Shown: piece after piece, positions 1 to 64,000 of the stretch | Position numbering within the stretch: position 1 is the first letter of the stretch | Layout of the letters: every line of letters starts with the position of its first letter | Assembly: GCF_024713945.1 (NCBI RefSeq) | Contig: NC_134680.1 | Location: 4,888,501-4,952,500 of the forward strand | DNA length: 64,000 nucleotides | Reading direction: 5' to 3' | Origin: Dermatophagoides farinae | Taxonomy: Eukaryota > Arthropoda > Arachnida > Sarcoptiformes > Pyroglyphidae | Notes under the pieces: generated by a model | The model's input: only the letters and a program-made list of their open reading frames with translations | Databases searched by the model: none | What the model was told of the DNA's origin: nothing | Translations under genes and position numbers: made by a program

Positions 1-3000
1 GATTTTTTTTCTTTGCTTTATCTCATTTTTTTCATTTTAACATTCTTCTTCTTTCCCCCTGTTTGCAACAATAATAAATGCACAAATATACAAATGGTTT
101 ATTCATGTATCTGAATCAAGAAAGAAAAAAAAAGTTTCTTTGTGTGTGTGTGTATATGTGTGAAATTTCATCATTGATCATTGATTCTTTCAAAGTCATC
201 ATCATTTTGAATGTTTTTTTTTTGTTTGAAAATTGCAATTTGCTGCTAAATAAGAGAATATTATATTATCTTATGTTGTTGGAACCGCGTACCCCTAGCT
301 CTCTCTCTCTCATTATCAACCATCACCAATGAATTATATATGATATATTGTCATCATCATAATTGTACTACTACTATCAACTATTGATATTAACGGCTAT
401 GTTTATAAGAACAAAACTAAATATTTCTGACAATTTTTAAAAAAAAACTACTTATCGTCAATTCTCTGAATTTATCAAATTGAATTGATAATCATCATCA
501 TCATTTGATATAACTAACAACAACGACAACACCTGTATATTTTTATTAGTAGTCAATTTTTGTTTTGTAAGTGTTGTTTTTTTTTTGAATTGAACATTTT
601 TACTGTTTAATAATGATGATGATAATGATATCCTAAACACATACACACACACACACACACCAAAATCAAATTTTGTATTTTGTTGTTTGAATTCGAACTA
701 TTTGAATTGAGCTAGTTGTCAGTCGCTTTATCATTATTGTATAATTAACCCAAAAAAAATCAACGAAATTTTCTTCATTATTCCTGTATTTTGATAAGAA
801 AAAATTCAAATTCAGAATTTTTGTGTATCTCTGTTTCTGTGTTTGTGTATTTGACTTTGATGACAAAATATTCACTTTTCAAATCATTACATTGCCTGCT
901 TGCTTGCCTGCCTGCCTATGCTGCCATCATCATTTGAGTTGTCATCATTTGTTTGTTGTTGCTACGCGGCTTAATAATTTTTTGTTGTTGTTGTTAAAAT
1001 CGAAATTCAATTCAATAAATCAGTAGTAAATCAACAACAAGGAAAAGGAAAAAAATGTGAAAAAAAGTTCGATCGATACACAACACAAACACCACCAAAT
1101 CCAAGTTCGTTATATGCACTTTTTCCCCGCGAATTTTTCAACAATTTCTTTTCCATCCCCATTTTTTTTAATTTTATATACATAGATGAATGTCGATCAT
1201 TATCATTATCATTATCATCATCCTTTAAGGATGATCGAAAGAATAAAAACGATGTACGTGCCATTGTGAATCATCTATCTATAATGGAACAGTCACAGGC
1301 ACATATGTGATATGATTGCAATCTATTACAATTCAAATTTGATTTTTTCTCTTATTTCACACTTTTCTATATTTATAAAAATGAATTAATTTCGTAATAA
1401 TAATTCATTGATTTTTTTTGTTTACAGCTGATTATTATTATTATTATTCTTAGGAAGAATCAATCAATTTCACTTTTTCAATATTTGTGAATTGGTGTGT
1501 TTATAATAGAAAAAAAAGATCTCATCTGTATCGATTGATTGACCATTTCAAATCAAAATCGAAAATTAACAACAACAACAACAACCATCAAATACCTCAC
1601 TACCGATCAAACAACATTTTTTTTCCACAGAAATTTGTGTTCCATTCTTCATTTCCTGAAATTTTCATTTTCACAGAACAAGATTATCGATATTGATTCT
1701 TTGAATGATTATTCAATTTGTGAAAAAAAAGGTTAGTAGAATAATAATTTTTTGTTTTTTTTTTTTTTTGCTTGTTAAATTATAACAAATCATCTCATCC
1801 GTAAACAAACAAAAAAATTTCATTAACAACAGCAGAAAAGCAGTTGGTAGTTGCATGAAATATATGAAATTCATATATTTCATGCAACTACACAAACAAA
1901 CAAGAATCATTGATGAGGATGTTTTATTTATGAAATTACGGGTAGAGAGAGAGAGAAGTAGCAAATTCATTCACAAATGTGTGTGTGTGTAATATATGTT
2001 TTAATGACATCGACAACCAGTAATAATCCGAATGAAAAAAAAGAGAGAGAAAGAGGAAAACAAAAAAAAACGAATTATAGAAAAACTTGTTGGTTGAAAA
2101 ACGATGAAGTAATGTTGTTGATGGTGATGATAATAATGACAGCCAAATATCTATTTGCTCCAGTGTTTTCTGGTTTTTTTGGTGTTCGCCCATATATCCA
2201 TTTCTTTGTTTGTATTTTTTTTTTTCTTTCACTAAAGATGTCATATGAGATTTTTCGTTTCGTTTTGTTTTGTCTAACCATCATCAAAATGATGACGACA
2301 TCATCATCCTGATCTACTTTTTTTTTCTTCGTTTTGTTTTTGGTTGTTTTAAGATCAGCTGTTTTTTCTGTGTACCTAATTTTTTTTTTGGTGGTTGTGA
2401 TTACCATCCATCCGTTAGATGGTGCTTGAGAGAATTTTTTTGTTTTGTTTTGAATCCAATTTTTTTTTAAAATTTTTGGCGCTTTTTATTTCTGATTGAT
2501 GTGATGGCATAATCATTTTATATTGAAATGATGATGATGATGATTATGATATTTGTACATGATTTGTTTGAATTTGAATTGTTGTATGATTGATTGATAC
2601 ATTATTGATGGTTTTTATTGTGGTGTGATGTTGATTGCAATGATGATGATGATGATGATCGAATTAAAAATCAATGACGTTTGTCGTCATGGATATTGAT
2701 GAGTAGTGTGTGTGTGTGTGTTTGTACGATTAAAATTATTCCAGTGCAAATCATCATCAGCATCGAAACCCTCGACCTTCACAAGAATAATTATTTTGAT
2801 TATTAAAAAAAACGTTATTTTTTTATCACTGCTGTGCTCTGAACTGCATTTCAGCTAAAGAGATTTTTTTGCTGATTAGAAAGTTTCCATTTTGTTGTTG
2901 TTGCTGTTGCTGTTGTTTTTTGCTTATATGATGATGCAATATCGAACGGGGAAAAAAATCATATCGACAAAAATCAATATCTTTCTTTTTGTATAGTGGG

Positions 3001-5201
3001 TAGGGGGGAGTATTTTTTGTTTGTTTTCGATGAAATGCGTAGTTTTTTTTGCTGTTTCAAATTACTGATTTTTTCGAATAATTGATTTTTTTTCGATTTG
3101 GATGATTTAAGTTGTTGAATGTTTTTAAACAAAGTTCATCGGTGTAGTTGTGATGATGTAATCAATGATCAATAAAATTTTTCTGTTTGGATGTAACGCA
3201 ATAAATGAAAAAAAAACAGAACATAACATTTTATGGAAAATTTCCAATCAAATTTTTTTTTTCAAGTTTTACCCTTTTGTCAGGAACGTTACTCGGTTGT
3301 AGAAGAAGAAGAAGGTTTTCCATTTATTCAAATTTCCATGATTATTATGTAAATTGTAATTTGTTGTTTTTTTCTCTCTCTCACATAATTTATCCAATTA
3401 AGATGTTAAGAACGTTTGATTTGATGCAGATGATTGAAGGTGTGTATGTGTGTGTGTTTGTATGAACGATGTGAAAACATTTGCTCTGATTATTCCTCAT
3501 TTGCACTGAATGAATTTACATTTGAAGGTTAAGGTTATGTGTCTTTGTATGAATGAATGATTGAATATATTAAATCAATGGAAATTGTAAATTTCCAATA
3601 AAAACAATCATGATTATTACATGTGTTTAAATGTTATGTTGATACAGAACAAAAAAAATGTCATCATTCATTAATTGAATTTTTTTGACGATACATTTTC
3701 GATCAAAAAATTCTTCCTGGAACAAAATATGAAGTGGTTATTTTTTTAATTTGAAAAATGATGTGATGATTAAATGCGCACCTTTTTTTCATTTCACTTT
3801 TGCTTTGCTGTATTTATATTATAAATACGTTTATATCCACCAGGTATCTATTATAGTGATGATGATGGTGGCCACCACTTTTTGATGATGATGATGATGA
3901 TGATGATTGAAAGAGACAATGGAATGTAAATGAATGTGTATTTTATAAACGCATACACACAAACACAATTTTTGGATGTTTTAGAATTGCCAGTAGTTTT
4001 TTTTCATTTTTTTTTCAACCATAAGTAGGATGTGTTTGTATCTGTGTGTGTGTATGTTGATGATTCAGTTTTACCTTGGAATTTTTTTTTTCATTGCTGT
4101 TGTTTGCCAATCACACACTCTGTATGTATGTGTTTCAAGAGTTTTCTTATTATTGCAAATGTTCTCTTTTTTTTCTCTTGTTGCTGTTGTTCCATAAGAA
4201 CGATGATGTGATGATTTTGCTTGTGATTCATCACCATCACCATTACCATCACCAACAGTGATCATCATTCATCATTGAATGAATGAATAAAATGTATTTG
4301 ATTATTTTCAACTTGAATCTATCCACGACATTGATGACATTTATTTATCAAATTGTTGTTGAAAAATTCGTTTTTTTTTTGGTAAACATTTTTGTATATA
4401 CCATTTGTAAATATTATTGTCAAATCAAGTTATTGACTGAGTAAAAAAAAAGTTTTTTTCTATGCTTAAAATGTTAATTTCGCAATTTTATAACGGTATT
4501 GCAACACGCGCGCGCACACACACACACATAATTGTCACCTGATGCTGAATGAAAAAACAGATTATATACAAAATGATAATTATTGGTTGGTTGGTTGTCG
4601 TAGTCGTCGTGGTATTGTTTTAGAATAGTTGATTACATGACATGACATTAATGTGTGTGTTTGTGTATCCTGTTGGTTATGAATGTTTTTTGTTTTGTTT
4701 TGTTTACAAAAATGAGAAAAATCTCCCTTTTTTATAATTTTTTTTTGTTTATAGATCAAATAATAATTGATTAGCATGTCCATATTGCTAGACATATTGG
4801 CACTGTGATTGCTTTTTATGTTGTTGTTGTTTCTGATAGGAAAAAATCATTGAATCTGATAATCAGGTAAACGACATCCAATTTCAATTTATCAATATTT
4901 CACATGATTTGTTATCGTTTCACATGATTCATTGCATTATCTCTTTCACACTCTCTCTTTCTCTCTCTCTATCTCGTATCACACATTACTGTAATAACTG
5001 TTATGATGATAATTACGGTGGTAGTGGTGTGGTCATTTGACAGATTTATTACGTCGTGATTGGATTTTTTGTTTTGTTTTGTTTTTTGCCATTACCAAAA
5101 AAGCTGTTTGTCTTTCATATTTAAAATTTTATATTTTTTTTGTTAAAATTTTCATTTCTTATTGATTCTAATTTGATTTCTAACTCAACCAAACAAAACA
5201 G
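1..5201. other. Gene-free, microsatellite-rich DNA
   Basis: I see no convincing gene here. Short open frames exist but are made of T-runs, TG/CA, TCA/TGA and GTT/CAA repeats and have no conserved composition. Notable items are a perfect palindrome at 1847-1891 and short GT and ATG tracts. A likely splice acceptor (AAACAAAACAG) ends at 5201, so the 3' part may be a 5' untranslated intron of the ZFYVE1-like gene that follows. Confidence 0.6.
1847..1891. repeat. 45-bp perfect palindrome
   Basis: Two 22-nt arms (1847-1868 and 1870-1891) are exact reverse complements, separated by a single A at 1869. The arms are mixed sequence (they begin GTAGTTGCATG), not a simple repeat. The loop is too short for a microRNA precursor. 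It could extrude as a cruciform, or be a hairpin left by an end-joining or mobile-element event. No function is assigned. Confidence 0.9.
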
Positions 5202-5590
5202 ATTAAATATTGGCCGATTACTATTGTGACAATTACCCTGTGAATTGTGTGTGAATCATCATTATTATATTATTACCATCGATAAACAACGAATTGACAA
5301 TTTCCATTTGCATCATCATCATCATTATCGACTGTCATTGATTGTTGATGAAAATAATCCATTGACGACCGCGAATCAATTTTGTGTGAATCATAATAAT
5401 CAATATATTCGAATTGAAAATCAACAATAACAACAGCGACAACGAGAATCGTCTAGTTTGTTGACGGATATCGAATAAAAAATTTTTTTTTGTTCATATA
5501 CAAAACAAATTGTTTTAAATAAAATTTACGCTGGCTCGTAAAAAGACTCCGTCATTACCAACAACGACAAATTCGTCATCAATACGTTCA
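5202..5590 (+). other. Probable 5' leader of the ZFYVE1-like gene
   Basis: The stretch begins after a plausible acceptor at 5200-5201. The reading frame of the downstream exon is open from 5519 (after a TAA at 5516-5518), but contains no ATG before residue 216 of the frame as counted from 5591. ACG at 5528 and GTG at 5591 are the only near-start codons of note. The true initiator is therefore unresolved: it may lie in an unseen upstream exon, be a non-AUG codon, or be hidden by a base error. Confidence 0.4.
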
Positions 5591-8500
5591 GTGACCAATA
5601 ATAATCAAACACCACCGGCGATAATTAATAAAAATCAGAATAATTTAAATAAAATACCGTTAACTAATCACGAAAAAATTCTATCAACATCACCATTTTC
5701 TGATCCAATTGTTGAAGACGATTTTGTAGAAGAAGAAGAAGAAGAAGAAAACGACAAAGAAACAGCAGCAAAAAAGATTGAATTTGACTCAACAACAGAA
5801 ACAATATTAAAAACGGCTTCAACAACGTTATCTACAACAACGTCATCATCAAGTAAATCAAAAAAGAAAAAGAAACGACAACAACAACAACAACAACAAC
5901 AAAATTCAGATAAAAAAACATCGTCAACTAATACCATTATCGATGTTGATGATGATGATGGTGGTGGTGGTGGCGGTGATAGCGCTGATGGTGGAATTAT
6001 AAAATCATCATTATTGAATAAAAAGAAAAATATATCATCGACCACTATTGGAAAAGACGACGACGCAAATAAAAAACATTCATCATCAACAACATCATCA
6101 TCATCATCATCGGATCCATCCTCATCTGATGATAGTTCCGAAGGTTATGTATCATCAACAACGATTACAAAAAATCGACATAGAAAATCAACAGCAACAA
6201 ATCAAACATCATCAACAACAACAACAACCACATCAATGACGATGACAAATGGTGGCCGAGATTTAAAATCGACAAAATCAACAACAAAGCAACCATCATC
6301 ATCATCATCATCATTACTAATGCCGTTAGATACAGATGATCCGTTGTTGGATTTTGACAACGATAATAATAATGGTGGAGCTAATGGAAAAAATGGCTGG
6401 TCCGATGTTAATCTATCGACAACACCACCTAAATCGACGAAATCTACGTTTGATTCGACAACAGCCTCCATGGATAACCACCATCAAATTCTTTTGCCTG
6501 ATGTAGCACAATTATCATTAGGAAATTCATCATCATCATCACCACCACCGTCATTAGATAATCATCAGGCTGCCACATTAAAATTAAATGGTTTTAATAA
6601 GAATAGAACAAATTCCGAATCATCATCGGCATCATCATCATCATCATCATCGAATATATCTGATCAAACAAATCAGAATCAGAATTTGGATGATTTTTTG
6701 GATCATCCAAATCATGATGTTGATGATCAATATAATGAAACATGTAAACCGGATTGTTTTCTACTCATTGATGCGGAAGAAGTGTTGCAAGTAAAAACTG
6801 TTGAAGAATTTATTGCTAAACTTGGTTGTCAATCCAATAAATTGGTTAAAGTGGTATCGATATTTGGTAATACTGGTGAAGGCAAATCACATACATTAAA
6901 TTATACGTTTTATGATTGTATGGAAGTATTTCGTACAAGTCCAACACAAAATTCCTGTACTATTGGTATATGGTGTTCATATGATCGTCGTCGTCGTGTA
7001 TTAACAATCGATACAGAAGGTTTATTAGGTTTATCCGATAATAATAATCGTCGTACACGTTTATTATTAAAAGTGCTTGCCATTAGCGATGTTATTATTT
7101 ATCGTACACGTGCTGAACGTTTACATAATGATTTATTTACATTTCTTGGTTCAGCATCACAAGCATATATTAAACATTTTGCTAAAGAATTACGGGCAGC
7201 ATCGCAACGTTGTAATTTACAATGTACCCTTTCGGATCTGGGTCCAGTTGTTATTATATTCCATGAAACTGTCCATACTGATGTTTTACATCAAGGTAAG
7301 TGTTTTTTTTCTCTCTCTCTCTCTGTGTGTGTGTTTGTGGATTTTAATCCTTTTCTTACGGTTGAATTGGACAGAAAATGATCTCGCACCCGAAGATGTT
7401 ATACGTCAACGTTTTAATAAAATGTCCTTATCGACCGAAGCATACAGTGCATTTGAATATGTTGGCATACAGACATTGATGCCACCGACAGATTTTGATC
7501 AATTACGACGTACAGTACATCGTCATCTAACAAACACAACAGTTCGTTCAGCACGTACACCGGCCGTCATATTCAATGCATTAAAAGTGTTGAGCCAAAA
7601 ATTTTCGGGTGAAATATCCAAAATAACATTGAATCCATTTCCGGATGAATATTTTACCTGTTCCGAACACTGCCTATCTTGCAAGTATGTTTTTCTTTTA
7701 TTTTATTCCTATTTTTTTTTTTGTTATAATTTGATTTTTTTTTGTATGGAATTAATTAGGTCTCGATGTATGCTTTCAATGAATCATTCACATGATGGCA
7801 TACCACATAAAAGTAATTCCAAATGTAAATATCAACATCAATATTCCAATCAAATTTTCTATTGTACATCATGTTTTGAACGTGGTGAAGAGATTGAAGT
7901 ACAATCAAAACCATATGGATCTTCCGATTCAACATGGGTTGGTCTAGCTAAATATGCATGGGCTGGTTTTGTATTGGAATGTCGTCTTTGTGGTATCATT
8001 TATCGTTCAAGACAATATTGGTATGGTAATAAAGAACCAACCGAATTAACGGTTGTACATAAAGAAATACTTCATGTTTGGGAAGATGTAAGTAAAAAAT
8101 GTTTTTATCATCATCTTCAGATAGATAGTTTGATCAAATTACAGTGAAAAAAAAATCAAAAAAAAATTTTTTTTTTTTAATTTGGGTTATTAAGGAAAAA
8201 ACTTAATATACTCGATTGATGTACTCATTATGAATGAATGTAATGCATATGTAGCGATTTTCTTTTCCATCATCATGTGATTATGATGATGATGATGAAA
8301 ATGATATGATAGTTATGTAATGCTAGATATAGCCAAATCTGGTCTGGTCTTGTCTTGTCTGTTTTGTTCTGTGAAAAAGGATGATTTAAGTTTTTTTTTT
8401 CATTTGTTTTTTTTTGTTTGTTTTTTTTATCCTGCTATGCGAAATCAACAACAACTAAAACACCCACAGTTTTTTTTCTTGCTAATTCATGATAATGATA

Positions 8501-9743
8501 TCGTGTTGTTGTTGTTGTTGTTGTTGTTGCTGTTGGTGATGGAGCGCAATGTGTGTTTGTGTGCTTGTGATTATTGCGTTGTTTTTGTTTGTTTGAGATT
8601 CTCGTTTTGGTTATTTTCAATTGCTAATTAATTTTTTTTCATTCATTTGTTTTTGTTGAACAATTTATTATCTTTTTGGATAACATCAATGTTTTGGTCA
8701 TCGGATCAACCGCAATCATCATCATCGGAATCAAACGAACAACAGGAACCATTCCCCGGTACACAATGTGGCCAACAAAATTCAGCACAAAAAGTTGTCG
8801 ATTCGGTTAATTATCTTTCCGAAACTGTAACAAATATTTCAGCTAAACCATCAAAAATGATTGGTAGCTGGGTTGCTGATCAGATTAATCCAAGTTATTG
8901 GGTACCGAATGCACGTATACAACATTGTGGTAAATGTGAAAAAGAATTTGAACCATTGGAAAAGAAACATCATTGGTATGTATTAATTCAAATGGTGATA
9001 TATATTTGAATTATTTATTAAATTTTCTCTTCTTTAAAATCTAGCCGTCGTTGTGGTGGTGGATTCTGTGCAGAATGTTCATCAAAATATCAACCAGTAC
9101 CTGAACGTGGCTGGGGTGATCAACCTGTACGTGTTTGTGACATTTGTTTTGAAAAAGGTCAGTTTGAGATTTTTTTTATAATTATGATGGTAGATGAAAT
9201 TCATCAATTCTTAATTTTATATAAATTAGGACAACGATATCCAGATTCATTGAATGGAGAAGTAACGGCACGAAAAATGTCTGAAGCATTACAAACAACA
9301 TTAGGTTCAGTACTACAGACCATCGATTATTCATTGGGTGAGTTTAAAAGTGAGTTTGTAATGAGCCTTATTTTTGTTTTGTTTGTGTTTTCGTTTCACA
9401 TTAATTAATCATTAACCTTGTGAAAAATTTTTGGCTCTAAAATTCACCTTGGATTTTGTTTTATTTCATTTAAACTTTAAATACTAAATTCTTTTTCTTT
9501 AATAAAGGCTGGATCAAAGATTCTGCAAGACCAGATTATTGGATACCGGATAAAGATATAACCAATTGTAATCGATGTAAATTAGAATTTAATGAAAAAA
9601 TACCCATACATCATTGTCGAGCTTGTGGTCAAGGTGTTTGTGATGATTGTTCACTGCAACGTAAAATGGTACCATCACGTGGTTGGGATCATCCGGTTCG
9701 TGTTTGTGATGAATGTGCTGCCAAAAAGACGGTTTCCATCTGA
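5591..9743 (+). CDS. ZFYVE1: ZFYVE1/DFCP1-like double FYVE protein
   Basis: Seven coding exons can be joined in frame: 5591-7295, 7375-7684, 7760-8087, 8746-8975, 9045-9157, 9230-9337 and 9508-9743 (about 1009 residues as counted from 5591). Residues 1-370 are low-complexity Ser/Asn/Asp/Gln. A GTPase-like domain follows with P-loop GNTGEGKS near residue 425 and a DTEGLLG motif. After a Cys-rich middle region come two FYVE fingers (about 843-895 and 952-1003), each with HHCR and RVCD. Order and spacing match vertebrate ZFYVE1, which binds PI3P and marks ER omegasomes, Golgi and lipid droplets. The vertebrate N-terminal zinc finger is absent here. The fourth exon must begin at 8746, because no AG lies between the in-frame stop at 8629 and that point and the phase fits. 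The second FYVE finger has Ile before HHCR rather than a basic residue. Family assignment is firm; the start is not. Confidence 0.9.
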
Positions 9744-12618
9744 ATCTGAATGAATATGTGTGTGCGTGTGTGTACATATGTGTGGATTTTAATCATTTTA
9801 TCATTTGTTTTCGTTTGAAAAAAAAAGAATAAAAAAAATAAATCGTCTTCTTCATAAACGCACATTCATCATATGACATGAAAAGGAACAAAAAAATTTC
9901 GAAGCAATAATGAATAATTGAAAAAAAAACATATACAACCATCACATCCATTGATCATCATCGATCATCAATCATCATCATTTTTTATATATAAACAAAA
10001 AAAAATCATCATTGCCCACAGCATCAACGTATGGAATTGTCAACCAAAAAAAAAACAAAAACAAAAAAAAAATCTATTTTTCTTCCCATCGTGTGTATGT
10101 GTGTGTGTGTTTTTTTTTCATTTCGTTTGTTTCTTCACAACATCATCTATAGCAGTCATCATATTTGAAATCTTGTCAAAATATCTAAGTCTATGTTTCG
10201 TCGTTTTATTTCGTCTCGTTTTTTTTTTTGGTTATATTTCCCGCAAATCTCAGACGAATACCTAAAAACAATATATTCAAGTTTATTTATTCAATTAGCG
10301 AGAAGAAGAAAATTTTTCCTCAGAATTTGAATTCGAGAATTAAAAAACCCACCAAACAAATCAAAAAAAAAATATTGAAGAAATATTCCAAGAATTGTGC
10401 CAAGTAACAAAAATGGAAAAAATATTTTCGTCCGAATTTCCAATCTTTATCCATCATCAATCAAAACACGGAACAACAACGTTTTCAACAACAACAACAA
10501 CAACAACAAATTATTTATTTCTTTTTTTTCGAATGAAATGACTTTTTCCACTTCCATTCCACATTCAAATTGCGTAGAATCTTTTTTTAGCATTCTTCAA
10601 TGTTTATTATCAGTTTTTTTTCTGTTCATTTGATGCAAAATTTAATCCACGCACACCCCTGCACCACACACACACACATAGGTAAATGAATAATTTGAAT
10701 ATTTTTTTTTCATTGAAATTAATCATTCTTGTTTTTTTCGTTTGTAGAATTTCATCATTCATTCATTCGTTTCGTAAATAAAGCCATCATCATCATCATC
10801 AAACACGAATATTAACAAATGATTGAAAAAAATATCACCAATTTGTAGCAAGAAAAAGACTTGATTTTTGTTTGCATTCACATTGTTGGTTTGAATTAGA
10901 TTCAAAATTTTTTTTGTTGTCATCATTTTTTTTTTCTTTGGATCGTTTTGAATCCAAATTCATCATCATCATCATATTATTGCTCGACTATGTTGTTTTT
11001 TTTCACATAAAATAATCATCATCATCATCATCGTTTCACTATTTTCTCATTGCAAATTATATGGCTCATCATATTCATTCATTCATGTAGAAGACGAAAT
11101 GAAGACTGAAGAAATAATAAACCTTGAAGATGAACATTTTTGATCGGATGCGAATAAATAAATATATATCATCAAACATCAAAGATCATCGTGAAAGGGT
11201 AGTTCTTCTGTTCAATTTCTGGCCATCATAATTGAATGTGTGATGAAAACATTTTGCATTGATTCATTTGTCGTTGGTTTTTTTCTCATATTCACCAAAA
11301 TTGTTTCTATGAATCGAATCATTATCATCTTTAAAAATGACCATCATCGTTTGATAATTGCCGTTAATCATCATCAAGACTATCAATTATCATGATCGAG
11401 ATGATAGATATGTATGGTAATTATTATAATATAAAAGAAAGAATTCACAATTCGAATCATCATCAAAAATCGAATGTCCGTACATCCATCCATTCATCAC
11501 TTCATTCATTCATTTATATTCGATTCGATGTATCGATAGTAATCTTTCGAAATATTAATCGATGATGATGGAAATTTTTTTATATTGATGAGAAAAAAAC
11601 AAAAAAAAAACAATGAAATGATTCATCAAACGATTAACGGTTGAATTTTATAATGATAATAATAATAATAAATAAATAAATAATAATCCTTAATAATAAT
11701 AATAATAATAATACTTATATCCAGTATGGATTTCATAATAATAATAATAAAATAAAATAAATAAAAAATGTAAAAGAGTGGCGATGAAGCAAAACAAAAA
11801 ACAAAATAAAACAAAAAACAAAAAAAAAAATTATGTAAGAAACACACACCATACATTGACAAATTTTGTTTGAAATTTTTTTTCTTCTTTTTTTTTGTTT
11901 TCGGTATTCGTTAACCCTCGTTACATATATGTTTTGTGTGTAGTGCGTCTTGTCTTTGTCTTTGTGTGTGTGTGTGTGTTTGTGTTTACCTTGATTTTTT
12001 TTTCTCATCATCATCATTCATTAATCGTCCGATTTAAAAACAAAAACAACATTGAAAATGTCCACATATACACATCCAAATCTGTTATTTTGTTTGTTTT
12101 TTTTTCGTTTCGTTTCGTTTTTTTTTTCAAAATTTGTATCATAATAATAACAACAATTAAAGATCAAACACATAGAACTGATAGACAGAAACAAAAAAAA
12201 ATGCTCATCATTGTAACAACAACAACAACACGGCAGTAAATCAATAAACCAAACTCGGACACACACACACACACACACACACACAACGCCCATCATATCC
12301 ATTTAATTCTTTTCTCACAATTGTTATTGCTGTTGTACAAAAAAAAAATCAGAAAAAAAATTATTCTCTATTATTATAATTACACATGAAATGAAATGAA
12401 TGAAATCTTGAAATGATCATGTTCATTGATCATTTCAACCAAAAAAAAAAAAATTTTTTTTTCTTTTCAAACAAATTGAATCTATATATTATTACCATTT
12501 ATTGAATGAAGAAAAATTATTAAAATTGAGAGAAAAAAAATCCTTTGGATTCTTTTCTCTTCCCAAAAAATATCTTGTTGCGTTTGAAAATTTTTAAATT
12601 AAATTTTGAAATTAACCA
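9744..12618. other. 3' UTR of the ZFYVE1-like gene and intergenic DNA
   Basis: Tandem AATAAA-like signals lie at about 9826-9842, shortly after the stop. The rest is AT-rich with CAA, TCA, AATA and AC tracts, including an (AC)n run at 12259-12285. A 12-nt-arm hairpin lies at 12408-12438. No gene recognised; the long T/A-rich open frames look like repeat artefacts. Confidence 0.6.
12408..12438. repeat. Inverted repeat, 12-nt arms with 7-nt loop
   Basis: Arms at 12408-12419 (TTGAAATGATCA) and 12427-12438 are exact reverse complements, flanking a 7-nt loop. It lies about 190 bp upstream of the promoter of the next gene. It is not followed by a T-run in a terminator-like context, and eukaryotic function is unknown. 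Confidence 0.7.
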
Positions 12619-12628
12619 ATAGATGGCG
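12619..12628 (+). promoter_or_regulatory. ATAGATGGCG motif (CTCF-core-like)
   Basis: The context CCAATAGATGGCGA differs from the common CTCF core pattern CCASYAGRKGGCRS at only the fourth and last positions. It lies 79 bp upstream of the TATA box at 12698. Further ATAGATGGC copies occur at 36646, 46584 and 61429. Binding is inferred only. Confidence 0.35.
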
Positions 12629-12697
12629 AAACTTGTTTGCATATTCGAACTGTTTTTTTTTATTCGATTATATATTGGACAATTTTTGTCGCTCTCA

Positions 12698-12706
12698 TAT
12701 ATAAAG
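12698..12706 (+). promoter_or_regulatory. TATA box of the 270-residue protein gene
   Basis: TATATAAAG at this position is followed about 33 bp later by TTCAATT, a plausible initiator near 12731. About 70 nt of leader then lead to the ATG at 12803 without an obvious intron. This is the clearest core promoter on the plus strand. Confidence 0.6.
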
Positions 12707-12802
12707 ATCGGCTAGTTGACTTTTTAGTTTTCAATTATTAATTTTGTAAAATTTTTTTTAGTTTATTGATCGTGTTTTTTTTACAAAAAAAGAAGAAAAA
12801 AA

Positions 12803-13615
12803 ATGGCTGAAAAACAAAATGAAATGATGGTGAAAAAATTGGATGAAAACACCAAGACAAATATGATGAAAAAATCACCGTCAGTGAAAAAAATGGATGA
12901 GAAAACAACGTTGCAAACGAAAATTATTGAATCACAAACACCGGGATCATCATTATCGAATCATCAAGAACCGTTGAGAGATAGTTTAATTTTATTTAAA
13001 TTTTTTTCAAATAATGATGACGATGATGATAATGAATTGGCGAATACATTTTCTCCACCATACGCTCATGTACAACCGACAAGTAAAACACCAATCATGG
13101 ATAGAAATCCAATGTTTTCCGGTTTGATAAATAATTTTATCAAAACAATTTTACCTGTCAAACGACAAATTATCAACAATGATGATGTTTATAATAATGT
13201 TGATGTTGATGATGATGACGATAATCATTCAATCGATCATTCAATTGATGATGATCATCATCATCATGATAGTGATGGCCATCCATCGTTACGTGATCGA
13301 TTAACATTTATATTGTTCAAGTTACCTACTAAACAACAACCGAAAATCAATCCATTACAACGGCTACGACATCAGAATCAATCAACACAAACAACAGCAC
13401 CATTTATGCATATAACAAAATTGCCAAAAATGATGAAACAACCATTTTTTCCATTTCATCGTCGAACAACATCATCAACAACAACAACAGAGGACAATAA
13501 TGCTAATCAACGATTGAATCAAATGCATTACGAATTGAATCAAATTCGTCGACAACAATTACGCTTATTACGTCGAATTGGTCGTTTAATTCGTGATTTT
13601 GAACAAACTAATTAA
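12803..13615 (+). CDS. Uncharacterised single-exon 270-residue protein
   Basis: An uninterrupted frame starts with ATG after a purine-rich context and ends with TAA. I do not recognise a family. It is Lys/Met-rich at the N-terminus, has Asp and His runs near residues 135-155, and ends in a basic, Arg/Gln/Leu-rich helix (about residues 234-268) with heptad-like hydrophobics that could form a coiled coil. Two copies of a short motif of the form LRD-x-L...LFK occur near residues 58-69 and 168-179, suggesting an internal duplication. There is no signal peptide and no convincing TM segment. The TATA box at 12698 and the absence of introns support a real gene; a mite-specific protein is likely. Confidence 0.7.
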   Translation: MAEKQNEMMVKKLDENTKTNMMKKSPSVKKMDEKTTLQTKIIESQTPGSSLSNHQEPLRDSLILFKFFSNNDDDDDNELANTFSPPYAHVQPTSKTPIMDRNPMFSGLINNFIKTILPVKRQIINNDDVYNNVDVDDDDDNHSIDHSIDDDHHHHDSDGHPSLRDRLTFILFKLPTKQQPKINPLQRLRHQNQSTQTTAPFMHITKLPKMMKQPFFPFHRRTTSSTTTTEDNNANQRLNQMHYELNQIRRQQLRLLRRIGRLIRDFEQTN

Positions 13616-14158
13616 CGGAACTTCATTTTTTTTCTCTGTTCATCAATTTTAAATCATTATGAAGAAAAAACAATTTTTTTTTTAAATTTTCGCACCAATT
13701 TTCATCTGAAATCCATGATCATCAATATACGTGCGCATGTGCAATTAATATATTTGAGCCAAAAAAAAAGCTGAATTTGTTTGTTGTGTTGTTTGTATGC
13801 AAAAAAAAAATTGGCTGTTTTTTGTTCATTTAGAATGGTTGGTCCCGATACTCGCACACACACATCATTCGAGCCACGAAAAATAAAGAAAAAAATCGAT
13901 CGACAAGAGCAACAATTGTTGATATTGTTGCAACAAACATTTCATTTATGGCAATCAACATCATCAGGATATTCTCTCTATCTTTTTTCATACAAAAACT
14001 TGCGTCGTAAACATTAGTTCATTCGTTCATTCATTCAATTCAATTCAGAACAAAATGTAAAAAATCTTGAATTGAATTGTGAAGAGAAAAAAAAAGAAAT
14101 GAGATAGGAGGAACAGAAACCAAACGAGCGTAATACGTCGACGTCGTCGACGTTATCG

Positions 14159-14189
<31 letters not shown>

Positions 14190-16618
14190 GAGCAAGTTTT
14201 TTTTTCTTTGAATTTTTTTTTTACAAAAATAAAACTTTTGTGTGTGATGGTGGTGGTGGTGGTTTTGACTGTTTTGTGTCTGTGTAGATTCCATCAATGA
14301 ACTACTTGTGTTTATGCGTGTGTGTGCGTATGTGATGTATTTTGGCTCATAAACCAATGATGAGTGCTATCCGAGCGTGATTGTTTTTTTTTTTTTTTTT
14401 GCTTTTTGTGCTAACAATTAAATGAATGATGACAAACGTTTATATTTTGTGCTTTGTTTTTTGTTTTTTTCTGGATTTTTTGGATCATTGTTTGAATCGT
14501 TTTTGAATGTGTGTGTATCAAATTCTATTGTGCAAATCAATTGTTTTTTTTTGAGAATCCGAATTTCTTCGTTCAATTTTCATCAATGCGATATATTTGC
14601 ATTTGTGTGGACAACAACAAAAATTGTGAACAATTTTCGATCCATTATTTGTGTATTTGGGTAAGTTTTGGATTTGGAAATGAAATGTTTTTTAAAATGA
14701 ATCCAATGAATAAACATTGACAGTTCAAATACATTGATGTTTCATTTTTTTTTTTTTTTTTTGAGGGGATAATTGTATTTTAGTGCTACTCTTTGATCAC
14801 TGATTTATTGATTTATGATTATCATGCATATATCGATTACAAAATTGATGTGATGTACCCTGTGTGTGGTGTGTGTGTGTTTATGCGTTTAAATGTTTAC
14901 AACCGGAAAATAATAACCACACACGCATACACAACACGTACACACAGAATGTTAATGACTAATTTCAAATGTTTATATTAATTACGTCAAAAAAAAACTG
15001 GCTCAAATGCCAGATTTGTTTATCTTCCGGTGGGGGTACTAGTAGCAATAGCAGTAGCAGTTAGTAATTGACGTCATTTTGCATTGAAATTAAAAGAGGT
15101 GGGAAGAAAATTTTTTTGTCCTTTTCAACAATTTAGATCATATCATTGCGTTTGTGTGTGTGTGTGTGTGTGTGGTGATTTGCTATTTCCGGTAATCATT
15201 TTTCATGCTGCAATGCACTTTTGTTTTTTTCTAATTATTCAGATGATGATGATTAGAGAAATAAGAATGAAAAAAAAAATTCGTTTCAGATTTCTTATTG
15301 CCAAGAAATTTTTTTTTTGTTTTTTCTTTCATTCTTTCATTCAAATTAAATATTCTCTTATTTGTCTTGCATAAATCTCAATGTTTAGTGTTTATATATA
15401 TATATATATGACGTGCAATAATAATTTGTATCAAGCTATATGATTATGACGGCAACGACAATGATGATGATGATGATGATGATGATGGCGAATTCTGGAT
15501 ATAAACGAGATTTTTGTATGAAAAAAAAATTTTTTTAGAAATTTTCTATTTCGAATAATTTTTTTTCCCGAAAAAAATTTTCCCATCCGTTAAAAATTGA
15601 ATTGAAAAGAAAAATGAAATTTTTAAATGTCCAAAATGTTGTATTTTCAATCATTATATCACAACATCAACATCATTATCGTAAAAAAACGAAAACAACA
15701 TTATCAGAAGAAAATTGAATGTTTTATTTTTAGATCATCATCATCATCATCAACAATATAACTCCATCAGTGGATGAATGATCATAATCATAGATTTTTC
15801 TTTTTCATTGCTTTTGCTTTGTATGTTTGTGTGTGTGTGTGTGTGTGTGTTTCGAGAAGAAAAAATTAAAGAATTTTCGCCGGAAACAAAATGTGCACGC
15901 GTTTTTATTATCATTTTTCATTCTTGGTATTGTGCCCAGAATTTTCATATGTGTGTGTGTGTGTGTGTGTGTGGTGTGTTTGTTGTTCAGTTTTTTTCTT
16001 TACATAACATACACACATCACATAAAATGTTTGTCTCTGTGTGTGTATTAGTCATTAGTCAGATTTATAGATTGATTGATGAATGGATGATTGAATCTGT
16101 TGTTGTTCTTAAAAAAATTTTACTTTGATTTTTCACTTTTTCTTTTTATGTAGGTGGTCTTTTTTTCAATTGATTTTTTTTCGTTTGATCGGAAATCCGG
16201 AAATTTTGAAGTATCAATTTGTTTTGTTTTGGTTTTTTTTGTATCGTCATTCACATTAAATTTTTTTTCAATAATCACCAATATTTCCGATTGATAAAAT
16301 ATAAATACACACACACACAGACAGACAGACAAATATATTGATCGTATCAATCATATTTTGATAGAATAAGGAAAACAAAAAAAAAAAATCCATCATCATG
16401 ATTTGACGATAATCGATCAATCAATCAATAGAAATCGACATTTAGCCCAATCAATCGATCAATAATGATGATCTTTGTATTCTTCTTTTTTTTTTATTAG
16501 TAACCACTATTTTCCGGAAGAGACTTTGGCCAATTTCCAATCGACTATTTTTTTTTATTGTTTTCCCATTTTTTTTATGAGTAGAGATGTTTTTTTTTTA
16601 AATTATCATCATCATCAT

Positions 16619-16652
<34 letters not shown>

Positions 16653-18801
16653 GTTGTTGCTAATCATAGATCTGATGATATGGTTGTGATATAATGATAA
16701 TAATTATTTATATGAATGAAATGGAATTGAAATGAAAAAAAAACGTTTACGTTGCATTTATAAAACTGTTATTATATTAATGTTGTTGTTGTTGATGTTT
16801 TTTTTACTGTTAAAAATTTCAACTTTTTTTTGAATGAAATTCACAAATGACAGTTATTATTATAATGACATTTTTTTCTCTCACTATAATGATGGCAATT
16901 TAACTACACAATTTTTTTTTTTGGTTGCAATCTTGTCGTTGTATAATATGGTAATCCATTGGATAATCCGCAGATTTTCAATAACATTGGATGATGATGA
17001 TGATGATGATGATTTGACAAATTGAATAAATTTGAATATTATTTTTAGTTTTTCATTCATTCATAAATGGTTGGTTGGTTGGTTGGTTATTGTTGTTGTT
17101 GTTGTCGTCGATTTCCGTTTGATGTTACGAGAAAAAAAACCATGATGGCGGCTCTGCTGGATAAGAAAAAAAAATAAAAGTTTTATTCGTATAATTTTTC
17201 GGCTAATAAAAAAATCGGCGCCACCCTTTTTTCCGTCACACCTTTCATCATACATTATACATCACATTGGTGTGAAAGTGTATTTGTGTTTAAATAATGT
17301 TGACCGGCAGCGAAATTACCTATGAATTCGAACAAAAAAAAATAAAAAATTACTTCATCTAAGATCTTTGGGAATTTGTTTTTTTTCACTTTTATTCATT
17401 CCAGATAAATGATGATGATGATAGAGAGATGATCTTTGGCACGAGAAAAAAATAACGAAACATTTACAATTTTTTTTTTCGTTTTGGACCAAAATTCAAA
17501 TTATGAACAATCCCTAAATTATCGTTGCACGATTTTTATTCGATTTTCTCATCATCATCATCATTGAAAGGGAAAAAATCAAATTCGAACACTTGTTGTT
17601 GTTGTGTGTTCGAATGTGTTCGAGTGTGTGTGTGTGTCTATTTTAATCAAAACTGGTCCATGATTGATCCTTATCTTTATGATTTTAAAATTTTCATTCA
17701 GAAAAAAATTGAATGAATGAATGATTGAAAATAAAATGAAATCTAATTAATTTTTTTGCTGTTGATGTTGATAATCAATTTAGATTGCTACCGCATTTAA
17801 TCATATCTGATGATTGGACATCAAAAATCATCATTTGACGATCGAAGCCGGATATCCTCGAAGCAAATCGATAGAAAAAGTGCTTGAAAATCAAATATGA
17901 GTGTGTGTGTGTTTAGACATTGCAAAACTCCCACACACACATATGGTTTTTCCTTGAAAAATTACAATCAAGCATCATCATCATCATCACACATCATTTG
18001 TTATTACGTTATTTATGGATTAAATTGATGTGTTCTGATCATCCAACCTCTATTCAATTCATTTTTTTTCGATGATTGATGATGAACCATTCGAAAAAGG
18101 GAAATTTTTTTTCCACTCATGATTTGAATTCAATTTAAATCTTCAAAACTTGTGTGTGTGTGTGTTGATCTCAATTTCTATTTCAATTTTTTTTCTTTCT
18201 GAGCAAACGCATTATGAACTTGTTTTTTTCTTCTTCATTCCCTTTTCTTTTGATCCACGAATGAATGATTATCAATGAAATTGTGTGTACACCGGGTCAC
18301 AATCATTACTATTCAAAAATTTGCTTCAACTTATTATATTATGATGATGATAATGACGATAATTTTACTTTTACTTCTGTATTCATTCATGTCACAATGA
18401 TTTTATCTGACAATGTCATTTTGTGACAAACGCCATATAATATATATATGAAGGTCAGTATTATTCATGGTCCATCTTCAGAATTTTGACATTTTAAATT
18501 TGTTGCCTTTTTTCGCTTTAATTATGATATTATCATTGACAATCATCATTATCATCGTTATCATTGTCAATTTGTCAACAACGCCAATTTGACGCCTTTA
18601 ATTGACGTTTTTGTGATGGTGCCACTTCAATATATTTTATTGGATTGGATTCTTCCTATTTTATTGTTTTTTATTTATCTATATATTCACATTGAATTCT
18701 GTCATTCTGTTATATATATTTTTAATGTGATAATCAAATATAAAATGGAATGAAAACAACAACAACAATTGACATTTTTTTTCTTTAATTTTTTTTTTTA
18801 G
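13616..18801. other. Long gene-poor region upstream of the SOCS gene
   Basis: More than 5 kb without a recognisable coding exon. It holds (GTT)n at about 14158-14189 and 16618-16660, (GT)n at about 15153-15174, 15826-15851 and 15950-15973, and (ATG)n at about 15463-15488. Open frames here encode only Cys/Val, Phe or Leu runs from these repeats. A strong acceptor (T-run then AG at 18800-18801) ends the region, so part of it may be an untranslated intron of the SOCS gene. Confidence 0.55.
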
Positions 18802-19311
18802 ATTATGTCAAGAATTGTTATTATTGTTTTTGGATCCCAACAACGACTACGGTGACGAACAATGACAATACAACAATCTTGAAATCTACAAGTAAAGAAA
18901 AAGTCCTGAAATTGGTTATTGTGTGTGTTTTTTTTGGTTGTTTATCAAGAAAAAAAACAACAGTTATATTTACATTGTCTGGCGCCAATTACACATTGTA
19001 TTTGTAGTAACAATAACAACACAATCGACTCGACATTGATAAAATCCATCAGGTTGGAATTGTTTTACTCTCTCTCTCTCCATCTCCTTCAATTGGCTTT
19101 TCCCATCATTTCATTGTATGCGCGTGTGAATGACAATTCCATAGTGATGATTATAAATCATATTTTTGATGAGGTAAGATTTTGTTTTTTTTTAATATAA
19201 AAAGCAACATTGTAATTGTAATTTTTTTTCACATTTTTTCCATTGTTTAGATTAAACAACAATAACATTTAATAACACTGTATAACCTCCTTAGTGTTAT
19301 TGTGAATCAAG
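18802..19311 (+). other. Probable spliced 5' leader of the SOCS gene
   Basis: A T-rich acceptor ends at 18801. A donor (GAG|GTAAGA) after 19173 and an acceptor (CATTGTTTAG) at 19241-19250 bound a likely 77-bp intron. Joining them gives only short upstream frames that stop before 19312. The region is therefore best read as untranslated exon sequence. Confidence 0.45.
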
Positions 19312-21126
19312 ATGCATTCAATGAATAGTTTGGATAATAATTATCACAATCATGCTGCCAATAATAATGACAATAATTGTCGTGGCCATAATCAATCATT
19401 AATTCGATCATCTTTATCTGATTCTGATCTAATTGCATCGTCATCATCATTATCACCACCGCCACAATCATCATCATTAGCCAATCAGAATACCATATCA
19501 TTATGTCGTGATTTACAAGTATTGATTCTAGATGATATTGACAATCATCATAATAATGATGATGATGATGATGAAAATTCATCAGCCATATTTCAATCAA
19601 TTTCGTGTGATAATCATTCGATTGCTAATGCAATCAATAATGATGAATCATTATCATCAACAAAATCAATGAAAAAACAATCAAATAAATCTCGTAAATC
19701 ATTGTTTATGATGAAAAAACGAAAATGGATCTCGACACCATTTGGATTCATTACTAATTGTTGTATGACACGAACCGATTCGATTGCCGATCTACAACAA
19801 CGATCATCGACTAATGATGAAGATTGTCAACCACAAAAACAACCAATCGTTAAATGCCAAATGTCAACCAGTAACGGTGTTGTGGACCAACAAACCTCTG
19901 GATCGATCAACAATATTAATGATAATAATAATGTTGTTCAAAGACAACATCAACATGACCATAACTTTAATGATGATGATGAAGATGACAATGTCGTAAA
20001 TGGCGATGCACACAGGGTTAATATTGATGATGATCTATCGTTTATGGATAATTTTCCACCTTTAAATCAACCATTAAGTCGAATTGTTTCGTTACGACGA
20101 CGTCACCCAAATACACCAATGTCACGAAGTCCTGAACCACCACCATTACCACCACATCCATTTCCAGTGGGTGTTGTATTGTCTGGTTTTTCAAATAGTT
20201 ATCTACATCATCCACATTTATCATCATCACACGATTCTTCACATCCAGAACAACAGGATAATAATATTTCATCGATCTCATCATCCGTAAATCTGAATCC
20301 TAATTCTGCTGCCTCATTATCAAGCGATGATGGTGGTGATGATACTTATCGACATGATAATGATGTATCAGTTGATGGTCAACATCATCATCATCAACAA
20401 CAACTGCAACAGCCACCGCATTTATATGAACCATATTCAATTCAAATGCCCATAATGAATCATCATATACAAATGGATACAAATAATATGAACCGTTCAG
20501 CTAGCCGTTCAACGCCTACATTTCATACACAGATTGATTACATTAATTGTTTGGTTCCTGATCTATTGGCCATTACTAATCGTAGTTTTTATTGGGGTAA
20601 GATGGATCGTTATGAAGCTGAACGTTTATTGGATGGTAAACCTGAGGGAACATTTTTGTTACGTGATTCCGCACAAGAAGATCATTTATTTTCCGTATCA
20701 TTTCGTCGATTTGAACGTTCATTACATGCTAGAATTGAAAATTGGGAACATCGTTTCTCATTTGATTCACATGATCCTGGTGTATTCTCATCAACTACTG
20801 TAACCGGTCTTATTGAACATTATAAAGTACCATCACATTGTATGTTTTTTGAACCAGTACTTACCAAACCATTGAATCGTACATTTACATTTTCATTACA
20901 ACATTTGGCACGTGTAACAATTTGTGATCGTGTTACATATGATTCAATTAATCGTTTACCACTGCCACAAATATTAAAAAGCTATCTTAAAGAATATCAT
21001 TATCGTATTAAAGTGCGTACGAAACATTTCGATGAATCATCATTATATCGATGGTTAGAACCGAATCATCATCATAATCAACAACAGCAACAACAACAAC
21101 AGCCACGTGTCTATTTTCATCAATAA
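19312..21126 (+). CDS. SOCS5: SOCS4/5-type suppressor of cytokine signalling
   Basis: A single coding exon of 604 residues. The N-terminal 400 residues are low-complexity and poorly conserved. The C-terminus has a segment reading [15 protein letters not shown], then an SH2 domain (about 425-525) with GTFLLRDS carrying the phosphotyrosine-binding Arg. A SOCS box follows (about 528-570), ending LKEYHY. These features match the SOCS4/SOCS5 subfamily (Drosophila Socs36E). Family role: the SH2 domain binds phosphotyrosine on cytokine or EGF receptors, and the SOCS box recruits elongin B/C and a cullin to ubiquitinate the target. The C-terminus has an extra His/Gln-rich tail. The start is the first in-frame ATG after the probable leader acceptor. 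It is convergent with the Hsp70 gene, 328 bp apart. Confidence 0.93.
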
Positions 21127-21454
21127 TTAATCAAAATTAACTTATAGAAAACAAAAAAAAAAGAGAAAAAGCATTTCGCAATGTAATGTGAATTGAAAAA
21201 ATTATTTTTGTAAAATTGATTTTTTTCCCGAATTTTTTAATAAAATTATTAAAATTAATCAATTGTTTGATCAAAAAATAAAATTTTATATTTTATTTTG
21301 TCAACACACATGAGGAACACAAATTAATTTTTTTGTTTGTTTGATTAACAAATATATCAAATTATTAGATTAGATTGAATACGTCTTTTTTTTGTTCAAC
21401 TTTTTGAACATAATAATGATGAGATGATGATGAAGAATATAAATGTGATCATTT
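21127..21454. terminator. Shared 3' region of SOCS and Hsp70 genes
   Basis: The stop codons of the two convergent genes are 328 bp apart. A plus-strand AATAAA at 21239-21244 could end the SOCS transcript, and TTTATT at 21292-21297 gives AATAAA on the minus strand for Hsp70. If each is cleaved 10-30 nt beyond its own signal, the two 3' ends fall close together and may overlap. Confidence 0.5.
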
Positions 21455-23463
21455 TTAATCTACTTCTTCTACGGTTGGACCACCACTATTAGAGCCACCA
21501 TTAGGACCGCCAGTCGGTACACCACCTGGATATGGACCACCAGCACCACCTTGATACAATTTCGTAATAATAGGTCGACAGATTGATTCCAATTCTTTTT
21601 GTTTATCTACGAATTCATCTTTTTCGGCTAATTGATTATTATCTAGCCAGCTAAGTACATCTTTGATTTTATTCAAAATGGTTGTGCGATCATTATCGGA
21701 TATTTTTGTCTTGATAGCATCATCTTCGATGGTATTTTTCATTTGGAATGTATATGATTCCAATGAATTTTTAGCCTGAATTCGAGATTGTTGTCGTTCA
21801 TCTTCTTCACGATATTGTTCAGCTTCATGTACCATTCGTTCAATATCATCTTTTGATAAACGACCTTTATCATTGGTAATAGTGATCTTATTCTGTTTAC
21901 CAGTACTTTTATCCACAGCCGATACATTCAATATACCATTAGCATCAATGTCGAATGTAACTTCGATTTGTGGTATGCCACGTGGTGCTGGCGGTATACC
22001 ATTCAGATCGAATGTACCCAACAGGTTATTATCCTTGGTCATGGCACGTTCACCTTCATATACTTTTATGGTAACACCAGGTTGATTATCGGCGTAGGTG
22101 GTAAATATTTGTGTTTGTTTCGTCGGTATAGTTGTATTACGTTTGATCAATGTTGTCATTACACCTCCAGCCGTTTCGATGCCCAAGGATAATGGAGCAA
22201 CATCTAAGAGAAGTAAATCCTTGACATTTTGTGATGTATCACCAGTCAAAATGGCAGCCTGTACAGCTGCACCATATGCTACGGCTTCATCTGGATTAAT
22301 CGATTTATTCAATTCTTTTCCATTAAAATAATCGGAAAGTAATTTCTGTATTTTTGGAATACGTGTTGAACCGCCAACTAATACGATTTCATCGATGTTT
22401 GTTTTATCCAATTTAGCATCACGCATTGCTTTTTCCACTGGTTCCAATGTTGAACGAAATAGATCCGAACACAATTCTTCGAAACGTGCACGTGTTATTG
22501 TTGAATGAAAATCAATACCTTCATATAATGAATCAATTTCAACCGATGATTGTGTTGATGATGACAGTGTACGTTTAGCACGTTCACAAGCAGTACGAAG
22601 ACGACGTAATGCACGTTTATTTGTTGATAAATCTTTAGAATATTTTCGTTTAAATTCCTGAACAAAATGATTGACCAGGCGATTATCAAAATCTTCACCA
22701 CCAAGATGTGTATCGCCTGCAGTTGATTTGACCTATATCAATATATAAATGTTAAATGAAAATTTAACACAATTAGCAATGTTAGGATGAAAAAAAATTG
22801 AAAATAACTTACCTCAAAAACACCATTATCGATAGCCAAAATGGATACATCGAATGTACCACCACCAAGATCAAATATCAATATATTTTTTTCACCACCT
22901 TTTTTATCCAGACCATAAGCAATAGCAGCAGCAGTAGGTTCATTGATGATACGTAAAACATTCAATCCAGCAATAGCACCAGCATCTTTGGTTGCTTGAC
23001 GTTGTGAATCATTGAAATATGCCGGCACAGTGATAACAGCATCGGTAACTTTATTACCCAAATAACCTTCGGCCGTTTCTTTCATTTTGGTCAATACCAT
23101 TGATGAAATTTCTTCAGGAAAAAATCGTTTTATTTCACCTTTATATTCGACTTCAATTTTTGGTTTTCCACCTTCATTGACCACTTTAAATGGCCAATGT
23201 TTCATATCAGATTGAACGGATGGATCATCAAAACGTCGACCAATTAAACGTTTAGCATCGAATACAGTGTTTGATGGATTCATAGCGACCTGATTTTTGG
23301 CCGCATCACCAATAAGCCGTTCAGTATCGGTAAAGGCAACATAACTTGGTGTTGTACGATTTCCTTGATCATTCGAGATGATTTCCACTTTACCATGTTG
23401 AAAGACACCGACACAAGAATATGTAGTGCCCAAATCGATACCAATTGCAGGTGCTTTCGCCAT
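21455..23463 (-). CDS. HSP70: Cytosolic Hsp70 chaperone (mite group 28 allergen type)
   Basis: Two exons on the minus strand, 23463-22813 and 22732-21455, joined across an 80-bp phase-0 intron, give 642 residues, the usual family length. The three Hsp70 signatures are present: IDLGTTYS near the start, [12 protein letters not shown] about residues 198-209, and [11 protein letters not shown] in the second exon. The C-terminus has a Gly/Pro-rich tail and ends EEVD, the TPR-cochaperone docking motif of cytosolic forms. It is an ATP-dependent chaperone for folding and refolding proteins. Hsp70 of dust mites is the group 28 allergen. The upstream region has two heat-shock-element arrays and a TATA box, so the gene is probably heat-inducible. 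This is notable because many animal stress-induced Hsp70 genes lack introns. Confidence 0.97.
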
Positions 23464-23660
23464 TATTTATCGATTCAAATGAAAACAATAATAATAATAA
23501 TAATGATGATGATGATAAAATTCACAAGAAAAATCCAAAATTCTTTTCAACAATATTGTTGAATGAACGAACACAAGAAAAAAAACAATGTTTTTCAATT
23601 AACCACACTGTTCGACAAACAAATTTATTATGATACGTTTTGTTGATTGCAGCAGTTGTT

Positions 23661-23670
23661 TTATAAATAT
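23661..23670 (-). promoter_or_regulatory. TATA box of the Hsp70 gene
   Basis: On the minus strand the sequence reads ATATTTATAA, followed by AACA. It lies about 200 nt upstream of the Hsp70 ATG and about 40 nt downstream of the nearer heat-shock-element array. Transcription would start near 23635, giving a leader of about 170 nt with no visible intron. Confidence 0.55.
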
Positions 23671-23711
23671 CAAAAACCATATAGCTATATAGCTATAGCT
23701 GTTTAATATTG

Positions 23712-23729
23712 GAAATATTGCGAATTTTC
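23712..23729. promoter_or_regulatory. Heat-shock element, proximal array
   Basis: Units at exact 5-bp spacing read GAA (23712), ATT (23717, imperfect), GAA (23722) and TTC (23727). Three of four match the alternating nGAAn/nTTCn pattern bound by the heat-shock factor trimer. Confidence 0.6.
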
Positions 23730-23749
23730 TCATCAATTCGCGGTCACAT

Positions 23750-23772
23750 TTCTAGAATTTACTCGAAATTTC
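23750..23772. promoter_or_regulatory. Heat-shock element, distal array
   Basis: Five units at exact 5-bp spacing read TTC (23750), GAA (23755), TAC (23760, imperfect), GAA (23765) and TTC (23770), so four of five match. Together with the array at 23712 this is strong evidence of heat-shock-factor control of the Hsp70 gene. Confidence 0.75.
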
Positions 23773-23773
23773 T

Positions 23774-23804
<31 letters not shown>

Positions 23805-23814
23805 CAGAGAAAAA
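23774..23814. repeat. (AC)n microsatellite
   Basis: A nearly pure AC tract with one G interruption. It separates the heat-shock elements from the minisatellite that starts at about 23820. Confidence 0.9.
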
Positions 23815-23818
23815 AGCA

Positions 23819-24230
23819 TGTAGTGTACTATTCGATTTGGTAGTGTACAAATGGTAGTGCACACTACCAAATGTATAAGTACTTAACAATTAGGTAGTGT
23901 ACTATTCGATTTGGTAGTGTACAAATGGTAGTGCACACTACCAAATGTATAAGTACTTAACAATTAGGTAGTGTACTATTCGATTTGGTAGTGTACAAAT
24001 GGTAGTGCACACTACCAAATGTATAAGTACTTAACAATTAGGTAGTGTACATTACTAGTTGGTAGTGTGCAAATGGTAGTGCACACTACCAAATGAATAA
24101 GTACATAACAACTAGGTAGTGTGCAAATGGTAGTGCACACTACCAAATGAATAAGTACTTAACAACTAGGTAGTGTACACGACCTCAGCTAGGTAGTGTA
24201 CACGACCTCAACTAGGTAGTGTACACTATC
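23819..24230. repeat. 74-bp minisatellite next to the Hsp70 promoter
   Basis: Units start at 23819, 23893, 23967 and 24041, each exactly 74 bp. A 54-bp unit lacking 20 bp follows at 24115, then 23-bp units at 24169 and 24192, and a last partial from 24215. The first three units are nearly identical. Each full unit contains GGTAGTGTAC in direct orientation and an internal inverted pair, GGTAGTG-CA-CACTACC. The order of full, shortened and 23-bp units shows array decay from one end. A related array occurs at 25741-25931. Confidence 0.95.
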
Positions 24231-25740
24231 ATTTTTGAAAGTAGTTTACAACAATTTAAAAAATTACAACATTATAACATTGTCTATGAACGGCATTAAA
24301 TATATTTCATACATGTATTGACTTATAATTGCAACAACTATAAAAATGCCCAATCATCATTCTCTGTTTCAAAAAATTTCAACATTGAATTTTTTCATGT
24401 TCGAAATGTTTAACTTTGATATTTTTTCTATTTTTTTGCCATGGTAAATAGTAAGTAGCTGATTGATTTTTGGAGCAAATATGTAACAATGTTTTGTTGT
24501 TATTAAACATATTGTAAAATATTGGGGCATTTATTCATTTATTTATTAAAATAATAAGATGCGAAGTGTCATGCACTATTGCATCATTTTTTTATAAAAA
24601 ATCAATTAATTAATATTTTTACAAATATCTCTAATATACGTAGATTAATATTGTTTTTTGGAAAAAGATAAAATATTTGAACAAGTTCTGGTTTCCTAAA
24701 AACGAAATGAATATTTTATCGTTTTTGATTTCATATATGTTGAAATTAAAGACGTGACTTTTTTCCCATTAAATCCAAGAGTATGAATAATGGTATGTAT
24801 CTGAATTGATTAATGATAACGACAAATGTCTTTTCGTTTAGTATTTGAGTCTTAGATCGAATTCAATATCGGCTAGATTTCAATCAAAGAGAACCAGATA
24901 AGTTATGTTTTTAAATCATGCTAACAACTGATTTTTTCTTTACTATGTGTTGTAGATTGATTGTTCAATAATTATTTGAACTGTTTGTTTTGTGTATTTC
25001 AATACGAACGTGTTAAGTATAATATAACTATTTTTATTTTACTATTAAAAATTCTTCCTATTTTCAAGTCATAATCAGATTCAGATTTCCGTCGATGTTG
25101 ATGCATTGAATCTCAACCAATTTCAATTTATCAATGACCACGGAAATCAAATCACGTTTGAATCATCGATACAAACACAGGTATTTTTATTTATATTTTT
25201 TTCTAATATTTTTAACTTATTGTAATTTGTTGTTGTTTATTTTTTTTCTTTTTCTTTCTCTTTTTTTTGTAATATTTACATGTTTTTTCCCCTTTTTTTG
25301 TTAAGATATAGGGGTAAATAAAGTTTATTTAAAAAAACAAACAGGTATGTAATTGAATTGAAAATCCACGGTTACAACTAATCCTTTTCAATTATTTAGT
25401 ATAATGCCATGTAGTCAAATCTCTCAATGCCGCTGATATGATTCGAATTGCAATATTAACATATTTTTGGGATTTGTAAACTCGGACATTGTGTTGAAAA
25501 CATTTAGAACTTGGAGAACGGAACAATATATCTTTTCTATTGGACAACAAAAATTCATACCATAAAATGTTGGATTTTGGATCAGCATAATACAATTTGT
25601 GCATTATCATGATATTTTGTTTTTAAAAATAATTTATAATTTATTTATATTCATTTAATTTTACAATAAAATTTAAATTCAATACAAATAATGAAAAGGA
25701 GGTCGAAAGGGTTAAAAAGGGGGAGAGGTCAAAAATCAAA
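24231..25740. other. Segment between two related minisatellites
   Basis: About 1.5 kb of AT-rich DNA with fewer microsatellites than elsewhere. One stretch at 25079-25180 looks exon-like: an AG precedes it, 34 codons stay open with mixed composition (SVDVDALNLNQF within it), and CAG|GT follows. No neighbouring exon could be joined. A 72-codon frame at 25392-25610 on the minus strand is also of mixed composition but unrecognised. The segment could be a mobile-element or gene remnant. Confidence 0.35.
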
Positions 25741-25931
25741 GTAGTGTACTATTCGATTTGGTAGTGTGCACTATTTTGGTAGTGTACTATTCGATTTGGT
25801 AGTGTGCACTATTTTGGTAGTGTACTATCGATTTTGGTAGTGTACTAGCTGATTTGGTAGTGTACTATCGATTTTGGTAGTGTACTAGCTGATTTGGTAG
25901 TTTCGCCACTCCACTACGATTTAGTAGTGTA
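25741..25931. repeat. Second GTAGTGTAC minisatellite
   Basis: Two 38-bp units (a GTAGTGTAC half followed by a GTAGTGTGC half) are followed by two units of about 40 bp in which both halves are GTAGTGTAC-type. Decayed copies run to about 25931. The core and orientation match the array at 23819, but the higher-order unit differs, so the two amplified separately from a shared core. Confidence 0.9.
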
Positions 25932-26022
25932 CACACAAGGCTATTTTTTTTTGTGTGCAAGCCCACAATTCGACAAAAAACGACGCAGACGCACAAACAA
26001 AAATACGCAATAAAAAAAATGA

Positions 26023-26217
26023 ATGAATTACAACCAAAAAAAATTGCCACCTGCCAAACCGGATCATCATCATCATTTGGATTCATCAAATTCAAATTTC
26101 AATTCAACAAGAACAATTGTTGAAATTTATTATCATCTGAATAAAGAATCATCATTTAGGAATGATATATATCGAATTATACAGAATTCGAAAAATGGTC
26201 ATTTTTCAATTTTCTGA
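26023..26217 (+). CDS. Possible 64-residue small protein
   Basis: An ATG-initiated frame with a short His run, followed by about 35 residues of mixed composition (TRTIVEIYYHLNKES within it), ends at TGA. An overlapping ATG four bases upstream opens a different, shorter frame, which weakens the case. No family is recognised and no introns are visible. It may be a small gene, a leader frame, or chance. Confidence 0.25.
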   Translation: MNYNQKKLPPAKPDHHHHLDSSNSNFNSTRTIVEIYYHLNKESSFRNDIYRIIQNSKNGHFSIF

Positions 26218-26878
26218 ATTTTAGAATTATACACAATATAATAAATTGAGTTCGACAATGGAATTTTATTCAAAACAACAACACTGGTGAAAAAATAGCA
26301 TTATTATCCTGAATCGATATTATTCGGATTTCTTCGTGTCCTATACGCCCTATAGATGCGCGTGGTTGGTGGTGGTGGTGGTTTATCAACAAAACAAAAC
26401 AAACACTAAAATAATTACATAGTAACGCGGTGACACTTTGGATTTAAAAATAGTATATCATCTCTTTCTCCACTCAATAAAGCTATTAGTGTTTAGCATT
26501 AATAATAAATTACATACATTAAAGCCAGTAAAAAAATAAAACAAAACAAAACATTGCCAATTTTCTTGATTTGATTTCGGCTCTGAAATTTTGAAACAGA
26601 AATTTAAACCAATTTCGATCATATGATGATGATGTCTATGGAGAAAACTAAATTATGGAACAAAGTTCAAAATAAAAACAATTTCATTATCATTAATCGG
26701 ATAATTACTTATATGATGGTGATGATGATTTATCGTCCTCATGAGATAATAAAACAATGATGAGAACAATAAAATTTTGTCCTCAGAAAAAAAATTAATG
26801 TCGATCATTTTGTCATTTTGGAGATCTGAAAATTATTGTTAACACAACAAAAAAAAAAACAAAAATTGAAATCGAATC
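26218..26878. other. Intergenic DNA upstream of the four-TM gene
   Basis: No gene seen. Contains a (GGT)n patch near 26370, and the variant ATAGATGCG at about 26352. A TATA-like or initiator signal for the downstream gene could not be fixed. Confidence 0.5.
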
Positions 26879-27440
26879 ATGGCTGAACCACATTCGATAT
26901 CATCAATGTTACAATGCAAAAAATGGACATTAAGTTTACTATGCATAGCAAGAATCATTCTATGTATCATATTGACCGTATTGGAAATACAACAATCATC
27001 ATCATCATCATCATCATCGATATATGATTTGTTGGAACAATTGGCCACTGTTCATGGTGAAACTGTAAGATCCCATGATGATTTGATTTCAAAATTTCTA
27101 TATTTTCAATAATAAAAATTAGGAAGCGATTCGTATTTCATTGATTCTATTCACCATCGTTACCATATTGATCCTTGTGATCGGTATATGTGGTGTTTAT
27201 TTGGAAAATTATTCCATTTCCATCACATTTGGTTCAATCATTTTCCTTGTCATATTCATTGATGCTGATCTGGCTCTTTTTTATAATCGTATCAATTTCA
27301 TCGGTTTTATAATGACCATTTTTGTATTGACGGCCAATATTTGGATCAATCCAGATTTGGAACATATTTTATCACAACGACGATTACAAAGAAATCTAGT
27401 GATTAATCATGGTGGAATCAATCATGGTTTTAAAAATTGA
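26879..27440 (+). CDS. Small four-transmembrane protein
   Basis: Two exons, 26879-27064 and 27123-27440, join in phase 0 and give 167 residues. Four hydrophobic stretches are visible: about 19-39, 64-86, 93-114 and 119-137. A Ser run (about 41-48) lies in the first loop. The short N-terminus holds the sequence AEPHSISSML and the C-terminus is basic (SQRRLQRN). Tetraspan topology with short loops and no large Cys-bearing loop argues against a classical tetraspanin. No family is recognised. An AATAAA signal follows near 27466. Without the splice the first exon runs into a stop, while the second exon alone lacks a start near its hydrophobic segment, so the two-exon model is preferred. Confidence 0.7.
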
Positions 27441-29995
27441 TTAAAATCCGAATTTTATTGTTCAAATAAATAAATAAAAAATGTTTTCGAGTAAATATCA
27501 AAATTGTGGGTTAAAATAGCCAAATTGAAAATAGCCAAAGCAGAAAATAGCCAAATCTGGAAAATAGCCAAATATTGAAAATAGCCAAATCTGCAAATAG
27601 CAAAAGCAGAAAATAGAAAATTCTTTCTCAACTTCCATTTCCTTTAGTCGATCTTTATTTGTGTTATTAACCAAATTATGTTTTCCTTCAAAAAAACAAA
27701 AATTGGATCGTTCCAAGTGGAACTAGAGTCAAAAAAGAAAATTACCAGTTTTATCTGAATTATTAAAATCATTTTTCTTACCATCATATAAAGGTAATTT
27801 TCCGGAATTTGTAAGTTCCACCACTTGGATGAGGGGGGGATCAGAAAAAATTGTTATTTCGAAATACAAATTGAAATGTGGAATAATATAAACCGAAATG
27901 AAGAAAAAGACACAAAGTTCAGTTTAATAATAAAGTAACAAAAATAATAATTTGATTAGTTTTAACTAATCAATTTATAACCTGGGACGATTTAATAGCA
28001 GATTAATCGGACCAGGTTCAGCCCGAAAATAAAAAAGTAAAAATTAAGAGAGTGTGCATACGACGACGTCATTATTGTTGATAATAAATTAAAATTTTTC
28101 TTTATTGATCAAAGTTTTAAAAATAATGCGAAATCAAATTTCATTCAGTACAAACGGTTTACGAAATAACTGCTTTGAATAATATATTTTTCTTCATTGT
28201 GGAACTCCATTGGTGATAATATCTCAACGAAACAAAACACAGAAACACAAAAATGAAATATTAAATTTAGTTTATTAATCGGTTGTCTTTCTTTCCACGT
28301 GTAATTGAACAATAATCGTTTTTTAAAAAGAATAAATGTTACAAATGTGAGTTTTCGAAAAATAGAACTAAAACAATTCGATTTTTATATTATAAGCTTT
28401 AAAAAAATAGAAATCGAACAATTTGGTTATATGCGAAAAATTTTTCACTACATAGTGGTGTGAACAATGAACAAGCAACATTGAAAAAATTTGACGTCGA
28501 TGTATGGTGATAGAAATACAGAAATTTTCTTCATTCTTCATAGAGAATTTGGTGTCGTATTCGGAACGTTTTTCGTAATTTTTGATGTTTAATGGATTCG
28601 AAACATCCGATGTTATCACTATAATGATGTTTCGAATACATTCTTCTTGTGTATAATTCAAAGTTTGCTTTAAATTTTTTCAATTTGGCATTATATTTTT
28701 TATGGATTTTGGTGTTTCTTTTAGCACATTTGAAATGATTCGACAAGTTGTGATTCATTCGTATTTTCAGCAGTCATTTTTAAATCGTTAATTTTATGCT
28801 GTTTTTGTATTTCATCTACCCAATGGGATCATGATTATGTTCTTTTTTTTCAATGAATAGTGTTTCCATTATTCCATTGCCGTTTACTATTATTCGTTTT
28901 TTACAAAAACGTTGGTTACATTTATAATATATTGTGTCGCTACATTTTTGAAATCAATATTTAATATAAAATATGTACGGAACTGTGTTTCTAGCGCTTT
29001 TAAGTGATCGATAATAATTTTTGCAATAAAAGTTTTACAATGATTTTTCTCAATTAAAATTTATATATATATAATCTTAAGACTTTAGAGTCTAAAAAAA
29101 ACGACCAAACCAAAAGTAAAGACCAAAGACCAAAGACCAAAGTTTAGACCATACTCGATAGTTCTTGCCATTAAAAATCACTAAACGATTTTTAACTTTT
29201 TCAAGTGAATTCAACATATTATTAAACGATTCCATTTTAAATTCGAAAAATTTCAAAATAACACATACAAAATTAAAAGTTCAGTCTCATAATCTGTGAA
29301 AAACTATACAAAACTGTTAAGCTTATTTTGTAAGATTAAAGCATATGTATAAATAAATAGTATTATTATACTATTGTTGTTAGTAAAATTACATAATCAA
29401 ATATTTACAACATGGGTGATGGTATATTTTTTACCTTTTTGGGAGTTTATAAAATTTTGGCCATCATGATCATCATTATTTTCATTATTACTATATTCGA
29501 TGCTGGCACCAAGAATAATTTCATCCATTGTTTGTATGTGTGTGTGTGTGTGTATGTCGAAATCGAAATCAAAAATGGCGAACAAAATCAAAATAATGAA
29601 TATTAAGCCAGTTTTTTTTTATTTGGACAAAAAAGAAAATGAAAATGTATAAGTAAGAAAATGCATTTCATCATGAACAGGAACAAATGGAACAACAGGA
29701 ACAAATGTGTGTTGTGAAATGGCCTTTCATATAAAATGTGTTATTTTTCGCTATTTTTTTTATTGCGCTAATTTATTTAGCTATCTTTCATCATTGGCTC
29801 ATTTCAATGATTGGCTATTTTTTCCATATCACAACCAATATTAACATCTGTCGACTGTTGTGCCATCTGACAATAGTCGTGGAAAACTTTTTTTGTAAAC
29901 AGATTTATCGAAACGCAATAAAATTGCATCATTATTCGAATGAATTGCAATTTTTATCACTCAATAATAAAAAAAATTTCAAATAAAATCAAGAA
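27441..29995. other. Intergenic DNA with short tandem repeats
   Basis: Contains the AAAATAGCC array at 27513-27620 and a small GACCAAA repeat near 29120-29145. A 75-codon basic frame at 28531-28758 on the minus strand has mixed composition (SDNIGCFESIKHQ within it) and overlaps another frame at 28368-28661. Neither is recognised and either may be a decayed coding or transposon fragment. Otherwise AT-rich DNA with nothing identifiable. Confidence 0.45.
27513..27620. repeat. 16-17-bp tandem repeat, AAAATAGCCAAAT core
   Basis: Six to seven diverged copies start at about 27513, 27528, 27544, 27561, 27578 and 27594. It begins some 30 bp past the polyadenylation signal of the four-TM gene. Confidence 0.85.
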
Positions 29996-30483
29996 ATGTC
30001 TTCAAATTGTGGTCACGAATCTAATATGATGGATGAACATCAGAATGGTCATCAGAAAACACGTGTCGAAGTTCGTAACCAAGCATTGGAATTGAATAGA
30101 AAACGTAATCAATTGGAAAATGAAATCAAAGAATTTATGGCCATTTTACAATCGGTAATTTTTCAATTAAATAATTCATTCATTTAAATTGGTTATCTTT
30201 GGTTTTTTCTCTCTTTTTTTTTCATGAAGCAAGGTGTTGGTTTGACCGAATCATTAGTCGATTCTGAAGGTTTTCCACGTAATGATATCGATATCAATTT
30301 GGTTCGAACGGCACGAAATCGAATCATATGTAAATGTTTTTTTTTCTTCATTCAAAATTATTCCAACAATAATCTTTTTTTTTTCTTTCAAATCTAGGTC
30401 TCCAAAATGATCTTCGTGCATTGATGCGTCAGATTGAAGATAGTCTTTCGGATTATTTTGTTGCCAGTACAAATGAACAATAA
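29996..30483 (+). CDS. PSMD9: PSMD9/Nas2-like proteasome chaperone lacking PDZ domain
   Basis: Three exons (29996-30154, 30230-30329, 30398-30483) give 114 residues. After a non-conserved start, the sequence follows the Nas2 N-terminal helical domain: a charged helix, then GVGLTESLVDSEGFPR, DIDINLVRTAR and IICLQND, closely matching human PSMD9/p27. In that family the protein is a 26S proteasome assembly chaperone that holds the ATPase subunit Rpt5; the C-terminal PDZ domain contacts the Rpt5 tail. Here a TAA follows soon after the helical domain and the PDZ half is missing. I found no PDZ exon on the same strand before the next gene. It could be a truncated but functional form, or the PDZ part could lie elsewhere. 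Splice phases fit the conserved protein exactly. Confidence 0.85.
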
Positions 30484-33400
30484 ATGAATAAATCAAAAAA
30501 AATTTTCAATCAATCAAACAAAACATCATTTTCGTTCAATTGTAATTTGTTGTTTGTTATATTCACAAAAATTTGAAACAATTTATCTAAACAATTCTCG
30601 AATTGGAAAATGATAGACATATGCTGAGCTAAACACCATTGTTGGCTGGCCTTAATTCTGCTGAATAAGTCAGAAATCTTATAATGTAAATATTTAAAGA
30701 ATCGTGAACCCAACAACGACAACAACAACAAGAGTTTAAGTTTCGAATAACTTTTTTCTCTTTGGTCCATTGAAGAAGAAAAATGTTTTTTTTTCGTTTA
30801 TTTTTAGAATGTAAATAACCAACAGCCACCACTACCATATGGATACAAATTGGTTTGTTCAAATCATATAAAACTGTGTAATAATTTAGAAAATCTATAA
30901 TCATACGATTACCCATCAATCGATCGATCGATGAATCAGTCATAAATCGAAAGAATCTTTGAAATCACAACAACATTCAGTGGATGATTCATTTTTTGTG
31001 AAAAAAAATAATCAACAAGTTGTCACACATCACAGATGTTATTGTTTGGTTGATTGAGTGACAATTGTCACCAATATTTCAATTGCAATTAATCGATTGT
31101 CGAACAAAAAAAATCATTTTCATCATTTCTACTGACTGACATTCATTTGTTTCTCTTCTCTTTATCCATTCATCAAATGTTCAATTGGTTGACATGATTT
31201 GATTGATTGATTGATTGATTGTGTCTGGATTACTGAAATTTTCTTCATTTTTTTCCACCCTTATTTGGTAAATGAATGAGCCAACGAGACAAAAAAAAGA
31301 TTGACACAATGATCATAGACATATTCATTACATATTACATGACATCCTAATCACCAATTTCATAATTTTTTTGCTGTTGTTGTTAGCTTTTGTTTACTCG
31401 GTTGATTTGTTTCAATTAATTTCATTTTCTTCTCCTGTTTACATCTCATTTTTGGATGTCCACATCAATCAAATGTTCGATGATGATGATGACGATGACG
31501 GTGATGGCATCCATCACATTTTTCCTCATCAAGAAACGGTGGTGGGCGTTTTTTTTTGTTGTTGTTGTTTTTGTTGCTTCAATCATCCGTCCGGATTGTG
31601 GTCGACACCTCCGTTAAATTTTTCTTGTTTTCAGCATTTATGCTCTAAATTTCGTAATAATTGTGTTCATGTGTGTGTGTGTGTACAAATCATTTCATTT
31701 CATTAAATTAAATTTCAATCATAATGAGAGCAAAAAAAAATCAAAATTTTTATTCATTTACCATTTCACGTCATTTATGGTGACGACCATTACCAAAAAA
31801 AACGCATTCGTTCTGATGACGCATGCGTACATTTCTCACATTTAGCATTTTTTTTTTTGATCATTTTTCATTCGTATTCGTTTTTTTTACTTTGTCTTGT
31901 TTGTTTAAGGTTCATGATTTTTCCGTTCGAAATTGAGATTTTTGAAATTTTTTTTCTCTTTTATCGCCAGTGTGTGTGTGTTCCGGCATCTAGTTGTTCC
32001 AGAAACATAAATTTTTTTCAACAAAAAAAAAATTTATCATTTCGCAATAACACCTTTTTGAGCAAAAAAAAAAAAAAATCAGAAAATTCCCTTATTAAGT
32101 CTAATGTGTGTGTTTGTTTTTTTTGTTTTTTTTTTTATTAAAACAGACATTTTTCCACTTTATTCCATTTTGAAAGCCGGTAGTTACGTTAAAAAAAATT
32201 AACTTGACTTTTTTTTTGGATCTATTTCATTTTTTTCAAGTTTGTGTTCCAGATAGAAGCGTGAAAATTATTATTGCTGCTTTCATGTGCCTACAACGAC
32301 AACAACAACAATGTATGGCGACTATTTTATTGTTTGTGTGTGTGTGTGTGTGCGTGTTTAAAATCAACACTTGGTTGCTTGGTTTTATTATTTGACAATT
32401 TTTATTTAAAATTTATGTGATGATAAGATTATTTGCACTAAAATTTGTGAAATTTAAATCTTTTTTTTCTGCCTTTATAGAATCGACCAGAATCTCTCAC
32501 TCATAGACAGAGAGAGGCAATTGCTGCTTGAATGAATATCTGGTTCTTGGCCATTATAAACACAAAGTTTGTGCTGGTGTGTGTGTTTGTGTGTAAAGAA
32601 AAATCTCATTATCATCATCATCATCGCGGTTTTTTGGCACAATTTTAATTTTTCACCATTTTTAAGAATAATACGGATTCAATCCGATTGTTGTTCCGTT
32701 GTTGTTGTCATATTGCCAACAACAAATCATTGAAAGTGAGGAAGAAGAAAAAAAAATTGCATCACATTCATTCGTTCATTCATCAAAATCACAACAAAAC
32801 AGAAATCCTTCAAAAAAAAAAATTTGTTTTTCCCACACTCACATACACACTTCATTAATGATAAATGCAATGTAGTGTAGTATGCACACTACCAGAGCAA
32901 CCAGAAACATCAAAATCTAGCAAAAAAAAAAAAAAAAATCCGACATAGCCACATCATATTTGGTGGCAATAAAAAAAAATAAAATAAAATCTCCGATCAA
33001 GCACGTATGTGATGAATAAAAAAATAGACAGAAAAAAAATTATAATTATCATCAACATCATCGACAAGAAAAAAAACGACAATTTGATGGTGATATATAC
33101 ATGTTATATTTGGTGGTGCACAACTGTTTTTTTTTTTTTTTTTTTGTTATACACGATATTTCTGCGTATATGTGTGTGTGAATAGTGATGTTGTTTGACA
33201 TTATCATCAACATGATATAAATGACCCTTAGATATGATATGATTTTTGAAAAACAAAACAAAAAAAATTTCCTCTTTTTTTTCATTCATTTTGATACATT
33301 CAAACATTGGTCGACCTTCAACGACGATCCGATTATAGACATATATACCGCAAGATGAAGAGATAGAGAGATAGATTATATCTTTGAATATTGTGTAAAG

Positions 33401-33557
33401 GAATGTAACATTTCTTTTACACAGCACAACAACCATATTATATAGATAGATAATATCAACAAGAAAAAAAAATTTTTTAGTGTTAACTATAGTTATCATA
33501 CGGAAAATTGATGTGATTTTTTTTCGATTTGATTTTGTTGCGATTAATTACAACTAA
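30484..33557. other. Intergenic DNA between PSMD9-like and ena genes
   Basis: No gene recognised. TG/CA, T-run and TCA microsatellites dominate. A lone inverted copy of the minisatellite core occurs at 32872-32892 (GTAGTGT and ACACTAC arms). Long T-rich open frames are repeat artefacts. Confidence 0.5.
32872..32892. repeat. Dispersed single copy of the GTAGTGT/ACACTAC element
   Basis: Arms GTAGTGT (32872-32878) and ACACTAC (32886-32892) flank a 7-nt centre, matching the inverted pair inside the 74-bp minisatellite some 9 kb away. It suggests the core is a dispersed element and not only a local array. Confidence 0.5.
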
Positions 33558-34025
33558 CTAACCAAAAAACGAAACGAAACGAAAACGAATAACCAAAAAC
33601 GACAACATTTTTTCAACACCATCATCAACACCACGATCATCAACGAGTCATCATCATCATCATCACCTCTACCATCATCAAATGAACAACAACAACAGCA
33701 ACAACAACAACTGTTGGGTTTTTTATTAACAATATTAATAATTTCCATCATTGTCATTATAGTGACCATTTTAATCTGTCAATTAGCGGAATTTTGTTGG
33801 TGGTTAAAAACGATCAATAATATTGTTGATGGTGATGATGATGATGATAATTGTAATGGCCACCACCACCACCATGATAATCAATTGGATCACCAAAATC
33901 AAATTACAATCAATGAAAATTTAATAGTTGATAGATCGAAAAAATCATCATCATCATCATCGTCGTCATCATCATCAACAGTAATTGTTATTGAAAATAC
34001 GCAGCCAGAACAATATCTCCATACA
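33558..34025 (+). other. Long open but ATG-less 5' leader of ena
   Basis: The frame continuous with the ena start codon is open from 33558 but has no ATG before 34026. It would encode Gln/Ser runs, a hydrophobic stretch and an Asp/His run. A plausible acceptor ends at 33761 (T-rich, then TATAG), so part may be intronic. It is best read as untranslated leader. Confidence 0.5.
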
Positions 34026-36285
34026 ATGAGGTAAGGCTGTTGCATAATTTTGTGTTGCCAAAATTAATTTTTTTATTTTTTTTATCTAAAAACCAGGGGC
34101 CAAACAGAATTCAGTCTAGTCATCATAAATGGTCTTATGCATCATTATATAAATGAAAAATGGATCATTATGGGCCAATCACGTATCGGTATATATCATG
34201 ATACTGAAGCCAATACATTTCGTATTGTTGGAAGGAAGTTAGATAATTATGATGTAAGTGCAATTGGAATTTATAAATTATGAAATGGAAGAAAAAATGT
34301 TACAATCTTTATATGGTTATTTTGTCATGTTAAACCATTGTGTATAACGACCTGATCGGCATGTATTTTCAGTGGGTTGTTGTTGTTTTTTTTTACATGT
34401 TTGATGTATATACAGAGGACATGTATAGAGATTTTTTTGTTTTGTTTTGCCATATTTCTTTTTCGTTGTTGATTCTATTTATTTGTTTAATAATTGTGTT
34501 TGTTTTATTTATTTATTTATGTTTTTTAATCGGATCATCTTTATTTTGTGTTGATCAATGTACACAGGTTGTGGCCAATTGTGCAATCAATGAATCATTC
34601 TGTTATAATAAAGCAACAACAACATTTCATCAATGGAGAGACATTATTGACGATAGAGTTTTCGGTGTAAAATTTGCCAATATTAATGATGCACAATTGT
34701 TTGGTGAAACTGTTGATAAGATTGTTGATTCATCGGAAAAAATTGCTAGACTAACCGCAACATCATCAAATAATCTATCTACTATGGCCAACCAAATTGA
34801 TGTTGTTGATGATGATGATATTCGACATCATAATCATCATTATCAACAGCAACAACAATTTCCACAACAACATTTCGAATCAAACAATCAAACATCCGTT
34901 ATTGAATCATCATTATCAAAACATTCAACAACATTAACACGAAAGAATATTGTTTCATTTAATGGTGGTAATGAATTTGCAATGGAGAATGGTTATCATA
35001 ACTATCAACAACAACAACAACAACAACAGCAGCAGCAGCAACAACATCCACCATTATCATCATCATCATCTTGTTCATCCTCAATATCATCCTCATCGAT
35101 ATCATCAACAACGAACAATAACAGTAGCAACAATGTTAATGTCATCGAAATTTCCCAATGTAAGTTATATCATATTTCATATATCGACTTTGACTCAATT
35201 TTCTAATAATTTTTTTTTTCATCTAAACATTCTTCTGATCAATGTTTATTACGCCGTAATTATTTCGTTGTTATAATATAAAGACAACAATAATAACAAC
35301 AACAGGACAATGAATGATACATCATCATCAATGATGAAGAATCCTGCACCGACATATGTATCAGTTGAACCAAAATCGATTCATACACCTTCAACCATAG
35401 AGGTAGCTCCCCCTCCTCCTCCACCACCGCCACCGCCTCCGATGGTTCCACCTCATCTAAAAATCCCACCAAAGCCAACAATATCTGGTATGTTGTTAAG
35501 ATGAAAAGAATTTTGGTTTTTAAAATTATTAATGTTTTTAGTGAAACCGGAATCATTATCAAACGGTGTGAATAGAACTGTTCAACCATTTTATGAGAGT
35601 AAAATGACACAATCAAATCCAAATCTAAGTAATCTATGCAATAATAATAATAGTCGACAACCACCATCATCAAATCTTATCGATGAAATGGCACAAACAT
35701 TGGCTAAACGACGAGCAAAAATTGAAGAAAATGAACAATCAAATGTAGATCATTGTAATAAATCGAATGATTCGATGATGATAACTCCCACAAGTCGACA
35801 ACAGCCTGGAGCAACATCACCAATCAAATGTTATAATTCAGTCAATTCAACCATACGACGATTAAATTCAATCAGGTAAAAACATTTTTTTTTTGCTGAC
35901 ATTTATCATTCAAATAAAAAATTTTAATTTACATAGTAATGGTTCATCATCATCATCTAATCATAATGGTGTTGCTAATAATCATCGTCAAAATGGCAAA
36001 AGTTCAACAATGAATACTAATTTACGAATGAATTCACAATCATTGATAAATATTGCCAATGGTGTTCGTTCTAATGGCCATCAATTTCGGGCGCAATCGC
36101 CGGCGCCACCACCACCACCGTTGGCTGCTCCACCTTTACCACCGATTGTTCCAAATATGAACGGATCATCATCATCATCATCATCGCAAACATCATATGA
36201 TCGTCTTAAAGAAGAAATAATGCAAGAATTTCGTCAAGAATTAATACAATTCAAACGTGAATTACTAAATGGTGAATATCGATAG
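34026..36285 (+). CDS. ena: Enabled/VASP actin-assembly protein
   Basis: Six exons (34026-34030, 34097-34253, 34568-35159, 35284-35487, 35542-35875, 35937-36285) give 546 residues. The first exon holds only ATG plus two bases; this start matches the short N-terminus of fly Ena. An EVH1 domain fills about residues 1-115, with RIGIYHDTEANTFRIVGRKL and TFHQWRD. A Ser/Gln/His linker, a polyproline stretch (for profilin and SH3 binding, about 340-350) and an EVH2 region follow. EVH2 includes a G-actin-binding-like block (LIDEMAQTLAKRR) and a C-terminal tetramerising helix (YDRLKEEIMQEFRQEL). A second polyproline patch precedes that helix. Ena proteins bind FPPPP partners, recruit profilin-actin and extend filaments at leading edges and axons. 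The F-actin-binding block is not clear. Confidence 0.92.
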
Positions 36286-36645
36286 TTTTGTTTGTCATCA
36301 GACTTTTTTTATTAATTGTCTGATTTCCATATTTAATTTAGCCATTCGACTAGAAATTTCCAGCACTTTAAATGGTGATAATCGTACATAATCTCGATGC
36401 TGATGATCATATATTTGGACCATCAAAAAGAAAAAAAAATGATGAAAAGTGATTGGAAGAATACATTTGAAAATAATATGCATTTTTTGTATGCATTATG
36501 TTTATATACAACCAAAAAAACGAACCATAAGAAAATTTTTATTTATAATCAATAAGAACGATATATAATGATAAACAAAATTGATAATCGAAATCGATTA
36601 GAAACAAAATAAAAAAAAATATTAAAATAAAAGGCTCCACCATCA

Positions 36646-36654
36646 ATAGATGGC
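36646..36654 (+). promoter_or_regulatory. ATAGATGGC motif, downstream of ena
   Basis: The context TCAATAGATGGCAG resembles the CTCF core CCASYAGRKGGCRS except at the first and fourth positions. It lies 360 bp past the ena stop codon. Function inferred from recurrence only. Confidence 0.35.
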
Positions 36655-38409
36655 AGCATACATGAATAATTTTCAAAAAAAAATTTCATACCTGTTGCTT
36701 TATTGAACACATTATTTCAAAAGCAAAAAACGATAAAAAATAGATGAAAAAATTATCATGATCCACAGAAAAAAACACCGTTGTTGTCGCGATATCCAAC
36801 ATGTACATTTTCTTCATTCTCAAGGTATTAATTTGTTCATACATAATTCATCATCATCATCATCATCATTCAAGCACAAGTTTGTCGAATGTCAAAAAAA
36901 AAAAAAAAAATACACAAGGTTTGAATGTTGTTTTCATTTTCCACATTCATTTTCAAAAGTTGTCACTATCATCATCATCATCATCACCGCCATTTATCAT
37001 GCTCGAATTTCATTTCATGTTTAATGGTGATGATGATTAAAATAAAAAAAAAACTTCAGGAATTTTTTCTCGTTGTGGTTGGCCAATAAATTTTTATTTT
37101 CAACAAGAATTTTTTCTTTTCTCACTTATACTGATAATTGGCGAATCGAATCAAATTGAAATCAACACTTGAAGCTTTTTACATCTATCCATAACATTGA
37201 TATGCCGATCAATTGATCGATCGATCAATCGTCGATTAATTAAATGATCAAAAAAAAAATAATCGGAATAAATTAACACTTTGGAAAAAAGGTCATAACT
37301 GGAAAAAAAGTGTAATATTTTGATATATCCAGATTAGATTCTCGAACATTTTGCTATGATTTAATTTAGGTCAAATTCATAGGAATCATCATGAAGAACA
37401 CTATGCGTTGACTTATATTCAAGTTTTTTTTTGTTTTTTTTTTTTTTTTGATTAGCCTAATTCATAATCGATAATTTTTGAATGTAAAACAAATGAAACA
37501 TTTTTTTGTTTGTACTAAAATTTTGTATTCAAGAAAAATTAATGCATAATTTTTAATCTGTCGCATTGATCATCATCATCATCGTCATTATTTTTTTTTA
37601 TAAATATTAACGGTTTGCCACAATCAACAACATAGCTATAATCAGATTGGCTATCGAGGTCATGTGGAGTTTTGAAATGAAATTTCGATGAAAACGAAAA
37701 TCGCCAAAACACTAAACGAAATGAATTTAAGGGGAAAACTATCTGATTTTTTTTTTGAATTTCAATCAAAAATATCGATATTCATTGATCAATTTGGCAT
37801 TCAAATTGAATGTAAAACGCAAAGTAAAAGTGGTGTAGGGAAATCTTTTTCTCAATTAATCCTCTTAATCGAATTAGCTAATTGTTCCATACACACAAAC
37901 AGGTAAAGAAAAAAACCTAATTGGAATTTGAATATGCAACAAATTTGAAATGAAATTTTTTTTTTTCGAAATCGATTGTACGCCCATTCCCAGTATCGAT
38001 TGTCGAGAATGCACGCAAATGTCATATCAGAGAAAAAAAAATTTTTTTTCCCTTAATTTTCCTCATCAATGATGATGATGATGATGAAGGGGAAAAAAAA
38101 GTTTTGAAATTTTTTTTTTTCAATTTTTTGTCTTTGAATACAATTTGTGAAATCAAATTGATTGGTTGGAGCTTGTTTGTAAATAACCAATGAAGAAAAT
38201 AAAGAAAAAGTTTGGCAAATGAATTTGTGAATTGAAACGGTTAATTTAAATGTTTTTACTTGTAAAATTTCAAATCTAATTAGTTCTTATTCATCATTAT
38301 TATTGAATCAATCAATCAATCAATCAATTGATTAAGACAAAAAAAAATTTATTATTCGATCGATCGATTGATTGATTGAATTTTTTTCTGTTTCAATTTT
38401 GATTGATAT

Positions 38410-38411
<2 letters not shown>

Positions 38412-38445
<34 letters not shown>
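38412..38445. repeat. (GT)n microsatellite
   Basis: An uninterrupted run of about 17 GT units, among the longest pure dinucleotide tracts in the window. Confidence 0.95.
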
Positions 38446-38446
<1 letters not shown>

Positions 38447-41400
38447 CATAGAATGAATCAAAACTAATTTCCTTCCAGACATATATATATTCCAGAGATA
38501 ATTGACCTAAATTTTTTTTCAATTTGAATTTCTGGATAAAAAAAATTATTGATTGACCATCATTTCAGTGTTTATGGAACCTTGAATATTTTTTTTTGTC
38601 GTTTTCTTCAAAAAAACAAAAAAAAAAAATCAAACAAATTAAAATTTTATTGTCCACTGGGCAACAACATCAGTCCAAGCCAAGCAATATGGTGAGATGA
38701 GAATATTTTTTGTTGTTGTTGTTGTTGTTGTTAAAATACACACATATATCTTCCTGTTTGAATTTTTATTTTTTTTTTTTTTTGTTTAAACTCATGTTGC
38801 ACACACACACATTATTTCGATATATTGAATAAATGCAAAAAAACCCAACTCATTGATTGATTGATTTTTTCCGTATTTACATTTTCTTTTTTGTTGTTGT
38901 TGTTTTTGTTGTTTAAAATAACGATTCATTCAAAACGAACGGTCATCATTTATAAATGAATTGAATATTGTCCCAGTATGCATACAATTGCGGTCATTTA
39001 TATCAAAAAAAAAAAAAAAACAACAACAAAAAACCGTTTGGTCACGCACATTTTGGAATGTATGATGAGTTTTTTCCAGTCAAAAAATGGCCACAATTAA
39101 ACAACATAAAAAATGACCAAAAAAAAAGAAAAACGCGAATAATCATCATCAAATTTGACATGGTTAAAGGATTTTTTTTCTGCTGTTGTTGTTCGATTTC
39201 GATGTTGCTTTTCAAAAGTTTCAAAACAATTAACCAACCAGAATGACTGAAAATTGCAAGAAAAGAAAAATGATAACCATTCATTATCATATTGACAATA
39301 AATAATTTTTTTTGTTTTGCTTGTTTTTTCTTCATGTAATGACATTATGATGATAATAATTCATCAAAGGTTGGGAGATGATGTTTCGATGATGCACGAA
39401 CACACGATAATCATGCATGATGATGATGTATGTTTTAGGAGCTGATACTGCTTTTTTTGTATTTGAATGGAAAATTTTGTTTCATTTCCATTTGTTTTGT
39501 TTGTTTGTTTGATTTGAATTTGAATTATATGTGTATTTGTGTGTTGTGTGTGTGTGTGAGAAAATTTGTAGATACAAAACGAAAAACATAAATTACTCAC
39601 GTATGTACTCTATGAACGGTACTATTTCAAAATAGGAGTACATTGTTTCCTTTTGATTTTTTTTTTTTGTTTTGTTTTGTTTTATTTATTCCAATTTCTG
39701 GTTGTTGTGAAAAACGATTTTCATTTTCATTACTATCTGTTATTACTATTCTTGAATGAAAATGAAAATTAGAATTTTTTAATAAATCAGAAAGCTGTAG
39801 TTTAAATTTCAACAAAAAAAAACCAAACAACCAAACAAATGTAGCTCGATGCGACCTCTGATTAGCTACAAATTAGCGCTTTGAGGGTTCAACAAACAAC
39901 AATTTCGATCACGTCGTTATCACAATTGTTATCATCATCATGTAGAAAAATAACATTTCGACCAACACCCAACTGTCGTGATTTTTTATTTTCGCCAAAC
40001 GAAAAAAACAACAACAGAAAAAAACAACAAAAAGAAAACGAAAATCAAAACATTGTTTTTTTTGGAATCAAAATCAAAAACGAAAACGAAAAAAAAATTA
40101 TCATCCAAAACAGTTGATTTGATTTCGATTTCACTTGTTTTTATTATGTTTGATGATTTTTTTTGTGTGTGTGTTATAGCCAAAAAAAATTATGATTATC
40201 AACAAATGATTATCATCATCATCATTCTCTTAGTCGATGATGATGATGACATCAAATCGGTTTTGTTGTGTTCTCGTCGTCGTCGTTCTAGTGATCACAA
40301 AAATGCACTGAATATACACAATAATCTTTCTTCGTCATTTTTTTTTTTTTTTTTTGATTTAGGTTTTGATTCAACACTAGATGATGATGTTTGGTATTTT
40401 TCTTTGAAACAAAAAAAATTATGTTCCATATTGTTATTGTTGTTTGCCATGGTAACCCCGTCATTTTGTGATTTTTTTTCTGTGTTTATCTGTCATAATA
40501 ATTCATCAACGATTTATCCACAAATTTTATGTATGTACTTGGCATTTACACATGTATCGTATGTTTGTATTCATGATGATTTCCTTTTTTGCCTATTTTT
40601 TTACAACCTGATGATTTGTATACACACAGAGAGTCTCAAAAAAAAACTTCTGTTTGCACTATGTAGAGCACCATTGATGATAATAATAATAATAATAATA
40701 AAATTATTGTCTGTCAAACAAACGAACAATAAAAACGGTGGTTATATCCTTTCAATTATTATTTCAAATTAATCGTCATTTGGTATTCGCATCTTTGTCG
40801 ACGCACATCCTTTACAGGCTTTGAAAAACAACTGTATAATCAAATCAACAAGTTGTAGCGGTGAAACAAAACAAAAAAAAATTTCTGGTTTTTTTTTATC
40901 ATTTGTCGTCATTTTTTTTTTTTTTTTTTTGGTAGTGGTGGTGTTTGTAGTTGACATCTACCTATACCTTGTTGTTGTTGTGAAATCGATTTATCTTTCT
41001 GGTTAAAAAACGATCATCACCTCCCATTATCGTCAACGATGGGCGGCAAATGAGAAGAAGGGCAGAAAAAAAAAATTTATTCCTCCACTTGTTTGATTGA
41101 TTGTTCACTGTTTTACAACATAGCAGCAGCAGCAGCAGCAGCTTGGTTATCCTCCGAAAAAAAAATTGGTGATGATGTATTTGGAATTTTTTTTTCGTTT
41201 GTTTCTACATCTTTTCTTGATGATGATGATGATCGTCATAATTTGATGATGTATGATGTGTGAAGATTATGATGAATGTGTGTGTGTGTGTTTTCAAATG
41301 GCAAATGGCAAAAATTAAAGAAAATAAAAACTGCTGATAATGAATGATGTGTGTGTGTGTAGCCGTAGCCGTAGCCATATCATCTATCCATCCATCTATC

Positions 41401-41510
41401 TATCCACAGCAACCGAAAATGGATGGTGCATATATACCAATTAAAACAACAACATTCCACAAACTGTTTCAACTCAATACATTTTTTTGAATTTAATAAT
41501 TAATCGATTC

Positions 41511-41514
<4 letters not shown>

Positions 41515-41541
<27 letters not shown>

Positions 41542-41555
41542 TGTGTGTGTGTGTG
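41515..41555. repeat. (AC)13-ATGT-(GT)n hairpin-forming microsatellite
   Basis: An AC tract (41515-41540) passes directly into ATGTGTGTGTGTGTG (41541-41555), so the GT part is the reverse complement of the AC part. Single strands can fold into a hairpin, and the duplex also suits left-handed DNA. Confidence 0.9.
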
Positions 41556-41907
41556 ATTCAATCAAGGTTCAATCATCATCATCATTAATTTTTTTTTTCG
41601 TTCTATTCTTTGGCCATTTGATTCTTCATTATCAACAGGAATATTTGTTCCGTTTTCAATGACAATGTTTTTTTTTCAACAATCACAACAAAATGAATCA
41701 GCTGAATATCATATGTATGATTCAAAAATAAAAATTCCACATCAACAATCACGATGAATAATTGATTTGTGATCTTCTTCTTCTTCTTCTTCTTCTTTTT
41801 AATCATCACTGTTATTTAATTTAATTTGAAAATTCAAAACAAAAAAAAAATTTTTTTTTCTCCATCATCGTCATCAACAAGTGGTTGTTTGTTTTTTTTT
41901 CTGTGTA

Positions 41908-41910
<3 letters not shown>

Positions 41911-41961
<51 letters not shown>

Positions 41962-42018
41962 TCTCTCTCGCTCTCCCTATATCTATCATCAATGTGTGTG
42001 TGTGTGTGTGTGTGTGTG
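41911..42018. repeat. (TC)n tract followed by (GT)n
   Basis: About 60 bp of TC/CT with few interruptions, then a short unique stretch, then a (GT)n run near 41995-42018. A polypyrimidine-polypurine tract of this length can form triplex DNA. Confidence 0.9.
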
Positions 42019-45000
42019 AATGTAAGAAAAATATTTCAACGAATCGAATTGAAATTATAAAGCAAACGAATTATCATTATACATGGCAGTATAAAAATGA
42101 AAAGTGAAAAAAATCTTTTTATTCATTCATCAACCATTCAAACATATACCGGCCCTCTTATTTGGTGTGTGTGTGTGTATGTAATGTGCAATTGTAATCA
42201 TCATGATGAATCCATATCTCCATGATGATGATGATGTTTAGGAACAGCGGCGTAAATGAGAACGGCGTGTAGCGGTAGTCGACATTTTTTTTTCTCTCAA
42301 TTTTTTTTCTGGTTGTTTTTTTTTGCAGCAAAAACTTTATCGATTTCTCTTTCTTCTTCTTCGTCTTCTTATTATTATTTATTACTTTTTGCTGCTGGAC
42401 ACATAAACACAAAATGAAATGTTTTATTCACCATCATCATCAAATGGATGAATGAATGTGTCCAATTCCAATAAACAAAATGAAGAAATGAAAAAAAAAT
42501 TGAAATCTTCATTTTTTCCTCAAATTCAAACATTTCTTCTTCTTCTTGTTGTTGTTTTCGTCGTATTGCATTTTCAATTTATTTTTGTGTTTGTATGGTC
42601 GTACACAAGTTATAATTACTTATCTATCGATTATCGAATGAGAAATTTTTTTTTTTTGGCAATAACCAATCCGCTATATAACATTTTAGAACACAGAGAG
42701 CGAGATAACGATTAATCGAATTGAACAAAAAAAAAATCGTCAAACGATTCGATTCGATTCGATTTGAATCTGAATCGAACGATTTTTTTTTCTTCGTTTT
42801 TTGTTGACACTGTTGTTTGAACATTGAAAATAAAAGGTGATCTAAGGTGAATGGACATTAAATCAAGAAATTCAAACCTGATTCAGTGATTGGTCCATAT
42901 TCTGTTTGATTTTCATTTTTTTTCGCTTCATCTGCAATCATTTTCCATGGAATTATTATCATCATTATCATTCATCGTGTTCAACAATTCAACAAGTGTG
43001 TTTAAAAATGATTTAACATTGAAATTTGTCAGTCATTTCATTGTGAAAAAAAATACAAGAAAATCTGTCCAAAACAACAAAATACCAGAATCCATATCCA
43101 TCCAAAATTTCACCACATCTATGGCCACCACCACCACCACCACTATCATCATCATACGAAAATGAATATATCAATCAATTATTAACCAATATTGATTGTG
43201 TTTTACCATCCATCCACCCATCAATTCATATACCGATTGATTTTGTTAATAATCGATTATTATTGAACAAAACACCCACCATATATACTTTTACATTGAC
43301 AAGAAAAAAATAAAAGATTTTCTGGATGTCTTTGAGGAAAGACAACAACAACAGCAACAACAAAAAATATCTAGACTTCTCTCTCTCTCTCTCTCTCTCG
43401 TTTTCCATGATCATGATGATGATGATGATCGAATCACAATTTCTCTTGTTTCATAGTTGTTGGCAAATTGAATAAATGAAATGAATGAATGAATATTATG
43501 AACAAAGTCTACACCACCACACATCACTAGTATCGGCATCTCATTTTCTCTCTATGATGATGATGATTTCTTCTCTTCACATTTTTGTTTTCACGGTAGA
43601 TACGATATTGTCGCGAAATGACAACGACAACAACAACAACAGAAAAAAAAATTGTCCTTTTTTCTTCTTGACTTTTGTTCCTCCACCTAAACTGCTGTAT
43701 GGATGTTTGGATTCAATTTTCCTTGTCTCTCTTTCTCAATTTTTTTTAAAGATGCTTTTCTGTGATCAATCAATCAATCAATCGATGTATTGATTTGGTT
43801 CAATTTATTAAACTTGATGATGTTCATTAATGTTGATTATTGATTGTAGTGATTGATGATGATTGTGAAAGTTATCGAATTTCGGGCATTTTTTTCGTGC
43901 ATATCATTTTATTGGAAAGTACCGGATAGTATGAATGAATAACACACACAAGCATCATTTGGTTATTGGTTTTCAAATCCTTCCGATATAGACGAAAATC
44001 AATTTTTTTTCTGTGAAAAAAAATTCATTAATCAATCAATTCGATGGGTAAGTTTATAATTCTTTCAAACCATCACCTTTGTTATAGAATCAATGATTAT
44101 TATGATTGGCCAGAATCATCATCATTATCATCATCATCACTATACAACACACCGGTCATGTGCCTACGGACAAACATCCTACCGGTCAGGTTGAACATAA
44201 AAATTGTTTAGCGTGTTCTTGTTTTGTCTGTTGAAACATCATCCATGCACATCTGAAAAATGATGAAAACTGATGCGTAAACAACCTGGAACATGCTTCG
44301 GTTTTTTGTCAACCAAACCAAAGACCAAAAAAAAAAAAAAAAAAAAAAAAAAAGAATTGATATTCACAATTTGAGAATATCAAAACTAAAACAAAACAAA
44401 AATAAAAAACAAGTTCATTGTGGTCGGTGGGATTTTCGTCCGTCTGCAAATGGCCAAAAAAGCTCCAAAATATACAAAATCGTGCACACAATGATGGGTG
44501 AGTTATTTATTCTTTGATGATTAGAAATTTTTTTTTCTCCATAAGCCAATATCCAGATTGAATGAATGGTGAATAGCGAATTTTTCCAAAAAAAAAAAGA
44601 AAAAATCAATATGTGGTTTTTTTGCTGTGATTACACGGTACGCAGAATCATTGCAGATCTTATCGTTTTGTTTTTGCTGAAGATGTCATCCATAATGATC
44701 ATTTAACATTGACCATCATCATGATGTCATTGAAGTTTTTTTTTCATTTTGATGTAATTAATTTTTTTCCTCTTCAAATCAATTTTTGTTTAAAAAAAAA
44801 ATTTATTATCAATTCAAAAATTTTCTTTTTTCTTCAGATTCATTCTTTCTTTTAGATTGAAGATGAAAATGAAGATGATGATTATGAAGATGATGATGAT
44901 GGCCAGGTTTTTCCACAATATGATTCTACGAAATGCAGAAAAAATGATGATGATGATGATGATGATTATGAACAATTCACCATTGCCATTTTAAAATATT

Positions 45001-46583
45001 GGACGTCGTTGTCGTCGTCGTCGTTTCCCAATCATTTGGAAACATCATTATCATCATCATCATAATCATTCGATTACAATCAATAATTATTACTAACAAT
45101 AAAAGCCACTGCAGCAGTAAACAACCATATGATGCGGTCAGAATATTTGGCTATTTTTTTCGAATTCATTTCATTTTTTTCTCGGAAAATTACTCTTCAA
45201 CATGTTCAATTGATTCTTTTGATGGAAAAATTCTCAAAATTTTTTTTGTTGTTGTTGGTGACATCGAGCATATCAATCGAACAAGGCCGATTCTTCGAAT
45301 ATCCCGCCGTGAAAATCATCGAACCATCGTCATCATCATCAGCATCGTTGTCATCATCATTTTTTTTTCAATGTTTGTCTAAATAAATTTCAAGGCTAAA
45401 ATGGGATGTGCTAAATTTGGCGAATCGATGATGATGATGATGTTGGTGATGTTGATGATGATAATGGTAGCTTTATTGATAATTTTAGGTTGATGGTTGA
45501 TTATTTTGTTGTTGTTGATTTGAATTTCACATTTATATGTCAGGAAATGGCAACAACAACAATAATAAATAAATAATAATGACAAACAAGTCAAACAAAC
45601 GAACCATGAATGATGATGATGATGAAATTTTTTCCCCTGAAATTAGGATGTTTGAAAATTAAAATTTGAAAAATTTGAAATTTTTTTTTCTTTTTACATA
45701 CCTGTCATATGTCTGTGAACGACGATGATGGATCATTCATGTAATATGGCAATTTTTCATTAAAAATAAAATTTTGAAAATTAATTTTTGTTTTGTTTTT
45801 CATCCGATGCAATATTTTCAACACACATTATACAACAACAACAACAATGAATTCAAACGATATTGATATCGATGATGGTTAATTATCAATAAATTGATCC
45901 AATCGTGTAATCAATCATCAAAACGATCTATAGATCGATCATCGTATGATTGATTGATGGTCGATCAATCAAGGACAACGGCAATGTTTTTTTTTGTGCT
46001 CGAAACTAGAGGAAGAAGGAAAAAAGATTATTATCATTTTTTTTTATTGTTTTTTGTTTTGTTTTCCAATATTCAATTTTTTCATTTCATGATCATTGTT
46101 GATTGTATAGTATTTTTACAAATGTTTCTCATACCTGTTTTGTTATTTGATGACTGTATTTACATACATACACACACAAGGGATAATGACAATGGCATTT
46201 TAATTGATATTCATTCATTCAAATAAAATAAAAAAAAAATAGATAAATCAATCAATCAATAATGGGGAAAAAATATTGTGAAATTTTTCTTCAACGTGTA
46301 GAAAATATGACGCCTTTTTGAAAATTTTCAATTTTCTGAATTAATAAATAAAAAAAACAACAACAAAACAATAGCCATCGATCATCAAAATTTCATTTGA
46401 ATGATGTCATTTGTTGTTACTGTTGTTTTTTCTTTTGTTGTTATCCATTGTTTTTTGTTTCTCATTTATTATTGCTGTTTTTTTTCTCATTTTGCGATAT
46501 TGCAATCATCACAATTTAATCAATCAACAATTAATCAATGATGACTTGTTGTATTGTTCAATAGATTTGAAACATTGTCGGTG

Positions 46584-46592
46584 GCCATCTAT
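46584..46592 (-). promoter_or_regulatory. ATAGATGGC motif (reverse), upstream of the mitochondrial-like gene
   Basis: GCCATCTAT on the plus strand, about 200 bp upstream of the ATG at 46786. Same core as at 12619, 36646 and 61429. Function inferred from recurrence and position. Confidence 0.35.
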
Positions 46593-46785
46593 TGATTAGA
46601 ATTCAAACTAAAACAATGATACCTTGTTTATGAATGGTCTAGGTCAGGTCAATGTGTGTATGCATGCATGTTTTCATCAAATCAAACAATCATTCGGAAT
46701 TTTTGTTTGCTTGTTGTGAATTGGATAAAAGATTTTTTTTTCTCTGGATAAAATTAAGAAGAATTGGATATAATAGTCAATAATA

Positions 46786-47484
46786 ATGGTTTTTGCATCA
46801 TTAACACGTCTTGTTCAGACGACAATCCAACAAACGAATACAAATTGTCGTATATGGCAAGGAATGTTATCATTGGGAACCGTTGGTCTTTCACATCAAT
46901 ATCAACAGCTACGTTTTAAAAGTAAAATCAAATTCTGTGGCTATCTGGAACATGCTGAATTTAAAAAACGTGATATTCGCTATCAAACATCAACAAAACA
47001 TGATCCAAAACGTATATCATGGCATGATTATCAAGTAGGTTTGCTCATCTATTGATAAAAAGAATCGTGTCAAAAATGTGTCGTTATTTCGTCAACACTT
47101 TCTGTGTTTATATAATGAATTGAACTAATGGCTAAACTTAATGATTATTATATTATTATTATTGTTGATAATAAATAAAAATAGATTTATTTTCTTTTAA
47201 AAAAATTGTCTAATTTTTTTGTTGTTTTTGAAAAAAAAATCTTAAAATAGATACGATCATGGAAAGCACGACATGGAAAACGTCCATATCCATATTGGCA
47301 AGCAAAAATGGATTATGCTGAAAATCTTTGCCGTCTAGGAATGTCCGATTGGTCAATCAATCAGATAACACAATTACATCCACATTGTATACAATATTTG
47401 AAACGTAAAATTTCTGGAAATGTTGTCCTATTACGTGAAGCAGAATATTCTAATTATGTTAATCATCGTACTGGTGATCGTTAA
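46786..47484 (+). CDS. Probable mitochondrial protein, 160 residues
   Basis: Two exons, 46786-47034 and 47251-47484, join in phase 0 to give 160 residues. The first 45 residues lack acidic residues and carry scattered Arg/Lys with hydrophobics, typical of a mitochondrial targeting peptide. The mature part is basic, with many Trp, Tyr and His and motifs such as ISWHDYQ, RHGKRPYPYWQAK and AENLCRLGMSDW. There is no TM segment. Composition and size suggest a mitochondrial ribosomal or assembly protein, but I do not recognise the family. It converges on the nuclear-receptor gene, with 141 bp between stop codons. An ATAGATGGC motif lies about 200 bp upstream. Confidence 0.75.
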
Positions 47485-47625
47485 TAATGGTCACATATAA
47501 TCATTTCATAAATTTGTATTTTTTAATTATATATAAAAAAGGATGATTAATTAATTGAACAACAAATAAACAAACAAAAAAAAAGAAAAGAAGATACATG
47601 CATGAAATAGTGTCTGTGTGTTTGA

Positions 47626-50169
47626 TTAGATCAAAATTGAAAATTTTAAACGTACAATCGAAACTAAATGACCAACGATTCGGGCAACATCTTCGAAATT
47701 ATTCACCATTCTTGACAATGTGAAACGATTAAATACATCAAGGCTATTATTATTATTATTATTATTATTAGAAATTTGATGACAATTTTCATCGCCAACA
47801 ATTGAATTTGAAGCACTAGGTAGGGGAGTGTGGTTGATGTTGCTGTTGTTGTTAGGCATTAGAAATATTGAACATACATTTTCCATACTATTCGAATGTC
47901 CAGTAATACGTTCGAATAATTGATATTCATTTCTCATTATGGTCATCAATAAATAATGAATTCTATTGATAGGTGACATTTCATTTGATGTCGACGTTCT
48001 TGTTGTTGTTGTTGTTGTTGTAGTTTTTGTTCTACAATCTAATGAATCAATCATCTTTCCTGGATCATAATTTCTGATCAATAACATTGCAGTCAATAAT
48101 GGTAAAAATCGATATTTTTCTTTCAAAAATAACAACGATTTTCTATCATCCATCATTAACATCGACGATTGTTTTTGATTACAATTATTTATACCAAAAA
48201 CATTAAACGTTTGTATTGGTTTTGGTTGCTGTTGTGGTTGAGATGATGACTGTGTTACAAACGTTAATTTCCGTGATTTAAGAAATGCTCGATGACATAC
48301 ACTTTGAAATGAATGTTGATCAGCAAATAAAAGTCCAATAAATGAACATTCATCATCGGTAGTATTAGTCGGTTTTAACATTTCAGTGGTTGTTGTCGAT
48401 GTTGTTGTTGAATCTGTTAAATTTATTTGTTGTTTATTATTATCATCATTATCTATATTGTCGTCGACATCGCTGGAAACATTGCCAAGAATTTTCAATT
48501 TCTGATATAATTCATCTAAGTAATCATGAAATGTTTGTTCACCAAATATGATTCCATTAAATTTCAATGATTTTTCTGCGGTTGGATAAACGGCTGCCAA
48601 TATCATACAAAGAAGCCAATGTTTAGCACGATGAATAAGATCGGCCTGATCATTGATATGAATCTGACGAAAATCATCCATATGTGATATGAATTTCGTT
48701 AACATTTCATCAGTCAACATGGCTAGATATTCCATAATGGTCACTGCAGAACGTTGACGCATACTAATCGCTATGCTTGGATTACATGGCTGTTTATCAT
48801 GTGGATGATGATAATAATAATAAGGATATTCCTGTACATTATTGACCAGTCTTAGAAACATTCGAAATTGTGCCATTAATGTATCGATAAACATTGCATA
48901 TGAATGATATAATTGTCGTTGAAAATTTAAAGTTTCTGGATGAAAAATTATATCCAATGGATCCAAACTATTGATTGAATAAACAAAAAAAAAACAAAAT
49001 TATCAACAAAAAAAAATAACCAAATAAAGTATTTCAAACCGTTTCAATTTTGGTTCCAATGCTGATGGTTCATATTTCATTCCAGCATCGATACATTTTT
49101 TAAAACGACAGGATTTACAACAACGACGACGATTCTGTTCGACTAGAATTGGACAACGTTTTGGTTGCTGTTGTTCTGACAATGTTGATATTGTGCCATC
49201 ACCATTATCCTGATGATGATGATGAACGAATGAATTGTTACATTTATAAATATCAAGATAACCTTTATAGATTTCCATATCGGCACCACTATCCAATAAT
49301 TTTTGTTGATTTGCTTTCAATGCCAAAGTAGCCAAAATGGTACGACGAAAAAATCCTTTACAACCTTCACATGCGAATACACCATAATGTCGGCCAGATG
49401 CAAAATCACCACAAATAACACATTGTGGATTGATTCCTTCATTTTTACAATTACGTTTAAATTGTTTATATGGTGATTCTAATGATGATGATGTTGATGG
49501 TGATAATGATGAACATGAAGATAATGTTGATGGCGATGAAAACGATGGCAACGGCGATGATAATGATGGTGTTGTTGATGACTTTAATTTCAATAATTTC
49601 CTTTTCAATATACCATGAACATTAAGTATCGGTTTTGATTGATGTCCATTTTTTTGTTGATTATGATCATTTGTAATCGACGACGATGACGACGACAACA
49701 ACAATGTTGATGATGACGGGGTTTGTGAAAATACTGGTGTTGATGGATTGTCAGGGTTATCGTAAGAGTTAACCATTGGTTGATGATCATTGGTCATCAC
49801 CATTGCCATTGGTTTGATAGATGATGATGACGATGATGACATATCATACCAACTTGAAGTTTTTGGCATCATTTTTTTCGTTTCAATATAATTGCCATTA
49901 ATCGCATCAAATGTCATCATTACTTGATTGGATGTTGTAGTCGTCGTCGTCGTCGTCGTCGGTGGTGGTGGTGGTGGTGAAAAATTTTCCTGCTTTAAAA
50001 TTTGATGATTATTCATCATTATCGTTGATGATGAATTAATGTCAATATTTAATAATCCATCTGATGATGATTGCTGTTGTTGATCAATTCTGGTGTATGA
50101 TGTTGATGTGGATGATGATGCAATCGATGAATTCGGTGGCTGTGGAAATTTATTCTGTATTTCCATCAT
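47626..50169 (-). CDS. Divergent nuclear receptor with expanded DNA-binding domain
   Basis: Two exons on the minus strand, 50169-49040 and 48967-47626, joined across a 72-bp intron, give 823 residues. Residues 1-245 are Ser/Thr/Pro-rich. The DNA-binding domain starts near residue 250. Its first zinc finger is canonical (CVICGD...[17 protein letters not shown]-box EGCKG). Thirty-nine residues, not the usual 15, then lead to the second finger, and its first Cys pair is 28 residues apart, not 5. The second finger ends [15 protein letters not shown]. The ligand-binding-like region begins near residue 378 and is broken by Asn/Ser/Thr runs; a clear AF-2 helix is not seen at the C-terminus. EGCKG points to NR1/NR2-type half-sites. 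The subfamily is not identified. No GT-AG intron of plausible length and phase could remove either insertion. Confidence 0.88.
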
Positions 50170-51031
50170 TCAAAGCGTCATCATTATTCTTGAAAAAATT
50201 GTATCAATACAACAGGATACAATGAAGATGAACAAAAAAAAATAAGACCGAAAAAAAGAGATGAGAATGAAAAACAAAAAAAAATTTGCGTGTGTGAGTG
50301 CGTTTAAAATCCAAGTCAAAGTTTAAAATTCAAATCAATTTTTTTATGTTGTTTCATGTAGGCAAATAAAAAAATACATTTGACACTTAAGATGCGTTTG
50401 TGACCAGTCAACATTAGGCTTTCAATTTTCAACACAAGTTATCGAATTTTGTTGAAAATGTTGCAAGCAGACAAATGGCCAAAAAGCCTTTATCATCATT
50501 CGAAATGTCCATTTTATATGTTCGAATTTCGACTATGACTATGAATAGATAAAATAAGAAAAATTTCTTTTTTGGTCATCATCAATGATGATCACCAAAT
50601 TACTGTTGTTTGATGATTGTTGAATATGAAACAACAACGATGATGAAAAAAAAATGACTATGAATTGAAATGAAAATTCATTCGTTCAAACATCATCATC
50701 ATGATGATGAATTAGCGCGTTTGGGTGAATAAACCACTGTGTTGTTGAAATAGTCAAATGAATAGAAAAAAAGCGCTCGAATTTCGAAATTCAATTCAAT
50801 TCAATTCAATTAAATGGCATTGAAAAATTTTCAATAAATAAATCTTTATCATCATTTATCAATTAAAGATTATTATAGATTCACAATTGAATATTGTTAA
50901 TTATTGAATCTGTGATAATGTAAAGTGTAATATATGGTGAATAAATCATAAATCAATTAGGTTATAAGAATTTTTTTTTTGTCGGTTTCAAATATGTGAT
51001 ATAGGAATATTGTTGATGTTGGGTAAAGATT
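50170..51031. other. Intergenic DNA upstream of the nuclear receptor
   Basis: 862 bp between two minus-strand genes, expected to hold the receptor promoter and leader and the 3' UTR of the next gene. No TATA box or exon could be fixed. An ATTCA direct repeat (about 50790-50810) and ATC/TGA tracts are present. Confidence 0.45.
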
Positions 51032-52319
51032 TTAATCGTCATTTGTAGATTGGACAACCTCGTTTGTTGAATTTTGTTCATTTCCACCGCCGCCACCACC
51101 ACCACCACCGTCACCATTATTATCATCGTAGAATGTTTCAAGAGCAGAATCCGTTGATGTGGATTGTTGTCCAACAGTAATGATAGGATTTTCATTACCA
51201 CCATCCGAAGTTGGCTGTTGTAAAGCTGTTGATGGTGGACGAGATCTAACCGATTTTGTTGCCGATGATGGTGGAGCTGATGGTTTTACTGCTGCTGCTG
51301 TTGATAATGATGATGGTGGTCGTTGATTATTCGAATCAATCTCATTTCCAGTAACGTTTTTGTCTTGATTATCATCATCATTTTGATTATTATCACCATC
51401 ATCTTGACTTTTATTATTTGTATTTGTTGTCGTAAATTTTTCTACAAATTTTCTTGCTTTCTGTTTTTTACCTTCAAGTATTTCATTACGTTTTTCTTCG
51501 GCTTTTTTCTGCTTCTGTATAATTTCTTCATTCGTTTTCTGTTCCTGATTCGTTGACCATGATTTACCTAATGAACTTAACTTTGGTAAACGACGCGGAA
51601 AACGTGCCTGAAATTTTGATTGATCAGCCGTTGTTATTTCTTCATTGTTTTTTATTGCATCCATTTGATTTCCATTAGTTTGATTAGTGGTGTTGTTATT
51701 TCCACCACCACCACCACTACCACCACCATTCATACCGACAGCATTGGCCAATGATCCAACACCTTTGATAATTTTATCACGAATCGATTCACCATCATTG
51801 ATGACAACATTGGTCAATTCTTTTGTCTTTTCATCCACAGTGATTTCAAAGGCTACTGGTTTAGGAATATTTTCCGTTGCTGCTGCTATTAAATTTTTCA
51901 AAACAAACAATGAATTAAATTTTTTTTAAATTAATTTCTTTTCTATATACATAGATTTTGATGTAAACCATTTCACATTTACCTTGAGATGGTGTCATTG
52001 GACGAACTTTGGCCGTACTTGCTGAACCACTTTTACCACTAGTACCATTTAATGATTTTGTGGTTTTTGAATCTTTTGTCGATGATTCATTTTGTTTTTG
52101 ATTATTGTTGTTAACATCATTATTTTCTGAATTTTTAGATTTAGATTTTCCTTCTTTCACCGGTTTTTCTTTCGGTTCTTTTTTCGGTGGTTTTTCTTTT
52201 TTTTCTTTGATTTTTTTCTCTTTTTTATTTTTTGTCGTTTCATTCGTTGTCAATATGGTAGTGGCCGCTGTTGAATCCGTTGTAGATTTCGTACCAAAAC
52301 ATGTAACAACTTGTCCCAT
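51032..52319 (-). CDS. Predicted myristoylated, highly charged protein
   Basis: Two exons on the minus strand, 52319-51983 and 51885-51032, give 396 residues. It begins MGQVVTCFG, a good N-myristoylation signal with a nearby Cys that could be palmitoylated, so membrane attachment is likely. Residues 29-62 are Lys/Glu/Pro-rich. The second exon has a more ordered block, PKPVAFEITVDEKTKELTNVV, then a Gly/Asn run. A basic, helical segment follows (NEEIIQKQKKAEEKRNEILEG) and resembles the tubulin-binding helix of stathmins, but only weakly. The C-terminus is Gly/Asn/Ser-rich. A 5' leader intron probably ends at 52349 on this strand. Family not recognised; a membrane-bound cytoskeletal regulator is one possibility. 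Confidence 0.7.
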
Positions 52320-55012
52320 GATTGAGTGAATAAATTTTAATTTAAAATCTGAAAATCAAAAATATGAATTGTCAATTTTTAGTGTAAATAAATCACAAAC
52401 ACAGAAAAAACAGAAAATTTTTTTTTGAAACAAAATCAAAATGTAAATCACGTCATTCGCCGGTGTTGATACAATGAGAACAAAGAGAGTGAGAGAAAAA
52501 AAATTGTATTTAGAAATCGTTAAACAACAACAAAGATAATGATGATCATGATAATGGTCAAGATTCACAAATATAGCTAATGGATGGATTAGGTCATTGT
52601 CCACAACAACAATCACACATTATACAAAGCACAGACGGATTTTGAATTGAATGACTAATTCATCAAGAATGAGGATAATCCAGTTTTAATGTTTTCTCCA
52701 GTATTAGAATCGAATTCAAAGTAGATGGTAGGTAAGCGGGTATGTATTTTTGGTGTATGAAACTAGAATTATGTCGCGAATTGCACCACGAATAAATGTA
52801 GGGTTAAAAGTGAAATGAATAATAGCTATTTTTCAAACAAACAAAACATATTTAATATGCAATATATTATGGCATAAAACGGGCAACAATAGACAGGTAG
52901 GTGTATGATAAAATGGAAGGGGGTCTGTGGTATGTTCTAATCGGGGTTTTTTTCTGGTCGACAATATAAAAAACAAATAGAAACTCAGTGTGTTCAGGAA
53001 TCTATTTTTTTTCATCAAGAGAAAAAAGCTTGACGCAATAACAATAATTTATTTGTTCGTTTTTTTTCACTTTTTTTCTCAAGTTTCATCAATACGCTCA
53101 CTATATACATTCAACATACCTGGAATAATTGTATATGGCTGGATTGTGTTAAAAAATTTTTCTTCTTCATAATCAGAGTTGGGGCAAAAAAAAATTCTGG
53201 AAAAATTATTGATTTGATAGATCCATTATTATAGAGATAGAGAGTGTGTTCACATTCGAAATTGATCCATAGAGTTTCTCGATCAGATGAATGAATACAG
53301 TCTTGTTTTGGTTTTTTTTTGGCTATTTGAATTCAACCATTGTCTGGAATAGCGAATTTTTTAGATCTGGCAGGCGTGTGTGTGTGTGGGCGTTTTCTTT
53401 GAGAATTTATTCGGCTATGGAGTGTAAAGTTGGTGGTAGCGATTCAATATATAAAAAAAAATCTATCATCATCAACATTAATAATAAACTTCATCATGAA
53501 TTTCTTAGACAAATATATATAGCGACGATCTGTACCAGAAACAAACCCCCTTTTATAATAATCGCTATATATAGATCAGAATATTTGCCATGACAATGTC
53601 CAAAATAAGAAATGTTACTGTTGTTCTTTCGTTGGTTCGGTGTTGTAATTTTTTTTTGTTTTTTTGAATATACCAGAATTTTTGTTGTTTTTCGGTTTGT
53701 TGTTATCATCATCATCATCATAGAATGGTTTCCATTGACAACCATTATCATTATTATTATTGGATCATTTCTGAAAAATTTCATTCTTACCATCCTTGTC
53801 AAATGTATTTGTTGTTGCATTATTATCATCATCTGTCGTCGTTAGTGGTGATCATTGTTACATATATCGTTAACGATATAATTAAGTTTATTATTAAAGA
53901 AGAAAATAATACGTTTTAATTTTTATTTTCTTCATAAAGAATCCATAAATGAATCGATCGATTTTATTTTCATTCGAATAATTTTTTATTGAGACTGAAT
54001 GATGATGAGGCGGGAAATTGATCGTCAACTAATCAACATCATCGATTGATTCGACATCGATGAATAATAAAATCATAAATTGTCATTGTGAAATATTTCA
54101 AGCAATTTTATCATATTAATGATGATGATTGTCGAACACATTGATAATTCTTATTAGAGTGTCTAGGTCGACCATTATTTTTGTTACGATCGAATCTGTC
54201 ATTCCTTTTAGAAAATTTTCTCATTTAGACGATGATAAATTATCCTGTAATGTAATAAAATTTTAAAAATCGGTTTTTAAAAAAATAAAAAAACTTTTTT
54301 ACCGTAAAAATTATTCCAATTTCATCATCATACAATCTGGTAAAAAAAAAAAGAAAATACCAACAGCGTAGAAAACAAGGGACATCTATGGACAATGTTG
54401 AAACGTTTATCGATTCTCCAATAATAATTACCAAAATTGATCAGTAGATGACGTCGTAAGTTTGTCATGCAATAATTACAAAATGACATTATCGTCATTA
54501 AAAGTAACCAATTAATTACTTTATATACAAATTAAAATGGAAAAATTTAAAAATCATTGTCGGAAATGAATTTGTTTTTGATTTTGAATCATCACCAAGA
54601 AATGTGAGTGAGTACAATTTGACTATTTATACAGCATATGTAAGTGCATATAGTCGAGTAATCGAACAATTGTTTTATCCATACGAGCTTTTCTTAGTGA
54701 TGATACGGAAATAATTAAATCAAGAATTTCAACTAAATTTTTATCATTTATGCCAAATAAATGGCCATTTTATTCCACTAATTGTTCATTGTTTATATCA
54801 AGTTATATTGTAATTAAACAACAACAATAAATGATGATTGATTGATTGATTAATCAATGAAAATTTAGGTTGTCATCGAAACATAATAAGAAAAAATAAC
54901 ATGTAAAGACCTTCAATCTAAACATTTCGTCGTGGCTATATATCAATATTAAAAATGAAAAACATTCATTTTGAATGCTGCAATCGTAGTGAAGAATCCG
55001 GACGAATACAGT
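52320..55012. other. Intergenic DNA upstream of the chemoreceptor array
   Basis: No gene recognised. An inverted repeat with 12-nt arms lies at 53514-53525 and 53562-53573, loop 36 nt. The sequence from about 54830 to the first receptor start is partly repeated upstream of the second receptor, including a GTTGTCATCGAAACATAATA stretch, so it belongs to the duplicated unit. Confidence 0.5.
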
Positions 55013-56210
55013 ATGTTTGACAATTATTTTTCAACTAATAAGGATGAAAATCATCTACTCAATTGGTTTCTTTTCTTTTTTGGGTAAGAACTGATCGATG
55101 ACAAAAGAAAAATATTTAGTGAAAATTAATTCCAAATTTTTCAATCATAGCCATCTGGGGATCCAGCTGAAACCGATTGATTATCGTAACCGAAAATGTT
55201 TAATCCAAGTAATGGTGAATATCCTAATTAATGTCATTGGAATTCTATATTATAATCAAAAAGCTGTTTCATTTTGGGATTATGATGCCATAAAAAATTC
55301 TCAAAAAACAGCAAAAAGCCTGAATAACTTCATGTCTTTATTTGGTAATAATTATATACATGTATTCTTGATAATCAATCCAATAGTATTCTATTGTATT
55401 GGACCATCTTTAAATCGTTTGATGGCATTATCACCATTCAAAAATATCTATCGTTCTCGAAAAAAATCAATACATGTGTTAGCAATTATGCTATCGACGA
55501 TAACTGTTAATTTTGTAGGATTCACAATATTTGATGGATCACAAAATTTGAAGAAAAATCATACACTAAGAACAATAATTTTTGAATTTTTCATCAATTA
55601 TTATATTAGTGTCTCTTATTTTATCCCTGGTTTGGCATTGAATTATGTTAAATTTGCTACAATAGAAATGTTGAAAGCAATATCAGCCACAAGATCTGAA
55701 CGAAAAAATATTGAAACAATAATCAAAGAAATTGGTGAAATGGCCACTTTGAATCGAAAAATATCGTCTATTCTATCACCAATGTTTTCCATATTTTTGA
55801 TTAGTACAATGTTCGATATGATTGTCTTATTCATGTGGTTCAGTAATATGGGATGGGATTTTATTCGAATATTTTTTGCGTCATTAACCACTTGGTTTTA
55901 TATAGCATATCTTGTTCGTTTGGATAACCAAATCATACAAATATTTGAAAAAATTTCAACAAATTTGCTTGAAAATAATCTTTTTGAATGTTGTGGCCAT
56001 TGTTGTAATAATAATCGAATGGTAGAATATGGATATATCAACAAGAAAATATATTTCTGTAAACAAAAACAACGAATAATTGAATGTTATCGGCTATATG
56101 AAGAAGATTTTCGAATGAATATCTACGATTTTTGCCCAGTAGATTATCAATTAATATTAGATTCATTTCTATTCATGTTAATATTTGTTGTTATATCACT
56201 TCAAACCTGA
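55013..56210 (+). CDS. Gustatory-receptor-like 7TM protein, copy A
   Basis: Two exons, 55013-55083 and 55151-56210, give 376 residues; the join is phase 2 after a Gly codon, as in the other copies. The start ATG opens a short hydrophilic exon containing ENHLLNW. Seven hydrophobic segments follow. A cytoplasmic loop with LNRKIS and SPMF precedes TM5, as in arthropod gustatory and odorant receptors. Between TM6 and TM7 is FECCGHCC, then a conserved stretch ending in DF-x-MN-x-YDF. The C-terminus is LIFVVISLQT. These receptors are ligand-gated cation channels in sensory cells; ligand unknown. It is most similar to copy B, including sequence past the stop codon. The family call rests on topology and loop motifs, not on a clear TM7 TYhhhhhQF signature. 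Confidence 0.7.
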
Positions 56211-56570
56211 TTATTTTCACTGTTTTCATTGTCCATTTGAATAACTACATGAATAAAACATAGTTATTTTTAAATATATATTGACGTTACCGAATTGATG
56301 GCTATTATACGCATATTAGGCATTAGGCATTATAACAGATCAATAAGATCAGATGATGATTAATTGATTAATTAATTAATTAATGAAAATTTTGTTGTTT
56401 TTTTATTGTTGTCATCGAAACATAATAGAATATATAGAAAAAAAAGAAACTTTCAAGGTTATAAAGGCTACATCAAACGAATATTCGAACGAAAATAAAA
56501 TGAAGAAAAATACCATTCATTTTTAATGTTTTAATCATCGAGGAAATTCTGGATTATTACTGGAAAAAAA
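56211..56570. other. Spacer between receptor copies A and B
   Basis: AT-rich, no gene. The first bases after the A stop are repeated after the B stop (TTATTTTCACTGTTTT). The GTTGTCATCGAAACATAATA stretch near 56410 matches the one near 54870. This places the duplication unit at about 1.54-1.57 kb. Confidence 0.7.
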
Positions 56571-57780
56571 ATGTTATTCAAAAATTATTTTTCAAATAAT
56601 AATGATGAAAATCATCTGCTCAATTGGTTCATTATTCTGTTCGGGTAAGCAATAATGGTTGACAGAAATATATTTTCAAAATTAATTCGAATTTTTTTTC
56701 CAATTTTTCAACAATCACAGCAATATTGGTATTCAATTAAAACCGATTGATTATCGTAATCGAAATAGTTTTATCCAAACAATAATGAACATCATGATCA
56801 GTATCATTGCCAATTTATATTTCAATATATTGTATATACCATTTTGGAATTATGATAATATAAACAATTCACAGAAAACAACAAAAAGTTTAAATAATTT
56901 TATGGCCTTATTTGCCAATCATTATTTACAGGCATCACTCATAATCATTTCTATTGTATTTTATCGTATTGGACCATCAGTATTTTGTTTGATGGATTCC
57001 GAATCATTTAAAAATATTTATCGTTCACGAAATAAATCATTACATGTGATGGCAATCATTGTATTGATTATTTTTCTAGATCAGGTGGAATTTATTCTAT
57101 TCAATCCAACAACATATATCGAGAATCAAACTAAATTTTGGACACTTATTTTAAAAATATTCATCGATTATTATATTTGTGTGTCATATTACATTACTCT
57201 TTTTATATTGAATTATGTTAAATTTGCTACAATAGAAATGTTGAAAACAATATCAGCCACAAGATCTGAAGAAAAAAATGTTAAAACAATAATCAAAAAA
57301 ATTGGTGAAATGGCCACTTTGAATCGAAAAATATCGACACTTTTATCACCAATGTTTTTGATATTTTTGTTCAGTTCATCGTTAGATATGATTGTCTTGT
57401 TCATGTGGTTCACAGATGGTGGATGGGATTTTATTCGATTATTTTTTGCATCATTAACCACTTGGTTTTATATAGCATATCTTGTTTGTTTGGATAACCA
57501 AATCATACAAATATTTCAAAAAACTTCAACAAATTTACTTGAAAATAATCTTTTTGAATGCTGTGGCCATTGTTGCAATGATAATCGAATGGTGAAATTT
57601 GAAAATATCCACAAGAAAATGTATTTTTGTAAACAAAAACAACGAATAATTGAATGTTATCGGCAATATGAAGAGGATTTTTACATGAATATCTACGATT
57701 TTTGTCGTATAGATTATCAATTCATATTAGATTCATTTTTATTCATTTTAATATTTGTTGTTATATCACTTCAAACCTGA
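56571..57780 (+). CDS. Gustatory-receptor-like 7TM protein, copy B
   Basis: Exons 56571-56644 and 56721-57780 give 377 residues with the same phase-2 intron. It is a close tandem duplicate of copy A: the block from LNYVKFATIEMLK through the loop IGEMATLNRKIS, and the whole region from TTWFYIAYLV to LIFVVISLQT, is nearly the same. Differences concentrate in the second to fourth TM segments and the loops between them, for instance HYLQASL against NYIHVFL. It keeps FECCGHCC and YFCKQKQRIIECY. The second exon is open throughout and no key residue is missing. Variation in the outer membrane half with a conserved C-terminal core is what ligand diversification of chemoreceptors looks like. Confidence 0.7.
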
Positions 57781-58323
57781 TTATTTTCACTGTTTTTTTT
57801 GGCATTTTCGATGAATTCATCTTTTTTTTCGTGATAATTCCATTATTCAAACATGGTATTAAAAATACAAATTGAATTCTATAGAACAATATGAACGATC
57901 TATGTTGAACTTTTAATGAAATTCAGTAGAATTTCGCAAGAATTTAACAATCAATATAGACTATAAGATGAATGAACAGCCCATCAAAATTCGACCAATC
58001 GATTCGAATAAATAACCTTCAATAATATCGATACAAAAGAAAAAAAACCGATATTGATTATAATATATACATGACTATTCTATTATCCACCACAGTACTG
58101 TTATATCCAATGACATATCATCAATTGTAGTAGATCAATGAAACAAAATTTGTCATGACCAAAAAAAAAAAAAAAAATGAAAGCGAACAATTTTGTTATT
58201 TTTAGTTGACAAAATTGTGTTGTTGTTGTTATTGTTTTTTACTGTTATTATCATTTATCCGATGATGAGATGATGTGGATCTGTTTGACAATTGAAAATC
58301 GAAAAAAATAAAGAAAAGTAGAA
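57781..58323. other. Spacer between receptor copies B and C
   Basis: AT-rich DNA with an A-run and GTT/TTA tracts. No gene or convincing promoter element seen. Confidence 0.5.
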
Positions 58324-59572
58324 ATGAAAAATTATCTTCTCGATTGGCTTTTCAATGTCATAGGGTAAGTGTATTTTTTTTGTTATTTTTAATTCACGAA
58401 AAAAAAACAGACAAATGACTGAAAAACAAAATTTACTATTCATAACATATAGATTTTCTGGAATACAATTAAAACCGATCAAAATAACCGATTGGAAATG
58501 TATAATAAATATGGCTATCAATATCATTATCAATTTAATAATATTTATAAATTTTGTTATACTACGTGAATTTGGCTGGAATACTGACCCCGGTGAATTG
58601 AATCAAACATATCGTAATTTTAATCATTTTGTTTCAATTGCCACCAATTCTTATGCACCATTATTATGGTTATTTGTAACCATTTATCAATACATGAATG
58701 GTAAACATATTGTACGTTTATTGGGTCAAAAATCATTTCAAAGAATTTATCATTCAAAACGACATTCGATGATTGTAATCGTTACAATGGCCACATTTCT
58801 TGGACCTTATATCTATGAACAAATTGAAATGATTTACGATGCTCAAAATCCATTAAAAATGGCAATATTACAAATAAAAATTTATTGTGTAAATCTTTGC
58901 TATTTTCTACCATTATTCTTAATTAATTATGTTAAATATGCAACATTAAAACGATTACAACGTATGTCGATACGGCCACATCGAAATTGTAATAATTTGT
59001 TACGTAAAAAAATCAATCTTGATGAAATAAAAAAATTGGCCCATCTGAATAGAAAATTTGCCGACATTCTTTCGCCAATATTTATGGCTTGTTTAATATC
59101 CAGTAGTCTTGATATTGTAGCCGTATTTTTTTGGATACCATTAGATTTACATTTTTCACATGTTTTTATCTATACAATTACATCTTGGTGTTATCTTTCA
59201 TATTTGATCTATCTGGATTTATCAATCGATCGTATTATTACCAATATTATTGATGAAATGATTAATGATCGTTTAAAATGTTGTGGCCATTGTTATCATC
59301 ATCATCATCATCATCATCATCATAATCAATATCGATTCAATATTATATATGATCAACGTAAATATTTTAAAAATTATCATTATCAATCAATGATACGATT
59401 GAAACAAAGTCTATATTGTAGCGATAATATTCGAATCATCGAAGGATATCGTATATATCGAATAGATTTTCATATGAATCTTTTCCACATAAGACGTATC
59501 GATTTCCTGTTTATAATGGATTCATGGCTTTTTTTATCTACATTTATTATATTATCACAAACTTTGTATTAA
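58324..59572 (+). CDS. Gustatory-receptor-like 7TM protein, copy C
   Basis: Exons 58324-58364 and 58453-59572 give 386 residues. The short first exon encodes MKNYLLDWLFNVIG up to the phase-2 intron. An alternative acceptor at 58410 is also in frame and would add 14 residues, so two forms are possible; homology favours 58453. Seven TM segments, LNRKFADILSP before TM5, and KCCGHC between TM6 and TM7 are present. Directly after KCCGHC it has a run of nine His residues, absent from the other copies. The later motif reads YCSDNIRIIEGYRIY, and the protein ends in FIILSQTLY. It is the most divergent member and sits between the A/B and D/E pairs. Confidence 0.7.
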
Positions 59573-60005
59573 CAATTGATGATGATCATCAATCTAGGTG
59601 TGTATAAAAAAATTTTTTTTTATTCGATTTTTTTTTGTTTTCACAATCGATTGATATTGTTCTATAGAGAAAAAAAATGAAAGGTGGAGGGGAATAATTT
59701 ACTTTTATCGACTGAAATAATATTTGAATGTTGATTGTTATTGTTATTAATTAATTGATTAATTATTATTGATTGAAAAAATAAATTTGATAATTTTTTT
59801 TCGACGACATGTTTTTATTTGTCAATTTTATTGAAAAGATCTTGATGATAAAACAAACACACACACACACACACATTCAGTTGTCAAGTGTTCCAGGTTG
59901 TTAGTCTCCTTTTTTGAAATGAGCAATGAAAGAAGAATTAATTTCATTCAATATTCGAAATATTTATCATCTGTGTCATTACTAAATTCTTGAACGACGA
60001 GAAAT
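59573..60005. other. Spacer between receptor copies C and D
   Basis: AT-rich with an (AC)n tract near 59856-59875 and a TTAATTAATTGA patch. No gene seen. Confidence 0.5.
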
Positions 60006-61345
60006 ATGAATCGTTTTCTATGGGCTATGAAAGATTCATGGATATTGTTCAATACAAAATTGCAAGACAAAATGATCGACAATAATGATGATGATGATGA
60101 TGAAAAAAATTATCTACTCAAATGGCAATTCATTACATCTGGGTAAGTATTTTTTTTTGTTTGCAATTGGAACTTATGAATTTCATTTAAAAAAAAAATT
60201 TCCATCATACCCGGATAGATATTTTGGCGCACAAATGAAAACATTACAATTTTCAAGTTTAAAATCAATAATCAATGCAATAATCAATTTAACACTCAAT
60301 GGAATCATATTCTATTCATATGTCATAAAACGTTATTTTGAATGGGAAATTGTATTGGAAAATTCAAATTATTATGATAATAGAAAATTCCATAATTTCA
60401 TTTTAATATTTTCCACTTATTATTGTCAAATATTTTGGCTATTTATAACAATTTATCATTATATTTATTTACGTTCAATTGTACAATCAATGTCATCATC
60501 GATATTTCAACGTATTTATCGTCATAAATATCATTTATTTACAATTTCTAGTATAACATCAATAATAATGGCACCAGTTACAATAAATGAATTTTATGCA
60601 ATATTTTTTGGAATCAAATCGAATATATTTGAAACTTTGTATTCGGTACTCATTAGATATTGTATTAATAATCAATTCCTTGTTCCAATGATGATTATGA
60701 CCTTATGTTAAATATGCAACCATTGTATCATTGAAATCGATTACAACCATTGATGCAGATGATGTACAACATCATCATGGTCGTCGTAAATCATCGAAAT
60801 GGATCAAGAAACAATTGGACAATGAACGAATTAAACGTATGGAAATCAAACAATTGGCAGTGATGAATCGATATTTCTCACGAATGTTATCACCATTATT
60901 ATTATTATATGTAATAACATACAATTTGGATATGATTACATTCTTTTTCTGGCAACTGAAACGATCACGATTTTTTTTCACCTTTTTAACATTGACATCA
61001 TTTTGGAATTATTTTGCATATATTGTATTTTTGGATGATCGAATTGAAAAATTACTTGAAAAAATCATCAAAAATGTTACCACCAATAGCCAATTCAAAT
61101 GTTGTGGTCAATGTCATCAATATAGATTGCTTAATCGTTTTCGTTTGGAAGATGATGGACAAATTTTATCGCCTATCAATAGTTTTTATTGTAGCCAAAT
61201 TGCACATTGTATTGAATTCTATAATCAATATTCAGAAGATTTTCATATGAATGTTTTTGATATTTTTCATTTGAATTTTGTATTCATGTTTGATTCATGT
61301 TTATTCGCCATATCATTTATAATATTATCATTACAAACATTGTAA
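60006..61345 (+). pseudogene. Gustatory-receptor-like copy D, frameshifted
   Basis: Exons 60006-60142 and 60219-61345 correspond to the family model, with a longer N-terminus (Asp run) and the conserved phase-2 intron. The frame breaks near 60703: relative to copies A-C and E there is one extra base in the codons for the VKYAT motif, so the frame ends at TAA 60709-60711. The remaining coding part continues in the +1 frame to 61345. Both halves otherwise look intact, with RIYRHKYHLF before the break and FKCCGQC, FYCS and DFHMNVFDI after it. This suggests a very recent loss, a polymorphism, or a sequencing error. The spliced length leaves a remainder of one base, consistent with a single insertion. 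Confidence 0.75.
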
Positions 61346-61778
61346 AATTAATTAAACACACAAATTATTTATTGCACAATTTGGACAACAAATAAAAAAA
61401 AAATTTTGATTGATAATACATCATTGTTGCCATCTATCGAACTATACACAAATATCCAAATTGGTAAACAGTAATGAATATTTATTCTTCATCACGAGAA
61501 ACAGCCACCATTCTATTGTAATATAACGATTCTTTAATTATGAAAACGAATCGACAAATTCTACTTGTTTTTTTTTGTTCCGATCAATTATCTAATCAAT
61601 TTTTCTATTGTTTTTTTTTGCAGATCAATATATTGAACAAATACAATTAATTAATTAATTTCAATATTATTTTGTCAAATGACTTTATTTGGAATTTTTT
61701 TCATAAACAAGAAAAATGGATCTTTTCATTTGATGATGGAAAAAAAGTTACATCATCTGCTGCTGTTGCTGCTGCTGA
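61346..61778. other. Spacer between receptor copies D and E
   Basis: Contains an ATAGATGGC motif (reverse strand) at 61429-61437 and a (CTG)n-like patch near 61757-61778. No gene seen. Confidence 0.5.
61429..61437 (-). promoter_or_regulatory. ATAGATGGC motif (reverse), between receptors D and E
   Basis: GCCATCTAT on the plus strand, with context TCGATAGATGGCAA on the other strand. It lies about 90 bp past the D stop codon. Function inferred from recurrence. Confidence 0.35.
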
Positions 61779-63006
61779 ATGTTGAATGTTGAATCCAAGC
61801 GAAAAAGAATTATGAATGTAATGGATGAAGAAAAAAATTATCTACTCAATTTGTTTACCAATAGTATTGGGTAAGTGTGAAATTAAATTTTTAAATGAAA
61901 AAAAAAATTTTAAAATTTCAATATTCTGAACACATAGATATACTGGTATACAAATGAAACCATTAAAATGGTACGATTGGCAATCAATAATCAATGTGAT
62001 GATCAATTTGATTATCAATGGAATTATATTCTATACATTTGTCATTACAAATTATACATCATGGGATGTTTTGGTGGATACATCGAATAAAGAATATAAA
62101 AATTTAAATAATTTCATCGCAATGTTTTCCAATCACTATGGTCAAATAATGTGGTTGTTCATAACAATTTATCAATATTTTTATATGCGTTCAATTGTCC
62201 GATCAATGTCATCAACGATATTTCAACGTATTTATCGTCATAAATATCATTTATTCATTATGTATGGCAAAACATTATTGATAATGGCACCACTTTTATT
62301 TAAAGAATTATATTACATCTGTTTTGGATATGGTACAAATTTTTTCGAAACTATTTTCATTATATTCATTTGTCATTGTATTGATACTTCATTTGTTATG
62401 CCATTGTTTATAATGGCGTATGTTAAATATGCAACAATTGAATCATTGAAATTAACGATGAAAATGAATAAGAATAATGTTGTTGATGAACAACAAAAAC
62501 AATGTATGGAAATTAAACGATTGGCCATGATGAATCGTCATTTCTCACGGATATTATCGCCATTATTATTATTCTGTTTGATTTCATTTCATTTAGATTT
62601 GATTACATTATTTTTCTGGCATCTAAAAGGAAACGAATTTCTATTATCATTCATATCATTATTAACATTTTGGAATTATCTTGCCTTTGTTTTACATATG
62701 GACTGGCAAATTGTTCAATTAATCGAAAAAATTATCGAAATTATTCAAACAAAACAATTTCAATGTTGTGGCCAATGTTATCAATATAGACAGTTTAATT
62801 GTCTATTGAATAATGGTGGTGGTTATTCATCGATGAAAAGTTTTTATTGTAGCCATAATTCACGTTGTATTGAATTCTATTATGAATATTTAAATGATTT
62901 TCATATTAATCTTTACGATATTTGTCATGTTGATTTTGTATTTCTTTTTGATTCATTCCTATTCACTATTACATTTATTGTATTATCATTGCAGATATTT
63001 TATTAA
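61779..63006 (+). CDS. Gustatory-receptor-like 7TM protein, copy E
   Basis: Exons 61779-61870 and 61938-63006 give 386 residues from the outermost in-frame ATG; ATGs at 61812 and 61821 are also in frame and the later ones match the family's short N-terminus better. It pairs with copy D: RSMSS-x-IFQRIYRHKYHLF is shared. The frame is intact through VKYAT, where D is broken. Seven TM segments, MMNRHFSRILSP before TM5, QCCGQC between TM6 and TM7, then FYCSHNSRCIEFYYEY and DFHINLYDI are visible. The end is LSLQIFY. As the intact member of the D/E pair it would carry any function D has lost. Confidence 0.7.
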
Positions 63007-63182
63007 CAAACATTTTTTTTCCACATTACTAATTAAATTGAAATTTCAATTATATGGATATATTTAAATAATTGAAAATTTAATCAATTTCTTGTTAATT
63101 AAATCAATAGTGATATATAAGCGATTCGTTTTCACAATAAGCTAGATTGTATGTATTATATCGTTGAAATTGGCCGATAAAA

Positions 63183-64000
63183 ATGATCATCAAACAATTT
63201 TCATTCGGCCATTTATTATCGTTACGGTTAACAGCAATCATATTATTATTACAATCACCATCATCAATGTTGTTTGTGAATGCATTACAACAAAACCGAA
63301 ACTATGATGACATTTCTATTGATCAAATAATCATACCATATAAAACGATATATGGTATTCCGAATAAATGCAAAAAAATATCCGAATATCGAACAATTGA
63401 ACAAAATTATCAATCATGTCAATTGAATTCATTGAAAAAATGGCAAATTACTGTAGATCAATATGTAAGTAATATGATGTTGTTGTTGTTGAATTATTAC
63501 TATGAATGGAATTTTTGTTTCTTTTCTCTCTTTCTCTCAATTATACAGTATACCGAAACTTTAAATTTTTGTTGTTTTGTTTACGATGTATTAAATTGTG
63601 AAATAAAAGTTTTATCCATTTGTGATTCAGAATATTCCAATCAAAATGAACGAGAAACAAGACGATTGTTTGATAAATCATGTAAACCGATTATAAAGAA
63701 TGATGCATGCAATATAGATGATAAAGATAAATGGAAAGAATATGCTACATACGCTGGTATTGCAATAGCTGGAATTTTTATAATCGTAATAATAATATGG
63801 GGCGGTAGAAAAATTTATTATCGAATAACCACTACACCTGAAATGAAAGCAATGGAGGCATATAAGAAAGAAAAATTTGAACAATTATTGGAAATGGAAA
63901 CAATTCGTACAATTTATGATCAAGAAGTTGATAATTTGGACAATATTTGGCACGAAAGTACAGCTAAAACGATAAAATCAGGAAAGCCAACAACGTCTAG
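63183..64000 (+). CDS. Type I membrane protein with Cys-rich ectodomain (partial)
   Basis: Exons 63183-63464 and 63549 to the window end are in phase 0 and still open at base 64000. The N-terminus is a signal peptide (hydrophobic core TAIILLLQ, about residues 17-24). The ectodomain (about 40-160) holds about ten Cys, including CCF and SCK motifs, with acidic and polar linkers. A single TM segment (IAIAGIFIIVIIIW, near residues 170-185) is followed by a basic stop-transfer GGRKIYY and a charged, helical cytoplasmic tail. No family is recognised. The same-strand position 176 bp after receptor E is probably chance, though a sensory accessory role cannot be excluded. Confidence 0.7.
   Translation, partial: MIIKQFSFGHLLSLRLTAIILLLQSPSSMLFVNALQQNRNYDDISIDQIIIPYKTIYGIPNKCKKISEYRTIEQNYQSCQLNSLKKWQITVDQYVSNMMLLLLNYYYEWNFCFFSLFLSIIQYTETLNFCCFVYDVLNCEIKVLSICDSEYSNQNERETRRLFDKSCKPIIKNDACNIDDKDKWKEYATYAGIAIAGIFIIVIIIWGGRKIYYRITTTPEMKAMEAYKKEKFEQLLEMETIRTIYDQEVDNLDNIWHESTAKTIKSGKPTTS

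Follow-up and report, generated by a model that had tools for sequence, protein, structure and literature searches.

The window analysed here, 64,000 nucleotides of the genome of the mite Dermatophagoides farinae, contains a tandem array of five gustatory receptor (GR)-like genes, G1–G5, whose models were read from the window (table 1). They are most probably divergent gustatory receptors, i.e. members of the insect-chemoreceptor superfamily of seven-transmembrane ligand-gated ion channels, that have undergone a tandem expansion in the mite. We establish the gene structure of the array, its homology within the genome, its conservation and the match of its predicted fold; the topology, the tetrameric assembly and the channel and sensory function would follow from family membership. 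We regard the array and its branch of the family as a variant, specific to its lineage, of a kind of receptor that is already known.

Gene models and introns of the array

The five tandem copies claimed in a previous sequence-only reading of this DNA are indeed real, and each can be read from the window as a two-exon gene model. The reading frame of G4 shifts at approximately 60701–60711, a point absent from that reading; G4 is thus not intact in this assembly and may be a pseudogene or reflect an assembly error. With G5 as the reference, identity over the length is 35–39% for G1–G3 (E at most 1.7e-48) and 52–53% for both G4 pieces (E at most 8.6e-46). The closest relative of G2 is G1, with 69% identity over exon 2. 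The dN/dS ratios (NG86) amount to 0.37–0.53 for four pairs of intact copies and to 0.27–0.34 for two pairs including the frameshifted C4_6673. As judged from their sequences, these identity levels and ratios mark the array copies as genes under constraint.

Table 1. Gene models of the array and positions of the cysteine motif.
Feature	Position in window	Exons or frames	Genome position	Strand	Details
G1	55013..56210	exons 55013-55083, 55151-56210		+	376 aa; CCGHC; C-terminal end IFVVISLQT
G2	56571..57780	exons 56571-56644, 56721-57780		+	377 aa; CCGHC
G3	58324..59572	exons 58324-58364, 58453-59572		+	386 aa; CCGHC, then Tyr and nine His
G4	60006..61345	exon 1 60006-60142; first frame 60219-60711; second frame 60701-61345		+	CCGQC
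G5	61812..63006	exons 61812-61870, 61938-63006		+	375 aa; CCGQC; C-terminal end TFIVLSLQIFY
CCGHC of G1	55989..56003		C4:4944489-4944503	+	DNA pattern site
CCGHC of G2	57559..57573		C4:4946059-4946073	+	DNA pattern site
CCGHC of G3	59279..59293		C4:4947779-4947793	+	DNA pattern site
CCGQC of G4	61100..61114		C4:4949600-4949614	+	DNA pattern site
CCGQC of G5, in TM6-TM7 loop	62764..62778		C4:4951264-4951278	+	DNA pattern site and alignment

A single intron after a Gly codon, likewise proposed before, is predicted in each of the five copies; the introns deduced from the sequence are 67–88 bases long, conform to GTAAG...AG and split the Gly codon in phase 2. The idea that this intron is a hallmark of the array had to be rejected, as a similar junction occurs in 15 of the 21 genes checked (the donor is GC in one of them, and another has two possible acceptors), including paralogs on other contigs. 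In C1_845 and C1_844 reading continues through the intron site with no intron, and a simple search found no junction in four of the 21 genes. Exon 2 of the window genes is open through TM7, their sole intron lies near the 5' end, and none of the 3' phase-0 introns of GRs occurs in the window gene models. According to passages in two papers (PMC9998090, PMC2680840), these 3' introns are general but not universal among GRs; Gr42–46 of Daphnia pulex have, like the window genes, lost all three ancestral phase-0 introns (PMC2680840).

Probable relationship to insect gustatory receptors

The gustatory-receptor-like nature of the genes is supported by their predicted fold, the aligned TM7 region, borderline matches of paralogs to the Pfam family 7tm_7 (PF08395) and a fitting, albeit crude, topology. 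Pfam yielded nothing meaningful for the window proteins (one stray weak hit to a phage holin had an E of 0.096), NCBIfam yielded nothing meaningful for G5 and G1, and searches of PDB by sequence, with G5 singly or with a profile of 20 family rows, found no match. Among these 20 rows, which sample a family of about 30 places in this genome, three match 7tm_7 (best E 0.0024, all under the cut-off), and this is the sole Pfam family matched by more than one row; reversed copies of three paralogs, used as a control, gave no match in any of the three cases. The match of C9:562k extends across nearly the whole profile (E 0.0015–0.0024), with 17.7–18.4 bits for C9_562 against a gathering cut-off of 26.6, and C9_671a, which is close to C9_672b, does not match 7tm_7. 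A genome search with the 7tm_7 profile recovered two places over the cut-off, both outside this family. A further link is provided by a neighbouring GR-like gene, L049:4411-6168, with which the family HMM is collinear through LNYIVILLQTEN and for which hhalign gave 92.5% over 55 TM7 columns. The whole ORF of this gene has no 7tm_7 match and its trimmed version reaches an E of 0.32; its partner, L049:7778-8377, matches at 8.9e-6 and 25.7 bits, just below the cut-off, and scores 28.7 bits, above the cut-off, in the genome search. A candidate family member at positions 10189–10407 of the window (13.2 bits) was discarded, its alignment looking like chance.

The sequence-only reading held that the canonical TM7 signature is replaced in these genes by an S-x-Q or SLQ ending, a claim that is not supported: SLQ(T) is the end of a degenerate [TSAIG][YF]-x5-Q-T, and the pattern.[YF]x5Q., a looser form of the TYhhhhhQF of GRs, is present in 17 of the 20 family rows. 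The misfits are G3, whose TM7 end (TFIILSQT) is shorter by one residue, C4_6673, frameshifted upstream, and C7_512, with L for Q. The final F of the signature has become T in the family and I in G5; the TM7 of the window genes has neither the Tyr nor the final Phe.

When predicted structures were compared with solved ones, insect GR and OR entries came first in each list. The feature of the 7TMIC fold, i.e. long TM4–TM6 and TM7 split into 7a and 7b, appears in AF2 models of modest (G5, pLDDT 63.3) or low and poor (G1, pLDDT 49.0) confidence; the G5 model has long TM4–TM6 and split-TM7 helices at residues 306–321 and 333–354, and the model of G5 exon 2 matches BmGr9. The top 19 (G5 model) and top 20 (G1 model) VIA entries are all GRs or ORs, with a clear drop after them. 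The Foldseek E values are 0.018 or worse, never reaching 0.001, and GR/OR rows 1–9 have low TM-scores of 0.31–0.42 with an rmsd of 9.6–14.3 A. For the G1 model, 11 GR entries stand above all nine OR entries with a tie at the border (15.8 vs 15.7), and for G5 the two kinds are interleaved within about 2 Z, so the fold alone does not settle the choice between GR and OR. Simple, crude hydropathy gives seven peaks for G5 and an additional eighth, weak N-terminal peak (1.05–1.35) for G1–G3. In all four genes K+R exceeds D+E in the TM2-3 and TM4-5 loops, which fits an N-terminus inside, and the TM6-TM7 loop lacks a net positive charge in three of the four.

The cysteine loop, its branch and alternative readings

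The motif CCG[HQ]C, noted earlier as shared by the array, was recovered in all five copies, as CCGHC in G1–G3 and CCGQC in G4–G5, and so were the downstream motifs [YF]-C-x4-[RH]-x-I-E-x-Y and D-F-x-[MI]-N. Among the family places, the four Cys (those of CCG[HQ]C and the later [YF]C) are invariant in all eight genes of one branch, as is the Gly of the motif, the fourth motif position being H or Q. In the 20-row alignment the distal column holds Cys in 7/7 motif rows vs 1/13 other rows. Partial or displaced cysteines occur elsewhere: two of the loop Cys are present in C5_4362, the distal column is occupied by Cys in C7_512, and in two C1 rows a Cys lies one column off it, so the four were not strictly gained together. 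Between G1 and G2, dN/dS is 0.24 in the loop vs 0.49 in the preceding body.

In a tree of 20 of the approximately 30 family places of this genome, the seven motif genes included (of eight) all fall on one side, with a branch support of 82/83, or 79/79 with the loop columns removed. The suggestion of a distinct clade is supported within this one genome. As a bare DNA pattern the 15-base motif is common, with 50 sites genome-wide vs 14 for a backward control and eight of the 50 inside family genes; the motif carries information only at its position in the alignment. Its use as a finder of further branch members was dropped, 42 of the 50 sites lying outside the located family genes.

What the cysteines do may be read in several ways. 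The loop is predicted to be cytoplasmic from the hydropathy topology and the fold match, and a metal site or a lipid anchor is for this reason likelier than the disulfides that the sequence-only reading named next to metal binding. Disulfides bracing an extracellular loop would suit the even number of invariant Cys, the lack of net positive charge in three of four genes and a loop seen in no direct structure. Alternation nevertheless puts the loop and the TM2-3 and TM4-5 loops, with the positive excess of the latter two, on one side of the membrane, and the GR fold match, with the membrane orientation described in passages of PMC11100771, puts it in the cytosol, making disulfides highly improbable. 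Palmitoylation of CCG[HQ]C(C), tethering the loop to the membrane, is possible if doubtful: the Cys pairs lie some 24–25 residues past the predicted TM6 end in G1, G2 and G5, and the change between H and Q at the fourth motif position shows that no fixed metal ligand sits there, but the strict C-C-x2-C spacing, the distant Cys kept in 8/8 genes and the invariant Gly are more than a lipid anchor needs. A metal (zinc) site taken alone is speculative, its chances being somewhat below even; in the G5 model, loop residues 273–304 have a pLDDT under 50 and no ligand geometry is visible.

The motif might also be a functionless leftover of common descent, as its restriction to one branch and the abundance of the bare pattern would allow. 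The branch is old, however, with exon-2 identities of 32–37% when window genes from one half are compared with those from the other, and the eight genes have all kept the four Cys within a loop that otherwise is mostly variable in sequence and length, so we consider this quite unlikely. More generally, the genes may share the seven-transmembrane ion-channel fold and serve a job other than chemoreception, as non-insect or cryptic GR-like proteins might. This seems rather unlikely to us given the many fast-evolving tandem copies, including broken members, and a cluster that at C4:5.65 Mb lies within a few kb of GR-like genes, a pattern usual for chemoreceptor families. Such a different job would agree with the blindness of Pfam to the window genes, with the fact that a fold says nothing of function and with the mostly unresolved ancestry of structure-found GR-like proteins, as described in passages of PMC9998090.

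A possible working and known counterparts

If the genes are gustatory receptors, four subunits would form a cation channel, with a ligand pocket in TM1–TM6. The cytoplasmic ends of TM4–TM6 together with TM7a would hold the tetramer, and TM7b would line the pore, whose outer mouth would lie close to the Gln of ...Q-T. In one branch, the cytoplasmic TM6-TM7a loop would pair CCG[HQ]C with the Cys just before TM7a, and the most likely role of the loop may be to bind a metal ion (zinc) pinning the end of TM6 to TM7a, a pin that could tune assembly or gating. The further-reaching notion that a cryptic mite chemoreceptor branch has evolved, in the linker from TM6 to TM7a, a cytoplasmic site of four Cys for metal or redox control, through which zinc or redox state gates the channel from inside, is an unlikely one; the passages and listings of the GR and OR literature covered contain no counterpart of such a gating site. 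Likewise, no such Cys loop appears in the titles and abstract openings listed for GR/OR literature with cysteine, zinc or loop themes, or of GR literature on Dermatophagoides, Psoroptes, and astigmatid and dust mites.

BmGr9, DmGr43a and DmGr64a (PF08395) are among the best structural matches and share with the mite proteins the predicted seven TM, long TM4–TM6, split TM7 and a Q near the C-terminus; insect ORs and Orco (AgamOR28, MhOR5, AaegOR10, Orco) share the 7TMIC fold. The window proteins differ in several ways: identity is 6–14% in the GR matches listed, Pfam does not match them, their TM7 has F in place of Y, 3' phase-0 introns are lacking and there is an extra Cys loop; the mite family ends in Q-T or Q-I whereas insect GRs end in Q-F. 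Passages of PMC2680840 also describe internal phase-2 introns in Daphnia Gr46 (likened here by description) and some other Daphnia GRs that, like the window genes, end directly after the TM7 motif; those on Gr42–46 mention no Cys loop. The cryptic Grl proteins of Drosophila were likewise recognised by structure, some having a variant TM7 motif, but passages of PMC9998090 place them in drosophilids, whereas the family considered here is a larger tandem one in a mite. TputGR1 of Tyrophagus putrescentiae (in passages of PMC6065420) and the GR-like KPM04823 of Sarcoptes (in passages of PMC4930577) are astigmatid GRs that we compare by name.

Astigmatid mites look GR-poor in annotation, with four GR-like genes by KEGG in Dermatophagoides pteronyssinus (passages of PMC12105342) and one GR-like protein in a Sarcoptes table (in PMC4930577); the present genome has about 30 places of this family. 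A group-2 allergen homolog of this genome scores 108 bits against Der p 2, yet differs visibly from the Dermatophagoides sequences set beside it. Should the receptor-like family turn out to be general, a large share of the taste receptors of dust and parasitic mites may have gone unnoticed, and these could be recovered by searching with folds. The loop with its cysteines, in turn, would lend itself to a simple test of cytosolic tuning in a chemoreceptor channel.

Gene structure, constraint and spread of the family

The sequence-only reading had described five gustatory-receptor-like (GR-like) genes sharing one phase-2 Gly intron, a CCG[HQ]C motif and further motifs downstream, and this description is borne out in all five (G1–G5, in order). 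Each consists of a short exon 1, a single inferred intron of 67–88 bases (GTAAG...AG, phase 2, splitting a Gly codon) and a long exon 2 that is open through the final transmembrane (TM) helix up to the stop. CCGHC occurs in G1–G3 and CCGQC in G4 and G5, followed in 5/5 genes by [YF]C-x4-[RH]-x-I-E-x-Y and then D-F-x-[MI]-N. G4 is broken in the present assembly, being either a pseudogene or an assembly error.

A homolog of group-2 allergens, with a score of 108 bits against Der p 2, points to an astigmatid mite as the source of the DNA. Protein searches of the 62.4-Mb assembly (22 contigs) located relatives on contigs C1, C2, C4, C5, C7 and C9, at about 30 places after merging, several of them broken. 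The second-exon products of 20 of these were aligned, G4 being among those left out. A phase-2 Gly junction resembling that of the window genes was present in 15 of the 21 genes examined (the 20 aligned and G4) and was not found in four; C1_845 and C1_844 (named by contig and kb) read through the junction site, with no intron there. The NG86 method gave dN/dS values of 0.37–0.53 across four pairs of intact copies and 0.27–0.34 for two pairs that include C4_6673. With G4 split in two, comparison with C4_5645 gave 0.995 for its first half and 0.45 for its second, and comparison with G5 gave 0.68 and 0.42.

Coordinates of the features discussed (plain numbers are window positions)
Feature	Position	Strand	Observation
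G1–G5	55013–63006	+	Five tandem genes (ORF reading)
G4	60006–61345	+	60219–60711 in one frame, 60701–61345 in another
His run in G3	59297–59323	+	Nine His codons (CAT repeat), one residue past CCGHC
ORF immediately downstream of array	63168–63998	+	Start of possible single-TM membrane protein gene, several Cys; no Pfam match above cut-off
Nuclear-receptor-like DNA-binding domain	49003–50169	-	By eye; long low-complexity N-terminal part
HSP70-type chaperone gene	21455–23466	-	By eye; two long ORFs
ORF resembling SH2/SOCS protein	19306–21126	+	By eye; long disordered N-terminal part
Longer GR-like genes	C4:5650001–5660000		Tandem, two ending LNYIVILLQTEN; few kb from second cluster of window family
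C4_6673	C4:6673.5–6674.6k (L050:3587–4633)	-	CCG[HQ]C gene; possible GC-AG intron (GCAAGT donor); frameshift near 3' end, TM7 in a different frame
Dense tandem family group	C7:511001–521000	-	About six members, about half broken
7tm_7 ORF	C6 about 145 kb (L056:5007–5837)	+	7tm_7 34.5 bits, 7tm_6 (odorant receptor) 28.6 bits, both above Pfam cut-off

Probable kinship with gustatory receptors

None of G1–G5 had a meaningful Pfam match, and the 20-row family profile matched no PDB chain. The gustatory receptor family 7tm_7 (PF08395) was the sole Pfam family matching more than one of the rows (3/20). C9:562k matched nearly the whole 7tm_7 profile (E 0.0015–0.0024, below the curated cut-off) and C9:672k matched at E 0.008–0.0098; there was no 7tm_7 match for C9:671k in the Pfam search, nor for the reversed sequences of three relatives (0/3). 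C9:562k also matches G2 (E 4.3e-12). Taken together, these matches are no more than suggestive of GR kinship. A genome search with 7tm_7 found two places only, one being the C6 ORF; a gene of the GR-like group at C4:5.65 Mb scored 28.7 bits in the genome search and gave E 8.9e-6 in a separate 7tm_7 comparison.

The earlier proposal that the canonical TM7 signature is replaced by an S-x-Q or SLQ ending is not supported, the pattern.[YF]x5Q. fitting 17/20 aligned rows (e.g. SYIVIIQQT, AYIVLSLQT, TFIVLSLQI, IFVVISLQT). The C4:5.65 Mb group aligns with the family in the same TM7 register (...LNYIVILLQTEN), and hhalign gave 92.5% over 55 columns spanning TM7a-7b, the second profile comprising four rows, three of them partial. 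This family-wide pattern and the register shared with GR-like neighbours argue that the signature is degenerate rather than replaced. In the insect receptor BmGr9 the motif is 436-TYLVILIQF-444, with roles in the ion path assigned to T, Y, Q and F (PMC11100771, available portion); compared with the GR signature, the family chiefly loses the final aromatic, and the CCG[HQ]C genes also have Tyr changed to Phe. The window genes have none of the 3' phase-0 introns usual in GRs. According to the available portion of PMC2680840, Daphnia Gr42–46 likewise lost ancestral phase-0 introns, phase-2 introns occur in Gr46, and there are Daphnia GRs that stop directly after the TM7 motif. The intron loss in Gr42–46 makes missing 3' phase-0 introns compatible with GR membership. 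We conclude that the window genes probably belong to a lineage-specific, sequence-cryptic gustatory receptor branch.

The Cys loop

The CCG[HQ]C motif is present in 7/20 aligned rows plus G4, i.e. in G1–G5, C4:5645k, C4:5646k and C4:6673k; in a genome pattern scan, its DNA-pattern sites overlapped no other located family place. In the tree of the 20 rows a single branch separates the seven motif rows from the rest, with moderate support of 82/83, or 79/79 without the loop columns. The four Cys (the three within CCG[HQ]C and that of the downstream [YF]C) are retained without exception in 8/8 genes, the TM6–TM7 loop holding them being otherwise mostly variable in sequence and length. Among the 13 rows outside this branch, only C7_512 has a Cys in the distal-Cys column; in two C1 rows a Cys sits one column off, and C5_4362 shares two of the motif's three Cys. 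Given these partial sets, the four Cys may have been brought together step by step.

By hydropathy, G5 has seven segments; G1–G3 show these and, in addition, a weak one near the N-terminus. K+R exceeds D+E in the TM2-3 and TM4-5 loops of 4/4 genes, and the TM6–TM7 loop is without net positive charge in 3/4. By alternation, the N-terminus and the TM6–TM7 loop should be cytoplasmic, as they are in BmGr9 (PMC11100771, available portion). Disulfide bonding by the loop Cys, one of the roles suggested earlier, is therefore unlikely. A candidate metal site at the four Cys is the reading that we tentatively prefer; palmitoylation of the loop Cys in its place is judged somewhat less likely. The loop lies mostly below pLDDT 50 in both structure models (AF2, G5 and G1). 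In the recent pair G1–G2 it has a dN/dS of 0.24 (82% identity, 62 codons), versus 0.49 for the stretch before it (64% identity, 268 codons); this tighter constraint on the loop is in keeping with a ligand pocket that varies and a gating end that is conserved.

The Cys branch is judged to carry a conserved Cys set in a predicted cytoplasmic loop, and we found no description of a set of this type in the literature searched. The kind of receptor is already known; the interest lies in the Cys loop and in the size of the hidden family.
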